Assembly: GCA_031292625.1 (NCBI GenBank)
Contig: JARLGU010000044.1
Coordinates: 1 to 60,665, forward strand
Length of the DNA: 60,665 nucleotides
Direction of reading: 5' to 3'
From: Capsulimonadaceae bacterium
GTDB lineage: Bacteria > Armatimonadota > Armatimonadia > Armatimonadales > Capsulimonadaceae
Both the position numbers and the translations under genes were made by a program. Shown here piece by piece: positions 1 through 60,665 of this stretch; within the stretch, counting starts at the first letter, position 1, and each line of letters begins with the position of its first letter. Under the pieces are notes generated by a model that ran no database searches, had not been told where the DNA came from, and saw only the letters and a program-made list of their open reading frames with translations.

Positions 1-303
1 CGGACTCGCGCCGCTGTTAACAGTTATAGATGCGATCGCCCTGTTCGCCAGGACGCGCGAAAACCTCCGGCACGCGAGCAGGAAAACACATGGCAGCCCC
101 TGAAGAGGCTGCCTGAGCGGTCAAGCCCCGTCAACGGGGCTACCGGATCACGAAAATGCTGGTCGTCTACCGAGTAGGCCGTTCACGGGCTTTCTCAACA
201 CAGGACGACCCTTTCAGGACCGGACTCGCGCCGCTGTTAACAGTTATAGATGCGATCGCCCTGTTCGCCAGGACGCGCGAAAACCTCCGGCACGCGAGCA
301 GGA
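1..303 (+). repeat. Repeat family A, two direct copies
   Basis: Bases 1-83 recur almost perfectly at 221-303, so the spacing is 220 bp and the first copy is cut by the window edge. The stretch between them holds two perfect hairpins: GGCAGCC/GGCTGCC near 90-111, and AGCCCCG/CGGGGCT with loop TCAA near 124-141. Each copy also carries the palindrome CTGTTAACAG. A third, inverted and shorter copy lies near 56696-56815. An open frame at 156-392 lies mostly within the repeat and has no recognisable product, so I do not call a gene. Function is unknown. Confidence 0.75.
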
Positions 304-388
304 TGATTTTGGATCTGCCCATAAAGCAACGTCTCCCCTTCCGTGAAAGCGATAGAAAGACGTTGCTGTACGGCGATCCCGATTGTGA

Positions 389-2080
389 TTAGTGGTGTAG
401 GATCATGGAAGCGGTCGTCGCAATCTTTTCACACGCCGCCGTGACCTCTTCGATCGTGCCGGAGATTTTCACGATATCGTCGTTCACGTCTGCCATGTTT
501 TTCTCAAGTTCGCCAGCGATTTGGGTGATATGTTCGACCCTGTTGTTGATCTCCTTCTCGCTGTCGCGGGTAGAAACCATTACCGTCTTCGTACGTTCCG
601 CGAGGGAGCGCACCTCGTTTGCAACGACTGCGAATCCCTTGCCGGCGCTGCCTGCGCGGGCCGCTTCGATCGACGCATTTAGCGCGAGCAGGTCCGTTTG
701 ACCAGCGATTTCGACAATCTCCGCCGACGCCCGGCTATAGTCCTTCAGCTTGTCTTGTACGCGGCTGATGCTTGTGCGCAATTCGAGCGCCGTGTCTGTT
801 ATGCCGTTAACCTCGGTGCTGATATTAGCAATGTTCTTTGCGTTTTCTCCGCCGCCAACGGAGACATCGTTGATCGCGCTGGTAATGTCCGCGACGCGCC
901 CCTCGAGGATCTCGACTTCCTGAACGCGCTGTTCATTGACCATCGCCAGTTCCTTCCGGTTAAAGTCGATACAGTTCTCCCGGTGGTTCGTGTGATTGAT
1001 CAAGGCCTTTGCGAAACTTTCGCAATGGCCATAGCCGCAGGCATAACAGTTAATGCTCTTTTGCGCCGTTTCATCCTTGTGAAGCTCGTGAAACACCTCT
1101 TCAAGCTCCACACGATCCGGCTGACGAATCTTAAGAGGGGCAGACTTGTCCGTGTAGGTCCGGGAAAAATCCGTTAGGGTGAGTTCGGCGTCGAATTTGT
1201 CGAACAGAGCGTAACTCGTCTTCCGGAAGCGCTTGACAGTCTGCTTCTTTGCGGCTTGCTCCTTGAGGGCATTGAAGGCCATGTCCACGTCTTCTATGCT
1301 CACAGTTTTCGTGGTGCCCGTTCCGAGGTTGCAGCCTTGTGCGCAGTTTAAGATGTCCACGAGAAGCGGCATCGGCTTGCCAGCGCGATCGCGTTCCGAA
1401 TACTCCTTCAGATAGTTGTACGCGTGCTGCGGTCCTTCGATTTGCCTTATCCAAACGCCCTTTGCATGATGCTCAACATTCTCCCGAAGACCACCCGGCC
1501 TGCTGAACGTCAAGCCCAGTCCGCAACCGATGTCCTCGAACTCGACCTCGGGAAACTGGTTCAAACTAACCCTCCGCGACTTAAGCACTTCCGCGAGCTT
1601 TGCGTAGGTGACGTTGTACTGAACGAGCCCCTGCGTCGTGCTCGCCGTGATTTCGTCGATCTTCGCAATGCATGGCGAGAGAAACGCAAGCTTGTCATCG
1701 ATGTGAATGTATTTGCGCATGTAAACCGCTGTGCACATCATTGGGCTATGGATGGGAGCAAGGCGGCCAATCAGATCGGGCTGGTACTTCTCGATGTAAT
1801 TGACAATCGCCGGGCACGGCTGAGCGATAACCGACGTCAGCTTGTTCTGCTCTATCGCCTTAAGATAGGCCCAAGTCGTAATGTCCGCGCCGAAGGATAC
1901 ATCGTAAATCACCTTGACACCGATTGATTTGAGGTATCCGTTTAACCGTTTGTATTCCGGAAAATTCGTTCGGACGGCAGGAGCGGCGATAATCGAAATG
2001 CGATCTCCTCGCTTGAGATCGTCGAAGAATCGATCCGTATCGTCGTCGTACCTTCTGGCGTTATGGTCGCAAATGTCCAT
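389..2080 (-). CDS. FeFe-hydrogenase-like domain fused to chemoreceptor signalling domain (main part of an interrupted gene)
   Basis: The 563-residue frame starts with the tail of a ferredoxin cluster ([10 protein letters not shown]), followed by a hydrogenase large-subunit C-terminal domain (about 25-260). The H-cluster loops are altered but keep the four expected ligand cysteines: AQPCP (C89), SPCIAK (C137) and NCAQGC (C246, C250). The first Cys of the usual TSCCP, the proton-relay residue, is Pro. A further FeS motif follows (C345, C348, C353, C370). Residues about 390-563 form a methyl-accepting chemotaxis signalling domain with the hairpin tip [14 protein letters not shown]. There is no membrane segment, so it should be a cytoplasmic sensor, probably of H2 or redox state. 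The frame continues upstream through one TAA (2108-2110) into the piece at 2108-2296. This part may still be made from the ATG at 2080 by re-initiation. Confidence 0.8.
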
Positions 2081-2107
2081 ACACTCACCGCAATGGATGC
2101 AGCGATT

Positions 2108-2296
2108 TTAGTCTACTCTGACCTTGTTTGCACCATCGACGATATATGCGACATTGGCTTGATCGATGGGACACTTTGAAATACACTTGTTACAACCTGA
2201 GCAGGCTTCTTCTATTGAAGCAACGACTTCCCTCATCTTGTCCTCCAGTGATCTATTTTTTTCAGCTGCACTTAGAGAGGGATCCGGCATAAGCAA
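2108..2296 (-). CDS. Ferredoxin-like N-terminal fragment of the interrupted hydrogenase-chemoreceptor gene
   Basis: This 62-residue frame carries one 4Fe-4S motif, CSGCNKCISKCP, then VAYIVDGANKVRVD and a TAA. Beyond the TAA the same reading frame gives [16 protein letters not shown], a second cluster motif, and runs directly into the large downstream frame. In intact relatives (family knowledge) these segments form one continuous N-terminal ferredoxin domain. I therefore read 389-2296 as one gene of about 635 codons with a nonsense codon at codon 63. That position is usually Glu, Lys or Gln, one base change from TAA. A base-calling error or a stand-alone small ferredoxin are the alternatives. 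Confidence 0.7.
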   Translation of the reverse strand: MLMPDPSLSAAEKNRSLEDKMREVVASIEEACSGCNKCISKCPIDQANVAYIVDGANKVRVD

Positions 2297-2772
2297 ACGC
2301 TTCTAGGACACGAGCGCGGCGCGGCGCCATCGGAGCGCGTGCATCTACGAGGCCGTAGATCGTTGCTTCAGGTTAAGAGACAAAGTCCGGAGACATCGCG
2401 AAGTATATTGCAAAAAGATAAAAGACCTCGGGGACAAGCCCACGAGGTACTACCAAAACGGAACTGTGGCAAGAGCCACGCTCCGCGACGCAAACGTTCC
2501 TACCTATAAGGGTTCTGGGACAAGGCCCTAGGTATTTACATCCTGTTGGAATAATCTGTTTTGCAACATAAGCGGTTTATGTTGTCGGAACATGATCATT
2601 ATGCCATGCGAGCATATTTTTGTTAAGCCATGATTAAGAAATCTGCATGTCGATTTATTATGATTATTTTTGGATAGAACCAGGCAAACGCGTGTATCCG
2701 CCGTATACGCGCGCATGGCGGCTCAAAGTGCGGGAAAGCCGGTGCGGCATAGAAACGATGCGAGTACATAAC
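2297..2772. other. Intergenic region with small hairpins, no gene seen
   Basis: This stretch of about 475 bases has no convincing coding frame. It contains a hairpin at 2425-2448 (ACCTCGGGG paired with CCC-A-CGAGGT) and a second at 2467-2480 (GTGGC/GCCAC, loop AAGA). The part from 2520 to 2680 is visibly AT-rich compared with the neighbourhood. Whether the hairpins belong to a repeat or an RNA cannot be told here. Confidence 0.4.
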
Positions 2773-2804
2773 GACAAAAGCGGGACCGCATGCGCAGTCC
2801 CGCC
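2773..2804 (-). terminator. Rho-independent terminator of gnd
   Basis: Read on the minus strand, GCGGGAC and GTCCCGC form a 7-bp GC stem around a loop of about ten bases, followed by TTTTG. It lies about 30 bases past the gnd stop codon. Confidence 0.8.
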
Positions 2805-2835
2805 TTCCGTGCTTATTCCGATACTCGAAACTCCT

Positions 2836-4248
2836 TTACGGAGCCCACTGCGTGTGAAAGTCGCCATCCTTGTCAAGGCGCTTGTAGGTGTGCGCGCCGA
2901 AATAATCGCGCAAACCCTGCAGAAGGTTTGCAGGCAACCGGTCGCGCCGGTAGCTGTCGTAGTAGGCCAACGCGGAGCTGAACGCGGGAACCGGGATCCC
3001 CTGTTCCGCCGCGAGACCGATCACGCGGCGCCACGCAGCCTGGCCCTTGTCAACCGCCTCCGTGAAATACGGCGCCAGCAGGAGATTGCTGAGCTCCGGG
3101 TTCTGGTCGTAGGCTTCCTTAATTCGATTGAGGAACTGAGCGCGAATAATACATCCCCCTCGCCAGATCGTAGCGATTTCGCCGCGATTGAGCGTCCAGC
3201 CGTTTTCCGCGGCGGCGGCATCCATCAGCTGGAAACCCTGGGCGTAGCAGCAGACCTTCGATGCATAGAGGGCGTCCCGAACCTGCGCGATCAGGGCATC
3301 CTTGGAACCGACATAGGAGGATCTCGGCGGTCCGGGCAGGATCTTGGACGCCTTCACTCGCTCATCCTTAAGGGCGGAAAGGAAGCGGGCAAATACAGCT
3401 TCGGTAATCGTGGTCACCGGAATGCCCAGGTCCAGCGAGTTCTGACTTGTCCACTTGCCCGTGCCCTTCTGAGCGGCGGAGTCGAGGATTAGGTCAACAA
3501 GCGGCTTGCCGGTCTCGTCGTCGATCTTTTCGAGCACCTCATAGGTAATCTGGATCAGGAACGAGTCAAGGTCGCCGTTGTTCCACTCGCGAAAGACTTT
3601 GGAGATTTCGCCCGCGCTCAGTCCCAGGACGCTGCGCAGGATGTCGTACGCTTCCGCAATCAGTTGCATGTCGGCGTACTCGATGCCGTTGTGCACCATC
3701 TTGACATAGTGTCCAGCGCCGTCGCTGCCAATATGCGTGCAACAGGCTGTCCCGTCCACCTGCGCCGCGATCTTCGTGAAGATCGGTTCGACGCGGGCGT
3801 AAGCTTCGGGCTGGCCTCCGGGCATGATCGATGGACCGTTGAGCGCCCCCTCCTCGCCGCCGGAGACGCCCGTGCCGATAAAGAGAATGCCCTTCTCCTT
3901 CAGCTCGCGTTCGCGGCGCTGCGTATCGGTAAAGTAAGAGTTGCCGCCGTCGATAAGGATATCGCCCTTGTCGAGCAGCGGAACCAGCTCGGCGATGACC
4001 GCGTCGACCGGCGCGCCAGCCTTAACCATAATCATGATCGGTCTCGGCCGCCGGATCGATTGAACGAACTCCTCGGTGGTTTTCGTCCCTACGATCGAGC
4101 CTTCGTCGCCATGTTCCGCGATAAACTCGTCGGTCTTCGCGGTGGTGCGGTTGTGAACGCTGATGGAAAAGCCCTTATGGGCGACGTTGCGGGCGAGGTT
4201 TGCGCCCATGACGGCGAGGCCGGTGAGGCCGAAATCGGTGAGTGCCAC
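2836..4248 (-). CDS. gnd: 6-phosphogluconate dehydrogenase, decarboxylating
   Basis: The enzyme oxidises 6-phosphogluconate to ribulose 5-phosphate and CO2 with reduction of NADP+, in the cytosol. The 470-residue length fits the long bacterial Gnd type. Visible signatures are the N-terminal dinucleotide-binding motif [12 protein letters not shown], the substrate loop [13 protein letters not shown], the catalytic stretch [15 protein letters not shown], and the conserved C-terminus [13 protein letters not shown]. The start is GTG at 4248, preceded by AGGAG with six-base spacing. It is a single gene: the LacI gene upstream is separated by about 180 bases and a hairpin terminator follows. zwf, the preceding enzyme of the oxidative pentose phosphate pathway, lies at 58338-59996 rather than adjacent. 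A TACAAT at 4288-4293 (minus) could be its -10, without a good -35. Confidence 0.97.
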
Positions 4249-4432
4249 TCGTTTCTCCTGCTAATGTGCGTGGATTGATACCCGTCTATTGTACCCCCCG
4301 GCGGACGGTCCGCGCGACTACGCAAAACCGCTTACGCAGTCTACATGACTCACGTGGAACGCCGCTAGCAGCAGGCGACGGCTCGCGAGGGAGTTTCGTC
4401 TGGGCTCTGGTAAAGCACTTGGCGGCATCAAA

Positions 4433-5443
4433 TTAACGAGGAGGACCCAAGGTCTCGCCTGCGTCGAATGTAAACGAAATATGGCGGCACGGGAACGACA
4501 GATCCGGTTGTTCGATCTTCTCAACCAGCAACTCGACTGCGGATTTTCCCATCGAATACCAGGGAACAACCATTGCGGCGATTTTGACGCCCGCCGTCAT
4601 GTCTTCGGCAGTATCCACGTCGAACGTCGCTAGAGACAGGTCTCCCGGCACTCGCAGGCCCTCCATGAGTGCCGCGAAGAGGATGGGTTTGGCGGTAAAG
4701 GAGTCGTAGGCCACGACGGCTGTCGGACGATCGTCGCTACGCAGCCACTCGCGGCCAAGTGCAACCCACCCCCTGGAACCGAGAACATTGTAGATGCTCC
4801 CCGGTTCCAAACCTGCCGCGAGCATCGCATCGCTGTACCCCTGCCGCCGCATGGCAACGCTGTAGTGGTCGGAATGGTGTGCCACGAATGAAATGCGCGA
4901 GTGCCCGAGTTCGATTAGCTTACCGGTCAGATCCCGCGCCGCGGTGTAATCGTCAGGCCTTACCGCGTCGCAAGGCATATCGACGTTCATCCAAACGCAC
5001 GGCTGAACTCGACTGTCAAATGCCGCCTTGAGCGTAGGCGGGATCTCAGCGACGTAATTCACAAGAAAGCCATCGATCATGTATTCCCGCAAGAACTTCG
5101 GTACGAATTGGGCGCGATGGGCTTCGTCCGCCGGGATCATCGCCTGGAGAAGGTGCAGGTCGAACGTGTTGAGCGTATCATGAATACCACACAAAAACGG
5201 CGTCGTCACCGTGCTTAAGCGGCCGAGCGGACTGCTCAGCATGGCAACACAACCAAACTTGCCGGTGGCCATCACCCGCGCAGCGCTGTTGGGCAAATAA
5301 CCAAGGTCTTGCGCCACTTGCGCAACCCGCCATCTTGTCTCGTCGCTCACACGGATCGATGATTGAGAATTCCCGAGCGCGGCCGAAACCGCCTGTCGCG
5401 ACACGCCGGCCCTACGTGCGATATCTTTCATTGTCACGGTCAT
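4433..5443 (-). CDS. LacI-family transcriptional regulator
   Basis: This is a 336-residue sugar-responsive DNA-binding repressor. The N-terminus MKDIARRAGVSRQAVSAALG is the LacI helix-turn-helix, followed by the hinge YLPNSAARVMATG and a periplasmic-binding-protein-like effector domain. The ATG at 5443 is chosen because AAGAGGTG precedes it by about five bases. An upstream ATG at 5488 would lie ahead of the predicted transcription start. It is divergent from the pseudopilin and glycosidase genes and shares with them a control region of two mirror-image promoters, so it probably represses both itself and them. The effector sugar is not evident. Confidence 0.93.
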   Translation of the reverse strand: MTVTMKDIARRAGVSRQAVSAALGNSQSSIRVSDETRWRVAQVAQDLGYLPNSAARVMATGKFGCVAMLSSPLGRLSTVTTPFLCGIHDTLNTFDLHLLQAMIPADEAHRAQFVPKFLREYMIDGFLVNYVAEIPPTLKAAFDSRVQPCVWMNVDMPCDAVRPDDYTAARDLTGKLIELGHSRISFVAHHSDHYSVAMRRQGYSDAMLAAGLEPGSIYNVLGSRGWVALGREWLRSDDRPTAVVAYDSFTAKPILFAALMEGLRVPGDLSLATFDVDTAEDMTAGVKIAAMVVPWYSMGKSAVELLVEKIEQPDLSFPCRHISFTFDAGETLGPPR

Positions 5444-5488
5444 GTGAACACCTCTTAAGACCCCTCCAGCGCTCTTCTCGCCAAACAC

Positions 5489-5571
5489 ATGATAGCACGG
5501 ACAATCAACGCTGTCAACACCAAAAAATTATCAATTATTAGCTTGACAACCGTAATTGCCCGTGCTATCAT
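5489..5571. promoter_or_regulatory. Mirror-image divergent promoters with paired LacI-type operators
   Basis: On the + strand TTGACA (5543-5548), a 17-bp spacer and TATCAT (5566-5571) face the pseudopilin gene. On the minus strand TTGACA (5517-5512), 17 bp and TATCAT (5494-5489) face the LacI gene. The two -10 regions lie in a 17-bp inverted repeat with one mismatch: 5489-5505 against 5555-5571. Each arm is itself a weak palindrome around a central CG (pattern ATnGnnCGnnCnAT), as expected of LacI operators. The centres, 5498/5499 and 5561/5562, are 63 bp apart, about six helical turns, compatible with looping. Confidence 0.85.
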
Positions 5572-5633
5572 GGCATCACACTAGGTTGCAAAGACGGACG
5601 GCCATTAAGGGCCACTCCGAAAGGACAGCGTGC

Positions 5634-6461
5634 ATGAGAAGGTGGGGTTTCACGTTAATTGAATTATTAGTTGTCATTGCAATAATTGCATTATTGGCAG
5701 CAGTTTTATTTCCAGTATTCGCGACGGCGCGGGAAAAGGCGCGGCAGTCCGCCTGCATCTCGAATATGAAGCAGGTCGGGATCGCATCGCTTCAGTATTT
5801 GCAGGACTACGATGAAACGCTCTTTACCGGACAATACAGTTCTGGACAGCGCTGGTCCGTCGATCTCTTTCCCTACGTCAAGAGCGTCAATGTCTACTGG
5901 TGTCCCGATGACCCAAGCCTTGAGGGAAAGTGCGTCTCCTATTGTTACAACAACGACCTCAATCTGTTCCAGACCGGTATGAGCGTCTATCCCGGAACGC
6001 CGCTCTCCCTGTTCGGCTCGCCGGCGAGGACGGTGCTCTTCTGCGAAGTGACCGGCAACGATTACAACGGCGGATATGACCCTACCTCCGGCGCTTCTTG
6101 GGTGCAATACGATCCCGCCGGACACGGCACCGGAGGCCCCTATGACCCTCACGGCAATGGAGAGACTGGTTACCCGTGCAGCGGTCAAACACTGATGTAC
6201 GCAACGGGCTGGATGCGCTATTCAACGTGGCACAATTCGGCCTGTGAAACCTACCAAAGTCCAACGGGACGGCACAGCAAAGGAAGCTGCTATCTTTTGG
6301 CCGACGGACACGCAAAGTGGCTAGCAGCAAGTGCCGTTACCGCAGGCAATGACGACCCTACTGCTGGAAGCTGCGGATACTATAGCGGTGACAATGCCGG
6401 ACAAGCCGCGAACTCCAGTTGCGGCGACCCAAGCGTCGCCGCAACGTTCAGCTATCACTAA
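5634..6461 (+). CDS. DUF1559-family type II secretion/type IV pilin-like pseudopilin
   Basis: This 276-residue protein begins [14 protein letters not shown], a prepilin peptidase cleavage and N-methylation motif, followed by a hydrophobic helix and [20 protein letters not shown]. Near the C-terminus it has [11 protein letters not shown], the DG-containing motif typical of DUF1559 proteins. The product should be processed and exposed outside the inner membrane, but the role of these abundant pseudopilins is unknown. The ATG at 5634 follows AAAGGA, with a strong promoter about 60 bases upstream. The frame stays open further upstream but would begin inside the promoter. The glycosidase gene starts 19 bases after the stop, so the two are probably co-transcribed under LacI control. 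Confidence 0.9.
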
Positions 6462-6480
6462 CTCCCCTATCAGGCAAACG

Positions 6481-9400
6481 ATGCGAAACGACATGAGCTT
6501 TCTTTACGGACCCCTAAAATGGGCGGCGATTGTCCTCGTCTGCCTGTCAGCGACGACATCGCTTGTCGATGCCGGAGAACCGGCCGGGCCTACAGACCTT
6601 CAAAGTCTCTGCGAAGGTCTGCGGCTGTACGTGCCCTTTGACGGCACGCTCTCCCCTGCCGTCGCCGGCGGATCGAGCGCAATTAAGGGCAATGGCGTTG
6701 AGTTCGAACCTGGCATCACAGGCCAGGCCGTCAAGATCGAGGCAAACGAAAGCATCGCGATTCCGGCGGCGGCAAACTTCGACCGGAGGATCGGCACGGT
6801 TTCATTCTGGCTAAAGCCGGCATGGGCTCCGCAAGACAAATCGGTCACGTCGCGCAATTTGTTTGGAGGCGAGAATTTCACAATCTGCTGCCAACCCGGC
6901 AGACATGCCGTTTTTTTCATGACGGGAAAGAGCAAGCCGCAGATCGGGTACCGATGGGATTACACAGCAGCCGATTATGTCGCGATTAACACGTGGAAAC
7001 CCGGCGAATGGCATCACATCGCGATCACTTGGGATTCGGCAAGCGGCGCGAAGGCGATGTACTTCGACGGCAGGCTGGCCGCGTCGTCCATAACGGATCT
7101 GATACGCACTGACCCAATCCGCGATGCGGCGCTAGTCACAATTGGAGCGCCCGACGCTCCTGGGAGCTACGACGAGTTGGCAATCTGGAACAGGGTTTTG
7201 AGCCCCGGCGAAGTGGCACTGCTCTATTCTCGTCCAGCGGAAGCAGCACCGGTCCTTGCATCCGTCGCCCTGCCCAAAGAGGTACGATCAAAGGCCTGGC
7301 CAATTGTCGTCAAGCTTGCCGTGCCCGCTCACGCGAAAGACACCGTGGTCGCACCGCACGACACCTACACCGCCCACGTTCCTGTATCGAATCCCCTTTC
7401 GTCGCCCTGGAACGGTACGATTGCCTTCACTCTGCTCGACTTTCACGAAGCCGTGGTCGATACCAAGAACGTCCCGGCCAATTTGATCCCCGGCGAATCC
7501 CGGACCATCCCAATCTCGTTTTCGATTCCGAATCGAGGAATGTACAAGATTGCCGCTTCTATCCGGCAAGGAACCGATGTCTGGCATCGTGACGTCGCGA
7601 GTCTGGTTTCATGGCCCATGCCCACCGGCTTGCCTTATCAATCGTCATTCTTCGGCTATCACGTCAATTCCTGGAGTCCCGACGTACTAGACCTGGCGGC
7701 CCGCCTGGGACTAGCCTGGGAACGCGACCATAACATGCTTCAGGCGACCTGGTTCATCCGCGTCGAACCCGAACCCGACGACTGGGCATTCAACCACGAT
7801 TTCCAACTCGAAAACGTCAAGAAACGCCACATGATGGTTCTTGGACAGCTGTTCGGTACACCGTACTGGGCGGCGGCAAAAGGGAGTCTGCCGAGACCAT
7901 CCGATGAAACGAACGCGTATCCTACTGGCGCGGTACCCGATCTCGACAGGCTGCGCGAATACGTCACCAGGACCGTAAACCGCTACAAGAATGACATCCA
8001 CTACTGGGAGATTTGGAACGAGCCAGAGGTCAGTCTCTTCTGGAACGGCAGCCCGGACGAATTTGCCGCGCTCGTAAAAACCGCCTACCAAGCCGCTAAG
8101 GCGGCAGACCCGGCCAGTGTCGTTATGCACGCGGGCTACACAGGCGCTTGGACCTGGCAAGAACAGGTAGCAAAAGCCGGGGCTTTCCGCTATGCCGACG
8201 CCCTTTCGGTGCATATCTATGGAGCGGTCTCACAACCGATCGAAGATGCTTACGTTGATTTCAAGGCAACTTATGACCATTTCGAGCATCTCGCATTGGC
8301 CTATGGTCAAGGACATCCGCTGCCATTATGGAATTCCGAATTTGGTCTGGCTTCGACAACCTGGCTACAGGGGCTTAGCGAAGCCGACGCTGTTCCGAAC
8401 GCCGCCTTACCGCCCATGAATGCGGCTCTCGCGGCCCGCCAGCAGGTACAGTACGACTGTTTGCAACAAGAGATCGGCTACATCCGAGCATTCTCCCATT
8501 TACAAAGCCCCGGAGAAGTGACGCCATTCGAGACAATCGACACGCTGGATGTCAACAACGCGCCCAAGCCGCAACTTTTCGTGCGGGTTGTAATGGCTTC
8601 GCAAGTTGACGGCGCGAAGTGCGCAGGACTTGTCCGCCGTTCGGAGGGAGGGCTTTGGGCCGTGGTTTATGAGCGGGCCGACAGGGGCGGTTCGGTGATC
8701 TGCTGGTGGACGGGAGACCATGCCAAGATCCGCATACACGCGCAATGGCCAGGCAAGGTGACTCGCATGATCGATATGATGGGCAACGACGAGGTGACCA
8801 GTCAAACGCCGGCGGTAACCGACGAACCAAGCTACGCCCGTGTCGACGCACCTGCGGAAAGTGTCATGACCGTGCTCAAAAGTGCCGTTATAGACGTCCT
8901 TTGTCCGCCCGTCGCGCCCTTGCCGAAGCCTCTTGACGACGCCGCGAACGTTGGACCGACGCAGCGCGACTACGCCGCAGCACTCGAAAACCCGCGCGGT
9001 GCATTCACGGTGGATCTGCGCGAGCAGGCGAATATGGGATTTTTTGACGAGAAGGCGGGCGACGGCAAAGGCGGATGGTCGGACGAGGGGCCGCTCAACT
9101 GCCTCGCGACAATGCCGGTCGGCCGCCAGACGTTTTTCGGCGTCCCATTCGAGATCATCGATCCGGCGACGAACGGCGCACGATCGATCATCACGCTACG
9201 CGGCACAAGTGTAACTCCAACATTTCCGGATAGCGCCAACGCGATTCGCATTGGCCGCAAAGTACGCGTACTCTATTTTCTGCACGCATGCTCATGGGAT
9301 GCTAAGGGAGAAATCGCGCACTACGCAATCCATTATGCCGATGGAACGCTTGAGAACGTCCCTGTACGAACCCAGTACAACTGCGCGAACTGGTGGCTTG

Positions 9401-9600
9401 GATACCAGCAAGGCGAGGAATCGCGTCCCGTGGCCGTTCGCGTTACATCCACTGCCGATGGCAAGCCAGCCTGGCGATACGTCCGTGTCTGGGAATGGCA
9501 GAATCCGCATCCCGAGATCAGCATAACCTCACTCGATTTTGTATCTGACAAAACGGCGGCAACCCCAATCCTGATCGCAATCTCCGGGGTCGATCATTGA
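6481..9600 (+). CDS. Large secreted glycosidase with LamG-like lectin domain and GH39-like barrel
   Basis: This 1039-residue protein starts MRNDMSFLYG, then has a signal-type hydrophobic stretch (WAAIVLVCLSATTSL). Residues about 35-235 resemble a concanavalin/LamG fold (YVPFDGTLSP, WHHIAITWD, YDELAIWNRVLS). A beta-sandwich linker follows, then a TIM-barrel glycosidase region at about 380-700. The likely acid/base is E514 in YWEIWNEPE and the likely nucleophile E620 in LWNSEFG, a clan GH-A arrangement close to GH39. The C-terminal 300 residues look like further beta domains. The substrate is not visible; a plant or microbial polysaccharide is plausible. ATG 6481 is chosen for its position ahead of the signal peptide, although AGGC is a weak ribosome binding site. 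It shares the LacI-controlled operon with the pseudopilin. Confidence 0.85.
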   Translation: MRNDMSFLYGPLKWAAIVLVCLSATTSLVDAGEPAGPTDLQSLCEGLRLYVPFDGTLSPAVAGGSSAIKGNGVEFEPGITGQAVKIEANESIAIPAAANFDRRIGTVSFWLKPAWAPQDKSVTSRNLFGGENFTICCQPGRHAVFFMTGKSKPQIGYRWDYTAADYVAINTWKPGEWHHIAITWDSASGAKAMYFDGRLAASSITDLIRTDPIRDAALVTIGAPDAPGSYDELAIWNRVLSPGEVALLYSRPAEAAPVLASVALPKEVRSKAWPIVVKLAVPAHAKDTVVAPHDTYTAHVPVSNPLSSPWNGTIAFTLLDFHEAVVDTKNVPANLIPGESRTIPISFSIPNRGMYKIAASIRQGTDVWHRDVASLVSWPMPTGLPYQSSFFGYHVNSWSPDVLDLAARLGLAWERDHNMLQATWFIRVEPEPDDWAFNHDFQLENVKKRHMMVLGQLFGTPYWAAAKGSLPRPSDETNAYPTGAVPDLDRLREYVTRTVNRYKNDIHYWEIWNEPEVSLFWNGSPDEFAALVKTAYQAAKAADPASVVMHAGYTGAWTWQEQVAKAGAFRYADALSVHIYGAVSQPIEDAYVDFKATYDHFEHLALAYGQGHPLPLWNSEFGLASTTWLQGLSEADAVPNAALPPMNAALAARQQVQYDCLQQEIGYIRAFSHLQSPGEVTPFETIDTLDVNNAPKPQLFVRVVMASQVDGAKCAGLVRRSEGGLWAVVYERADRGGSVICWWTGDHAKIRIHAQWPGKVTRMIDMMGNDEVTSQTPAVTDEPSYARVDAPAESVMTVLKSAVIDVLCPPVAPLPKPLDDAANVGPTQRDYAAALENPRGAFTVDLREQANMGFFDEKAGDGKGGWSDEGPLNCLATMPVGRQTFFGVPFEIIDPATNGARSIITLRGTSVTPTFPDSANAIRIGRKVRVLYFLHACSWDAKGEIAHYAIHYADGTLENVPVRTQYNCANWWLGYQQGEESRPVAVRVTSTADGKPAWRYVRVWEWQNPHPEISITSLDFVSDKTAATPILIAISGVDH

Positions 9601-9687
9601 TTGGCGGCTAAAGGAAAGATTAGCCAGCGTATCCACGTCAGCGGCGGGCAGCAAACGCAAGCGAGCCCGATCGCCGCTCCGGGGGAT

Positions 9688-10443
9688 TTACCGATCGGTG
9701 GCAATGTAGGCGGGAAAGCCGCTCTGCTGCAACTGGGTCGCAGTTTGCTCGGCCGCAAGGCGGTTCCGGTAAGCGCCGACCTGAACCTTATAGACGGTGC
9801 CGCTGTCGCTCGTGACGGTTGATGTCATCGCCATGAACCCTCGATGCCGCAAATCAGCCGCGAAGATTCGTGCATTTTTCTCGCTCGTGAACGTCGTGCC
9901 GACCAGCACATGGTAAAGCGGAGCGTTGTCGGAGGGAGTCGAATCGCCCTGCTGCTGAGCGGACTGAGTTGGCGTCGTCTGGGTCTGCGCGGCGCTCTCT
10001 TGATGAGCGGGGGCCGGCGGCGCGACCGGCGCTGGCGACGCTCCGGAGTCCGCTCCAGACGGCGGCGCACTCGGAGTCGTGGACGGCGAGGCCGGAGCTG
10101 ACGTCGAGTTCGCAGCCGAGGAAGGGACGGTTGCGGATGTCGCAGCGCCGGATGTCTTTGACGCCGAAGGCTTCTTAGGCAACGGGTTCTGCTCGTCGAT
10201 CACGATCGAAGGCGCGCCTTTAGCCGTGTACTCACCGATACGCGCCGCTTGTACCGGCGGCGCCGAGGCGGCGCTCGTGGCAGCGGCGCCGGTTCCTTCG
10301 TCCGTTGACGTGGACTGACTAGACGCGGGAGCGTTTGCTTCGTCGGATGGCGGACCGCTCAGGTAAAAACCCAGCGCCAGACCGAGCACGACAACAAGCA
10401 CAACTGCCCCGACCCACTTCCAAAATCCGCTGTTATTTTCCAT
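9688..10443 (-). CDS. SPOR-domain, membrane-anchored protein
   Basis: This 251-residue protein has one N-terminal membrane helix (WVGAVVLVVVLGLALGFYL), a long Ala/Pro/Ser/Thr-rich linker (about 35-170) and a C-terminal SPOR domain (about 175-251: YHVLVGTTF, ADLRHRGF, YKVQVGAYRNRLAAEQ). SPOR domains bind septal peptidoglycan lacking stem peptides, so a role at the division site is likely from family knowledge. No division genes are adjacent. A short hairpin, GGCTAA/TTAGCC, lies in the interval between this stop and the glycosidase stop (9601-9687) but lacks a T-run. Confidence 0.85.
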   Translation of the reverse strand: MENNSGFWKWVGAVVLVVVLGLALGFYLSGPPSDEANAPASSQSTSTDEGTGAAATSAASAPPVQAARIGEYTAKGAPSIVIDEQNPLPKKPSASKTSGAATSATVPSSAANSTSAPASPSTTPSAPPSGADSGASPAPVAPPAPAHQESAAQTQTTPTQSAQQQGDSTPSDNAPLYHVLVGTTFTSEKNARIFAADLRHRGFMAMTSTVTSDSGTVYKVQVGAYRNRLAAEQTATQLQQSGFPAYIATDR

Positions 10444-10548
10444 ATTAGAGGTGATAACTCAAACGCACGGCTGAAGCGAACAGACAGCGATAGTGTACCT
10501 GCCCGAACCCGCGTCCTGTCAAGGAGGGCGCGAGCAGGGCCGGCGTGT

Positions 10549-11112
10549 CTATTTCAACAGCTTCGCGGAGGTCACCTTCAAAGAATGGGCCGAGGCGCTG
10601 TAGACTCCGGTGAAGCTTACCTTGTCCCCGATCCTTAAGCCCAGCGAGGGCGGAGCGACCTTTAAGCGCGGGGCGTTTTTCGCGGTCGCGTCATCAACGA
10701 TGATCTGACTGTCGTTCGTCGACACGACGATGTATCCGGTCACCGTCACCGTCTTGCCGTCCATCGCCTGCCGATCCTTATCTGAGCCCGTTTCGAGGTC
10801 GGATACCGCGTAGGAAAGCGTCCCGCCGTCGCTGGACGACGGCCCATCGGAGAGCGTCGATGCGCTCAGGTGCGATGGCGGAGGAGGTGTTCCCGTAGCG
10901 CCATTCAGGAGCAGCGGAATAAAGGTGGCGCCGGCCCACGCAAGGACGACAACGACCACAAAGACCACGACCCCAATTGCAATGGATGCGGCAGGATGGA
11001 AGCGCCGCTTCCTGCGCGGCAAAGTGGACGCCGGGGCTCCGCAATTTGGGCACAAAGCCGCGGCGGACGACATAGGTTCACCGCACGCGGCGCAAATCTT
11101 ATCATTCTCCAT
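10549..11112 (-). CDS. Zinc-ribbon membrane protein with OB-like C-terminal domain
   Basis: The 187-residue protein opens with a zinc ribbon (CAACGEP ... CPNCGAP, C8, C11, C22, C25), followed by a basic stretch and one strong membrane helix (IAIGVVVFVVVVVLAWAGATF). The C-terminal part (about 115-187; GKTVTVTGYIV, IIVDDAT, IGDKVSFTGVY) has the strand pattern of an OB-fold, tRNA_anti-like domain. The ribbon would be cytoplasmic and the OB-like part outside. No specific function can be given. It points the same way as the SPOR gene with about 105 bases between them, so they may form a loose pair. Confidence 0.75.
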   Translation of the reverse strand: MENDKICAACGEPMSSAAALCPNCGAPASTLPRRKRRFHPAASIAIGVVVFVVVVVLAWAGATFIPLLLNGATGTPPPPSHLSASTLSDGPSSSDGGTLSYAVSDLETGSDKDRQAMDGKTVTVTGYIVVSTNDSQIIVDDATAKNAPRLKVAPPSLGLRIGDKVSFTGVYSASAHSLKVTSAKLLK

Positions 11113-11279
11113 TCGAACAGAGGCCTCTCACATTCATAATTCTTTTCTCCTATTGCTCTCATTATGTTCCAGGCTAATCGTCCGAAATCCCACATTGTTT
11201 GCAAAACATCCGGTAATCGCGAACCCGGGTCGCGTTCGTTCCTGAGTGAGCGAGTGTTAAATTTCGGTTAATCTCCGGG

Positions 11280-11309
11280 TTGACAAAGATTTAAACCTTA
11301 TGCTAAAGT
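11280..11309 (+). promoter_or_regulatory. Promoter of the first ammonium transporter gene
   Basis: TTGACA (11280-11285), an 18-bp spacer and TAAAGT (11304-11309) with an upstream TG that makes an extended -10. The roughly 95-base leader contains possible stems CGCCA/TGGCG (near 11321-11334) and CTTTCGT/ACGAAG (near 11342-11370). I recognise no riboswitch class in it. Confidence 0.7.
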
Positions 11310-11411
11310 GTCACTGCCCGCCAGCGTTGGCGAGCGTACAACTTTCGTTAACCGGCCACGGCGACGAAGCAACCCGGCAACGGCACTGACTTTCTATAGG
11401 AGGATACCTTA

Positions 11412-12839
11412 GTGAAGAAAGCCATGCAGACGGGTGCGCGTGTTGCGTCGTTGCTCGTATTGCTTGTTTGTGTTTGTTTCCCTGCGTTCGCGCAGGCCGC
11501 CGCGGCTGCTCCCAAGCATCTGCCCGCGTCCGCCGTCAGTAGCGGTGACACCTCCTGGATGCTCACATCCAGTCTCCTCGTACTCCTGATGACGGTACCC
11601 GGTTTGGCACTGTTCTATGCGGGTCTGGTTCGCTCGAAGAACGTGCTTTCCGTGATGATGCAGTCTTTCGTGGCATCCGGCTTGATCACGGTCCAATGGG
11701 TGGTCTTCGGCTACTCGCTGGGATTTGGTCCGGACGTTGCCGGCAAGGGTCTCATCGGCGACCTCTCCTGGTCGTTTCTGCACAATGTCAGCGCCTACTA
11801 TCCCGAGGGAGCGACGGCGTCGGCAAGCTACGCAGCGACCATTCCTCATCAGGTCTACTGCATGTTCCAGCTGATGTTTGCGATCATCACGCCCGCTCTT
11901 ATCAGCGGCGCGATCGTTGAGCGCATGAAGTTCTCCGCCTACCTTGTGTTCATGTTCCTGTGGGCGACGTTCATCTACGATCCGCTGGCGCACTGGGTTT
12001 GGGGACACAACGGCTGGCTCAACACCGCCACTGCACTGGACTTTGCAGGCGGTTCCGTTGTCCACATGTCGTCCGGCTTTTCCGCACTGACGCTCGCGAT
12101 CATTCTTGGCCGCCGCAAGCGCTCGGAAGGCGGCGAGGAACTCCGGCCGCACAACCTGCCGTTCACAATGATCGGCGCCGCCTTACTTTGGGTCGGCTGG
12201 TTCGGTTTCAATGCGGGCTCCGCCTGCTCTGCGGGACAGCTCGCAACCAGCGCGTTCGTCGCAACCCACGTCGCAACCGCAACCGCGGCGTTTACGTGGA
12301 TGCTCTGGGACTGGGCCGTTTACAAGAAGCCCACCGCCCTTGGATTCTCTTCGGGAGCGGTTGCGGGCCTCGTCGGCATTACTCCGGCCTGCGGCTTCGT
12401 GACCCCGATGGGCGGCTTGATGATCGGAGTGATCGTTGCTTCGGTCTGCTTCTTTACAATCCGCCTCAAAAACCTCTTCCACGCTGACGATGCGCTGGAC
12501 GTGTTCGGCGTGCACGGCATGGGCGGCTTGACCGGCTGTATCTGCACCGGCTTGTTTGCGACGGTCTCCATCAACTCGGCCTACCACAACGGCCTGTTCA
12601 ACGGCGGCTCGTTCGCGGTATCTATTCTTCCGCAGCTCAAGGATGCGGGAGCGACAATCCTTCTAGCCGTGATTGGAACCATTATCCTGGCGAAAATCAC
12701 GAGCTTGATCTGCGGCGGCCTGCGCGCCAACGACGAAGAAGAAGAAATGGGACTGGACGTCACCGACCACGGCGAGGCTGGATACTCGATCGATGGCGGC
12801 GGGACGGGTTTCGCAGCCGCATTCGCGACGGCGGAATAA
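11412..12839 (+). CDS. amt: Ammonium transporter (Amt family), copy 1
   Basis: A 475-residue channel-type ammonium transporter of the inner membrane. It has a cleavable-looking signal segment (ASLLVLLVCVCFPAFAQA), as in several Amt proteins, then about eleven membrane helices. Family signatures include GLALFYAGLVRSKN, FAGGSVVHMSSG, the pore-lining DVFGVHGMGGLTG, and a cytoplasmic tail (GLDVTDHGEAGYS), the part that PII proteins contact in other species. The start is GTG at 11412 with AGGAGG eight bases upstream. No glnB/glnK gene is adjacent, unlike in many bacteria. A second amt gene follows, separated by two hairpins. Confidence 0.96.
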   Translation: MKKAMQTGARVASLLVLLVCVCFPAFAQAAAAAPKHLPASAVSSGDTSWMLTSSLLVLLMTVPGLALFYAGLVRSKNVLSVMMQSFVASGLITVQWVVFGYSLGFGPDVAGKGLIGDLSWSFLHNVSAYYPEGATASASYAATIPHQVYCMFQLMFAIITPALISGAIVERMKFSAYLVFMFLWATFIYDPLAHWVWGHNGWLNTATALDFAGGSVVHMSSGFSALTLAIILGRRKRSEGGEELRPHNLPFTMIGAALLWVGWFGFNAGSACSAGQLATSAFVATHVATATAAFTWMLWDWAVYKKPTALGFSSGAVAGLVGITPACGFVTPMGGLMIGVIVASVCFFTIRLKNLFHADDALDVFGVHGMGGLTGCICTGLFATVSINSAYHNGLFNGGSFAVSILPQLKDAGATILLAVIGTIILAKITSLICGGLRANDEEEEMGLDVTDHGEAGYSIDGGGTGFAAAFATAE

Positions 12840-12856
12840 CAGATCTCAGTGGAACT

Positions 12857-12902
12857 TGCCAGGGGCGAAAGAGAAACGCCCCTGGCATATATTTGCTTTT
12901 TG
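12857..12902 (+). terminator. Strong terminator after amt copy 1
   Basis: TGCCAGGGGCG (12857-12867) pairs perfectly with CGCCCCTGGCA (12877-12887), an 11-bp stem with a nine-base purine loop, followed by a T-rich tract with TTTGCTTTTTG. Confidence 0.88.
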
Positions 12903-13095
12903 CTGTACGATACGATCGGAGTGCTCTTCCTTTCGCCCACCGGGATTGCTGGACGAAAGCGGCCTGACCGGCCATCCTCGAGGCCCCGCGCCAAGAGGCG
13001 TCGCATCCGAGCGACATACACGCCATAGACGGCGACAGCGCCACGAACGATTGCCCTCGACAACATTCGCCGGCGCTAAATCCTTGTCAATGATG

Positions 13096-13142
13096 GCAGG
13101 GTGACCTGCTCCCGGAGCCCTCCGGAGCAGGTTTTTTGGAGG
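13096..13142 (+). promoter_or_regulatory. Terminator/attenuator abutting the amt copy 2 ribosome binding site, with possible antiterminator
   Basis: ACCTGCTC (13104-13111) and an inner CGGAG/CTCCG pair with GAGCAGGT (13125-13132), a stem of about 13 bp followed by six T (13132-13137). The next five bases are GGAGG, the ribosome binding site of amt copy 2. A competing small hairpin, GCAGG (13096-13100), loop GTGA (a GNRA-type tetraloop) and CCTGC (13105-13109), uses the left arm of the terminator stem. Any promoter for the gene must lie upstream, so its transcript must pass this terminator. The regulator or ligand is unknown. Confidence 0.75.
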
Positions 13143-13148
13143 ATAACC

Positions 13149-14519
13149 ATGTCTACGTTACGGCGCGCGCTCTTTGGGGCGTGCGCTCTTCTTGCTGTCT
13201 CGACGACACCGGCATTTGCCGATGCTGCAAGCACTCCGGGGCGCGTCGATTCAGGCGACACCGCGTGGCTGCTCTTGTGTGCCGCGCTCGTCTTCATCAT
13301 GACTCCCGGCCTGGGTTTCTTCTACGCCGGAATGATCAGGTCTAAGAACGCACTCTCCGTACTCATGCAATCGTTCGTGGCCTGCGGTTTGATTACGCTT
13401 CAGTGGGTGGCGATCGGCTATTCGATTGCATTCGGACCCGATGTTCATCATCTGTTCGGCAACCTGAGTTGGGCGTTCTTCAAGAATGTCAGCGCATCAG
13501 CGCCGTCGCCCCTCTATGCGCCGACCGTGCCGCATCAGGCGTTCGCGATCTATCAGCTGATGTTCGCGATCATCACGCCCGCGCTCATCAGCGGAGCCGT
13601 GGTCGAACGCATGAAGTTCCAGGCGTACGTCGTGTTCATCCTGCTCTGGGCGACTTTCGTCTACGATCCGCTTGCGCACTGGGTCTGGGCCGACGGCGGC
13701 TGGCTCGCGCGCATGGGCGTACATGACTTCGCAGGCGGTACCGTGGTCGAAATCGCATCCGGCGTTTCCGCGCTCGTGATGGCGCTGTTGCTTGGACCAC
13801 GCAGTAAAAACCCGTTCGGCGACGACATGAGACCGCACAACCTGCCGTTCACGCTGCTCGGCGGCTGCTTGCTCTGGTTCGGCTGGCTGGCGTTTAACTC
13901 CGGCTCAGCCGGCAGCGCGGGCGGCTCGGCGGTGGGCGCGTTTGTCGCGACCCAAATCGCCATGTCCGCGGCGGCCGTAACATGGATGGCGGCGGACTGG
14001 ATTATGTATAAGAAGCCGACCACCCTCGGCTTTATCTCAGGCGCGGTTGCCGGCGGCGTCGCCATTACGCCGTCATGCGGCTATATGGGCATTTCCGGCG
14101 CGCTCGCGGTCGGGATTGGCGCTGGAGTAATCTGTTACCTGGCGATCCGCATCAAGAACAAAATCGCCGCCGACGATTCGCTGGACGTCTTCGGCGTCCA
14201 CGGCTGTGGCGGCATGTGGGGCGTGCTGGCGAACGGCTTCTTCGGAACCCTCGGCGGGACCGCGGCCGCCGTGGTTCTCAGCCCGAACCCGCGCATCCAC
14301 CAAATCCTCGTTCAAGCCCTTGCGATGCTCGCGGCGATCGCCTTCACCGCGATCGGCACGGTCGTCGTTGCGATGGTGACCAAAGCCGCTTGCCGGGGTC
14401 TGCGAACCACCGGCGAGGACGAAGAGGTTGGACTGGACGAAGCCGATCATGGCGAAGCAGCCTACAGCCCTGGCGAAGGCGCTCACATGGTTGGCAGCGG
14501 CATGGCTGTGGTCGAGTAG
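13149..14519 (+). CDS. amt: Ammonium transporter (Amt family), copy 2
   Basis: A 457-residue Amt protein, clearly similar along its length to the upstream copy. It has a signal segment (ALFGACALLAVSTTPAFA), then GLGFFYAGMIRSKN, QLMFAIITPALISGAVVERM, FAGGTVVEIASG and DVFGVHGCGGMWG, ending in the tail GLDEADHGEAAYSPG. The ATG at 13149 has GGAGG six bases upstream. The copies probably arose by tandem duplication; different leaders suggest different expression. Copy 1 has its own extended -10 promoter. Copy 2 sits behind an attenuator-like hairpin, so it may be the conditionally expressed transporter or sensor. No PII gene is seen. Confidence 0.96.
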   Translation: MSTLRRALFGACALLAVSTTPAFADAASTPGRVDSGDTAWLLLCAALVFIMTPGLGFFYAGMIRSKNALSVLMQSFVACGLITLQWVAIGYSIAFGPDVHHLFGNLSWAFFKNVSASAPSPLYAPTVPHQAFAIYQLMFAIITPALISGAVVERMKFQAYVVFILLWATFVYDPLAHWVWADGGWLARMGVHDFAGGTVVEIASGVSALVMALLLGPRSKNPFGDDMRPHNLPFTLLGGCLLWFGWLAFNSGSAGSAGGSAVGAFVATQIAMSAAAVTWMAADWIMYKKPTTLGFISGAVAGGVAITPSCGYMGISGALAVGIGAGVICYLAIRIKNKIAADDSLDVFGVHGCGGMWGVLANGFFGTLGGTAAAVVLSPNPRIHQILVQALAMLAAIAFTAIGTVVVAMVTKAACRGLRTTGEDEEVGLDEADHGEAAYSPGEGAHMVGSGMAVVE

Positions 14520-14561
14520 GATACGACGCGCCCTCCCGCCGTGGCGGGGCAGCGTACTCGC

Positions 14562-14605
14562 ACCGGCCCATCTGGCTCGAAAAAGCCGGATGGGCCGGTA
14601 TTTTT
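14562..14605 (+). terminator. Terminator after amt copy 2
   Basis: ACCGGCCCATC (from 14562) pairs with GATGGGCCGGT (to 14599), with an inner GGCT/AGCC extension, followed by ATTTTTC. Confidence 0.88.
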
Positions 14606-14748
14606 CGTCCTAGAACCAGACTGAGCGCGGACATCAAAGAGATTCCAGCTCATGACGCAGATCCCGGATGCCGCGGAAGAACAGTCCCTCGCCTCGCAAA
14701 GCGTCGCGTAAAACCTGACTTCGATCGCCGAAGGCGCGGCGTAGACCG

Positions 14749-15921
14749 CTAGGAGCTAACGAGCGCTTGGCCGGGTCCGGACCACGCCACCCCCAGACGC
14801 GACGCGATGGTTGCGCCGATATCCGCCATCGTCGCCCGCGTGCCGAAAGCCGCATTCGCCTGCACGCCATTCCCGGTTACGAGAATTGGGACGTACTCTC
14901 GTGAGTGGTCGGTCGACGGCGTGACGGGATCGTTGCCGTGATCCGCCGTCAAAATCAGCAAGTCGCCGGGGCGCAGCGACGCCAGTATTCCGCCGAGAGC
15001 GGCATCGAACTCGACCAACGCCTGCGCGAAACCGGCGGGGTCGTTGCGATGGCCATAGAGCATATCGAAATCCTCGCAGTTCGCGAACAGCAGATCGAAC
15101 CCGTCACCCGCGATCGCCTCGCGGATCGCCGCGATATGCTCGCGATTGCTCTGAGTTCGTTGAGCGGTCGTAAAGTAGGCGCGAGGAAAGAGCTCGGCGA
15201 TGACGCCGATTGCGTGGATGCGCCGGCCGGCAGCTGCAAGCGTGCTGAGCACGTTGGGTTCGGGCGGGGCAAGCGGAAAGTCTCGGCGATTGCCCGTGCG
15301 CTTGAACGAAGCCGCCCCCGCCCCGATGAACGGGCGGGCGATCACGCGCTGCACATTGTGCGGCGCGACGAGCATCCGGCGAGCGCCCTCGCACAGCCGG
15401 TACAATTCGGCGATCGGAATCACCTCTTCATGCGCGGCGATCTGAAATACGGAATCGGCCGAAGTGTAAACGATAGGACGCCCAGTGCGAACGTGCTCTT
15501 CGCCGAGGCGCGCGATGATCTCCGTTCCCGAAGCTGGGACGTTGCCCAGGATCCGTCGTCCCGCAAGGCGCTCGAACTCGGCGACGACGGATGGCGGGAA
15601 GCCTTCCGGATAGGTCGGGAACGGCGTCGCCGTCACGATGCCCATCATTTCCCAGTGGCCCGTAACGCTATCCTTGCCGGCCGATGCCTCCTGTGCCCTG
15701 CCAAAGGCGCCGCGAGACGGGAGATCGTCACGAAGACCGTCGATGCGTGCGATTCGCCCCAAGCCAAGCGACTCAAGAGCCGGCAAGGCGAGGCCCCCGG
15801 CGGCCTCGGCGACGTGCTGCAGAGTCGCGCTCCGCGCATCATCGGGGCCATACGCTGCCGCATCCGGCATCGCGCCGACCCCGCAACCATCCATGACGAT
15901 TAAAATGCACCGTGAGGACAC
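14749..15921 (-). CDS. deoB: Phosphopentomutase
   Basis: The enzyme interconverts ribose or deoxyribose 1-phosphate and 5-phosphate, linking nucleoside salvage to the pentose phosphate pathway. At 390 residues it has the usual DeoB length. Visible family features are the metal-binding N-terminus ILIVMDGCGVGAMPDA, the central GKDSVTGHWEMMGI, and the alkaline-phosphatase-type metal site TADHGNDPVTPSTDHSREY. The start is GTG at 15921 with AAGGGG seven bases upstream. The mutarotase-like gene ends 22 bases upstream on the same strand, so the two probably share a transcript, which suits carbohydrate metabolism. Confidence 0.96.
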   Translation of the reverse strand: MSSRCILIVMDGCGVGAMPDAAAYGPDDARSATLQHVAEAAGGLALPALESLGLGRIARIDGLRDDLPSRGAFGRAQEASAGKDSVTGHWEMMGIVTATPFPTYPEGFPPSVVAEFERLAGRRILGNVPASGTEIIARLGEEHVRTGRPIVYTSADSVFQIAAHEEVIPIAELYRLCEGARRMLVAPHNVQRVIARPFIGAGAASFKRTGNRRDFPLAPPEPNVLSTLAAAGRRIHAIGVIAELFPRAYFTTAQRTQSNREHIAAIREAIAGDGFDLLFANCEDFDMLYGHRNDPAGFAQALVEFDAALGGILASLRPGDLLILTADHGNDPVTPSTDHSREYVPILVTGNGVQANAAFGTRATMADIGATIASRLGVAWSGPGQALVSS

Positions 15922-15943
15922 CGGGATACCCCTTGCGCGTGCG

Positions 15944-16897
15944 TTACGCCTCGAACGCCTCTTCGGCGATCTTGGCAGCCTGCTCGATCAGCGCCGGAAG
16001 CTTGGCGGCCAACGCGGCATCGTCCTTTGGCAAGCCCGGGTTCTTCAGAACAACCCACGTTTCGATGTGCGTGACGGTCTCGTCGGGACCGAGGTTTACG
16101 AGAGGCCCAAGAGATTCGAGTTCCTGGAATGCGCCCTTGGTGAACGTCTCAAAGTTGGATCCCATATCCGCGTGCACTTCGGGGCCAAATGGATCCAGGT
16201 CAATGAATATGACGAGCAGGTCACCGCTCGGGGCTTCAAACGCTGCCCAGGCATCGGGCGAATAGACGCCAAGCTTCTGCGCAAAGTCGCGGGATGCATC
16301 CGACCGAAGCTGGATGTAGTTCGTGCCCCACGTCCATCGCGGGTCCGCCATGTCGGTGAAAGGCCACATGACCAGCGGCCGCGCGGGGAGGTAATCGTTA
16401 TCCTCGCCGTGGTCCTTATGAGGAGCTTGCGGGAAAATCACGCGTCCGCCAGGCGCAACCACGCTCAGCGCCCAAGGCGCGAGTTCGACCGCCCAGGTCC
16501 CCCGGTTCGTAAGCCGGTGCTCCACCTGCACCGCGGGAGTGTTATCGCCAGCCAGGCGAATCGCCATCTCCTTCTGGATGCCGGTGGCCGCTTCGGTCGC
16601 CTCGGTCAGAACAAGATCCCCATCCTCTTCCCGGACGCCGACCGGATCGTTGTCGGGCTGATAAGAGCGAGGCTTGTACTCGGGCGCATGCCACAGGCGA
16701 TGTCCTCCGTAGATAGTCCACTCGTTCGACGGGCCTATCTTGCCCTTAAACTCGTCGAGCAGGCCGAACAAGTTCGCGCCGCCGGGAGAGGACAACGAGA
16801 CAATGCGAGGACCGGCCTTCGTAAACGCGACCAGCTCCAGCGCGCCATTTGCCAGACGGATGCAATCCTTCCAACCTTCAAAATCAATTGTTTCCAA
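15944..16897 (-). CDS. Galactose mutarotase-like fold protein, function unknown
   Basis: This 317-residue soluble protein has the strand-rich pattern of the aldose epimerase/mutarotase superfamily (KAGPRIVSLSSPGG, YGGHRLWHAPEY, VEHRLTNRG). It resembles DUF4380-type proteins more than true GalM. H-containing motifs are present (HRLWH near residue 66), but I cannot assign a catalytic pair with certainty. There is no signal peptide. The start is a TTG at 16897 with GAGG about nine bases upstream; no ATG fits better. It lies directly upstream of deoB in the same direction. Acting on a sugar or sugar phosphate is inference from fold and context. Confidence 0.75.
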   Translation of the reverse strand: METIDFEGWKDCIRLANGALELVAFTKAGPRIVSLSSPGGANLFGLLDEFKGKIGPSNEWTIYGGHRLWHAPEYKPRSYQPDNDPVGVREEDGDLVLTEATEAATGIQKEMAIRLAGDNTPAVQVEHRLTNRGTWAVELAPWALSVVAPGGRVIFPQAPHKDHGEDNDYLPARPLVMWPFTDMADPRWTWGTNYIQLRSDASRDFAQKLGVYSPDAWAAFEAPSGDLLVIFIDLDPFGPEVHADMGSNFETFTKGAFQELESLGPLVNLGPDETVTHIETWVVLKNPGLPKDDAALAAKLPALIEQAAKIAEEAFEA

Positions 16898-17169
16898 TAG
16901 GGGTTACCTCGCGTGGATTGTTCGCCAGGGCTCGGAGGAGTTCCTGCAATGTTAACGAAGCAAGACGCGGCCCGTCAACACCGGGATTTAGGGCATCGCT
17001 TATGGCCGGGCTTCGCCGCTATTCCTTTGCTGCCGCGAAGCGCTCCGTTGATTTGAAGGCCTAAAGAGGGAGCGGCGACAGGCATGATCCAACGACGCGT
17101 TGGTCATGGCCGGCAAGCGCCAGCAATCTTCTTTCTCCATGAGCGTGTGTAAAGGATCGAAACGGTTTG
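16898..17169. other. Intergenic region, no gene seen
   Basis: The 497-base gap between the mutarotase-like gene and the serine hydrolase stop holds no convincing gene. The right half is repeat B copy 1. Open frames crossing it on both strands are products of the GC-rich repeat. Confidence 0.5.
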
Positions 17170-17356
17170 TAAAACGGCTTCCGTTGCCGCCGGGGCAGTT
17201 TTTGAAAAAGGGCCGTTACAGCGCTTTCACGGCTCACGATGTGCGCTGGATCGGACGCAGGCGGCATAGACCGTACGCGTGTTGACGAGGCATCGTAAAT
17301 CACCGCCGTCAACGAGGCGCGGGGGAAAAAATGCCCCGGCGGCACGAGCCGTCCTG
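17170..17356 (+). repeat. Repeat family B, copy 1 (187 bp)
   Basis: It begins TAAAACGGCTT and ends GAGCCGTCCTG, a diverged version of the complementary ends seen in the other copies. Inside are the family landmarks GTTTTTGAAAAAGGGCCGT, GTACGCGTGTTGACG and GCCCCGGCGGCACGAGCC. Conserved sequence continues for about 35 bases past the right end (AATCTTTCTCGCAATACGCC). It is 2 bp shorter than the 189-bp standard. Confidence 0.85.
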
Positions 17357-17394
17357 AATCTTTCTCGCAATACGCCAGTTTATTGCACTTACTC

Positions 17395-19173
17395 TTACCC
17401 AACGACCCGCTCCGCCGCATACCCGCCGCCTGGGCGGTAGAACGCGACGCACGTCGCCGCCCCATCTGCGTCCTTGCGGAACTCGACTGCGTAGCCGCCC
17501 GAGCCTTCGACGCGGAAGAGCAGACCGCGAACGGGGATCAGCCGGCGGGCGACGCGGTGGCGGGCGATCAGCCGCAGAGAGCCATCCTCGTCGAACTCGA
17601 CGCGCAGCGCCCGAGTCCCGGTGCCGTAACGGCCGACGAGCGGCGAAAGGAACTCCGCGCTGCTCATGCGCGGATCCGGGACGCGCTCGAAAACGATATC
17701 CGCGACCAGAGGTTCAAAGGGAATCTGCAGCCGGGAAATCTCTCCATTCCAGTCCGTCTCGAACTTGACGCGTGTCCGCTCGAGCCGATTGAGCGGGTCG
17801 GCGGGGGCTTCGAATATATCGAAATGGAAGTGGTCGAGGCACGTGGAAAACTCGTGAAAATCGAGCGCGAGAGGCGAGTCCGCGCGGTTTGGATCAAGCA
17901 CGCGAATCGTAAGCGAACCGTATGCCGGGTGCGCGAATTCGCCGGCGTAAGCATCGATCGGATGCGACGGCCGCGTATTCTCCCAGCGCGGATGCGATAG
18001 CCCGGCAGCGCCCGCCGAGTTCGATCGGTCGAGCGCCTTCTGAAACTCTCGAAACCGGTCGCCCCACGCGATCGGATGAAGATTCAGCAGCTGATCGAGC
18101 GCGCGATAGGCGAGCACGAAAGGCATGCGGGTCGCATCGAGGTTGCTGAGCACGACCACCCCCGCGTGGATATCGGGCAACAGCGAGATCAACGCGGAAA
18201 AGCCCTCGCATTTGCCGCCATGGTAAATATGCGTGTGGCCCCGATAGCTCGAGACAAGCACGCCAAGTCCATATTGGCTCGGCCCAAGCTCGGAATATTT
18301 CGCGCCCGCCGGTACGACCACTTGCGGCGTTCGCAACGCGGCGACATCCTGCGGGGCAAGCACCTCGCGACCGTCGATTCGTCCACGGTTCAGCAGCATC
18401 TGAACGTAACGGGCCATCTCATCGAGCGGCGCAACCAGAGCCCCGGCCGGCGCAATGGCCTCGTCGCTGCGGAAGGCAAAATCGTGCGGCACGCCGTCGG
18501 AATCTGCCCTGTGCGGCTTCGCAAGATTCTCGGTCGCCGGAATATCTCGCGCTACGAAACTGGTACGCGGCATTCCGACCGGATCGAGCACGATTTGCTT
18601 TACGAGCTCTTCCCACGTGCGTCCCATGATCCGCCCCGCCAAATAACCGGCGACCATGAACATGACGTTGTTGTACTGATATCCCTGCCGCAGATCCTGG
18701 CTTGGCTGGAGGTAACGGAGGCGATGGTAAAACTCCTCGCGGGACAACGGAGAGCGCTCCCAGGCCATATCGTGCGGAGGCAGGCCCGTTTGGTGTGTCA
18801 GCAGATCCCGCAACGTGATCCGGCGGGTAGCGTTCTCGTCCCAAAGCTGAAAATCGGGCAGGTACTCGCGAACGGGACGATCCCAATCGAGCTTTCCGCG
18901 CCGCACGAGGACCGCGATCATGGCGGCGGTGAACGATTTGGTTAGCGAGCCGATGGGAAACAGGGTAGATGCCGACACCGGCAAGCCGGTTTGCACGTCG
19001 CGAACACCGTAGCCATTCGCATGAACGACCGCGCCGTCGCGGACGATCGCGATCGCGCAACCGGGGACATGCCACTGCGCCATTTCGCGAGTAACAAATT
19101 CGTCATATTCGAGCTGTGCAGTTGGGTTCATTCTTTTGGGGGGCGCGGGGAAGCCGGCGACATCGCCGTCCAT
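17395..19173 (-). CDS. Serine hydrolase of the beta-lactamase class C family
   Basis: A 592-residue protein with a penicillin-binding/beta-lactamase-type N-terminal domain: nucleophile motif S76-L-T-K79, second motif Y167-N-N169, and HGG in IYHGGKCEGF as the third. The C-terminal 200 residues are a separate beta-rich domain, common in such hydrolases. No signal peptide is visible, so a cytoplasmic esterase or peptidase is as likely as a cell-wall enzyme. ATG 19173 is preferred over a GTG at 19188 because TAAGG lies five bases upstream. The ATG lies 8 bp after the stop of the ACT-domain gene, so the hydrolase is probably the last gene of the ior operon. Its substrate is unknown. Confidence 0.88.
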   Translation of the reverse strand: MDGDVAGFPAPPKRMNPTAQLEYDEFVTREMAQWHVPGCAIAIVRDGAVVHANGYGVRDVQTGLPVSASTLFPIGSLTKSFTAAMIAVLVRRGKLDWDRPVREYLPDFQLWDENATRRITLRDLLTHQTGLPPHDMAWERSPLSREEFYHRLRYLQPSQDLRQGYQYNNVMFMVAGYLAGRIMGRTWEELVKQIVLDPVGMPRTSFVARDIPATENLAKPHRADSDGVPHDFAFRSDEAIAPAGALVAPLDEMARYVQMLLNRGRIDGREVLAPQDVAALRTPQVVVPAGAKYSELGPSQYGLGVLVSSYRGHTHIYHGGKCEGFSALISLLPDIHAGVVVLSNLDATRMPFVLAYRALDQLLNLHPIAWGDRFREFQKALDRSNSAGAAGLSHPRWENTRPSHPIDAYAGEFAHPAYGSLTIRVLDPNRADSPLALDFHEFSTCLDHFHFDIFEAPADPLNRLERTRVKFETDWNGEISRLQIPFEPLVADIVFERVPDPRMSSAEFLSPLVGRYGTGTRALRVEFDEDGSLRLIARHRVARRLIPVRGLLFRVEGSGGYAVEFRKDADGAATCVAFYRPGGGYAAERVVG

Positions 19174-19180
19174 CGTCGCC

Positions 19181-19618
19181 TTACCCACCGCCTGCGTAGA
19201 TCTCCACCGGCGCGAGAACGTTGATCGACGAGCTTTGCAGGCGCTCTATCGCACGGTCGGCATCGTCGAAGCGGCAGATCAGCACGGCGCGGTCGCCTTG
19301 ACCGAATGTATGGGTGTAAATGTACTCGATATTGATGCCGCTGCCTTCGAGAAGTTCCAGCAGATCGGTGAGCCCGCCCGGACGGTTGGGGACTTCAACG
19401 GCGACAACCTCGGTTGTATTGACGATATTGCCTGCGTCGGTCAATATCTTCGCTGCGGCCTGCCAATCGGACACGATCAGACGGAGGATGCCGAACTCCT
19501 GGGCGTCCGCGACGGTGAGCGCGCGGATATCGATGCCGGCGTCCCTTAAGGTTCGGCAAACGCCGAGAACCTGGCCTGGTTCGTTTTCGAGAAAGAGCGA
19601 CAGTTGATGGATTTTCAT
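19181..19618 (-). CDS. Tandem ACT-domain protein
   Basis: A 145-residue cytosolic protein made of two ACT domains (about 1-70 and 71-145; SLFLENEPGQVLGVCRTL and VEVPNRPGGLTDLLELL). ACT domains bind amino acids and regulate their metabolism. The gene begins 3 bases after the acid-CoA ligase stop, inside an operon with indolepyruvate oxidoreductase, an arrangement common in bacteria and archaea. It probably senses an aromatic or branched amino acid; the ligand is inference. Confidence 0.93.
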   Translation of the reverse strand: MKIHQLSLFLENEPGQVLGVCRTLRDAGIDIRALTVADAQEFGILRLIVSDWQAAAKILTDAGNIVNTTEVVAVEVPNRPGGLTDLLELLEGSGINIEYIYTHTFGQGDRAVLICRFDDADRAIERLQSSSINVLAPVEIYAGGG

Positions 19619-19621
19619 AGC

Positions 19622-20959
19622 CTACTCATCCAGATTCCGGCGATCGTCCACACGCTTCGCCTTGCCTTCGCTGCGTTCTAGCGTATTCGGACGCACCAAA
19701 CGAACCGCGGCGCGCAAACCGATCGTTCTCTCCAGCTCGTGGTCAAGCTTCTTCGCAAGGTTCTCCATCGAGCCGACACGATCGCTAAAGACCTCCGGAG
19801 TCACCTCGACCTTGACCTCCATCTCATCCAATCCGCCCGCGCGGGTCAGGATGATCTGGTAGTGCGGCAACGTCCCTTCCACCGCGAGAAGGGCCGTTTC
19901 GACCTGTGACGGAAAGACGTTGATCCCGCGAATGATAAACATGTCGTCGCTGCGGCGCCCCACCCTGCGCATCCGGCGCAAGGTCCTTCCGCACGGACAC
20001 CTGCCGCCTATGAGCGTCGTGATGTCGCGCGTCCGGTACCGAATCATCGGCATCGCCTTCTTGCTCAATGTCGTGAGCACCAGTTCGCCCTCCGCGCCGT
20101 CGGGCAGCGTCTCGCCCGTGTCCGGGTCGACGATCTCAGGGTAAAAGTGGTCCTCGAAAATATGCAGGCCATTGTGATACGGACATTCGATCGCGACGCC
20201 GGGACCGGTAATCTCCGAAAGGCCATAGATGTCGAACGCCTGAATACCGGCATCCTGCTCGATTCGCTTGCGCATCGAATCCGTCCACGGCTCCGCGCCA
20301 AAGATTCCGACGCGGATCGGCAGATCGTGCATATCGATGCCCATCCCGCGCGCGTGATCGATGAGGTGAATGAAATAGCTCGGCGTGCAGCAAATCGCGG
20401 TTACGTGAAAATCGCACATAATCATGATCTGCCGATCGGTGTGCCCGCCTGAGATCGGGATTACCGTCGCGCCCAGCTCCTCCGCGCCGTAATGCGCGCC
20501 AAGACCGCCGGTGAAGAGGCCATAGCCGTAGGCGTTCTGTATGATGTCGCCATGATTGAGCCCGCACGCCGCAAAGCTGCGCGCCATGACGTTGGTCCAG
20601 ACGTTGACATCTTCCTTCGTATATGCGACCACGATCGGCTTGCCGGTCGTTCCGCTGGAAACGTGCAGACGAACAACCTCGCTCATCGGGCTGGTCAAAA
20701 GGCCAAACGGATAGGTGTCCCGCAGGTCGGCCTTAACGGTGAACGGCAGCAGCGACACATCGTCGAGGCTCCGAATATCCTCCGGCGTCAGGTCCCGCTC
20801 CTGCATGCGCGCGCGGAAAAGGTCGCCATGGTCATAAGCGCGACGCACGATCGATTTGAGCCGCGTAAACTGCAGCTCCTGGGTATGGCAAGCTGGGACA
20901 AAATCGGGAGCGCTGATCGGATTATAATTCTGAGCAAGGTCTTCAAGGAGCGATGTCAT
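19622..20959 (-). CDS. paaK: Phenylacetate-CoA ligase family protein
   Basis: A 445-residue acyl-adenylate-forming ligase that activates an aryl acid with ATP and CoA. Motifs include the P-loop-like SSGTTGKPIVVAYT, YGLSEITGPG (adenylate binding), RYRTRDIT, and a CPCG-RTLRRM hinge region typical of the PaaK family. No other paa ring-degradation genes are present. With iorAB next door the likely substrates are arylacetates such as phenylacetate or indoleacetate linked to aryl-pyruvate oxidation, rather than aerobic phenylacetate catabolism. The start ATG overlaps the iorB stop by four bases (ATGA), implying translational coupling. Confidence 0.93.
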   Translation of the reverse strand: MTSLLEDLAQNYNPISAPDFVPACHTQELQFTRLKSIVRRAYDHGDLFRARMQERDLTPEDIRSLDDVSLLPFTVKADLRDTYPFGLLTSPMSEVVRLHVSSGTTGKPIVVAYTKEDVNVWTNVMARSFAACGLNHGDIIQNAYGYGLFTGGLGAHYGAEELGATVIPISGGHTDRQIMIMCDFHVTAICCTPSYFIHLIDHARGMGIDMHDLPIRVGIFGAEPWTDSMRKRIEQDAGIQAFDIYGLSEITGPGVAIECPYHNGLHIFEDHFYPEIVDPDTGETLPDGAEGELVLTTLSKKAMPMIRYRTRDITTLIGGRCPCGRTLRRMRRVGRRSDDMFIIRGINVFPSQVETALLAVEGTLPHYQIILTRAGGLDEMEVKVEVTPEVFSDRVGSMENLAKKLDHELERTIGLRAAVRLVRPNTLERSEGKAKRVDDRRNLDE

Positions 20960-21468
20960 TGTCTTTGTTCCCTCTGAGCGGCCGTGCGCCCGAGGTCGAA
21001 TGCCGCGAAATTAGCCTCATGCAGCTTCTCGGCAAGATGTTCGCGGATCGCCTGAGTCCAATGCTCCTTGGCGATGCTGGAGGACGCGCTGAGCACGCCA
21101 AGCAGAGCTACGTTCAGCGACTTCTTGTTCGTAAGCGCATCCAAATCGATCAGCGAAGGTTCGATCAGCAGACCGTCCTCTCTAAGCTGCCACCGATTGA
21201 CTTCGATCTGGTCGGGCGCGATCACCACCAGAATGTCGGCCTCGCCCGACGGCACCATCGGGCTCCGTACGAGGTCGCCGTAGCGAACGTCGCTGGTCAC
21301 GGATCCGCCGCGCTGGCTCATTCCGTGCAGCTCGCTTTTCTTGACGTCGAAACCGGCAAGCAGCGCGGCCGTCGCCGCAATATCGGACGCTTTTAGCACG
21401 CCCTGTCCGCCCAGTCCGGCGAAAACAATGTTCTTGACGCTCGACTGCGAGCCGTTACTCTTGCTCAA
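20956..21468 (-). CDS. iorB: Indolepyruvate:ferredoxin oxidoreductase, beta subunit
   Basis: A 170-residue gamma-type 2-oxoacid oxidoreductase subunit: NIVFAGLGGQGVLKASDI is the signature, followed by ELHGMSQRGGSVTSDVRYG. With IorA it would oxidatively decarboxylate aryl pyruvates to aryl-acetyl-CoA, passing electrons to ferredoxin. The start is TTG at 21468 with GGAGAAG just upstream, overlapping the end of iorA by 14 bases. It is shorter than many IorB proteins (about 190-200 residues) but all core motifs are present. Confidence 0.93.
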   Translation of the reverse strand: MSKSNGSQSSVKNIVFAGLGGQGVLKASDIAATAALLAGFDVKKSELHGMSQRGGSVTSDVRYGDLVRSPMVPSGEADILVVIAPDQIEVNRWQLREDGLLIEPSLIDLDALTNKKSLNVALLGVLSASSSIAKEHWTQAIREHLAEKLHEANFAAFDLGRTAAQREQRQ

Positions 21469-23050
21469 GACACTTCTCCAATTGCTTGATTTTGCCCGCC
21501 GCCAATACGCATGGCCGGCGAGCGATAATCACCGCGAGCTCCCGGCTCGCGAGGCACTCAGCGACAAGATCCTGGAAGCCCTGTGGGTCGCGCGCCGGAT
21601 CGATTACATGTACCCTCTGAATACCGACGGCTCGTACGAGATCCTCGATTACGAGCTTGCCCGTTCGCTTGTGATCAATCGTGCGCCCGGTGCCCGGATG
21701 CTCCTGCATCCCGGTCATCGCAGTGGTCCCGTTGTCAAGGATCAGCACGACATGCCCGTCCGGCGGCGGATTGTAGACCATTTCGACAAGCCCGGTGATG
21801 CCGCTGTGAACAAACGTGCTGTCGCCAATCACGCTCACGACCCGGCGAGCCTCTTCGGAAGGAAGAACGTGACGCAAACCCAATCCCATGCCGATCGCCG
21901 CGCCCATGCAGACCAAGGTCTCCATCGCCTCGTACGGCGGCAATGCGCCCAACGAATAGCAGCCGATATCCCCCTGCACAATACAGCCGAGGTTCTTTAG
22001 CGCCGCGTAAACCGATCGGTGCGGACAGCCGGGACACAGTTCCGGCGGCTTCCCGCGCGGCGGAACCGGTTCCTGGGACTCGTCGTGGGACAGAATGCGG
22101 CGGACGCGCGAGACATTCAGCTCGCCAAAGCGATACATTGGCGATTTGCCCTGGACCGCCGTTCCCGACGCCCGTATGGCATCGACCATCCACGGATCGC
22201 CTTCTTCGATAACCACGCAGCGATCCACCGATTTCGCGAAGCGGGCGATTGCGGCGAGCGGCAGCGGGTAAGTCATGCCGACCTTGTAAAACGACGCATC
22301 CGGCGCGGCCTCCCGCGCGTGCATATACGAGACGCCCGAGCAGATAATGCCCAGGGAACGGTCCCCGGCGATTTCAAGGTTAGGCCCTACGTCCTCGTTC
22401 CAGCGCGCCATCTCCGCGAGCTTGCCGCGCAATCGGCGATGGGCCGGACGCGCATTCGCAGGGATCATCACGCGCCGCGCAATCTCGGGCGTGTAGGACG
22501 GCTCAGAGAGTTCTGGGCGAGAGTCAGGGGCATCCACGATGGTCTTCGCGTGGCATACGCGCGTCGTCAAGCGCAGCAAAACCGGAATCAACCAGCGCTC
22601 GGAAATCTCGATCGCAAGGCGAGTATATTCGTACGCCTCCTGAGAGTCCGCGGGTTCGAGCATCGGAACGCCGGCGGCGACGGCATAGTGGCGATTATCC
22701 TGCTCGTTCTGACTCGACGCCATCCCCGGATCGTCCGCGGAAACCACGACGAGCGCCCCGGCCACCTCGGCATACGCGGCCGTGAACAGCGGGTCGGCGG
22801 CAACGTTGAGCCCAACGTGCTTCATGGTCACCATCGTACGCGCCGTCCCAAACGACGCGCCGATCGCCACCTCAAGCGCAACCTTCTCGTTCGGAGCCCA
22901 TTGCCCCTTGCCGCCGAGTTCGACAAACGTTTCGAGAATTTCCGTGGAAGGGGTGCCGGGATAGCCGGTCATAAGCGCGACGCCGGAGTGGCGCGCGGCA
23001 AGGGCGACGGCTTCATCGCCGCTGAGAAGGAGACGATCGGATAGGTTCAT
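21455..23050 (-). CDS. iorA: Indolepyruvate:ferredoxin oxidoreductase, alpha subunit, without C-terminal ferredoxin domain
   Basis: This 531-residue TPP-dependent subunit starts MNLSDRLLLSGDEAVALAARH, followed by TGYPGTPSTEI. The motif LCPGCPHRSVYAALK and the TPP site GDSTFVHSGITGL are present. Known IorA proteins continue about 80-100 residues further into a two-cluster ferredoxin domain. Here the protein stops soon after VIIARRPCVLAAGKIKQLE with no cysteine clusters. ATG 23050 is chosen because it matches the family N-terminus and AGGTGG precedes it, although the spacing is short. It is the first gene of an operon with iorB, paaK, an ACT protein and perhaps the serine hydrolase. Confidence 0.93.
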   Translation of the reverse strand: MNLSDRLLLSGDEAVALAARHSGVALMTGYPGTPSTEILETFVELGGKGQWAPNEKVALEVAIGASFGTARTMVTMKHVGLNVAADPLFTAAYAEVAGALVVVSADDPGMASSQNEQDNRHYAVAAGVPMLEPADSQEAYEYTRLAIEISERWLIPVLLRLTTRVCHAKTIVDAPDSRPELSEPSYTPEIARRVMIPANARPAHRRLRGKLAEMARWNEDVGPNLEIAGDRSLGIICSGVSYMHAREAAPDASFYKVGMTYPLPLAAIARFAKSVDRCVVIEEGDPWMVDAIRASGTAVQGKSPMYRFGELNVSRVRRILSHDESQEPVPPRGKPPELCPGCPHRSVYAALKNLGCIVQGDIGCYSLGALPPYEAMETLVCMGAAIGMGLGLRHVLPSEEARRVVSVIGDSTFVHSGITGLVEMVYNPPPDGHVVLILDNGTTAMTGMQEHPGTGRTIDHKRTGKLVIEDLVRAVGIQRVHVIDPARDPQGFQDLVAECLASRELAVIIARRPCVLAAGKIKQLEKCLEQE

Positions 23051-23158
23051 TTCCACCTGAAAAGCGCGCCGGATAATATTAAGAGGCTTCGTCCGACGGA
23101 GGCGAGGCGCGGCGCGACATTGCAATGTCTGCAATCCGCCTAAGCGAATTGACGATCT

Positions 23159-23167
23159 ATTATATCA
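23159..23167 (-). promoter_or_regulatory. Extended -10 promoter of the ior operon
   Basis: On the minus strand TGATATAAT is a perfect extended -10 (TGnTATAAT); the -35 position is poor. It lies about 110 bases upstream of iorA and downstream of the atp terminator. The 12-base string GTGTGATATAAT is identical to that ahead of floA (49801-49812). Confidence 0.65.
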
Positions 23168-23252
23168 CACGCGAGCGGACGAGGTATCGACAGATCGGCG
23201 GGTTACAGCGCGGCGGGACGCCGGGCGCGAGAACTTACGGCAGACGTGCGAA

Positions 23253-23279
23253 GGGGGCTCAGCATGAGCCTGAGCCCCC
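23253..23279 (-). terminator. Terminator of the atp operon
   Basis: GGGGGCTCA and TGAGCCCCC form a 9-bp stem around a nine-base loop, 27 bases past the atpA stop. The T-tract is weak (TTCG), but the position between two operons supports the call. Confidence 0.65.
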
Positions 23280-23305
23280 TCGATCCTGTCAGCGGGCGAT
23301 GGCCG

Positions 23306-24814
23306 CTACGCCGTGAACGCCGCCTTGAGGTCGCCGATCGCCTTTTTGAGCGTATCGTTGATTTCAGGCGAGACGGCCTTGTCCTTGGCGATCGTTTCGA
23401 GAACCTCGGGATACTTATCCTTCAGCATTGTCAGAACGGCGGCCTCGAACCTGCGGACGTCGGCGACGGCAAGGTCGTCGACATAGCCGTTGGTGACCGC
23501 GAAGATCGCGACAACCTGCTCGGCAAGCGGCACCGGCTGATACGGAGGCTGCTTGAGAATTTCGACCATGCGAAGACCGCGGCCAAGCTGTGCCTGAGTC
23601 GCTTTGTCGAGATCCGACGCAAACTGCGAGAACGCCTGCACCTCGCGGAACTGGGCGAGTTCGAGCTTGAGCTTGCCCGCGACGCTCTTCATCGCCTTCG
23701 TTTGCGCGTTGCCGCCGACGCGGGAGACCGAGATGCCGACGTTGATCGCGGGTCGGACGCCGGAGTTGAACAGGTCGGAGTCCAAGAAGATCTGGCCATC
23801 GGTAATCGAGATGACGTTCGTCGGGATATACGCCGAAACGTCCCCCGCCTGCGTCTCGATAATCGGCAGCGCGGTCAGCGATCCCGCCCCCTTCTCATCG
23901 GACATTTTTGCGGCGCGTTCGAGTAGCCGGGAGTGCAGGTAGAAAATATCGCCCGGATACGCCTCACGTCCCGGCGGGCGGCGCAGGAGCAGCGAAACCT
24001 GGCGGTAGGCGACGGCCTGCTTCGACAGATCATCGTAAATAATCAGCGCGTGCTTGCCATTATCGCGGAACCACTCCCCGATGCAAGCGCCGGCGTACGG
24101 CGCGAGATATTGCAGCGCGGCCGGATCGGAGGCGCTCGATGCGACGACGACCGTGTAGTCCATTGCGCCGTTTTCGGTGAGCGTGCGGATAATATTGGCG
24201 ATCGTCGACGCCTTCTGGCCGATGGCGACGTAGATGCAGTAGACATCGGTGGACTTCTGGTTCAGGATCGTGTCGATGGCGATCGTGGTCTTGCCGGTTT
24301 GGCGGTCGCCGATAATCAATTCGCGCTGCCCGCGTCCGATCGGAATCATCGAGTCGATCGCCTTGAGGCCCGTCTGCAAGGGCTCCTTGACCGGCTGCCG
24401 GTCAATAACGCCAGGGGCCGGGGTTTCGATGACGCGATACTCACTGGTCGCGATTGGGCCTTTGCCGTCGAGCGGTTGCCCCAGGGTGTTCACGACGCGT
24501 CCGACAATAGCCTCGCCTACGGGGACCTGAACGATTCTGCCGGTGCACTTGACGGTATCGCCTTCCTTGATGTGCTGATCGTCGCCAAGGATAACCGCGC
24601 CGACATTGTCCTCTTCGAGGTTGAGCGCGATTCCCATGACGCCGCCTGGGAACTCAAGAAGTTCGCTGACCATAGCGTCCTGAAGCCCGTAAATGCGTGC
24701 AATGCCGTCGCCGACGGACAAGATCGTGCCGACGCCCACTTCCTCGACTTCGTTCTTATACGCCTCAAGTTCACGTGTCAGTATGGAAGTAATCTCTTCC
24801 GGTTTGATGGCCAC
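23306..24814 (-). CDS. atpA: F1 ATP synthase, alpha subunit
   Basis: A 502-residue non-catalytic nucleotide-binding subunit of F1. It has the Walker A motif [14 protein letters not shown], the VDGKGPI-type N-terminal region ([13 protein letters not shown]), and [34 protein letters not shown] split over the conserved alpha-subunit loop, followed by [17 protein letters not shown]. It is the last gene of the cluster: a hairpin terminator follows where atpG, atpD and atpC would normally continue. Confidence 0.98.
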
Positions 24815-24859
24815 TTTCCGCTCCTTAACCAGCCTGTCCGCTGAAATCGAAATGCGCGG

Positions 24860-25405
24860 CTACTGCGCGCCAAGCAACTGCTGTCGAACTTTCTCCAGCC
24901 GTCCGCTAATACTGCCGTCGATAACCGTGTCGCCAAGACGGACCCGAACACCGGCAATCATGGCGGGATCGATCTCGGTACGCAGTTCCACCTTCTTGCC
25001 CGTTCGCTTCACGAGCGCTTGCTGAAGGGAGGCAAGCTGCTTCTTGTCGATCTCGACAGCGGTCTGCACCCGCGCGATGATCCGCCCCTGGTTCTCGTCG
25101 TACGCCGCGCGAAACTCGCGGATCACATCGTAGACAATCGATGTGCGCCGCTTGCGAACGAGGAGGTAGAGAAAGTTCACCGTGGTCGCCGTGGTCCGAT
25201 CTCCAAACGCATCGCTAAGCACGCGCTGTTTGCGGTGGATCGACACAAGCGGCTGCATGACAAGCGACTTCAGGTACGGCACCTGCTCGAAGTACGTCTC
25301 GACCAGCGTCAGGTCCTTGAGGACGGCCTCGATTGCATTGTCGCGTTCGGCAACGTCGAACAGCGCGGCCGCGTATCGTTTGGCAACCCGGGATTCATCA
25401 GACAT
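24860..25405 (-). CDS. atpH: F1 ATP synthase, delta subunit
   Basis: A 181-residue subunit of the peripheral stalk, binding the top of F1 to subunit b. It begins SDESRVAKRYAAALFDVAER, the usual AtpH N-terminus, and ends with the conserved region around VRLGDTVIDGSISGRLEKVRQQL (residues about 155-178). The ATG at 25405 directly adjoins the atpF stop. Confidence 0.95.
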   Translation of the reverse strand: MSDESRVAKRYAAALFDVAERDNAIEAVLKDLTLVETYFEQVPYLKSLVMQPLVSIHRKQRVLSDAFGDRTTATTVNFLYLLVRKRRTSIVYDVIREFRAAYDENQGRIIARVQTAVEIDKKQLASLQQALVKRTGKKVELRTEIDPAMIAGVRVRLGDTVIDGSISGRLEKVRQQLLGAQ

Positions 25406-25993
25406 CTAGGCATTCCCCACCGGTCCGCCAGGCGCGGAGCCATTCGGTCTAGACGATCCGTTGCTGGAAGGCGCAGTCGCCTGTGTGGGCGCAACGCCGA
25501 CGGAGCCGATGAACTCATCAACCAGCGCCTGATGCTTCTTGGCATCCAGCGTCTCGTTGATGACCTTACCAGCCGCCTGCAACGTGATGTCGACGAGTTG
25601 GCGGCGCATCTCGAGGAAAGCGATCTGGCGTTCCCGCTCAGCCTCGACGCGCCCCTTTTCAAGGATCGTCTCCGCCTGCTTCTGTGCGTCAGCCAGAATG
25701 TGCGTCCGCAATTCCTGGGCCTCTTTGACAGCTCCCGCGATCTGTTCGCGGGCCTGTGCCTCGATGCCGGCAAGGCGCGCCTCATACTCGGCGCGAGTCT
25801 TTTGCATGGCATCGCGATCGGCATCTAGCTGATCGTAGGTCGATTTGATCTCTGCCTGCCGGTCGTCGAGCATCCTGAACAGCGGCGCGAGGCCATACTG
25901 CTTAACGAGCCAGAGAAGGAGCAGGAAACCAACCGCCTGGGTGAGCACCGCGAGGGGCTCAATCGACAGGCTGTGCATTATATCCGTAAGCAT
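25406..25993 (-). CDS. atpF: F0 ATP synthase, subunit b
   Basis: A 195-residue stalk subunit with one N-terminal membrane helix (VLTQAVGFLLLLWLVKQY), a long charged coiled coil (about 35-150, rich in E, A, R and Q), and a Pro/Ser/Asn-rich tail of about 25 residues. The tail is longer than in typical b subunits. Only one b gene is seen, so the stalk should be a homodimer. Confidence 0.94.
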   Translation of the reverse strand: MLTDIMHSLSIEPLAVLTQAVGFLLLLWLVKQYGLAPLFRMLDDRQAEIKSTYDQLDADRDAMQKTRAEYEARLAGIEAQAREQIAGAVKEAQELRTHILADAQKQAETILEKGRVEAERERQIAFLEMRRQLVDITLQAAGKVINETLDAKKHQALVDEFIGSVGVAPTQATAPSSNGSSRPNGSAPGGPVGNA

Positions 25994-26030
25994 GTTGTTA
26001 TCCAGAATTCTGGTGGGTCAAGTCCGTTCG

Positions 26031-26309
26031 TTACTTCGCAAACATCTGGGCGACAGCCGCCGCATCGCCGGACGGAAGCTTGCCGTACATCATGAGGAAG
26101 ATAACGAAGCTCAGGATGAAGAGGAACTCGACGAGAGCGAACGTGATGAACATCAGCGTCTGAATGCGGCCCTGCGCTTCAGGCTGGCGGGCAACCCCCG
26201 TGATCGCCGCCGAGAAAATCATCCCCTCGCCGATACCCGCGCCGATCGCGGCCAGAGGCGCGGCTAAAGCGGCGCCCAAAGCGACAAGTCCAAAGTAGAG
26301 TGCAGACAT
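26031..26309 (-). CDS. atpE: F0 ATP synthase, subunit c, with two membrane carboxylates
   Basis: A 92-residue hairpin subunit of the rotor ring. Helix 1 carries IGAGIGEGM and the loop motif ARQPE; helix 2 carries the ion-binding E61 in [11 protein letters not shown]28 in helix 1 stands where Na+-binding c subunits often have Gln or Glu, but the Ser/Thr that usually follows the helix 2 Glu in Na+ rings is Phe-Leu here. Coupling-ion choice therefore cannot be decided from sequence. AAGGAG lies 11 bases ahead of the ATG. Confidence 0.96.
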
Positions 26310-26340
26310 GGAATATTGGTCTCCTTGATCTCAATCGAAA

Positions 26341-27063
26341 CTAGTTTGCCGGGGCTCCGTGAGAACCGGCGGACGCGTGTGCATCCTCGTCATCGTCATG
26401 ATGAGCAGACATCAACGCGATATACGAACACGTTAGCAACGCGAAAATGAACGCCTGGATGCAGTTCGTAAACGCCTGCAGCAGGTTGAACAGGAACTGA
26501 AACGGGATGAGGTGCAAGATCACGCTGTTCCCTTGCGCCTTAAAGACCATGTCGACGAGCTGGTCTTCGCCAAAGATATTGCCGAAAAGCCGCATTGCGA
26601 GCGAAAACGGCTTGGAAAGCTCGCCGATGATCTCGATCAGGATAAACAGAGGCGCAAGGATCAGCAGCGGCCCCATAAAGTGCTTCAGATAACCGATGAT
26701 CCCGTTCGATGTAATCCCGATCCATTGCACGTAAATGAACACAATGATTCCGAGCGCGATCGTAATACTCGGGTGGGCGGACGGCGACTTAAAGCCGGGG
26801 ACAAGGCCGAGGAAATTCCCAATCAGAATATAGAAAAACAGCGTAAAGACCAGCGGAAGATGCCGCTCGCCGCCAGGGCCAAGCGCCCCCATGAAAAGGC
26901 CGCGAAGAGCCTCGATGGACCACTCGAAGAAGTTCTGATAACGACCGGGAACCTTCTTCATTTTCGATGCTGCGGCACGCAGCAATGCAAAGACGATCCC
27001 GCCGGCAATCAGGCTGTTGATCAAGTACCAGACAATTACAATCGGTTTTGAGAGTTCTTCCAT
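26341..27063 (-). CDS. atpB: F0 ATP synthase, subunit a
   Basis: A multi-pass ion-channel subunit of about 240 residues. The essential Arg is in SLAMRLFGNIFGEDQ; HLPLVFTLFFYILIGNFLGLVPG and FALLTCSYIALMSAHH are further a-subunit helices. The tail is His/Asp-rich (HHDDDEDAHA). The frame is open upstream to 27168, but those 35 residues are Arg/Trp-rich and unlike the family, so the ATG at 27063 (MEELSKPIV) is chosen; its ribosome binding site is weak. Confidence 0.95.
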   Translation of the reverse strand: MEELSKPIVIVWYLINSLIAGGIVFALLRAAASKMKKVPGRYQNFFEWSIEALRGLFMGALGPGGERHLPLVFTLFFYILIGNFLGLVPGFKSPSAHPSITIALGIIVFIYVQWIGITSNGIIGYLKHFMGPLLILAPLFILIEIIGELSKPFSLAMRLFGNIFGEDQLVDMVFKAQGNSVILHLIPFQFLFNLLQAFTNCIQAFIFALLTCSYIALMSAHHDDDEDAHASAGSHGAPAN

Positions 27064-27189
27064 ATTATGGACCAGGTCCCGGCGACAACGCCGGAGCCCC
27101 GCCTTCCACCTCGCGGGCCACCACCCGGCTCGCATTCGACAGGCAGAGCCATGGCGACCATGCGACAATCCGCGCCCGCTAAGCCATCG

Positions 27190-27657
27190 CTAGGATTCAC
27201 TCAGCGTCGCAAGGTGCTTCACGGCAATAATCGTGACGGCGACTTGCGATACGACGAACCCGGCAACGAAACCGAATATGTTGGCCTTCAGCACGGAAAT
27301 CAGAACGAACAGCACGATGCCGATCACGATAAATTTGCCGATCGAGCCAACCAAGAAAAGCGTCTTAGCAGCGCCAACACCCGGATCCGCGACCTGCCCA
27401 GCCGCTCCCGGCGCAAGCACGCCCATCACGCCAGCGACGAAGCGCCTCAGAAAGGCGTACAGCGCAATACAGACACCAGTTCCCGCAGCGGCGCCCAGGG
27501 CAATGTGCGGATGTCCCAAAACCAACAGCGCCGCGACCAATGGCAGACATGCCAAAACCGCCCCAGTCGCCAGGCGCTTCATATCCGGCAGCGCTTTTGG
27601 CGGCGAGGCCGGTTGACTGTCATCGCCCAATGCGGACACCGGCGCGGGTTGCGGCAA
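27190..27657 (-). CDS. atpI: ATP synthase subunit I-like membrane protein
   Basis: A 155-residue protein with about four membrane helices (VLACLPLVAALLVLG, IALGAAAGTGVCIALYAFL, FLVGSIGKFIVIGIVLFVLI, VAGFVVSQVAVTIIAV). Size, topology and position ahead of atpB match AtpI/subunit I, proposed to help assemble the c ring or supply Mg2+. Sequence conservation in this family is low, so the call rests largely on context. Confidence 0.78.
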   Translation of the reverse strand: MPQPAPVSALGDDSQPASPPKALPDMKRLATGAVLACLPLVAALLVLGHPHIALGAAAGTGVCIALYAFLRRFVAGVMGVLAPGAAGQVADPGVGAAKTLFLVGSIGKFIVIGIVLFVLISVLKANIFGFVAGFVVSQVAVTIIAVKHLATLSES

Positions 27658-27674
27658 CTATCTCTCCCGGACGC

Positions 27675-28103
27675 TCACTTGCTTTTATCTCGCGGCAAGA
27701 TCGCGGCCATCAACCGATATAAATTCAAAAATCCGGCGGCAATGCCTGCCAGCCCCAAAAGGACCGTACCCCACGGCGACACACCCGGCCAGTGGCGATC
27801 TATCAGCATGCCGGCTCCGAAGCCAACCAGAATACTGGTTGTAAACGTTACCCCGATCGACAGTCCCGCGCCAATCCTGCCGACGGAACTTAGGTCGCCT
27901 GCCCCGCCCTTCGCCTGGTCATACGTCATCCCCGTCGGGGCGTGCTCCGGATGGATCTCTGGCCCTCGGAGGCGAGGCCTGCGATACTCGATCTCGGGCG
28001 GAGGCGGCAGATCGGGAGGACGGGGGACTCGCGGAAGATCGATATCTTCCGGCTCGTCGGATCCCGGCTCTTTCCCCGCCGGCTCGTCATCGTCCGGCTT
28101 CAT
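27675..28103 (-). CDS. atpZ: AtpZ/AtpI-family accessory protein
   Basis: A 142-residue protein with a Pro- and acid-rich cytoplasmic N-terminus of about 60 residues and two membrane helices (about 80-135) around FGAGMLIDRHWP and LGLAGIAAGFLNLYRLM, the AtpZ pattern. The ATG at 28103 has GGGGAG five bases upstream. It is the first gene after the atp promoter. AtpZ proteins are linked to ATP synthase stability or Ca2+/Mg2+ transport in other bacteria. Confidence 0.82.
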   Translation of the reverse strand: MKPDDDEPAGKEPGSDEPEDIDLPRVPRPPDLPPPPEIEYRRPRLRGPEIHPEHAPTGMTYDQAKGGAGDLSSVGRIGAGLSIGVTFTTSILVGFGAGMLIDRHWPGVSPWGTVLLGLAGIAAGFLNLYRLMAAILPRDKSK

Positions 28104-28137
28104 CGTTGCTCCCCAAAACTGGCGTACGTTCGGCGTC

Positions 28138-28167
28138 ATTATAGCCCAACGATCCAACCTGCGTCAA
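28138..28167 (-). promoter_or_regulatory. Promoter of the atp operon
   Basis: On the minus strand TTGACG (28167-28162), an 18-bp spacer and a perfect TATAAT (28143-28138). The predicted start is about 30 bases ahead of the atpZ ATG. Confidence 0.8.
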
Positions 28168-28215
28168 CCCATAATGCGTACTAAGGGCGAGCCGTTCGCA
28201 AGTGCGCATCCGCCA

Positions 28216-28404
28216 AAAGACGGCTATACGGCCGCCGTGGCCGTTTTTGAAAAAGGGCCGTCACAGCGCTTTCACGGTTTCACGATGTGCGCTGGGATCG
28301 GACGATAGCAACAAAGCGATGTGCGCGTGTCGACGTGCCTTCGTCAACCACAGCCATGAACGAGGCGCGGGCGAAAAATCGCCCCGGCGGCACGAGCCGT
28401 CCTC
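28216..28404 (+). repeat. Repeat family B, copy 2 (189 bp)
   Basis: It runs from AAAGACGGCT to GAGCCGTCCTC, exactly 189 bp, between the atp promoter and the DUF1015 stop. It has the landmark GTTTTTGAAAAAGGGCCGT and GCCCCGGCGGCACGAGCC, with the shared right flank AATCTTTCTCGCAACACGCC. Confidence 0.87.
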
Positions 28405-28479
28405 AATCTTTCTCGCAACACGCCAGTTTATTACACACACTTCTAAGACGCGTGAACGGGACAGCAGCCGAAGCGCCCC

Positions 28480-29748
28480 CTACCCTTCCACTCGCAGATC
28501 GCGCATCACGAGGCCCGACAACAGTTTTGGGAAGAAAAATGTCGACTTCTGCGGCATCTTCTCGCCCTCCGCCGCGACGTCCTGCACCTGCTCCACCGTC
28601 GGACGGGCTAATAGGAAGGCAGCCTGCGAGTCGCCGCGTTGGACTTTGTCCAGCGCCTCGCCCGCGTCGCGGGTGTACGTCACCTTATCCGTTGTCGCGA
28701 GGCTGGCGATCGGGATATCCAGGCCTTGTTCGAGGGCGATCGCGCTCAGGATAATGACGTTCAGCGACCTTAGCGCATGGGAGCCGAACTGTGGGATCGA
28801 TGCAACCAGAGCCTCGCGATCACGCGGGCGAACGTCGTAGGCTTGGTCGCCGAGCACCATGAAGAAGCCGTACGCATCCGGCGTTTTGCCTACAAGGCTG
28901 GCGGTTGATACCGGCAAAACATCGAACCCGGCGCGCGCAAGATGATCCGGCAGCGCGGCGAGCTTGCCGGGCGCGACGTTTTTGACCAAACGATGCGTGG
29001 GAAGAACGAGCAACCCTTCATCCTCGAACGCGGTCAGCGTGATCACGATATAATCAGCCTCTGGATTGCCGCCGGCTTCCGCACGATAAGCCAAGCTGGT
29101 CTCATAGCGATGATGCCCGTCGGCGATAAAGACAGGCTTCTCGCGGAGCAGATTCGCGATAACGCCGATCGCCTCTTCGTTGGTGATGCGCTCTAAGCGA
29201 TGGGTGCTTCCCGCGACATTGCCGACATTCTCAATAACGGGCTCGCGCCCCGCGAATTCGTTGATGAACTGTTCGACTTCGCGGTCAGGATCGGAGTACA
29301 GGCCGTAGATCGACTCGAAGTTCGCCTGAGTGGCGCGCAGCAACCGCAAGCGATCGGCGCGATGAGCAGTGATCGTATTCTCGTGGGGCACGACCTTGCC
29401 GCTGGAATAATCTTCCAGTTTAAGCGCGCAGATCAGGCCGAGACGTTCGGGTTGCGGGAGACCGGTTTCGGGATCGGTAAACGACTGTTGATAAATGTAC
29501 AGCGCGGGTTCGGGATCAACCGCAAGCGCGCCGGACGCGAGCCATTCGCGCCAGAGCTTGGCGGCATTGGCGTACGGTTCTTCCCCGGCCGGCCGCGTCA
29601 GGTGCGTGATATTGTGTGGATGCCGTGCATGATACTCATGTACCTGCGCGGCGCTCAGAACATCGTACGGTGGCGCGACCACGTCCTCAAATCGCCCGAT
29701 GACATCGGGATTGTAGCGCACGCCGCGAAACGGTCTGATTTCAGCCAT
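28480..29748 (-). CDS. DUF1015 family protein
   Basis: A 422-residue cytosolic protein with the DUF1015 signature from the start: IRPFRGVRYNP, VVAPPYDVLSAAQ, NITHLTRPAGE, then FIADGHHRYETSLAYR and LVLPTHRLVKN. DUF1015 proteins are widespread and conserved, but a biochemical role is not established to my knowledge. The length is normal for the family. GAGGAT precedes the ATG by five bases. Repeat B copies flank it on both sides, so it looks like a single-gene unit. Confidence 0.92.
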   Translation of the reverse strand: MAEIRPFRGVRYNPDVIGRFEDVVAPPYDVLSAAQVHEYHARHPHNITHLTRPAGEEPYANAAKLWREWLASGALAVDPEPALYIYQQSFTDPETGLPQPERLGLICALKLEDYSSGKVVPHENTITAHRADRLRLLRATQANFESIYGLYSDPDREVEQFINEFAGREPVIENVGNVAGSTHRLERITNEEAIGVIANLLREKPVFIADGHHRYETSLAYRAEAGGNPEADYIVITLTAFEDEGLLVLPTHRLVKNVAPGKLAALPDHLARAGFDVLPVSTASLVGKTPDAYGFFMVLGDQAYDVRPRDREALVASIPQFGSHALRSLNVIILSAIALEQGLDIPIASLATTDKVTYTRDAGEALDKVQRGDSQAAFLLARPTVEQVQDVAAEGEKMPQKSTFFFPKLLSGLVMRDLRVEG

Positions 29749-29901
29749 GAATTATCCTCGCAAAGACAAGCAGCGTCCAGAGCACAATTTGGAACCATCG
29801 ACGCCGCGAACGTTGTTATATAAAAAGTATTACATAACTCGGCGACAATCCGAACCGGGCGCGCGCGCTCGTTGATGCTGTAAGAAAATCGAAAGACCCT
29901 G

Positions 29902-30369
29902 TAAGACGGCTCCCCGGCCGCCGTGGCCGTTTTTGAAAAAGGGCCGTCACAGCCGGTTCACTGCTTCACTCTGTGCGCTGGGATAGGACGCTGGCGACAA
30001 AACGCCGTACGCGTGTTGACGAGGCAACGTAAATCACCGCCGTGAACGAGGCGCGGGCGAGACCGGTCCGTGACCGGCGGACGATGGCGGCAAGAGGCCG
30101 TACGCGTGTTGACGACGCATCGTAAATTACCGCCGTGAACGAGGCGCGGGCAAGACCGGTCCGTGACCGGCGGACGATGGCGGCAAAAGGCCGTACGCGT
30201 GTTGACGTGGCCTTGCCGATTGACGCAGTGAACGAGGCGCGAGCAAGACCGGTCCGTGACCGGCGGACGATGGCGGCAAAAGGCCGTACGCGTGTTGACG
30301 AGGCATCGTCAATCACCGCCGTGAACGAGGCGCGGGCAAAAAAATGCCCCGGCGGCACGAGCCGTCTTG
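29902..30369 (+). repeat. Repeat family B, copy 3, expanded by three 93-bp tandem units (468 bp)
   Basis: The ends are TAAGACGGCTC and GAGCCGTCTTG (10 of 11 complementary). The block starting GAACGAGGCGCG recurs at 30044, 30137, 30230 and 30323, each 93 bp apart, so there are three extra units. The total is 189 + 3 x 93 = 468 bp. The units differ by a few substitutions but have no indels. The element fills most of the 779-base gap between the DUF1015 gene and the next gene; the rest (29749-29901, 30370-30527) shows nothing I recognise. Confidence 0.92.
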
Positions 30370-30527
30370 AATCTTTTTCGCAATACGCCAGTTTATTACG
30401 CACACTTTTAGACCCTGACGCCCTTGGCGCGGGCTCATGGCCGAAGCGACGCGCGGCATGGGCGCGCGGGTATACTACGCATCGTCGGACGCCGCCGTTT
30501 CGATTACGAACAATTTGAAAGAGCTCC

Positions 30528-32567
30528 ATGCCGCACTCATCCGTCAGAGAGACCATTGAGCGATTACGGGATGCGCATCCCGGCGCTTCGTTTATTGCGC
30601 TTGGGCAAACCGTCCTTTGGGACGAGCCCATGAAAGCCGTTTGGAGGTCGTTGCTCGACCAGCTTTGGCCGGAAGCGACGCTCATCGCCGGAATCCATGA
30701 TACCGACTACTTCGCGAAAACAACCGCCCTTATAGAAACCGATGCGCCTTACGAGGTGCTGCCCCACAACGACGGAGCAACCCGGGGTCTCTGGAGCGCG
30801 GCCGGCGAATTGTCTGCATTGTTCGGAAGCGAGGATGTCCCGGCAAAGGCCGTCTACGAAAGCTACGGCATCCCATTTGCGCGACTCGCCCGAGCGAGCG
30901 ACAGCGGACGCGGACGGTTCCAGGATGAAGTCACTGAAGCCTGGGGTTGGCGCGGCATCATCGCCACCACGCCAAACCCTCCTATCGCGCACGATGTGCC
31001 GCTAAACGCCTTCGGGCCCGCGTTGCTCGAACAGCTTGATTGGGGCTTCACAAGCAGCCTGGAGCAACTCGGTCGCGACGGACGCGAGGCCTCCCAGGCG
31101 AGCTGTCAGACCATCCTGGACTCCGTGCGCAACTTTATCGGCGACCATGGCCGGGACGGCACCCTGACCGACCTCTACCGATTCCTACTCCCCCGCTTCT
31201 ACGAAACCCTCCTGGGAGCCGAGCCGAAGAACTTTCTGGTTGCTAACTCCGTCGAACTCTTCCGCTTCGATTGCGCAACCTACGATCGCCCACGATTTGC
31301 AGTGCTCGACTTGTTCCTGGATGCCGCGACAAGAGCCCTTTGCGTCGACGCCTATAACCGCGCCGTTGCGGGCGGCGGCATGTACACGTTGGAAACGTTC
31401 GGCGAAGGCGCGCTGCCGTTCGATGTGGTGCTGCCCGGTCACGGACGCGGCACATTGCGGATCGACGGAGACGGCGTACACGTGGAGTGGCGCGGTCAAC
31501 CCCAGAAAATCAGCGGCCCCGAGCCGGTCTGGAATCGCGCAAAGCTCGCGCATCTGCTCGAATGCGAGCTCGGCGACGGCGTCGCCCTGGTCGGCAAGGC
31601 CGTTTCGCTCATCGACATGCTCGCGGGCGAATTCATCGTCGTCTTTCACGAGACAGCCTCGGGCTACACCGCCCGCACGGTCGCGATGAACCAGGTCATC
31701 CGAGCGGCCGGTTTGCCTCTGCAAACGATGCCGATCGTCCGGCTCGCCTACCCGACATGGGATGCGCTCGAAAAGGCCGATGTCGCGACGCCTCTTTTCC
31801 TGCCCGGGCATCTTGCGCGAGCGTTCGGATCGGAAGACGCCCCGCTGCCCGCGAGGGAACTGGGGAAGCGCTGGCGGGAAGTCGTCGTCGCGCAAGAAGC
31901 CGTCCTGCGCGGCGTGCGCGCGCGCAGAAAGCCGCGTGAAACGATGCGTCTGCTTGCTGACGCCGGCGGAACATCGGGAACCGCATGGGCCTCTTTGGCA
32001 AACGAGTACGAGAATATGCAGGCGGCCATCCGGACGAATGCCGCCCGTTGCGCCGACATCAAGATGCGCCTTCGCGCCGTCCGAGCCGCGACGGCGCAGG
32101 ATCGAAAAGCGCTGGTGGAAACCGAAAGGGCAAAGGGCGAAGACTTCCGGACGACGCTCGCAAACCTTATCGAGCGGAGGCGGCTGACAGCCGGCGAAGA
32201 GGCCGCCAAGCTTGACGAACAAATCGCTGCGGAATCTGCTCGACGGGCGTTGGCGTACGATGCAGTCATCGACGGCTGCCGGAACCGGTTGCGCAATGCG
32301 CGATCGGAAAGCAAGCGGCTGCGCAACGATTGCAGGAAGATCGAGCGATCGCAAGAGAACGTGTGGCGTCGCGGGCGGATTAGCGATATCCTGCGGAAGA
32401 CGGAGATGGCGCGGCTCATGCAGGTGCACGATGCGTTCCTGACCGCGCACTCGCTGCCGCACGCCAACGCCCGGCCGTCGTCATGGTGGCTCCCGCTGAT
32501 TGATCCGTCGGGCGCATGGTTTCAGGCGATCGCGGCGGGAACCGAAGCGCGGCTGGAAGAGGTGTAG
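30528..32567 (+). CDS. Large protein of unknown function with C-terminal coiled coil
   Basis: I do not recognise this 679-residue protein. The N-terminal half looks like a globular enzyme-type domain (FIALGQTVLWDEPMKAVW, IAGIHDTDYFAKT, PHNDGATRGLWSAAGEL); the Gln-Thr-Val-Leu-Trp-Asp and His-Asp-Thr-Asp stretches look like possible site residues. Residues about 480-630 are rich in Ala, Arg and Glu and should form a long coiled coil. There is no signal peptide or membrane helix. Codon use matches the neighbours (mostly G/C in third position), so it is a genuine gene. GAAAGAG lies four bases ahead of the ATG. It is isolated from both neighbours. Confidence 0.85.
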   Translation: MPHSSVRETIERLRDAHPGASFIALGQTVLWDEPMKAVWRSLLDQLWPEATLIAGIHDTDYFAKTTALIETDAPYEVLPHNDGATRGLWSAAGELSALFGSEDVPAKAVYESYGIPFARLARASDSGRGRFQDEVTEAWGWRGIIATTPNPPIAHDVPLNAFGPALLEQLDWGFTSSLEQLGRDGREASQASCQTILDSVRNFIGDHGRDGTLTDLYRFLLPRFYETLLGAEPKNFLVANSVELFRFDCATYDRPRFAVLDLFLDAATRALCVDAYNRAVAGGGMYTLETFGEGALPFDVVLPGHGRGTLRIDGDGVHVEWRGQPQKISGPEPVWNRAKLAHLLECELGDGVALVGKAVSLIDMLAGEFIVVFHETASGYTARTVAMNQVIRAAGLPLQTMPIVRLAYPTWDALEKADVATPLFLPGHLARAFGSEDAPLPARELGKRWREVVVAQEAVLRGVRARRKPRETMRLLADAGGTSGTAWASLANEYENMQAAIRTNAARCADIKMRLRAVRAATAQDRKALVETERAKGEDFRTTLANLIERRRLTAGEEAAKLDEQIAAESARRALAYDAVIDGCRNRLRNARSESKRLRNDCRKIERSQENVWRRGRISDILRKTEMARLMQVHDAFLTAHSLPHANARPSSWWLPLIDPSGAWFQAIAAGTEARLEEV

Positions 32568-32754
32568 GCGGGAGGTTGTCAGCACCATGTCTTCTGACCT
32601 ATGGGGTTGTCTCCTCCACAATGTCCAAACAGAAGGGACGCGAGGCACGTCCCCGCCGAACGGCTGTACTTATACCACGCTCGTATCGATCGACGACCCA
32701 CCACTTGAAATTTGGCAGCAGTTTCTCGGTCGGGAAGGGTAGGTTATTCCACCT

Positions 32755-34326
32755 TCAGAAAGATGGCTTGCGCTTAAAAAGGAACACGCTGGGGATCAGC
32801 ACGGCAAAGACGACGCCGACTAAAAGATATGCGTTATTGTACGCTATTGTCATGGCTTGTCTCTGCACGGCGCGATCGACCAGAGCAAGAGCCGCAGCAT
32901 GCGCCGCGCTCGGGTTCATGCCTTTCATTGTCAGGGCGCCACACGTTGCGGATACACGCGCGCTAAGCCCCTGGTTGGTCGTGGCAAGACGTGAGACGAG
33001 CGTCGTCCGATGGAGTACGGCCATACTCTGTACGTAGGAACTCAAAAGCGCGATTCCAAACGAGCCTCCGAGCTGGCGGCAAAGATTGAGAAGTCCTGCG
33101 CCCGCAGGAATTTGGCGGCCTCTCAGGCCTGCGAAAGCAGCGACCGTAATCGGTGTCGAAATGAACCCCAGACTGAGCCCGCGTAGGATGAGACCGATTT
33201 GCGCATCGTCGTAACCGCTCAATGACGAAAGATGCCCCATGTACCACATTGAAAGGATAAAGATAGGAATGCCCAATAATATCAAATATCGAGCATCGAC
33301 TCCGCGGCGCATTAACTGTCCGCTCACTAAAACCGCAAACCCCATGACGACGCCGCCTGGAACCAGCGACATGCCCGATTCGGTGGGAGTGAAGCGCAGA
33401 ATATTCTGAACGAACATTGGAAACATATATGTCGTGCTGTAGATTGCGAAGCCAACCAGGGTCGTAAGCAGCACTCCCGCTGCAAGCCCTCGATCCTTGA
33501 GAACTCGCAGTTCGACAACCGGTGCGGTGTTGCCGCGCCGCAGTTCCCACGCGATGAACGCAGTCAGGCAGATTGCAGCGATCACGCTGATCCGCGTAAT
33601 TGAGGCGTCATCGAACCAATCATAACGCTGTCCCTCTTCGAGCACATACTGCAGTGAGCCGAGACCAACCCCCAGAAGACCAATGCCCATCCAGTCGATA
33701 GCGCTCGACGCATTTTGGCGCGGGCTATCGTGAAGATAGCGACCTATGAGATAGGCGATAATAATTCCGATCGGAAACTTGGTCAAAAAGATATATTGCC
33801 ACGAATAATTGTCAACCATCCAGCCGCCGAACGCGGGGCCAACTGTCGGAGCCGTCATGATGCCGAACGAAAATATTGTCTGGACAAGCACAGATTGTTT
33901 GCGGGGAAAAACCTCCAAGATTGTCGATTGTCCAATCGACATCAGCCCAGCTCCGCAAGCGCCTTCGACGATGCGCCAGAAGACTAACGTTTCAAGGCTA
34001 TCTGATAGTCCGCACAGCGTACACGCAGACGTAAACAGTAAGATGCTGCCGAGCAGATATCGCTTACGCCCAAATCGATAGGATAGCCATGCCGACATCG
34101 GAAGAACGACCACGGTGGACAAGATATAGCCGGTTCCAACCCAGTTGATTTCATCCGGCGATGCCCCCAAATTCCCCTGCATCATGGGAAGCGCAGGAAC
34201 GACACTCGTGTTGTCCAGGCTCTGCATGAACGCGCCCATCATCATTGCCATAAGGATAATCCAGCGATGAGGATTGAGTGTCTCCTTTTCTAAATTATCC
34301 GTTTGAGTGCTATCATTTTTGCGCAC
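32755..34326 (-). CDS. MFS drug efflux transporter, DHA2 (EmrB/QacA) type
   Basis: A 523-residue protein with 14 predicted membrane helices, the DHA2 topology. It has the motif near helix 2-3 SYRFGRKRYLLG, LDNTSVVPALP in helix 1 (DHA2 motif D1-like), and GPAFGGWMVD (motif C, antiporter). It should export toxic compounds using the proton gradient. The start is GTG at 34326 with AAGGGGG four bases upstream. The gene lies about 115 bases downstream of the MarR gene on the same strand. No EmrA-like adaptor is near. Third positions look lower in GC than in flanking genes, which hints at acquisition. Confidence 0.93.
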   Translation of the reverse strand: MRKNDSTQTDNLEKETLNPHRWIILMAMMMGAFMQSLDNTSVVPALPMMQGNLGASPDEINWVGTGYILSTVVVLPMSAWLSYRFGRKRYLLGSILLFTSACTLCGLSDSLETLVFWRIVEGACGAGLMSIGQSTILEVFPRKQSVLVQTIFSFGIMTAPTVGPAFGGWMVDNYSWQYIFLTKFPIGIIIAYLIGRYLHDSPRQNASSAIDWMGIGLLGVGLGSLQYVLEEGQRYDWFDDASITRISVIAAICLTAFIAWELRRGNTAPVVELRVLKDRGLAAGVLLTTLVGFAIYSTTYMFPMFVQNILRFTPTESGMSLVPGGVVMGFAVLVSGQLMRRGVDARYLILLGIPIFILSMWYMGHLSSLSGYDDAQIGLILRGLSLGFISTPITVAAFAGLRGRQIPAGAGLLNLCRQLGGSFGIALLSSYVQSMAVLHRTTLVSRLATTNQGLSARVSATCGALTMKGMNPSAAHAAALALVDRAVQRQAMTIAYNNAYLLVGVVFAVLIPSVFLFKRKPSF

Positions 34327-34440
34327 GTCACCCCCTTAAGCATCAATGCTTTCAGATAAATCGAGACCGCAAAACCATGACCGGCGCCAATTCAAAGGGA
34401 AATAGCCTCACCAATAGACGGCTGCAAAATACTGCTGGCG

Positions 34441-34935
34441 TCACCTGGCGTCGTCAATCATGTTCGGGTCGGACTCTGCCTGCGCGGCGAGCTTACGATA
34501 GGAAAGCCGGTTCATATCGCTCAGGAAACGCGAAATGATCGACAACTCATCTGGAGTATAAGCGCCAAGCATCGCCATCTTCTCACGAACCGCTTGCGCG
34601 TGGGATTTTTCATGCTCTTCAAAGACTCGAACGCCGCCCTCGGTCAATCGAAAATAGATCTCCTTTTGGTTGTCTTCCCTTTGAAAACTTTCAATAAGTC
34701 CTTTGCATAGAAGTTTTTTGCAGATCTTCGAAATTGCCCCGCGCGTCATCTCCAACGCCGCCGCTAGCTTCGTGACGTTCGCGTATTCTATCGAGCCAAT
34801 TCTATCGATACAGTGCGTTTCTGCAAGGTTGACTCCACATGGCACCTCGGAGCGCCCATGCCTAACCAAGCCCGCCCGATCGTGGATGCGGGTTATGGCG
34901 TCGATAATCTTCAGCTCGTCATTCATGATGCCCAT
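34441..34935 (-). CDS. MarR-family transcriptional regulator
   Basis: A winged-helix repressor of about 164 residues: NVTKLAAALEMTRGAISKICKKL is the recognition region and QKEIYFRLTEGGVRVFEEHE the wing. The frame opens at 34965, but that ATG lies on the predicted -10, so the ATG at 34935 (MGIMNDELK) with GGAAG upstream is preferred. Its control region holds an 11-bp inverted repeat covering the promoter, so autoregulation and control of the downstream efflux gene are likely. Confidence 0.9.
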   Translation of the reverse strand: MGIMNDELKIIDAITRIHDRAGLVRHGRSEVPCGVNLAETHCIDRIGSIEYANVTKLAAALEMTRGAISKICKKLLCKGLIESFQREDNQKEIYFRLTEGGVRVFEEHEKSHAQAVREKMAMLGAYTPDELSIISRFLSDMNRLSYRKLAAQAESDPNMIDDAR

Positions 34936-34950
34936 CCGATTTTGCTTCCG

Positions 34951-34991
34951 CGGAAACAATTCCATTGTATCATAAATTGTTTCCGTGTAAA
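34951..34991 (-). promoter_or_regulatory. Autoregulated promoter and operator of marR-MFS
   Basis: CGGAAACAATT (34951-34961) and AATTGTTTCCG (34975-34985) form a perfect 11-bp inverted repeat. On the minus strand TTTACA (34991-34986), 16 bp and TACAAT (34969-34964, extended by TG) make a promoter. One arm fills the spacer and the other covers the predicted start point, an ideal repressor site. Confidence 0.82.
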
Positions 34992-35772
34992 CAAAATTTA
35001 GAAAAAAGGCCAGGCTGCCGATGAATTAGTTCCCCGATGGTTTTGCTAGAATAACTATTCTGTTAGCAGTCTGACGAGTAATGGCGTGCGTAACATCGCT
35101 GTCGACGACAGGATGACCGACTTGACCTGTAGCAAAGGGTGCGCTGGATCGTTGTAGAGCAGGCTTTCAACCACAAGCTACCCGCGAACTGCCAGCAGCT
35201 TCTTGCCCGCTATGGAGGTTGGTTTAAGAAATCTTGCAGGAGGCCGAACAGGAGAACGAACACAACTTCGCATCGGCGCGCTTAGGCGCGAGACATCAGC
35301 AAGGAAACCCGCCGAAACGGGAAAGACGTGGGCTTCAAGCTGTCCGCATATAGATCAATGGCTTCGCCATAAGCCATGCGCTCTGTTGCCTCTCGTTTCG
35401 GCTTCTCGGTCTCGCTCGGAATCCTGAGCCTGTCGAAGGAGAGGAGGAACCCGCTTGGCGGAGCCGATCAATCTGGGGGCACACCAATGAAACGCAACCA
35501 GTTCTCGCAGCGTTCGCTTGTGTTCCGATGATTGTCGGAACGCGGTCGTGCGTATGAGCCTTGCAAGACCTTCCCGGCCGTGAATTCGCGGAACCACACG
35601 CAACAGCCGCATACAAAGCCGCACCAGTTGCAGTTCCGACAACCTGACCACGTTGCCCGTGGTAACCTCCCCCATTGCCCGGCTTTCGTGAGGGGCTGGG
35701 GGAGGATGAGTGTCCTCGGCGTGCGTGAAAAGGCCTGTTAGCAGAAGCTGCTCTACTCACCCACACAGCCGC
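34992..35772. other. Long intergenic region, possibly decayed mobile DNA
   Basis: About 780 bases without a credible gene. Near 35139-35280 (+) one frame reads RWIVVEQAFNHKLP and LLARYGGW, faintly like the end of an IS5-type transposase (RWVVEQAF...), but it is short and isolated. At 35426-35443 there is CCTGAGCCTGTCGAAGGA, a sequence type often found scattered in bacterial intergenic DNA; a shortened version (GAGCCTGTCGAAA) is near 39411-39423. Nothing else is recognised. Confidence 0.4.
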
Positions 35773-36366
35773 CTATTTCAGCGGCTCGCCCCATTTGCCC
35801 TGGAACGCAAGTTCGCGAAGGGGCTTGCGGGTCCGAGGCGCCGTTTCGAGACTGCGATATTCTTCGGGCAGCGACGTGACCTCGCCGGGGTATCCGACAG
35901 CCAGAAGGGTAATCGGCTTGAACGTATCAGGCAGGGCGATGACTTCACGCAGAGAATCCGAGTAGAACGTCCCGATTTGTCGCAGCGTCAAGCCTTCGGC
36001 GATTGCCTGTACGGTCAGGTGCGCAACGGATCCGCCGGTATCGTAGCTAGCGTAGGGATTCGGCGACCCGTCGGCATCCCATGCCGTATTGACCACCACA
36101 ACGATGAAGAGGGCCGCATTCGCCGCCCATCCTGCGTTGTGGGGCAGCAGGGTGCTGACGATCCCCTCGAAGACATCCGTTTGCTCGCGCGGCGCCACGA
36201 CGAAACGCCATGGCTGATTGTTGCGCGCCGACGGCGCCCAGCGGGCCGCTTCAAGCAGCCGGTGGATTTTGTCGGTCTCGACAGGAGTTGTCGCAAAAGC
36301 CCGAGAGCTTTTACGACTTCGCAGCATTTCGAAAATAGCGCCGCCGGTCTGGGTTACGTCAGTCAT
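35773..36366 (-). CDS. Nitroreductase family protein
   Basis: A flavin-dependent oxidoreductase of about 197 residues: FEMLRSRKSSRAF, LLEAARWAPSARNNQPWRFVV (FMN-phosphate binding region), and the C-terminal LLAVGYPGE. The physiological substrate cannot be told; such proteins reduce nitro compounds, quinones or flavins with NAD(P)H. The frame opens at 36399, but MTDVTQTGG (36366) fits the family start better; GAGAGG precedes it with very short spacing, so the start is uncertain. It lies after the ABC operon on the same strand with about 118 bases between. Confidence 0.9.
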   Translation of the reverse strand: MTDVTQTGGAIFEMLRSRKSSRAFATTPVETDKIHRLLEAARWAPSARNNQPWRFVVAPREQTDVFEGIVSTLLPHNAGWAANAALFIVVVVNTAWDADGSPNPYASYDTGGSVAHLTVQAIAEGLTLRQIGTFYSDSLREVIALPDTFKPITLLAVGYPGEVTSLPEEYRSLETAPRTRKPLRELAFQGKWGEPLK

Positions 36367-36471
36367 TCCATACCTCTCAATCACTCGTACGGAGCGCATC
36401 GGCCGCTCTAAGAACGCAGTTCAAGAAAGCCATATTGTGTGAGCAATAGGGGGACGAAAGGCCTGGCAACC

Positions 36472-36489
36472 TAAGCGAGCTCGCTTAGT
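36472..36489. repeat. Perfect 18-bp palindrome at the end of the ABC operon
   Basis: CTAAGCGAG is followed directly by CTCGCTTAG, covering the stop codon of the ATPase gene (36485). There is no loop or T-run, so it is not a classic terminator; a protein-binding site or chance are alternatives. Confidence 0.5.
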
Positions 36490-37228
36490 GCCCTTCCTGT
36501 CCGGCCATACCGCCCAGCTGAATGTCGAGGTCCGCGCGGTTTTCGATTTTATCGATTTTGCCGTCGCGAATCCAGATGATACGATCGGAGACGTCGAGCA
36601 TTTTGTAGTCGTGAGTCGCCGAGATGACGGTTACGCCGGACTCCTTGTTGAGCCTGCGGAGAAGCTCGATGATCTCTGTTCCCGTCTTGGAGTCAAGGTT
36701 GCCGGTCGGCTCGTCAGCGAGGATGATGCTCGGGTTGTTTGCGAGGGCTCGAGCGATCGCGACGCGCTGTTGCTGGCCTCCGGAAAGCTCGGACGGTTTG
36801 TGATGCAGGCGGTGTCCGAGACCGACAAGCTCAAGCAACTCGATGCCGCGATCAGTTCCCTCGTCGCTGTTCATACCCGCAAAGATGGTTGGGAGGCGTA
36901 CATTCTCAAGAGCGGTCATAACCGTAATCAGGTTGAACGTCTGGAAAATATAGCCAATCGTGTGGCAGCGAAGGAAGGCAAGTTCATTGGAGTCGAGCTG
37001 CGCCATGTCGACATCGTTGATGAAGACGCTGCCGCTGTCCGGCTTATCCAGACCACCGATCGCGTTGAACAGGGTGGACTTGCCGCTTCCCGACGGCCCC
37101 ATGATCGAGATATACTCGCCTCGTTTAATATCGACGCTGACGCCATTGAGCGCTCTCAGGACCTCTTGGCCCATCTTGAACTCCTTCATGACATCTTTCG
37201 TTCGGACAATGTATTCGGTAGCGGCCAT
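36485..37228 (-). CDS. ABC transporter ATPase, LolD/MacB type
   Basis: A 247-residue ATPase with every expected motif: Walker [11 protein letters not shown]-loop FQTFNLI, signature LSGGQQQR, Walker [14 protein letters not shown], and H-loop SATHD. It belongs to the family that partners FtsX-type permeases (LolD, MacB, FtsE), mechanotransmission rather than substrate translocation through the membrane. AGAGGAG precedes the ATG. It directly follows the small FtsX permease (15 bases) and is the last gene of the six-gene operon that begins with the giant M28-like/FtsX protein. It is the only ATPase there and would have to serve both permeases. Confidence 0.95.
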
Positions 37229-37243
37229 GGAAAAATGCTCCTC

Positions 37244-37873
37244 TCAAACCTCTGTGCGCAACGCCGCGGCGGCAGGCATTGCAGCGGCCCGCTCGGCGGG
37301 CGCGATTGTGGCGATCAGCGTGATCAAAATACCGACGAGTACGCAGCCTCCGGCAAGTTCCGCCGAGTGCGTCGCGCCAACGCTCGCAAACGCTGGACCG
37401 AAGCCGATAGCGCACGCCTTCTGAAATACGGCGCCAACATATCCGAGGAACCAGCCGCCGACCGACGCAGCGCTTCCAACGAATACCGCTTCGACGACGA
37501 AAAGTGAAACGACGAAGCCGTCCGGCGCTCCGAGACACTTCATGGTTCCAATCTCGCGAAACCGCTCGGTGACCGACATCAACATCGAATTGACGATGCC
37601 GACGGTACTGACGAGCAGCGACATGACGACGAGCCAGATCATGCGCGCACGCTGGTCAGCGGTCGCGGCGCCCGACGAGATCAGGTTCGTGGACACATAC
37701 GCAAGAAAGGCGATGCCCAGAATGATGCCCGACGCAGTGACCATCGAGCGCCAAAAGCGAATCTTAAGGCCGTTGATCGCGATCTTCACCACCGTGCTGA
37801 ACGGCAGCCTGATCCGGCTGATGCCCGCGCTTTCGTGCGATGTCTGAACTTGGTCGATATTTGCGGGTGGCAT
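37244..37873 (-). CDS. Minimal FtsX-family permease without periplasmic domain
   Basis: A 209-residue protein with four membrane helices. The first (MVTASGIILGIAFLAYVST) follows the amphipathic ININGLKIRFWRS-type segment of MacB/LolC proteins. The usual periplasmic domain between helices 1 and 2 is reduced to about 15 residues. The FtsX core follows: GIVNSMLMSVTERFREIGTMKCLGA (coupling helix) and APAERAAAMPAAAALRTEV at the end. It looks like half of a LolCE-type pair whose partner is the giant FtsX protein. AAGGG four bases ahead of the ATG supports the start, which makes it overlap the PqqD-like gene by 110 bases in another frame. Confidence 0.85.
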   Translation of the reverse strand: MPPANIDQVQTSHESAGISRIRLPFSTVVKIAINGLKIRFWRSMVTASGIILGIAFLAYVSTNLISSGAATADQRARMIWLVVMSLLVSTVGIVNSMLMSVTERFREIGTMKCLGAPDGFVVSLFVVEAVFVGSAASVGGWFLGYVGAVFQKACAIGFGPAFASVGATHSAELAGGCVLVGILITLIATIAPAERAAAMPAAAALRTEV

Positions 37874-38354
37874 AGAACCCTTTATTTCCTTTCGCTCTCT
37901 CGGTCTTCCGAGGATCGGCGCCCTTATTAATCTCTTCCGATTGCTCCGGCGGCACTCCGACGAGCCGCTTGCCCTGCAACGTATTGAGAAACGCCAGGAC
38001 GGAAACTTCGGCCTGACGCTGCGTCAGCTTGTATTCCTTCGCAATCTGGTTCGCGATTGACGCGACGGTGTGCGCACCGTCGCACAGCTCCCAAACCAGC
38101 GACGAGAGCTCATCGGTCATCTCAATCCGTCGCTCGGTCGGGATTTGAAATATCTTCCCGATCAACTTGTCCCACCGCTTGTACGGATGGTGCGCGAGAG
38201 TCACGACCACCAGGCCAGTTTCCGCCGAACGCTCCCACTTGACGCGCGGGTTCCGGATCGGCCGGAGAACGAGAACCTGCTGCGGCCTTGGCCGCTTGCC
38301 GCTCCCGAAAAACGGGATCGACTGCCGGGCGCGATCTATCAGTCTAGCCAGCAT
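37764..38354 (-). CDS. PqqD-like protein
   Basis: A 196-residue protein with a PqqD-type winged domain at about residues 75-140: MTDELSSLVWELCDGAHTV, ASIANQIAKEYKLT, LNTLQGKRLVGV. PqqD domains bind leader peptides (RiPP recognition elements) for modifying enzymes or transporters. No radical SAM or other peptide-modifying enzyme is near. The last 50 or so residues are charged and low in complexity, and the final third overlaps the start of the small permease gene by 110 bases, so the C-terminus may be dispensable. It also overlaps the upstream 323-residue gene by 11 bases. A peptide-recognition role is inference. Confidence 0.82.
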   Translation of the reverse strand: MLARLIDRARQSIPFFGSGKRPRPQQVLVLRPIRNPRVKWERSAETGLVVVTLAHHPYKRWDKLIGKIFQIPTERRIEMTDELSSLVWELCDGAHTVASIANQIAKEYKLTQRQAEVSVLAFLNTLQGKRLVGVPPEQSEEINKGADPRKTERAKGNKGFYATRKYRPSSDIARKRGHQPDQAAVQHGGEDRDQRP

Positions 38355-39315
38355 GGCACCGCGTCCTATCCGCTATGTCGCGTACCAGCGCCTGCTGGCT
38401 ACTGCGCGAAAAGGTCTGCACGAGATACGCCTTGTTGCTCTCGGGACATTCCCAGAGCAGCGCATCATAATAGGTCGCCGGCATTCGGAACCGGATGAGA
38501 TCGCGAAGGCCGTCCGACAGCCAGTATATAATGCCCCCGCGACGTCCGGTCATGCGCAATGCCGAATGGCCCGCGACTTCATCCTCAATCTTCTCGTAGT
38601 CCACGTTCGCCAGACTGCTGCCTGCCTTGACCGCAAACCACTCATCAAGGTACTGGCCCTTTAGCTGAACATTCGCCAAGCTCCACTGCTCGATCGAAAG
38701 CGTCTCCTCGGCCTTCTCTTGCCGGAACGAAAGCTGCAGGTAGATGTTCATCACCTGCTGACCGCTGAGCGTGTACGTCGCCGGCGCAGACGTTTCCAGA
38801 CCATACAACGCCCAAGATCGCCAGCCGATCTCCGTTCCATGGCAGCCGATCGAATCCAGAATCTGCGTCGCGTGTTCCAAGAATCTCGGTCCACCTCGAC
38901 CGTAAACCTGAACGATTACCACTCGGCCGCAGGTTGCGCAGTACCAAATCCTCCCACTCGCAGCGCTTCCTGCTTTCCAACGAAACGCGAGTTGAGCCGG
39001 TCGCTCCTGTGCGACGTTTTCAACACACTCACCGCTCCACGTCTCAGCGGTCGTTTTCTCCCGCTTCGCCGTCTTCTCAACAGCCGCAAGCAACTCTTTG
39101 AGCCGCTGCCCGATCTGCTGAGCATTCGGCGTCTTCTTCTGCTGCAGCCAACGGACTTCCAGGCCGATCGGGACCGTTTTCGAGTCCGCGCGAGCCGAGT
39201 CCAGCCGCATGCTGCCGGAGCGAGCATCGCCGCCAAATCCCGTCAGCGACCAGTCGGCCGGAACGCTGATCGAAATCCCCTGCCAACCGATCACCTGACT
39301 CGCGTCCTCGACCAC
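38344..39315 (-). CDS. Uncharacterised protein of two similar halves
   Basis: I do not recognise this 323-residue protein. The N-terminal half opens with IGWQGISISVPADWSLTGFG and the second half, about residue 183, with IGWRSWALYGLETSAPATYT. Both continue with a 'Mxx-xxLxL' strand and end in a hydrophobic segment, so it looks like a tandem duplication of a PsbP/Mog1-like alpha-beta domain. There is no signal peptide or membrane helix. It contains a CATCG motif. The start is GTG at 39315 with AAGGAAG nine bases upstream. It overlaps the PqqD-like gene by 11 bases and is clearly part of the operon. Confidence 0.8.
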   Translation of the reverse strand: MVEDASQVIGWQGISISVPADWSLTGFGGDARSGSMRLDSARADSKTVPIGLEVRWLQQKKTPNAQQIGQRLKELLAAVEKTAKREKTTAETWSGECVENVAQERPAQLAFRWKAGSAASGRIWYCATCGRVVIVQVYGRGGPRFLEHATQILDSIGCHGTEIGWRSWALYGLETSAPATYTLSGQQVMNIYLQLSFRQEKAEETLSIEQWSLANVQLKGQYLDEWFAVKAGSSLANVDYEKIEDEVAGHSALRMTGRRGGIIYWLSDGLRDLIRFRMPATYYDALLWECPESNKAYLVQTFSRSSQQALVRDIADRTRCHAG

Positions 39316-39449
39316 TTAACCAAACTTCCTTAAACTCCTCCCATGCCGGCCTTCGTAAGACTCAGGGCATGAGCCCGCCCGTTGGGAGGAAAGGGCTCCC
39401 GGGCTTATCGAGCCTGTCGAAATGCCGAGGGGAAGGTGTCTATTCTTCC

Positions 39450-41498
39450 CTAGAACGGCAGATAGTTAATCGTCTTGGCAATCAATGCCAACGCAATTCC
39501 AAACATGGCGACAAGCCCCGTGCCGCACGCAAAGCCCGCGATTACGACCGGCGCGTACATTTGCCACCGCTCGCGGCCAAGGCGCTTCGCGAAATAGTAC
39601 CGGCTCAACATTGCCCCGATAAACGTCGGGACCGTGTTATGCGGAATATTATTGATGCCGCCCATGAAGCCGTAATAGAACAGAAGCGGCCACTTCAGCA
39701 GTACCGTGATGAAGTAGAGCACCAGTCCAAACAGGCCGCCATAGGCAATAAGCGAAGGCTTCAAAGCCTTGAGGACCCAAGCGCCCTTGCCGCCGACCGC
39801 GTTGATCTGCGTCCAAATCGACGACTGCACGGCGCTCAGAGGCCACATCTTCTGCGCGAAGGGGAACTGGGCCGACGGGATATCCGTCGTGTGCCACAAG
39901 AAGCCCCAGTACAGGAAGGACGTAATTAGGATCAAGGGCAGCATCAGCAACTCAAGCTTGACGATACTCGTGAACTTGGTTCCGGTCAGTTCGATTTCGC
40001 GGAACTTCTGGGCCTGACCGCCGTAGTCGTTCAGCGGCAAAGGAGCGAACCAGATGTCGGGATGCGAATAGCCGCTCTTCAAAACAACAGCCTGATTCAA
40101 GAACGGGAACGTCACGGGCGAGCCCGTCAAACCGACCATACGAGCGGAAATGTACGAGTTCAACGGCGTCCACACCAAGCCGTAGAAGATAATGATGAAG
40201 ATCGGGAATTCCGGCACGAGCTTATGGTTGAGCATCACGTAGAAACACGTCGCACACAACCACGCGCCAATTGCCGCGATCCACGGGAAGTCGCCGCGCG
40301 CCTTGTTGATCGTCGTCAGCGATGCACGTTGGAACTTCTCGGTCGACTTGTTACTGAAAAACAACGCCTTCGCAACGGACGCAAGTCCAACCGCCGCAAT
40401 CGCCAGCTGAATGCCTATTCCAAAGCTCATCCAGAAATCGAAGTTCAACGCAATCTGCGTCGGAATGGTTGTCGAACCTGGACGCCAATCGGGGAAGAAC
40501 CCATGCGCATGCAGGATTGGATTTCCAATCACCTGGAACATGATCGAAGAGATAATCGCTCCCAGCACAATCTGGAACGGCAGGATGAAGCCCATCATCA
40601 GGACGCCAAGATCCGGGTTGTAGCCGACAAGCGCCGTCGGCATGCTACGCTCCGTGGACGGCACGAGGTCGATGAAGGGGATCGGGAACAGCGTCACGGG
40701 CTTTGCCATCACGACGCCTGTAAAGATCGGAATCGCCAGATAGAAGAAGCCCCAAACGAGGCCGATAATCGATCCGACCGAGAAGATCCGCCAGCGCCAG
40801 GACTCTTCCTTGGTGTTCGCTTCCGAAAGAGCGGTCGCACCGGATGCGGCAATCGGCGCCATTGGAAACGGAAGGCGCTCGACGTCGGATGTAATCCGGA
40901 AAAGGATAAAGCCGAGCCCCATCCATTTCATGCGGTCGAAGATCTGATTGCAGATCAGGATGACGACCGGGAGAGCCCATGCCGAATCAAAGAACAGCCG
41001 ATGGATATAGGCGTTGGAACCAAGCGGCGGAGCAATCCATCCTCTCGTCGTCAAATACGGCGCGACGTTGGCCATTGCCGGCGCTTGCATCAGGTATTGG
41101 AGGGCGATAAACGATCCAAACGGTCCGCCGGATATGCCTGGCAAGCCCGCCGAAAAGCCCGTATAGGTCAGCGCGCCCGCCATGTAGTAGATGCAGTAGA
41201 TTTCCTGCTTCTTCAGCGGCATGAACGAACGACGCGCCACCTCGGAAAACAGGACGATCGTGACCCACTGGGACGCTTGTCCGAGCGATGCGCCCGCGAC
41301 GAGGCCGAGGTAGATCGCGCCTGGCATCATGATCAGGCCGACGAAAAAGGCGCCGGCAACGACCTTCCAACTGAAGCCGTCCTCAAACTGAATGCCGCCG
41401 TCATTGGAAGCGCCTTCCGCGCGCTCCCGGGCGGTCTCGATATCATCGAGCTTGCCGCCCGGACCGCCGGGTTTCGTTACTGCTGCATCGATAGCCAA
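39450..41498 (-). CDS. OPT-like polytopic membrane protein
   Basis: A membrane protein of about 682 residues with some 14-16 hydrophobic helices. The order resembles the oligopeptide transporter (OPT) superfamily: GLIMMPGAIYLGLVAGASLG, YYMAGALTYTGFSAGLPG, FPMAPIAASGATALSEA and a late FMGGINNIPHNTVPTFIGAML. DUF6784/DUF6785-type proteins are an alternative name. The cytoplasmic N-terminus is about 50 residues. A TTG at 41498 with AAGGAG eight bases upstream is the best start; the frame extends to a TTG at 41525. It lies between the giant M28-like/FtsX gene and the uncharacterised/PqqD-like genes, which suggests a linked role in peptide or lipid handling. Substrate unknown. Confidence 0.78.
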   Translation of the reverse strand: MAIDAAVTKPGGPGGKLDDIETARERAEGASNDGGIQFEDGFSWKVVAGAFFVGLIMMPGAIYLGLVAGASLGQASQWVTIVLFSEVARRSFMPLKKQEIYCIYYMAGALTYTGFSAGLPGISGGPFGSFIALQYLMQAPAMANVAPYLTTRGWIAPPLGSNAYIHRLFFDSAWALPVVILICNQIFDRMKWMGLGFILFRITSDVERLPFPMAPIAASGATALSEANTKEESWRWRIFSVGSIIGLVWGFFYLAIPIFTGVVMAKPVTLFPIPFIDLVPSTERSMPTALVGYNPDLGVLMMGFILPFQIVLGAIISSIMFQVIGNPILHAHGFFPDWRPGSTTIPTQIALNFDFWMSFGIGIQLAIAAVGLASVAKALFFSNKSTEKFQRASLTTINKARGDFPWIAAIGAWLCATCFYVMLNHKLVPEFPIFIIIFYGLVWTPLNSYISARMVGLTGSPVTFPFLNQAVVLKSGYSHPDIWFAPLPLNDYGGQAQKFREIELTGTKFTSIVKLELLMLPLILITSFLYWGFLWHTTDIPSAQFPFAQKMWPLSAVQSSIWTQINAVGGKGAWVLKALKPSLIAYGGLFGLVLYFITVLLKWPLLFYYGFMGGINNIPHNTVPTFIGAMLSRYYFAKRLGRERWQMYAPVVIAGFACGTGLVAMFGIALALIAKTINYLPF

Positions 41499-41566
41499 TC
41501 GTCTAACTCCTTGGCGCGCATCCAAAATAGCTCATGGGGAACGGCGCGCCTGATGATAAGATCGTA

Positions 41567-44500
41567 CTACAGTGCCGGGGCCAACTCCGACGCCTGTCCG
41601 GCGCCATCCGCGCTGTGAGTTGCCGAGAAATAGCGCTCGCGCTGCTCAGCGGAGAGCGTGCGCCAGATCAAGAACTGCCTTCGCACCACGTTCAGGAACC
41701 GGCGATTCACGCGCTTCCAGTTGGAGACGTCGCCTGAAAGCCGATGAAGATCGATCCGCACCTCGAAGACGTCTTCGAGAGCTGTCGGAACGGTCTGCAG
41801 GTTGATGGTCTGCGAGACGCCAAGGTCAAACGGCGCGAGCCAGACCCTGGCCTTCAGCTCCCACTTTTCGCCAAACTCGCTCTGGCATGTGGAAACCTCA
41901 ACATCCTGAACAAGGAAGTCGCCGACGCTCTGCTCGACATACGACTGCAGCCACTCCGCTAGGTAGCCGTTGATACCCACTGCCTGGTTCCCCGTAATCG
42001 CGAACGGCAGCGAAATGCTCCACTCGTCGCCGTCAGGCTCAGGAAGCCTCCATACGCGGTCTACGGCCGGGGTTGCAACTTCAGACGCCTTGCGCGCCGG
42101 ATAGAGCGTGGAAAGCAGGACGACAGCGCCGACGGATGCGGTTGCCAGCATTGCGGAGGTCGACGAGAAGTTCAGGTACAACCCCGGCAGAATGCCGAAC
42201 GTCGTAATGATCTTGGAGAGACCCTGGCCGATCAAATAACCGGACACCGCGCCGATTACCGCATATACCAGCGACTCCGCGATAAAGAGCATGGCGATGT
42301 TGCCCGGAGTGAGTCCGATACTTGAGAAGATCGCAATTTCCTTGACGCGCTCGAAGACTGAGCCCAGCATCGTATTGAGAACGATCAGCGCGGCGATCAG
42401 CAACGGGACGACGACCGTGCCCATGTCCTTGCCGGCGGTCGAGTTGATAGCCGAGAAGCGGTAGTTCTTGTCGAGACCGGCGTACAGGTTCAGGTCGAGC
42501 CGCGGCATCAAATCCATGAGCTCTTTTTCCGCCAAGACGGGGCTCTTGAAGTTGACCGCCACCGACTCGAGCTTGCCGCCGATATTCATCAGCGTCTCGT
42601 ACGGTACGTAGATCACCTGCTGCGGATCGATATGCAGATACTCCTGGAAGCCGGCCTGATCGCCGCCGGAGCCATTGGCATTGGCGGACGCGGATGCTTG
42701 CGTGGCCTGGAAATCCGCCGGGCTGAGCGGCTCGTTGTCCAAGTCCTTCGTATCCTTGAGCTTGGAGCCGTCGATGATGCCAATCACTAAATAGTCTTGA
42801 CCGCTAAATGTCACCGATGCCTTGCCGACATCTTCCGTGGTCAGTCCCAACGATGTCGCAAGACCATCCGGCAGGATCGTCGTATAGACATCCCCCGGCT
42901 GGAACCAACGGCCGGCAATCAGATCCTCTTGCGGATGCGTAATCGTCGCCTCGGTCGGCTGAAAGCCCGTGACGCCCTTGATGTCAAGCACCTTGTCGCC
43001 GCTCTTCACCGTGGTTGCCTGGAACCAGGCGCGCGCGGCAACTGGGTAGGCGCTGCCGAACTTGTCGCGAAGCAGCGTATAAGCAGGCGCTTGCAGAGGA
43101 TCCCAGTTCGCCGTACGAAGCAGAATGCCATGGTAGCGCGTCGATCCCGGCGCGGCGACCTTGTTGTAGCGGATCGCGTTGACGATGGACGTGAACGACA
43201 GGACGGTGAACGTCAGCAAAACAAGAGTGATGCACGTCAACACCGTACGCGCTTTGCGACGCCGCATGTTTGAGATGCCCAGGGAGAAGGCGGCAAAAGC
43301 GACGCCCGCCGTTCCGACATCGATCTTGTGGACGCCAGTCGTCGCCTTGTTGATCTGCTGCATCTGGTCCTCGAACTTGCCCCAGACCATCAGCGAAACC
43401 AAAAGCGAGAGGGCCATCATAATGAAGGCGATCAGGACGATGCCCGGATTGATCGTGATGTCGAACGCCGGGTGTATCTGAGAGAAGACCATGAAGATAA
43501 CGAGGAAGATCCCCATTACCCACATCAACTGTTTCTTCAGATCCGGAGCGGCCACAAAGAGGCGCTCAATGAAGAACGCAAACGGGATCATCAAGAACAG
43601 GTAAAACAGAACGCCCTGGACGACGTCGGCCGCCGTCTGCTGAGCGCGCGGATAAACGCGGGATTCCAGGCCCCACGCAGAGCGCGAGTCCGAATCAAAC
43701 GACGCATACTGTAGGTTGTCGAGTTCCTGCTTGGCGCGCGTGAGCAGCTCGCCAGCCTTGTTATGGATCGCGTCCATCTCGTGATCTACGATGCGGTACT
43801 TGCGAAGCTGGCGAATGCGGAAGTCGTCCAGCGTCCACATGTCGCTCGCGACGCGCATCGGCGTGTCGGTTACGACGCCGTCTACGACGAAGTTCGGCGG
43901 ATTGAACGGATCCTTGGGGTTGGCGACATTGTAGCCATAACCTTCGGCAGCGGCACGGATCTTATCCTTGCCGCCCTCGAGCATCGTGCGCGAATTGAGC
44001 AACAAGAAGCGGGTGGCGACTGGGCCAGAACTCATCAGCACCTTGATGCGCGTGTTCAAATCCGTAAAGAGAACGGCAACGTCTTCGACGTAACTTGACT
44101 GAACCGACTGCGTCGACAACGCATAGCCGTACTGGCGCGGGACACCGTTGGTTGCGCCGTCGATGATCTGAATGCCGGTAAGGGTCATCAGGTTCGACTG
44201 GTCTACCAGGTCGAACACGGTAGTCGGAATACACTTGAAGACAATCACCTGGACGCTATTCGTAACGCCCGTCATGCTCAGTTCAACAGGATACTGCGTC
44301 GCGCCGTTAGGACCGAGGTCGGGAGCAAAGTCGATCTGCCCTCGGGTCGTCGGCGTCGTGGCGTGCAAAACGTCATCAGGCGTCGGCAGTCCGTCGCTAA
44401 TCCGGTACGCATCGACATGGAACTGATTGCCGCCAACTAGGCTTCCAAACCCTCCGGCATTTGCCGTTAGGAGCGGCAGTCCGACAAAGTGGAACTTGGT

Positions 44501-46282
44501 GCCTTCGGGCTGTGCAATCCAGTTGCCGCGCACTCCGGTGAACGTTTTGCGCGGGCAGCGAACAACCGCGAGCGCGCCGGTCGGGATCGGCTTGTTGGGC
44601 ACGAAGCTGCTGGTCGGGTCGAAAATCAGCGCGTTGCCGGTAAGCGACGAGAAGCCCATTCGCAAACCCTGGCGGGTCCAGCGCGGATAATCCTTGACCG
44701 GCATCACGCCAGCCTTGGAACCTGACGGAAGCGAGTCTGGATCGTTGGTGTCGTTGAAAAGGTGCCAGTATTCGCATGCGAGCAACGTCGTCTGCTCGGC
44801 GACATTGGCGATATTGATATTATCGGGCGTGTCCGCGGGAGTATCGACGCGCTGGCGATTGTCATCCGTCGTAGCGAGTTCGATCGCCTTGCCGCCCGCG
44901 AGGTTGGCCGCCTCGGCGTCGAACGCAAACGAACCAGGCAGGTAGTCCTGCCACTTCTTGCCGCCGACCGGGTTGATGCCGTCGGCGAACCGCGCGGTGG
45001 GATCAAAGCCAAGAGCCGTGCCGATCTTAGCGGCATTGTCGCGCATTGAGCGGCCGATATCTGAAAAATCGGACTGAATGTCTTCTCGATAGTTGTAGTA
45101 GTTGGCCTTGTAGAAAACGCCAAACTGTGAGGACTGGCTGGACAGATCGAGACCGGTAAACAGATAAACCTGCTGCCGGTGCGGCAAGGATCCACCGTGC
45201 GCGGCGTAAAACTTATCCCAGCCAGAAAGCGGCAGCCACTGGTCGACATGCTTATCGATGTATTCGCGCACGCCCTGCAGTCCCAGGAAGTGACCGTCGG
45301 TTGCCACGAAGACCACGGTGCGCTTGGGGCGGTCCTGCGCGAAGAGGCGGGCGAGTTCAAGCATCGAGGCGACGCCGGTTGCGGCCTCCGCCCCCGGAGC
45401 AATGGCCGGGACGACCGACATCGAATCGTAGTAGGACTCGACGATCACGATCTGCTTGCGTAGAACGGGATCGGTTCCAGGAAGGACGCCGATAATGTTG
45501 GTAGCCTTTGCGACCCTCCATGGCTGGTTGCAATCCACGGCGGCGACGGCATGCGGGGTCGTCAGGGCTTGCGCTTCGAGAGCGGCGGCATCGCGACGGC
45601 TCACCCAAAAACGGGGAATGGACACGGGAACGGCAACGAACTTGGATTCGGCCTCGCCGCGCATCGGCTCGTCAGGTTCCGCAAACAAAATCGCCTTCGC
45701 GCCAAGACGGGCAGGATTGAGCCACTTCGTCCCGCTGTTAAAGTCCATCAGGACGACGCTGCCGGCGACCTGCTTGCCGTTAAAGTTGATCAGATCGCCT
45801 TGACCGCCGTAAATCAGCGAGCCCTTAATGCCGCCGATCGGCAAAGTGGACGTGCGCACCAGGTTAGGCCACAGCGGATTGATCCGGTACGACTGACCGT
45901 TCACCTTGATCGTGGAGCGATTGTCATCGACAGGCACGGTGGCGTCGAACTGCTCAGTCCTGACGGCGCCTCCCGCGGGAGCAAGCAACGCGCCAAGGCG
46001 AGAGGCGACATAGTCACGCGCCTTGTCGTTGCCCGGATAGCCGACGACGCGGCTGCCAAGCGCTGAAAGGTAAGTGATTGTCGACGACAAGCCTCGTGCA
46101 TCGACATCCTTAGCCAACAGCCGGTACTGCGCCTGCGCATTCTGCGTATAGGCGTCGAGCTTTGCGGCTACGGGCGCGGGAGCGGCACTCTGAGGCGCGG
46201 CGTGCGAAGTGCCAATGGCAAACAGCGCAGACGCGAGCATCAAAACGACCGCGAGACGGAATCCGGCAATGGACATTCTCAT
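41567..46282 (-). CDS. Giant fusion: signal peptide, degenerate M28 peptidase domain, FtsX permease
   Basis: A 1571-residue protein. Residues 1-29 are a signal peptide (LAVVLMLASALFAIGTSHA). Residues about 60-350 resemble an M28 aminopeptidase with a PA-like insert, but the zinc-site motifs are altered: GAHYDS is ESYYDS (282-287), PGADDN is PGAEAA (296-301) and GGEELG is DGHFLG (329-334). A long extracytoplasmic beta-rich part follows to about 900, then three or so membrane helices. Next is a complete FtsX unit (SNMRRRKARTVLTCITLVLL to YPARKASEV) with its own large periplasmic loop. The last 130 residues are a soluble cytoplasmic tail (EWSISLPFAITGNQ). It heads the six-gene operon ending with the LolD-type ATPase. 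It probably pairs with the minimal permease as the substrate-facing half of an exporter. Confidence 0.85.
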   Translation of the reverse strand: MRMSIAGFRLAVVLMLASALFAIGTSHAAPQSAAPAPVAAKLDAYTQNAQAQYRLLAKDVDARGLSSTITYLSALGSRVVGYPGNDKARDYVASRLGALLAPAGGAVRTEQFDATVPVDDNRSTIKVNGQSYRINPLWPNLVRTSTLPIGGIKGSLIYGGQGDLINFNGKQVAGSVVLMDFNSGTKWLNPARLGAKAILFAEPDEPMRGEAESKFVAVPVSIPRFWVSRRDAAALEAQALTTPHAVAAVDCNQPWRVAKATNIIGVLPGTDPVLRKQIVIVESYYDSMSVVPAIAPGAEAATGVASMLELARLFAQDRPKRTVVFVATDGHFLGLQGVREYIDKHVDQWLPLSGWDKFYAAHGGSLPHRQQVYLFTGLDLSSQSSQFGVFYKANYYNYREDIQSDFSDIGRSMRDNAAKIGTALGFDPTARFADGINPVGGKKWQDYLPGSFAFDAEAANLAGGKAIELATTDDNRQRVDTPADTPDNINIANVAEQTTLLACEYWHLFNDTNDPDSLPSGSKAGVMPVKDYPRWTRQGLRMGFSSLTGNALIFDPTSSFVPNKPIPTGALAVVRCPRKTFTGVRGNWIAQPEGTKFHFVGLPLLTANAGGFGSLVGGNQFHVDAYRISDGLPTPDDVLHATTPTTRGQIDFAPDLGPNGATQYPVELSMTGVTNSVQVIVFKCIPTTVFDLVDQSNLMTLTGIQIIDGATNGVPRQYGYALSTQSVQSSYVEDVAVLFTDLNTRIKVLMSSGPVATRFLLLNSRTMLEGGKDKIRAAAEGYGYNVANPKDPFNPPNFVVDGVVTDTPMRVASDMWTLDDFRIRQLRKYRIVDHEMDAIHNKAGELLTRAKQELDNLQYASFDSDSRSAWGLESRVYPRAQQTAADVVQGVLFYLFLMIPFAFFIERLFVAAPDLKKQLMWVMGIFLVIFMVFSQIHPAFDITINPGIVLIAFIMMALSLLVSLMVWGKFEDQMQQINKATTGVHKIDVGTAGVAFAAFSLGISNMRRRKARTVLTCITLVLLTFTVLSFTSIVNAIRYNKVAAPGSTRYHGILLRTANWDPLQAPAYTLLRDKFGSAYPVAARAWFQATTVKSGDKVLDIKGVTGFQPTEATITHPQEDLIAGRWFQPGDVYTTILPDGLATSLGLTTEDVGKASVTFSGQDYLVIGIIDGSKLKDTKDLDNEPLSPADFQATQASASANANGSGGDQAGFQEYLHIDPQQVIYVPYETLMNIGGKLESVAVNFKSPVLAEKELMDLMPRLDLNLYAGLDKNYRFSAINSTAGKDMGTVVVPLLIAALIVLNTMLGSVFERVKEIAIFSSIGLTPGNIAMLFIAESLVYAVIGAVSGYLIGQGLSKIITTFGILPGLYLNFSSTSAMLATASVGAVVLLSTLYPARKASEVATPAVDRVWRLPEPDGDEWSISLPFAITGNQAVGINGYLAEWLQSYVEQSVGDFLVQDVEVSTCQSEFGEKWELKARVWLAPFDLGVSQTINLQTVPTALEDVFEVRIDLHRLSGDVSNWKRVNRRFLNVVRRQFLIWRTLSAEQRERYFSATHSADGAGQASELAPAL

Positions 46283-46616
46283 AATGCGTCAGTTCAACTC
46301 GTTAGGGAGTGACGGTGTGGGTCCTGGAGCAGCCCCATGCACGATTAGGCCGGCCCTTTCGTCATTTACCGATAGCGCGATAAGCATAATCACCCCCTGA
46401 ATACCAGGCGTGAATGCTGCGCAGAAGGCGACGATCGGGGACACTACACGAAAAATCGGATGGTCATACTTGCCAGCCTAACTATCATATCACATTGATC
46501 TCGAAAATTCAACCGGTCCATGGGTTGCTCTACACCACAAAAATCAACAGCGCCCCGCCTCCTTGCGACGGTGAGATGCAAAAGGAGGCTCGCGGGGCTA
46601 TTCGCCGGGCAACAGC
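46283..46616. other. Intergenic region upstream of the giant FtsX gene
   Basis: The promoter of the six-gene operon should lie here, but I see no convincing -35/-10 pair. GCCTCCTT (46557-46564) and AAGGAGGC (46582-46589) form an 8-bp hairpin 28 bases past the pilT stop; read on the minus strand it is a weak terminator candidate without an adjacent T-run. Confidence 0.4.
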
Positions 46617-47684
46617 CTATCCGGGCCGGCGAATAGCCTGCTTGAGTTCCGTGATGTTTCCGGCGTTGTGGAGGGCTTCTTCTTCGGTGACGATACCCGC
46701 TTTGACGTACTTTAGCAGGCATTGGTTCATCGTCTGCATCCCCCAGAAATTGCCCTCGCTGATTGCGGCGTAAAGGTTGCCCACTTTACCGTCTTCGATA
46801 ATCTTCTGAATCGTCGGCGTCGTGATCATGACCTCAATGGCCCCCACCCGTCCCGTTCCGTCGGCGCGCGGCAGAAGCTTCTGGGAAACGACGCCCTTGA
46901 GCGAGTTCGCGAGCCGCATATTAAGCATATCGCGATCGGTTGGCGGATACATGTTGACAATGCGGTCGAGCGTTTCAGGCGCCGACGATGTGTGCAGGGT
47001 CGAGAAAACAAGGTGTCCCGTTTCCGCGGCGGTTAGTGCGACGGACATTGTTTCAATATCTCGCAGTTCGCCCACCAGCAGCACGTCCGGGTTCTGGCGC
47101 ATCATGTACTTCAGCGCATCGGAGAACGAATCCGTATCGAAGCCCACTTCGCGCTGGGAGACGATCGCCATCTTATCGGGGTGCACGAACTCGATCGGGT
47201 CCTCGACCGTGATGATGTTGACGTTGCGGGTCTCGTTGATATTGTTGATCATCGCCGACAGGGTTGTCGACTTACCGGAACCAGTCGGCCCCGTTACAAG
47301 AACGAGCCCCTGACGCGACTTGGTAATGTCTGCGAGCACCGGGGGCATTCCAAGCTGTTCGAGAGTATAGATCTTCAGCGGAACAAGCCGGCAGGTCATC
47401 GCCATCGCGCCGCGCTGCTGGTATATGTTGATGCGAAGGCGGGTTAGGCCCTCGATTTCTTGGGCTATGTCGAGTTCGTGGCGATGCTCGAATCGCCCGA
47501 TCTGTTCGTGAGTCATCACGCTGTAAGCGAGGTTGCGCGTGTCGTCGGCAGTCAGGACGGGATAATCGTCCATGCGCACGATCGATCCATGCTGACGAAT
47601 ACAAGGGCAGCAATCCTTCTTGATAAAAACATCCGACGCCTTTCTCTTAGCGGCATCCCTGATCATGTCAAATAACTCTAGCAT
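46617..47684 (-). CDS. pilT: Type IV pilus retraction ATPase, PilT family
   Basis: A 355-residue secretion-superfamily ATPase. It has Walker A GPTGSGKSTT, the Asp box ITVEDPIEF, Walker B LLVGELRDIETM, the His box GHLVFSTLHT, and the PilT C-terminal AIRRPG. It drives pilus retraction or depolymerisation at the inner membrane. The ATG at 47684 has AAGGGA seven bases upstream. No other pilus assembly genes are adjacent; the only pilin-like gene in the window is the DUF1559 pseudopilin at 5634. It shares direction with the two upstream genes, with an 89-base gap. Confidence 0.95.
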   Translation of the reverse strand: MLELFDMIRDAAKRKASDVFIKKDCCPCIRQHGSIVRMDDYPVLTADDTRNLAYSVMTHEQIGRFEHRHELDIAQEIEGLTRLRINIYQQRGAMAMTCRLVPLKIYTLEQLGMPPVLADITKSRQGLVLVTGPTGSGKSTTLSAMINNINETRNVNIITVEDPIEFVHPDKMAIVSQREVGFDTDSFSDALKYMMRQNPDVLLVGELRDIETMSVALTAAETGHLVFSTLHTSSAPETLDRIVNMYPPTDRDMLNMRLANSLKGVVSQKLLPRADGTGRVGAIEVMITTPTIQKIIEDGKVGNLYAAISEGNFWGMQTMNQCLLKYVKAGIVTEEEALHNAGNITELKQAIRRPG

Positions 47685-47773
47685 CGAGCAGTCCCTTCAG
47701 TATGTAATGGATGGTAAGCGTCATTCAGAATTATAACACGCAACATACGCAGTGCTTCAGGAGCGCTCCCGGC

Positions 47774-48529
47774 TTATCCCGCCGGGGGCTTAACGGACAA
47801 GACAGTGTATACGACGTATCCGGCGAACGCCGCGAGGCAGCCGACGAAGACGACTCCAATCACCTTGAGCAACGATTTCTTGCGCCTGGCGGAAAAATCT
47901 TCCGCGCGCTTTTGCTCGGCAGGATCCGCCTGCCACTTAGGCAGCGTCAGTTGGCCAAAGGATGCATCCTTAATCGCCACATCGTACGTATACATTGCGG
48001 ATGCCGAGGTCGACATTTCGTCGAGCCGAATATTGACATACCGATCGTTGTAGGTTCTTAAGCCGGTAAAGCGAAAGGCGGGGTCGACAATAAAGCTCAG
48101 GCGCAGCCGCTTGTAATTCTTGAGCGAGCAGATCAGCGGTTCCAGGTCGAACCCGCCCGATTGCGCGGGGAGCAGCGCGGGCGATGTGAATGTCACGCAC
48201 GTCATCGGCGGAACTCTGAGACCGGTCAGTTGGGTTGCCTCGGTCGTGATCTGAACGTCATGAAGCGTGCGCGCCGTCAGTTTGCTGTACTTAACCGAAT
48301 CGGCAAGAGCCTTTGTCTCGCCAACGGCGGTCGCGTACGTAAACGTGACGTGATCCTCGTAGCCCTGGCGTCCCGGCCACCCACGGAACATCTTGGCGGG
48401 GAACATCATGACATGCACATCCGCGGCGCCGGGCAATACCGCCTGCGCGTACGCATTGCCACCGGAAAGGACTGTGCCGGTCAACAGCACGGTCGCAAGT
48501 CCCACATACATGCGGAAACGGCACATCAT
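47774..48529 (-). CDS. Exported, C-terminally anchored protein of unknown function
   Basis: I do not recognise this 251-residue protein. It has an N-terminal signal segment (VGLATVLLTGTVLSGGNAYA), a beta-rich extracytoplasmic region (about 30-195), a charged stretch (AEQKRAEDFSARRKK), and a C-terminal membrane helix (VIGVVFVGCLAAFAGYVVYTVL). The charged stretch before the helix implies the C-terminus is at the inner membrane. Its position between a small broken gene and pilT suggests a shared transcript but does not define a pilus role. Confidence 0.75.
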   Translation of the reverse strand: MMCRFRMYVGLATVLLTGTVLSGGNAYAQAVLPGAADVHVMMFPAKMFRGWPGRQGYEDHVTFTYATAVGETKALADSVKYSKLTARTLHDVQITTEATQLTGLRVPPMTCVTFTSPALLPAQSGGFDLEPLICSLKNYKRLRLSFIVDPAFRFTGLRTYNDRYVNIRLDEMSTSASAMYTYDVAIKDASFGQLTLPKWQADPAEQKRAEDFSARRKKSLLKVIGVVFVGCLAAFAGYVVYTVLSVKPPAG

Positions 48530-48536
48530 AATTCGT

Positions 48537-48831
48537 TTACGTTCCTACCCGGCTCTGCGCAGCCTGGTAAAGGACGAGTGCATAGGGTCGTTCACCGGCA
48601 TGCTGAATATAAAAATCCCACTGCCAATCCCGCTTCAAACCGCAGCGTCCAAATCCTCGCGGGCGGCGGCAACGGCTGGTCGACCGGTAGAGAGGCCCAA
48701 TCGCGGGCATACTGCGTGAAAACCGAATAGGGGCGACCCGTTTGGAAACAAAGCGTTCCCAGTTCATGGACCGTCGTATCTGAACGAACATCGACCGTAA
48801 CGGCGCACTCGTTGAGCGCAGCGCCTATCAT
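48537..48831 (-). pseudogene. Small frameshifted gene (about 98 codons)
   Basis: From the ATG at 48831 one frame reads MIGAALNECAVTVDVRSDTT ... PPPARIWTLRFEA with strongly GC-rich third positions, then loses this pattern near 48650. From there a second frame reads KRDWQWDFYIQHAGERPY ... AAQSRVGT and stops at 48537. That stop is seven bases ahead of the next gene, and its ribosome binding site (TAGGA) lies inside the second frame. The simplest reading is one small cytosolic protein broken by a single frameshift, or a sequencing error. Function unknown. Confidence 0.4.
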
Positions 48832-49116
48832 ACGCTCTCGCGCACGTTGGTCACTAAGCCGGTCGGCGCTTACGCAAAGCTCGCGGCAATGCCGGAGACA
48901 AACTCGACGGCGGAGCGCGCCTGACATGCCAATCATTGTACCTTCGCCCGGACACTTGCAAACGTCCGGTCGCCAGACACACAGCGGCATGAGGTCAAGA
49001 CTGGCATCGATATCTATTGTACCTGCCGCCGCCGATGAATCACGCGACCGCCGCGCCGCGGGCTGACGCAAGGCGCGCACGGGACGCCCGCGCGGCGCGT
49101 ATGCCATAATAGCGCC

Positions 49117-49794
49117 ATGCTTCGAATCTGGGCACTGGGCGACTTGCATCTTTCGCTATCGTCCCCAAAACCGATGGACGTGTTCGGTCCGCATTGGAAG
49201 GACCATCCGGCGCGGATCAAGGAGAACTGCGGCAAGCTTATCGAAGAAGGAGACTTGCTGCTGATTCCGGGCGACCTGTCCTGGGCAATGAAGCGCAAGG
49301 ACGCCGAGACGGATCTTGCCTATATCGCCGCGCTTCCCGGCATAAAAGTGCTCTGTAAAGGGAACCATGACTACTGGTGGGACTCGGATCGGCCGTTGCG
49401 CCGCGAAGGGCTGCACGACACGCCGTTTTGCACCGCCGACGGCCGGATCGGCGTAGCCGGAACGCGCGGGTGGACGCCGTTGGTTGGCTCCATGAGCGCC
49501 GAGGAGCGGGCTGCCGGAGAAAAGACAATCGCCAAGGAGATTCGCCGGCTCGAAAAGAGACTCAAGGCCATTGAAAACTGTCCCATCAAGTACGCGATGA
49601 TCCACCATCCGCCGCTGGCGGAATTCGTCCCGGTTCTGAGGCAGTTTGGCGTACAAACGATCCTATATGGGCATGTCCATCTTGGCGGCAGCGACGAGGT
49701 GTTGCCCGAGAACTGGCGGGGGTTCCGCTGCTATTGCGTAGCCGCGGACCGGATACGGTTCACGCCACGCCTTATTGACTCCATAGACACGTAA
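49117..49794 (+). CDS. Metallophosphoesterase
   Basis: A 225-residue calcineurin-like phosphoesterase with the full metal-site set: GDLHL (start), GDLSWAMKR, GNHDYWWDS, and IHHPP plus YGHVHLGG. It is close to a family of small cytosolic phosphoesterases of unproven substrate (nucleotide or phosphodiester). It stands alone at the divergent junction with the secreted-protein and pilT group. Its last codons overlap the predicted floA promoter. The 285 bases upstream (48832-49116) hold no gene I can support. Confidence 0.93.
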   Translation: MLRIWALGDLHLSLSSPKPMDVFGPHWKDHPARIKENCGKLIEEGDLLLIPGDLSWAMKRKDAETDLAYIAALPGIKVLCKGNHDYWWDSDRPLRREGLHDTPFCTADGRIGVAGTRGWTPLVGSMSAEERAAGEKTIAKEIRRLEKRLKAIENCPIKYAMIHHPPLAEFVPVLRQFGVQTILYGHVHLGGSDEVLPENWRGFRCYCVAADRIRFTPRLIDSIDT

Positions 49795-49812
49795 GAAAAC
49801 GTGTGATATAAT
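49784..49812 (+). promoter_or_regulatory. Promoter of floA
   Basis: TAGACA (49784-49789), a 17-bp spacer and a perfect TATAAT (49807-49812), extended by TG. A 6-bp inverted repeat, ACACGT (49787-49792) and ACGTGT (49799-49804), lies between the two boxes and could be an operator. The promoter begins inside the end of the upstream gene. Confidence 0.7.
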
Positions 49813-49896
49813 GCAATCATCAGCCGCTCAAACGCATCGATGCGTCCTGGGTTGTTTTGATTCCCTCAGAATCAACGCAGAAGAGAGAACCACTCC

Positions 49897-50901
49897 ATGT
49901 TTCCCATCGCAATCTTGATTGTCGGCGTCGTCGCTCTGTTTTTGATCTGGGTGTTCCTCCAGTATGTGCCCATTGGCCTCTGGGTGAACGCCATCGCCGC
50001 CGGGGTCCACGATGTGACGCCAGGCTACCTGATCGGCATGCGTCTGCGAAAGGTTCCGCAAGAGCGCGTCATCCTGCCGCTCATCGGCGCCGTCAAAGCT
50101 GGAGTCCCCGTGACGCTGAATCAGCTTGAGACCCACTACATGGCCGGCGGAAACGTCGACCGTGTCGTCGCGGCCCTCATATCCGCCCATCGCGCACAGA
50201 TCCCCCTCTCGTTCGAAAAGGCGGCGGCAATCGACCTGGCGGGCCGCGACGTGCTTGAAGCAATCAAGATGTCCGTCAACCCCAAGGTGATTGAAACGCC
50301 AGTCGTCTCCGGCATCGCCCGGAATGGAGTCGAGATGAAGGCTTTCGCCCGGGTGACGGTTCGCGCCAACGTGGACCAGTTCGTCGGCGGAGCGGGCGAA
50401 GCGACGGTTCTCGCGCGCGTCGGCGAAGGCATCGTCACGACGATTGGTTCGGCGGCGACGCATATCGACGTCATGGAGAATCCGGCGGCGATCTCGAAAA
50501 CGGTTTTGGCGAAAGGTCTCGATGCCGGAACGGCCTTCGAGATTCTGTCGATCGACATCGCGGACGTAATGGTCGGTCAGAACATCGGCGCCCGGCTGCA
50601 ATCCGATCAGGCAGAAGCCGACAAGAAGATCGCCCAGGCAAAGGCCGAAGAGCGGCGCGTGATGGCGATCGCCCGCGAGCAAGAGATGAAGGCCTACACG
50701 CAAGAAATGCAGGCCAAGGTCGTAGAGGCGCAGGCCCAGGTGCCGCAGGCGCTCGCGGACGCGCTCCGCAGCGGCAATATGGGCGTGATGGACTATTACG
50801 GCATGCGCAATTTGCAGGCGGATACCGAGATGCGCTCCGGGATCGGCAAACTAGCCGGCGACGATGAGGGCGTTTCGGGAGGCGGCACGCCGCAAACGTA
50901 G
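49897..50901 (+). CDS. floA: Flotillin-like protein FloA (UPF0365)
   Basis: A 334-residue membrane scaffold protein of lipid-raft-like domains. It has an N-terminal hydrophobic hairpin ([20 protein letters not shown]), a PHB/SPFH-type domain (about 90-210: [38 protein letters not shown]), and an Ala/Glu-rich coiled coil ([17 protein letters not shown]). The length matches Bacillus FloA. The usual NfeD partner is not adjacent; the next gene encodes a small membrane-anchored protein instead. It has its own promoter, so it is probably transcribed alone or with the downstream gene. Confidence 0.95.
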
Positions 50902-51073
50902 GCGAAAGAGGCGACTTGGCGTCAGGCCGAGTCGTCGCGCAACAAATCGCTTCAACAAGACCGATTCAAAAACCTGTCCTTCACACAACATTGCCGCCTG
51001 CCTGGCTCGCGCATAGAGTGCAAAGGGGATTGTTAGGCGCTCGCCGTCTTGACGCTTAAGATAGTGCTCTTAT

Positions 51074-51643
51074 ATGGAAACGCTGATCGTCCTAATTGTC
51101 TCAGTTATCCGATCGCTCATTGAATGGGTGATGCGAGATCCCCAGCACGCGATCCCCATCCTAATCGTAGCGTGGGTGCTCTGGCAGGTTCTTAAAGCCG
51201 CAGGCGCCTGGGCGCGCGCGACGGAGGCGGAGACAGATACGGCGCCGCCATCGTCCCCGTCTGCACAAGGTCCCGCCTTGCGGACATCGGATGCAATGCG
51301 GCAGGAAGAATTTCCCTATCGCCCGCAAGGTCCAGCCGCCGGTCCGCCAACCTCAGTCTTCGAAAACGAATCATCGCCGTCGACGGCGTCGTCCGTTGCG
51401 ATCGCCAGCGATCGCGAAAAGCAAGCAGCGGAGGATCGGGCGAAACTTGCCGCGGCGCCAATCATTACCGACAAACGAAAACCGGGCGAGGCGGCTGGAT
51501 GGAAGAATTTGGACAAACGGCTCGAAAGCTTAGGGACCAATAAGGCGGGCCTTGTCCGTGCCCTGATCCTCGCACAGGCCCTCGAACGCCCCTCAGGCCG
51601 GCGCGCCATCGCTGCGGGTCCCCACCGGCCTGCGCGCAAATAA
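51074..51643 (+). CDS. Small membrane-anchored protein of unknown function
   Basis: A 189-residue protein with an N-terminal hydrophobic part broken by a charged turn (LIVLIVSVIRSLIEWVM, IPILIVAWVLWQVLKAAG), a Pro/Ser/Glu-rich linker (about 50-130), and a short basic C-terminal domain (GWKNLDKRLESLGTNKAGLVRALILAQALERP). No ribosome binding site is visible ahead of the ATG at 51074, so a later start or leaderless translation is possible. It is not recognised as any family; it follows floA in the same direction. Confidence 0.65.
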   Translation: METLIVLIVSVIRSLIEWVMRDPQHAIPILIVAWVLWQVLKAAGAWARATEAETDTAPPSSPSAQGPALRTSDAMRQEEFPYRPQGPAAGPPTSVFENESSPSTASSVAIASDREKQAAEDRAKLAAAPIITDKRKPGEAAGWKNLDKRLESLGTNKAGLVRALILAQALERPSGRRAIAAGPHRPARK

Positions 51644-51651
51644 ATCTTGAC

Positions 51652-51725
51652 GTGAGTTAAGTCACTTGTCATCGAATAGTCGCATTTATCGATCATTGAA
51701 CAATTGCTTAAGCATGAGGTATATT
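51652..51725 (+). promoter_or_regulatory. CRP-type palindrome and promoter of the CRP/FNR gene
   Basis: GTGA-N6-TCAC (51652-51665) matches the CRP half-site pattern. Downstream are TTGAAC (51696-51701), an 18-bp spacer and TATATT (51720-51725). The palindrome centre is about 73 bases ahead of the predicted start, a classic activator distance, suggesting autoregulation. GCTTAAGC within the spacer is also palindromic. Confidence 0.65.
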
Positions 51726-51769
51726 GATTGTAGCATGCCGGCATTGAGATTGATCGGAGGGTTGCTACG

Positions 51770-52456
51770 GTGAATACTCTCGCGCCCTATATTCGGCGCG
51801 CTCCGCTGATCTCGACCTTGCCAGTCGAGCTTCAGACGGACCTGGAGCGTGCTGGTGAAGAAAGGTCGTATCGCAGGCGTCAGATTGTGTTCATGGCGGA
51901 CCAACTGAACGACTACGTTTATCTACTCTCCTCCGGGCGAGTAAAGCTCGTGCGTGTTTCTCCGACAGGCCGCGAGATCACCCTGTATATCGTTAACCCC
52001 ATGGAGTTCTTCGGAGAGGCGCATCTCTTTGACGACAACGTCAGCTACGACATGACGGCCGAAGTCCTCGAAGATGCGGATGTCGTCGTATTCAGGCGCA
52101 CCGAAATTGTCGAAGCCCTCACCCGCAGTCCTGAATCAATGCGTGAACTGACTATCCTTCAGGCCAACCGGCGCGCCCAGGCGGAAAACCGTCTCACCGA
52201 GTATGTCTTCTACGATGTCCCGACACGCGTTGCCAGGCTTTTGACCCGGCTTTCGTCGACACACGGGCGCTACTCGAAGGGTGGATCGTTGATCCGCTTG
52301 AAACTCACCCACCAGGAAATTGCAAATCTGATAGGCAGTACGCGAGAAACCACGACGCTTATACTGAACGACTTCCGGCGGCGTGGCCTGATTGAGCTGC
52401 AAGGGCGGCGGATAGTCGTTTCCGACTCGGCCGGATTGCGCGATCTGGCGCACTAG
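51770..52456 (+). CDS. CRP/FNR-family transcriptional regulator
   Basis: A 228-residue regulator with an N-terminal cyclic-nucleotide-type beta barrel (about 20-130: YVYLLSSGRVKLVRVSPTGRE, NPMEFFGEAHLF), a dimer helix, and a C-terminal winged helix (LTHQEIANLIGSTRETTTLILNDFRRRGLIE). No FNR-type cysteines are present, so an oxygen-sensing cluster is unlikely. The phosphate-binding signature of true CRP (RSA) is also not obvious, so the effector is unclear. The start is GTG at 51770 with GGAGG about nine bases upstream. Confidence 0.93.
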   Translation: MNTLAPYIRRAPLISTLPVELQTDLERAGEERSYRRRQIVFMADQLNDYVYLLSSGRVKLVRVSPTGREITLYIVNPMEFFGEAHLFDDNVSYDMTAEVLEDADVVVFRRTEIVEALTRSPESMRELTILQANRRAQAENRLTEYVFYDVPTRVARLLTRLSSTHGRYSKGGSLIRLKLTHQEIANLIGSTRETTTLILNDFRRRGLIELQGRRIVVSDSAGLRDLAH

Positions 52457-52566
52457 CGAACAAACGGCGAGAGATCGCTAAGCGGGCAGACCTTACGACG
52501 AGCGGCGGCAAGCATCCGTCGAATGGCGGTTCGCCTCGTTCCGGCGTAAGGGTATAATTCGGCCAA

Positions 52567-53250
52567 ATGGAAGTCACCATCATTCGCCATGGCGAATCGC
52601 GCAATAACGTCGGCGAAACGCTTGAGCTAGATAGCGTCCTGACGGAACACGGAGAGAACCAGGCCGAGCTTACCGGTCTCAGGCTTGGCGCGGAAGCCAA
52701 GCGGATCGCCCCATTTACGCACGCACTGGTCAGCCCTTTCCGAAGAACGTTGCAAACATTCCGCCCCATTCAACATGAAACGGGAGTCTCGGCGGAAGTC
52801 TGCCCTGAGATTTGCGAATATTGCGATGTGCGCGAGGACAGCTTCCGCGACAGCTATCGCAATTTCATCGGCCAAACCAGAGAGCAAGTCGATCACGAAT
52901 ACCCCCATGTCGACACCAGCAACATGCCAACCGGTCCCAAGCGATGGTGGCCTAGCCCCCTAGAAGACACGTTCGCAATCCGCGCCCGGGCGGCGCGCGT
53001 CGCCAGCGCCTTGCGCGCCCGCTACGGCGACACGGATGCCCGCCTGCTCATCGTCTCCCACGCTGAAACCATCGGAAGACTCGTCGAGGCATTGATGGGC
53101 TGGGAGCCTGCCGACAATGCGCCGCTAACCGGCAATTGCGGCATCTGGCGAATCGCAACCGGATCTTCTCCCTCTACGGCAACGTTGATGTTGCGCAACT
53201 CACGCGAACACCTCGCGATCCTGGAACTAACGGGGACGACGTCGCGCTGA
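52567..53250 (+). CDS. Histidine phosphatase (phosphoglycerate mutase-like) protein
   Basis: A 227-residue protein with the catalytic motif IIRHGES at residues 5-11 and the second His in IVSHAETIGRLVEAL. It could be a broad phosphatase or a mutase; the length and the absence of further mutase-specific motifs favour a phosphatase. It is a single gene. The substrate is unknown. Confidence 0.9.
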   Translation: MEVTIIRHGESRNNVGETLELDSVLTEHGENQAELTGLRLGAEAKRIAPFTHALVSPFRRTLQTFRPIQHETGVSAEVCPEICEYCDVREDSFRDSYRNFIGQTREQVDHEYPHVDTSNMPTGPKRWWPSPLEDTFAIRARAARVASALRARYGDTDARLLIVSHAETIGRLVEALMGWEPADNAPLTGNCGIWRIATGSSPSTATLMLRNSREHLAILELTGTTSR

Positions 53251-53599
53251 CGCCGCGGTTCCCGAGCCCAACCGCCCTTATTCGAGAAGGATCTCGATGC
53301 ACGGGGGCGTCACAAGGATATGTACGCTGTCACTCTAAGGCGAGCGATTGGATCTGGCGCGGCGCAGTTGCCGAAACAGGCGTAATGAAACGCCGTCGAT
53401 TCATCTGATCATTCTCGCGATCAGGTACCATTGAAGGCGATTGCCATTCCCATCCGCGCCGCGGCGAGCCAGAACGCAGCGCGCGGCAAGCAGAGGATTG
53501 GACAAGCGCTTTTAGCCAACATGCCCCGCCCAAAAACCGTTAAGGTCCTTCTTTCACGGTCCGGGATATGTTGGAACTATAAAGTTGGAAAGTGGACAG
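53251..53599. other. Intergenic region, no gene seen
   Basis: About 350 bases. CTGATC/GATCAG (near 53408-53427, loop of eight) is the only clear hairpin and has no T-run. TATAAA near 53579 could be a -10 for the KdpD-like gene, but no good -35 is seen. Confidence 0.35.
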
Positions 53600-54739
53600 A
53601 TGGAATTACTCGCACCCGATGAAGTGAGATCAGCAACCGGCAACAATCCCTTATGCAAAGGACGGCTCAAGCTGTTCTTGAGCTTTGCTGCCGGGGTCGG
53701 CAAAACTTACTCAATGTTGGCGGAAGCTAAACGCCGTAAAGCAAACAACGGCGAAGACGTGGTGATCGGCTATATCGAGTCGCATGGCCGTCAAGCGACC
53801 GAGGACCAGATTGGCGATCTGGAAGTCATTCCCCGGCGCAACGTCGAATATCGCGGCGCTTACTTCGACGAACTGGACGTCGAGCGGATCATCCGCCGCA
53901 ACCCCTCATGCGTGGTAATCGATGAGCTTGCGCATTTGAACGTTCCCGGCATGAACCACGCAAAAAGATACGAGGACGTCCTTGAGATCCTGAGCCACGG
54001 GATCAGCGTTCTGACCGCGATGAACGTTCAACACCTGGAAAGCCTGAACGACGTCGTCCTTCAGATCACCGGCGTCAAGATCCGGGAGACGGTGCCGGAT
54101 TCGTTTCTACGCAATGTCGATGAAATCGTTACGGTCGACATCTCTCCGGAAGCGCTGATCAATCGCCTGCAGCGCGGCGCGATCTACCCAACAACGCGCG
54201 TACCGCTTGCCCTCGCCAACTTCTTCACGGAAGGCAACCTATCCGCCCTCCGGCAACTGTTGCTCAGGGAAGTCGCAACAGAAGTGGACCGGTCGGTGCA
54301 AACCTATCGTCAGCGCAAGGGCATCGATACGATGTGGCGAACGCAAGAACGAGTTATGGTCTGCATGTCGCCCGACCATCCGTGCGACCGTTTGCTGCGT
54401 CGAGGTTGGCGAGTCGCCAGCAGGCTGCAAGCAGATATCGTTGCGGTCTACGTCGCGCCGGCAACGGACGTGCCTCAACAAAAGCGCATCCTTGACGTGG
54501 ACTGTCGATTGGCCGCCGAGCTCAACATCGTCGTAGAACGTCTTGAAGGGAAGGAAGTCGCGACAACCCTTGCCGATTTTGCCTGGAAGCACCAGATCAC
54601 CGAAATCGTAATCGGCCACTCACGCGAATCCAAACTAGCGGAACTCGTGAAGGGATCGATCATCAACGATCTTATCCGCCGGGTTCGCGGCATTGACGTG
54701 CTCATTATCGCAAACTCGGACGAGCCAAAGGGCAAGTAG
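53600..54739 (+). CDS. Stand-alone KdpD sensor domain with Usp domain, no histidine kinase
   Basis: A 379-residue protein. Residues about 15-220 are the KdpD N-terminal ATP-binding domain (LSFAAGVGKTYSMLAEAKR, VVIDELAHLNVPG, AMNVQHLESLNDVV). Residues about 250-375 are a universal-stress-protein-like domain (RVMVCMSPDHPCDRLLRRG, EIVIGHSRESKLAELVKGS). Full KdpD is near 900 residues, with membrane helices and a kinase; here the gene ends cleanly with a stop and a new gene follows 11 bases later. Short KdpD proteins are known in some cyanobacteria and Deinococcus. No kdpABC or kdpE is in the window. The start is ATG 53600; a TTG at 53585 is the alternative. Confidence 0.92.
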   Translation: MELLAPDEVRSATGNNPLCKGRLKLFLSFAAGVGKTYSMLAEAKRRKANNGEDVVIGYIESHGRQATEDQIGDLEVIPRRNVEYRGAYFDELDVERIIRRNPSCVVIDELAHLNVPGMNHAKRYEDVLEILSHGISVLTAMNVQHLESLNDVVLQITGVKIRETVPDSFLRNVDEIVTVDISPEALINRLQRGAIYPTTRVPLALANFFTEGNLSALRQLLLREVATEVDRSVQTYRQRKGIDTMWRTQERVMVCMSPDHPCDRLLRRGWRVASRLQADIVAVYVAPATDVPQQKRILDVDCRLAAELNIVVERLEGKEVATTLADFAWKHQITEIVIGHSRESKLAELVKGSIINDLIRRVRGIDVLIIANSDEPKGK

Positions 54740-54750
54740 AGATTAGCGTC

Positions 54751-55827
54751 ATGCCAGATCCGATCGTATCCCTGCAAGCAAGACTCTGGGACCTGCCGCT
54801 CAATGCGCCGTTTCGCATTGCCACGCGAACGGCATACGTGGCGTCCAACGTCCTCGTCAGTGTGTCCGTCGGCGCACTGACTGGCTTTGGAGCGGCCGCT
54901 CCGGTGTCGTATGTCACCGGTGAAACGCGCGAATCCGTGCTGGAGGCGGTTGCCGCCGCGACTAATAACCTGATCGGCCTGGACGCGGATCGGATTGGAC
55001 CGCTTCTGGACAAGGCTAGCGAATCGCTCGCGGCGTCGCCGTCCGCCCGCGCGGGAGTTGAAATGGCGCTGCTCGATCTGTGGGCGCGGCGGCATCGGAT
55101 AAACCTCTGGCACTACTTCGGAGCGCGACGGGACCACGTCGTCACCGACCTGACTATCCCCATTGTGTCCGCGGAGGAGGCCCGGGCGCTCACGCTCGAC
55201 GCCGTCTCGAAAGGCTTTGCGCATTTCAAGGTAAAAGTCGGAGACCCGAATGGGCTCGAGGCGGATCTCGCGCGCATTCGATCCGTCGCATCCGCCGCCC
55301 CAAAAGCAGGGATACGGATCGATGCCAACCAGGCCTTCACGCCGGACAATGCAATCCGCTTCGTTGCCAAACTTACCGAATCGTCGCCAAACATCGAGCT
55401 CTTAGAGCAGCCAGTCGCCAAGGAAGATATTGCCGGGCTCAAGTATGTCCGCGAAAACATCTCCATCCCCGTATTTGCCGATGAAGCGGCGCGCGATCCG
55501 TCGAGCGTGCGCCGCCTCATTCGCGAAGACGCCGTGGATGGCATCAATATCAAGCTGATGAAGTCCGGAATTACCGGAGCTCTGGAGATCATTTCGCTAT
55601 GCCAGGCGGCCGGGATCAAACTGATGATCGGCTGTATGCTGGAATCGCGTCTGAGCTTGACCGCTGCGGCGTATATTGCCGCCGGGACCGGCGCGATCCC
55701 CGTGATCGACCTCGACGCCCACTGTCTGCTTGCCCCAGACCCCGCGCGCACCGGCGGATTCCAAGAAGACGGCCCGCGCCTGGTTGTCGATGCCAATGGC
55801 TTCGGCTGGGGCGTGGAAGGGCTGTAG
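54751..55827 (+). CDS. Dipeptide epimerase (enolase superfamily)
   Basis: A 358-residue muconate-lactonising-enzyme-type protein, most like L-Ala-D/L-Glu epimerases that recycle murein peptides. It has the capping N-domain, then the catalytic KxK motif FKVKVG, metal ligands in IDANQAF, LLEQPV and ADEAA, a second Lys in INIKLMKSGI, and the specificity loops GCMLES and DLDAH. The DxD near the end is typical of dipeptide epimerases. It is 11 bases downstream of the KdpD-like gene and probably co-transcribed, although a functional link is not obvious. Confidence 0.9.
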   Translation: MPDPIVSLQARLWDLPLNAPFRIATRTAYVASNVLVSVSVGALTGFGAAAPVSYVTGETRESVLEAVAAATNNLIGLDADRIGPLLDKASESLAASPSARAGVEMALLDLWARRHRINLWHYFGARRDHVVTDLTIPIVSAEEARALTLDAVSKGFAHFKVKVGDPNGLEADLARIRSVASAAPKAGIRIDANQAFTPDNAIRFVAKLTESSPNIELLEQPVAKEDIAGLKYVRENISIPVFADEAARDPSSVRRLIREDAVDGINIKLMKSGITGALEIISLCQAAGIKLMIGCMLESRLSLTAAAYIAAGTGAIPVIDLDAHCLLAPDPARTGGFQEDGPRLVVDANGFGWGVEGL

Positions 55828-55920
55828 GAGACCAGTTCACGAAACGACGTCATGCCTTGCGCCGAGCGGACGCGACGCGTAATCTTCGAACTCCCTTAAG
55901 CCGCGTTAGAAGCTCTGCGC

Positions 55921-56667
55921 CTATTTCCTGCTGACCAAATACGCCGCGAGCGCATTGAGCTGGTCCTTGCTGAGAGCGGCGAACGACGGCATGTCGGAAC
56001 CGGCGTCGACTTGCGATGGATGTTGCAGATGGCGCACCTGCCAGTTTGGATCCGAGTGCCGGCTTCCTTCGTGGGTGAGATCAGGATCGTCGGACGCCCC
56101 TTGTCCGTTGATCCGGTGGCAACTCAAGCAGTGCTCTTCCTGGACAAGTCGCGCCCCCTGCAACGCAGCCTTCGACAACCCCTGATCCGCCGCCGGATCG
56201 GCAATGGGCTGTGCTGGCGCCGCGAAAGCAGCAACGGCGTCGGGTTGGTCGCTGCCGAACACCATGCTGCCCCCCAAATAGCCGGTGAAAGACACGGCCG
56301 CCGTAACGGCGACGAGCGCCGCCATGGAGGCGGCGCGACCAGGGCCGGAAAGCTTATCTTTGGCTGCGATTCGGCCGAGCAGCAACAAAGCGCCGAGACT
56401 TGCCGTCACAATCGCGCCAGTGCGATGCCAGAACAGCGCATGCGGCGGGCTCGCACCGGCGCCAAAGGTTTCGTTCGCCGCCATCGTTCCGCTCAAAAGC
56501 GAAATCGCCGCGCCGATCACTCCGGCCGCAAGACACCAAAAACTGACCGTCCGCCACTCGACCTTGGAAAACAGAAGCGCACCTGCCTCGAAGAGGAATG
56601 CGGCAATGATAAGCGCAACGGGAAAGTGAGTCAGTGCGCCGTGAAACTCTGTCCAACTGTATCTCAT
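55921..56667 (-). CDS. DUF2231 membrane domain fused to cytochrome c domain
   Basis: A 248-residue protein with four membrane helices of the DUF2231 type (HGALTHFPVALIIAAFLFE, FWCLAAGVIGAAISLLSG, AIVTASLGALLLLG, ALVAVTAAVSFTGYLGG), then a linker and a small cytochrome c domain with C180-L-S-C183-H184 and a distal-ligand Met in SDMPSF. The heme would be outside the inner membrane, so an electron-transfer role is likely. ATG 56667 with GGAG five bases upstream is preferred to the frame opening at 56784, which lies inside repeat A. The upstream repeat A copy ends about 25 bases before this start. Confidence 0.88.
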   Translation of the reverse strand: MRYSWTEFHGALTHFPVALIIAAFLFEAGALLFSKVEWRTVSFWCLAAGVIGAAISLLSGTMAANETFGAGASPPHALFWHRTGAIVTASLGALLLLGRIAAKDKLSGPGRAASMAALVAVTAAVSFTGYLGGSMVFGSDQPDAVAAFAAPAQPIADPAADQGLSKAALQGARLVQEEHCLSCHRINGQGASDDPDLTHEGSRHSDPNWQVRHLQHPSQVDAGSDMPSFAALSKDQLNALAAYLVSRK

Positions 56668-56695
56668 GAAGTCTCCAGTAAACGCAGGGCGATCG

Positions 56696-56815
56696 CATCT
56701 ATTGCTGTTAACAGCGGCGCGAGTCCGGTTCTGAAAGGGTCTAACCGATAGACGGCCAGCATTTTCGTGATCCGGCAGCCCCATTGATGGGGATTAACAT
56801 CTCAGGACGGTCGTT
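56696..56815 (-). repeat. Repeat family A, inverted and shortened copy
   Basis: Read on the minus strand, it matches 121-270 with a gap: CCCCATCAATGGGGCTGCC, GGATCACGAAAATGCTGG, then ACCCTTTCAGAACCGGACTC and the palindrome CTGTTAACAG up to GATGCGATCGCCCTG. It lacks about 29 bases (near 179-208) present in the copy at the window start. Compensating changes in the CCCC-ATCAAT-GGGG hairpin keep it paired. It lies directly ahead of the cytochrome gene. Confidence 0.78.
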
Positions 56816-56881
56816 CACGGCCGGAAAACGAGCCAATATCGATGACAATCGTTGATATGAATAGATACGATCGCCCTCCAA

Positions 56882-58249
56882 TCAGCGCTGCCTAACGAGT
56901 ATTGTCACGACGCTGTGCGCCGCAATGGCAACCATGGCCTCTCCATGTCCGTTGACCCCAATCGTAGAATCGTCAGTTTTGTCCTGGCTAGCGGCGCCGC
57001 TGCGAGTAACCGTCAACCGCGACCGGCCTGGCAGTCCGGAGAGGGCGATGGAGCCGTCGCCGACCGTGTTGATCGCCGCGATTTCCAGGCTTTTCGGATC
57101 GCTCAGCTGAGTCGCGAGGACGAGCAATCGCGGCTTGTCAGATGCGGCTTGGATTCTGGCGGCGTCCGGCGCAAGCACTTCGGAAAGTTGGTGGACCACG
57201 CCAAATGCCGGATACGATAAGCTGCCGTCCGGTCCCCCCGCAAGCGGACAGTCGTTTTCGTACTCCCAGTAGTCGGCCGCCGAAACGCCAGCCTGCGCAA
57301 AGCACTTCCAATAAGCCTCAGCCACGCGCATCGCATGATCCCACGACGTCCACGGGGCAGGCTGCGCATCGGCAAGGTGCGCATCGTATCCGAGAGCCGT
57401 GCACCAAACCGGTTTCTTCGCCTGCTTCGCCAGATCCGCGATCGCCCGGTAATCGTCGTCAGAGGCCTGCTCACAGTCCCAGGACTGAAACGCGAGCGGG
57501 CCGAGAAGCGACGAGAGCGATGGATCGGCGAGAAGCGGCCGGGCATAAGAAGCCAGAGCGGCTGCGGTGGAAGTATCGCCGATCAGCCATTTCGGCGTGA
57601 GAGCAAGCTGCCCAAACCGCGCCCCGGCAAGCTTGATGAAAGCGGCAATCTCGGCGGGCGCCATCTTGACGTCCCCGCCCTGATCCGGCGCATTGAACGA
57701 CATCGTCTCAACCGAGATGCCGTACCGCTCGCGCGCGGCGGCCAAATACTGTGCAAGCGCCTCGACGACATCGTTGTATTTATCGGCGAGGATCGTTCGC
57801 CCGGTTTTGAGCGATGGATCGGCAACCGCCCAGTCCGGCATGGACCAGATCGACGCCGTCACCGGCACGCCGCGCCGCTCAAAATCCTGCAACAACAGGA
57901 AACTCGCGACCACCGCTTTGTCATCGCGCGCCCAAGCCCCGCCCGCCTGCGGCGCCCACTGCGCGAGAGGGATTGCCACGCGCGCGTGCACCGGGTTCAG
58001 CGAAGACAGGGTCGCGCGGCCGACGCTGTCGAGCCCCGCCTTGTCCCCGCCATCAAATAGGCCATACCGTTCGCGGGCGTAGTTGCCGCCAAGACCGTCA
58101 ATCTTGCCGGCGGTCGTCTGCCAGTGCAGATCGACCTTCGCAACGCCTAGGGGCGGATCCGCCGCCGGACCTTCGGCGTGCGCCGCAACCGCCATCGCGG
58201 CGCTCGCAAACAGCAGCGCGAGCGCGAAGCGTACTGAGTTCATCGTCAT
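56882..58249 (-). CDS. Exported GH30-like protein lacking both expected catalytic glutamates
   Basis: A 455-residue protein with a signal peptide (FALALLFASAAMAVAAHA), a TIM-barrel region (about 45-370) and a C-terminal beta domain. It resembles GH30-type glycosidases (GKIDGLGGNYARERYG, PVTASIWSMPDWA). The acid/base motif, normally FNEPD, is FNAPDQ (A187). The nucleophile motif, normally W-x-TE-x-G, is VWCTALGYD (A285). Both Glu are therefore replaced by Ala in my reading, which implies a carbohydrate-binding or regulatory protein rather than an enzyme. The ATG at 58249 follows AAGGA. It lies alone, divergent from zwf. Confidence 0.8.
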   Translation of the reverse strand: MTMNSVRFALALLFASAAMAVAAHAEGPAADPPLGVAKVDLHWQTTAGKIDGLGGNYARERYGLFDGGDKAGLDSVGRATLSSLNPVHARVAIPLAQWAPQAGGAWARDDKAVVASFLLLQDFERRGVPVTASIWSMPDWAVADPSLKTGRTILADKYNDVVEALAQYLAAARERYGISVETMSFNAPDQGGDVKMAPAEIAAFIKLAGARFGQLALTPKWLIGDTSTAAALASYARPLLADPSLSSLLGPLAFQSWDCEQASDDDYRAIADLAKQAKKPVWCTALGYDAHLADAQPAPWTSWDHAMRVAEAYWKCFAQAGVSAADYWEYENDCPLAGGPDGSLSYPAFGVVHQLSEVLAPDAARIQAASDKPRLLVLATQLSDPKSLEIAAINTVGDGSIALSGLPGRSRLTVTRSGAASQDKTDDSTIGVNGHGEAMVAIAAHSVVTILVRQR

Positions 58250-58337
58250 CGCGTATCCTTATCGATCTGTATCGTGCATCGTAGAATTGATCCGGGGAGT
58301 CCGATTGTCCACTCCGTATACGTGATTTTGCAAGAGA

Positions 58338-59996
58338 ATGTCTCAAAAACGGGTAACTTCAGGAACGCAGATGGGGCCGCTTCCTGTTAAAGGGAACGAA
58401 ATCCGCCGCAATCGTTCTCAAGAAAGGTCCACGCCCTTGGATAGCCATCCTTCCGCTGTCACGTTGCCAGGCCTCGCTTCCACCGCAAAAACATCCCACC
58501 GCACGGCGCCGCCTTGTGCGTTCGTCATCTTCGGAGCAAGCGGCGACCTGACCGCCCGCAAACTAGTTCCCGCATTATACAACCTGGATGGCCAGGGCCT
58601 GCTCCCCGACGGCCTCGCCGTGGTTGGCGTCGCGATCACTGAGATGGACGACGAATCATTCCGCCAGAATATGCACCACGCGACGAAAACGTCTGCGGAG
58701 GTCGAGAACTTCCAGGAAGAGACCTGGAGCGCGTTTGAAAAGCGCCTTCACTATATTACCGGAGGATTCGATCAACCCAAAACATACGACGACTTAAAAG
58801 CGCGTCTCCTTCAGATCGACAACGATTTCCAAACATGCGGGAACACTCTCTACTATCTGGCAACCACGCCGTCGTTTTTCGGCGTCATCGTCGGAATGCT
58901 CGGCGAACTCGCGATGGCCGTTCCCCGGCAGCAGGGCAGTTGGACGCGGGTTATTATCGAAAAGCCGTTCGGACACGATCTGCAGAGCGCCGCAAAACTC
59001 AACGACGAGGTCCATTCCGTCTTTCTCGAAGAGCAGGTCTTTCGTATCGACCACTACCTTGGCAAGGAGACGGTGCAAAACATCCTGGCGTTCCGGTTCG
59101 CCAACTCGATCTTCGAGCCGATCTGGAGCCGGGAGCATATCGATCACGTCCAGATCACCGCCGCGGAAACGCTCGGAGTCGAACACCGGGGAAACTATTA
59201 CGAGACGGCGGGAGCGTTGCGCGACATGTTCCAGAACCATCTCTTCCAGCTAATGGCGCTGGTCGCAATGGAACCGCCCGTCCACATCGACGGCCCCTTC
59301 GTGCGCGATCGCAAGGCCGACGTCCTGCGCAGCATCGTGCCGCTGAGCGGCGACGGCGTTGGGCTCAATACGGTCCGAGCACAGTACGAAGCGGGTGAGA
59401 TTTCCGGCGAGAAGGTAGACGCATACACGGTCGAACCGGACGTCCATCCGTACTCGCAGACGGAAACGTTTGCGGCGATGGAATTGAGCATCGATAACTG
59501 GCGTTGGGGCGGCGTCCCGTTTTACCTGCGGTCCGGGAAACGTCTTGCGGACAAGCGGACTGAGATCGCGATCACGTTTAAGTCGGTGCCGCAGCAGTTC
59601 TTTAACTTGGGCGGCGACGAAACGATCAACCCTAACGTGCTCGTGATGCGCATCCAGCCGAACGAAGGGATTCTCTTGACGCTCGGCGCGAAGATCCCCG
59701 GTCCCAGAATGGTTGTGCGCCAGATGCAGATGGATTTCTCGTACCGCACCGGCTTCGGCGAGTCCCGCGCGACGGCGTATGAAACCCTGCTGCTCGACGC
59801 CATTGAAGGCGACTCGACCCTGTTCAATCGCTACGACTCGGTCGAGCTTTCGTGGAAAATCCTTGCGCCGGTACTCGAAGCCTGGTCCGTAAACGATCCC
59901 AGTACGCCGCTCGCGAAATACCCTGCGGGAAGCTGGGGACCGACCGCCGCGAACGTGCTGATCGCTCGCGACGGGCGCGCGTGGCGGAACGAGTGA
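58338..59996 (+). CDS. zwf: Glucose-6-phosphate 1-dehydrogenase
   Basis: A 552-residue NADP-dependent dehydrogenase that starts the oxidative pentose phosphate pathway. It has the nucleotide-binding motif VIFGASGDLTARKL (about residue 63), the catalytic RIDHYLGKE, and later IIEKPFGHDL. The N-terminus carries about 60 extra residues before the Rossmann motif compared with many Zwf proteins. The start is therefore uncertain (ATG 58338, or ATG 58371). gnd, its partner, is at 2836-4248. No opcA or pgl gene is adjacent. Confidence 0.95.
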   Translation: MSQKRVTSGTQMGPLPVKGNEIRRNRSQERSTPLDSHPSAVTLPGLASTAKTSHRTAPPCAFVIFGASGDLTARKLVPALYNLDGQGLLPDGLAVVGVAITEMDDESFRQNMHHATKTSAEVENFQEETWSAFEKRLHYITGGFDQPKTYDDLKARLLQIDNDFQTCGNTLYYLATTPSFFGVIVGMLGELAMAVPRQQGSWTRVIIEKPFGHDLQSAAKLNDEVHSVFLEEQVFRIDHYLGKETVQNILAFRFANSIFEPIWSREHIDHVQITAAETLGVEHRGNYYETAGALRDMFQNHLFQLMALVAMEPPVHIDGPFVRDRKADVLRSIVPLSGDGVGLNTVRAQYEAGEISGEKVDAYTVEPDVHPYSQTETFAAMELSIDNWRWGGVPFYLRSGKRLADKRTEIAITFKSVPQQFFNLGGDETINPNVLVMRIQPNEGILLTLGAKIPGPRMVVRQMQMDFSYRTGFGESRATAYETLLLDAIEGDSTLFNRYDSVELSWKILAPVLEAWSVNDPSTPLAKYPAGSWGPTAANVLIARDGRAWRNE

Positions 59997-60072
59997 AAGA
60001 CGAGGCAGGATGCCCAGTGGCCGGCCTTGCCGCTTTTCTTCTCAGCATCTGCAAAATAATCGAAAGGCATTG

Positions 60073-60261
60073 CAAGACGGCTCCCCGGCCGCCGTGGCCG
60101 TTTTTGGGAAAGGGCCGTCACACCGCATTCACAGCTTCCCGATACGCGCTGCAATCGGCCGTAGCAGGCAAAGCGCCGTACGCGTGTTGACGCCGCCTTA
60201 CCGATCGCCGCCGTGAACGAGGCGCGAGCAAAAAAGTGCCCCGGCGGCACGAGCCGTCTTG
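60073..60261 (+). repeat. Repeat family B, copy 4 (189 bp)
   Basis: Ends CAAGACGGCTC and GAGCCGTCTTG are perfectly complementary over 11 bp. The left flank AATCGAAAGGCATTG is shared with copy 5. It is nearly identical to copy 5, so this pair is recent. Confidence 0.93.
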
Positions 60262-60315
60262 AATCTTGTACTCGCAGCGCCGATTAAACTACCCCCTTAG
60301 AATCGAAAGGCATTG

Positions 60316-60504
60316 CAAGACGGCTCCCCGGCCGCCGTGGCCGTTTTTGGAAAAGGGCCGTCACACCGCATTCACAGCTTCCCGATACGCGCTGCAATCG
60401 GCCGTAGCAGGCAAAGCGCCGTACGCGTGTTGACGCCGCCTTGCCGATCGCCGCCGTGAACGCGGCGCGGACAAAAAAGTGCCCCGGCGGCACGAGCCGT
60501 CTTG
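60316..60504 (+). repeat. Repeat family B, copy 5 (189 bp)
   Basis: Same length and ends as copy 4, which starts 243 bases earlier; only scattered substitutions separate them. The right flank AATCTTGTACTCGCAACGCC is also shared. Confidence 0.93.
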
Positions 60505-60576
60505 AATCTTGTACTCGCAACGCCGATCAATGACGTATGCTCTTCGCCGCATCTGCAAAATCATCGAGATCGGTTG

Positions 60577-60665
60577 CAAGACGGCACCCCGGCCGCCGTT
60601 GCCGTTTTTGGAAAAGGGCCGTCAGACCGAATTCACAGCTTCCCGATACGCGCTGCAATTGGCCG
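60577..60665 (+). repeat. Repeat family B, copy 6 (cut by the window edge)
   Basis: It starts CAAGACGGCAC, one mismatch from copy 5, with the landmark GTTTTTGGAAAAGGGCCGTC, and runs off the end. Together with copies 4 and 5 it forms a tandem-like array of about 250-base spacing. Confidence 0.85.

Follow-up and report, generated by a model that had tools for sequence, protein, structure and literature searches.

Has the peptidase M28 region of a large ABC permease from an uncultured armatimonad lost an active site, retained one in disguise, or exchanged it for something else? The window (the whole 60,665-nucleotide stretch of DNA analysed here) encodes this permease, hereafter referred to as M28P, on its reverse strand. 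According to a sequence-only reading of this DNA, an M28 domain within positions 45235-45450 had lost its zinc-binding and catalytic residues, its fold apparently being reused as a binding domain. The central element of that reading, an M28 fold without its canonical di-zinc site on an FtsX-type ABC permease, was borne out by AlphaFold2 modelling, profile searches, alignment and Pfam. The main features of the protein are as follows.

41567..46282, reverse strand: open reading frame of M28P, the large permease, 1571 amino acids
44693..46150, reverse strand: M28-like domain with a PA-type insert, approximately residues 45-530 (AlphaFold2, VIA-align, profile)
42083..42412, reverse strand: FtsX permease C-terminal domain, residues 1291-1400 (PF02687, E 6.2e-13, above the curated cut-off)

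Pfam and hydropathy analyses gave a layout of signal peptide, M28-like ectodomain, beta-rich domain (about residues 530-880), about three transmembrane helices, FtsX permease and cytosolic tail. The ectodomain, preceded by the signal peptide, extends to about residue 880, and the cluster of about three helices comes next. In the FtsX part, hydropathy placed TM1 at about residues 1010-1038 and TM2-4 at 1283-1396, followed by a tail of about 170 residues. The sequence matched MacB, LolC and YtrF. An FtsX C-terminal domain with TM2-4, an upstream transmembrane helix and an ATPase partner with intact motifs encoded nearby together identify M28P, at the sequence level, as the large permease of a type VII (MacB/Lol-like) ABC system. 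The Peptidase_M28 match (residues 262-345, E 1.2e-12) also lies above the curated Pfam cut-off, and such proteins are therefore at risk of being wrongly annotated as peptidases.

The model of residues 30-880 had a mean pLDDT of 91.4. Overlaid on an M28 aminopeptidase, the check proposed in the sequence-only reading, it displayed the alpha/beta fold typical of M28, with correctly ordered motifs (VIA-align against 1amp, the Aeromonas enzyme: Z 31.8, rmsd 2.4 Å, 274/291 residues). A profile built from 41 ectodomains of the family retrieved the PA-containing aminopeptidase 2ek8, with an alignment spanning the PA insert (E 1.4e-23), and YwaD/BSAP (6hc6; E 7.8e-20), followed by the Aeromonas aminopeptidase, nicalin and the transferrin receptor, the last of which was also recovered by a fold search with the M28P model. 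We regard as firm the model-based claim that the ectodomain keeps the M28 fold. M28P shares its fold, motif order and the residues equivalent to Asp99 and Asp179 with the M28 aminopeptidases of Aeromonas/Vibrio (1amp) and Aneurinibacillus (2ek8) and with BSAP/YwaD (6hc6), and has the PA-type insert in common with 2ek8 and 6hc6, but differs from these enzymes in the replacement of His97, Glu151, Glu152 and His256 and in its fusion to an ABC permease. The transferrin receptor and nicalin have an M28-like fold without peptidase use; unlike M28P, they are eukaryotic and lie outside ABC transporters.

To locate the site, 115 cores of the family were aligned with 16 M28 paralogues from the armatimonad's own phylum, most of which keep the ligands (H-x-D, G-A-[DN]-D/N-x-x-G, E-E, D or E, and H-x-x-x-D). 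Residues were counted in 96 non-redundant representatives (<90% identity) from at least two phyla. The positions concerned, all on the reverse strand, are listed with their equivalents in the Aeromonas enzyme.

45431..45433, reverse strand: Tyr284, in place of zinc ligand His97 (Tyr 76, Phe 16, Asn 2, His 1, Ser 1 of 96)
45425..45427, reverse strand: Asp286, in place of Asp99 (Asp 96/96)
45386..45388, reverse strand: Glu299, in place of bridging Asp117 (Glu 70, Asp 17, Thr 5, Ser 3, Gly 1; 87/96 acidic)
45290..45292, reverse strand: His331, in place of the catalytic base Glu151 (His 96/96, and 139/139 sequences covering the column)
45287..45289, reverse strand: Phe332, in place of zinc ligand Glu152 (Phe 72, His 8, Tyr 6, Cys 5, others 5; Glu 0/96)
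45146..45148, reverse strand: Asp379, the retained zinc ligand Asp179, in LDLSS (Asp 93, Glu 3 of 96)
44843..44845, reverse strand: Asp480, in place of zinc ligand His256 (Asp 94, Asn 1, Glu 1 of 96)

Three of the five zinc ligands and the catalytic glutamate are thus absent from essentially all 96 representatives, and two new residues are fixed. Among the five ligand positions (His, Asp, Glu, Asp, His), only that of Asp379 keeps its original residue almost without exception; aromatic residues predominate at the His97 and Glu152 places, and Asp480 aligns with the histidine of 2ek8 and 6hc6, such that HTPxDT becomes DTPxDT. No catalytic glutamate was found at the Glu151 place, and His331, which occupies it throughout, is the sole invariant histidine of the M28 part. 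R476 and D484 (96/96 each) and D474 (95/96, with one Glu) are also fixed. None of the HExxH, HxxEH and HxH zinc motifs occurs in M28P, and no family member with an intact site was identified among about 140 M28-FtsX sequences from Armatimonadota and other groups. By alignment, then, the canonical di-zinc site is lost.

The motifs and numbering given in the sequence-only reading for Y284, PGAEAA (296-301), H331 and F332 agreed with the translation and Pfam, but two of its details require amendment. The aspartate of PGADDN was described as missing: the sequence does differ, but alignment with active M28 paralogues shows a loop shorter by one residue, with Glu299 in the bridging-Asp column (GA-ESACG versus GADDNASG). 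Similarly, the statement that only the aspartate of YDS was retained holds inside 45235-45450, but the ligand Asp179 is kept, as D379, beyond that interval. The orthologue alignment suggested there for assessing the conservation of the replaced residues gave 96/96 for H331, 96/96 for D286 and 94/96 for D480; given its occurrence in all 139 sequences covering the column, H331 is no chance substitution. The proposed reuse of a protease fold stands insofar as the canonical site is gone, but mere loss is not an adequate description: the (near-)invariance of H331 and D480, together with that of the retained D286 and D379, across distant relatives indicates that the pocket has been rebuilt and kept under selection. 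On this comparative evidence, the change is a replacement under selection rather than decay.

The substitution at the catalytic position has a laboratory counterpart. PDB entry 2anp is the Glu151-to-His form of the Aeromonas aminopeptidase and its title calls the mutant functional, the term also reportedly used in the title of the 2005 article by Bzymek et al. (doi 10.1021/bi0505823). A histidine at this place is therefore not in itself proof of inactivity. The M28P family has naturally acquired the same replacement, but lacks three metal ligands of the Aeromonas enzyme, and the missing ligands constitute a stronger argument for inactivity than His331.

The same residues recur in frames of mostly 1500-2000 amino acids in dozens of independent genomes. 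When the N-terminal part of M28P was used as the query, matches at E 0.001, which include ordinary M28 peptidases, were obtained in 55 of the phylum's 61 genomes; about 40 of the 61 contain long orthologues (E < ~1e-60), and nearly all of the 40 orthologues fetched were of full size. The single M28P protein, used as a query against genome contigs, gave no match; an alignment query of the GTDB 220 contigs gave 499 relatives, 80 of which were kept, mostly Armatimonadota by record title. In a second phylum, the family was found in 30 of 35 genomes. The GenBank titles of the metagenome-assembled genomes concerned disagree and are unreliable: loci L140, L142, L151 and L153 are titled Omnitrophota, TA06 or Vermiphilus yet belong to one phylum. 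In a midpoint-rooted tree, the M28P family grouped in a single clade, to the exclusion of the 16 M28 paralogues (support 0.995), which is consistent with the site change having arisen once. The conversion of a protease to a non-protease would have been fixed over phylum-scale distances, inside an ABC permease, with a site rebuilt rather than decayed. Some genomes carry at least two copies of the large permease (L067 and L068 in G054; L063 and L065 in G041), which may have different substrates.

The M28P gene heads an operon, the remaining genes of which, all on the same strand, are given in order.

39450..41525, reverse strand: OPT/yellow-stripe-fold transporter, 691 amino acids (AlphaFold2 pLDDT 86.2, structural match to YS1, Pfam match within the family)
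38344..39315, reverse strand: soluble protein of 323 amino acids, encoded right after the OPT gene and conserved in the operon
37764..38354, reverse strand: PqqD-domain protein (PF05402, E 1.7e-11)
37244..37873, reverse strand: short FtsX permease (PF02687, E 2.4e-16; 202-280 amino acids in 53 relatives)
36485..37228, reverse strand: LolD/YbbA-like ABC ATPase (TIGR02211, E 1e-70, under the cut-off of that equivalog)

This order was complete in 47 of 120 loci, as judged by homology to the window's proteins and with two locus sets that partly overlap. Many of the remaining loci end at the edge of a contig or region and others display the M28P-OPT pair only; for many distant relatives, this pair alone was seen within the region read. 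The model of the 691-residue protein has a predicted OPT/YSL fold, matching barley YS1 (7wsr/7wst) with a Z of 21.0 and an rmsd of 4.2 over about 548 residues, the next unrelated match having a Z of 3.8; identity to 7wst is 12-13%. The window's protein matched neither PF03169 (OPT) nor other Pfam models, and PF03169 was matched by 6 of 51 family members (best E 1e-10). The Walker A, signature and Walker B motifs of the ATPase were found in 48/48 orthologues. The 323-residue protein, which gave no usable match in Pfam or the PDB, contains a Cys-x-x-Cys pair that is conserved, and most orthologues also have a terminal Cys-His; neither a transmembrane helix nor a signal peptide was seen. The PqqD domain, a peptide-carrier fold in RiPP pathways, lies here in a transport operon, with no evident RiPP gene among the neighbours inspected.

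An FtsX-type permease domain and a LolD/YbbA-like ATPase are common to this system and to MacAB, LolCDE, FtsEX and YbbAP-TesA. It is unlike them in its huge fused pseudo-peptidase ectodomain, its extra transmembrane helices, its OPT-type neighbour and a partner permease devoid of a periplasmic domain. In the short FtsX protein, merely about 18 residues separate TM1 (about 40-62) from TM2 (about 81-99), and a pair formed with M28P would therefore be lopsided, with a giant head on one side and none on the other. In Armatimonadota and one further phylum, the operon sets an ABC mechanotransmission system beside an OPT/yellow-stripe-fold transporter. Although an inactive M28 domain is of an already known kind, this conserved operon, and the M28P system as a whole, are apparently undescribed: neither an M28-FtsX fusion nor this armatimonad system was found in the literature searched, which comprised open-licence works only and does not prove absence.

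What, then, does the domain do? Because the zinc site is replaced by the same set of residues throughout the relatives, within a conserved transport operon, the role of a domain with the M28 fold is here probably to bind or relay something, not to cut it. The role of binding domain put forward in the sequence-only reading is plausible by analogy, and the operon with its OPT-fold transporter provides it with a context that was absent from that reading. In type VII ABC systems, ATP hydrolysis drives periplasmic movement. The explanation we favour, and consider somewhat probable, is that the M28-like domain is a pseudo-peptidase acting as the extracytoplasmic binding or relay head of a type VII ABC system serving the OPT transporter. 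By analogy with LolCDE, the large and short FtsX chains would pair with the ATPase, and ATP hydrolysis would set the M28-like head in motion through the mechanotransmission known from MacB, FtsEX and YbbAP. In the former active-site cleft, this head would bind a peptide, or a chelate resembling one, with no cutting, and would present this ligand to the OPT-type transporter, or gate the latter. We infer the assembly, ligand, coupling and direction of transport in this scheme, together with the metal state and transport function of the system; the link between the OPT protein and M28P would follow from gene order only. A type VII ABC transporter joined to a hydrolase has been described for YbbAP-TesA (PMC12646458).

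The same fixed residues could be read otherwise. The domain might bind no small ligand and serve purely as a scaffold for the OPT protein, for the beta-rich domain or for another copy of itself, its polar cluster being a buried salt-bridge staple in place of zinc. The His-Asp and Arg-Asp pairs among H331, D379, D480, R476 (96/96) and D474 (95/96) resemble such a metal-free staple, M28-fold non-enzymes, such as the transferrin receptor, are known to act as protein-binding scaffolds, and nothing specific counted against this explanation, which we nevertheless consider rather unlikely. Slightly less probable in our estimation is a remodelled site in which H331, D379 and D480, mostly with E299, coordinate one metal or make up a novel catalytic centre, the domain then being an enzyme or metal sensor of a new type. 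The (near) fixation of these three residues in the 96 representatives, with H331 the only invariant histidine of the M28 part, and the title of the E151H entry, 2anp, favour such a site, but the ligands H97, E152 and H256 are absent and E299 is replaced by Thr, Ser or Gly in 9 of 96. A fuller version, in which the M28 site has been rebuilt into a His/Asp/Asp centre (H331, D379, D480) for a metal or another reaction, in a type VII ABC-driven, OPT-coupled machine possibly handling peptides or metal chelates in at least two phyla, must be considered more doubtful still. That the domain is an active M28 peptidase whose ligands are unusual is very improbable: D379 is present and position 299 is mostly acidic, but three of five ligands are gone (one His at the His97 place, no Glu at the Glu152 place and no His at the His256 place in the 96 representatives) and M28P contains neither HExxH nor any other of the common zinc motifs. 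A degenerating gene or an assembly artefact, for which no support was found, is refuted by the orthologues, with their long frames and identical residues in dozens of independent genomes, and can for practical purposes be set aside.

Two tandem arrays were also observed in the window. The first, at 29986-30339, has a 93-base period and 3.8 copies with 88% matches, and lies just upstream of an open reading frame (30528-32567) that is BshC-like by eye. The second, at 60058-60665, consists of 2.4 copies of a 243-base unit and reaches the end of the contig.
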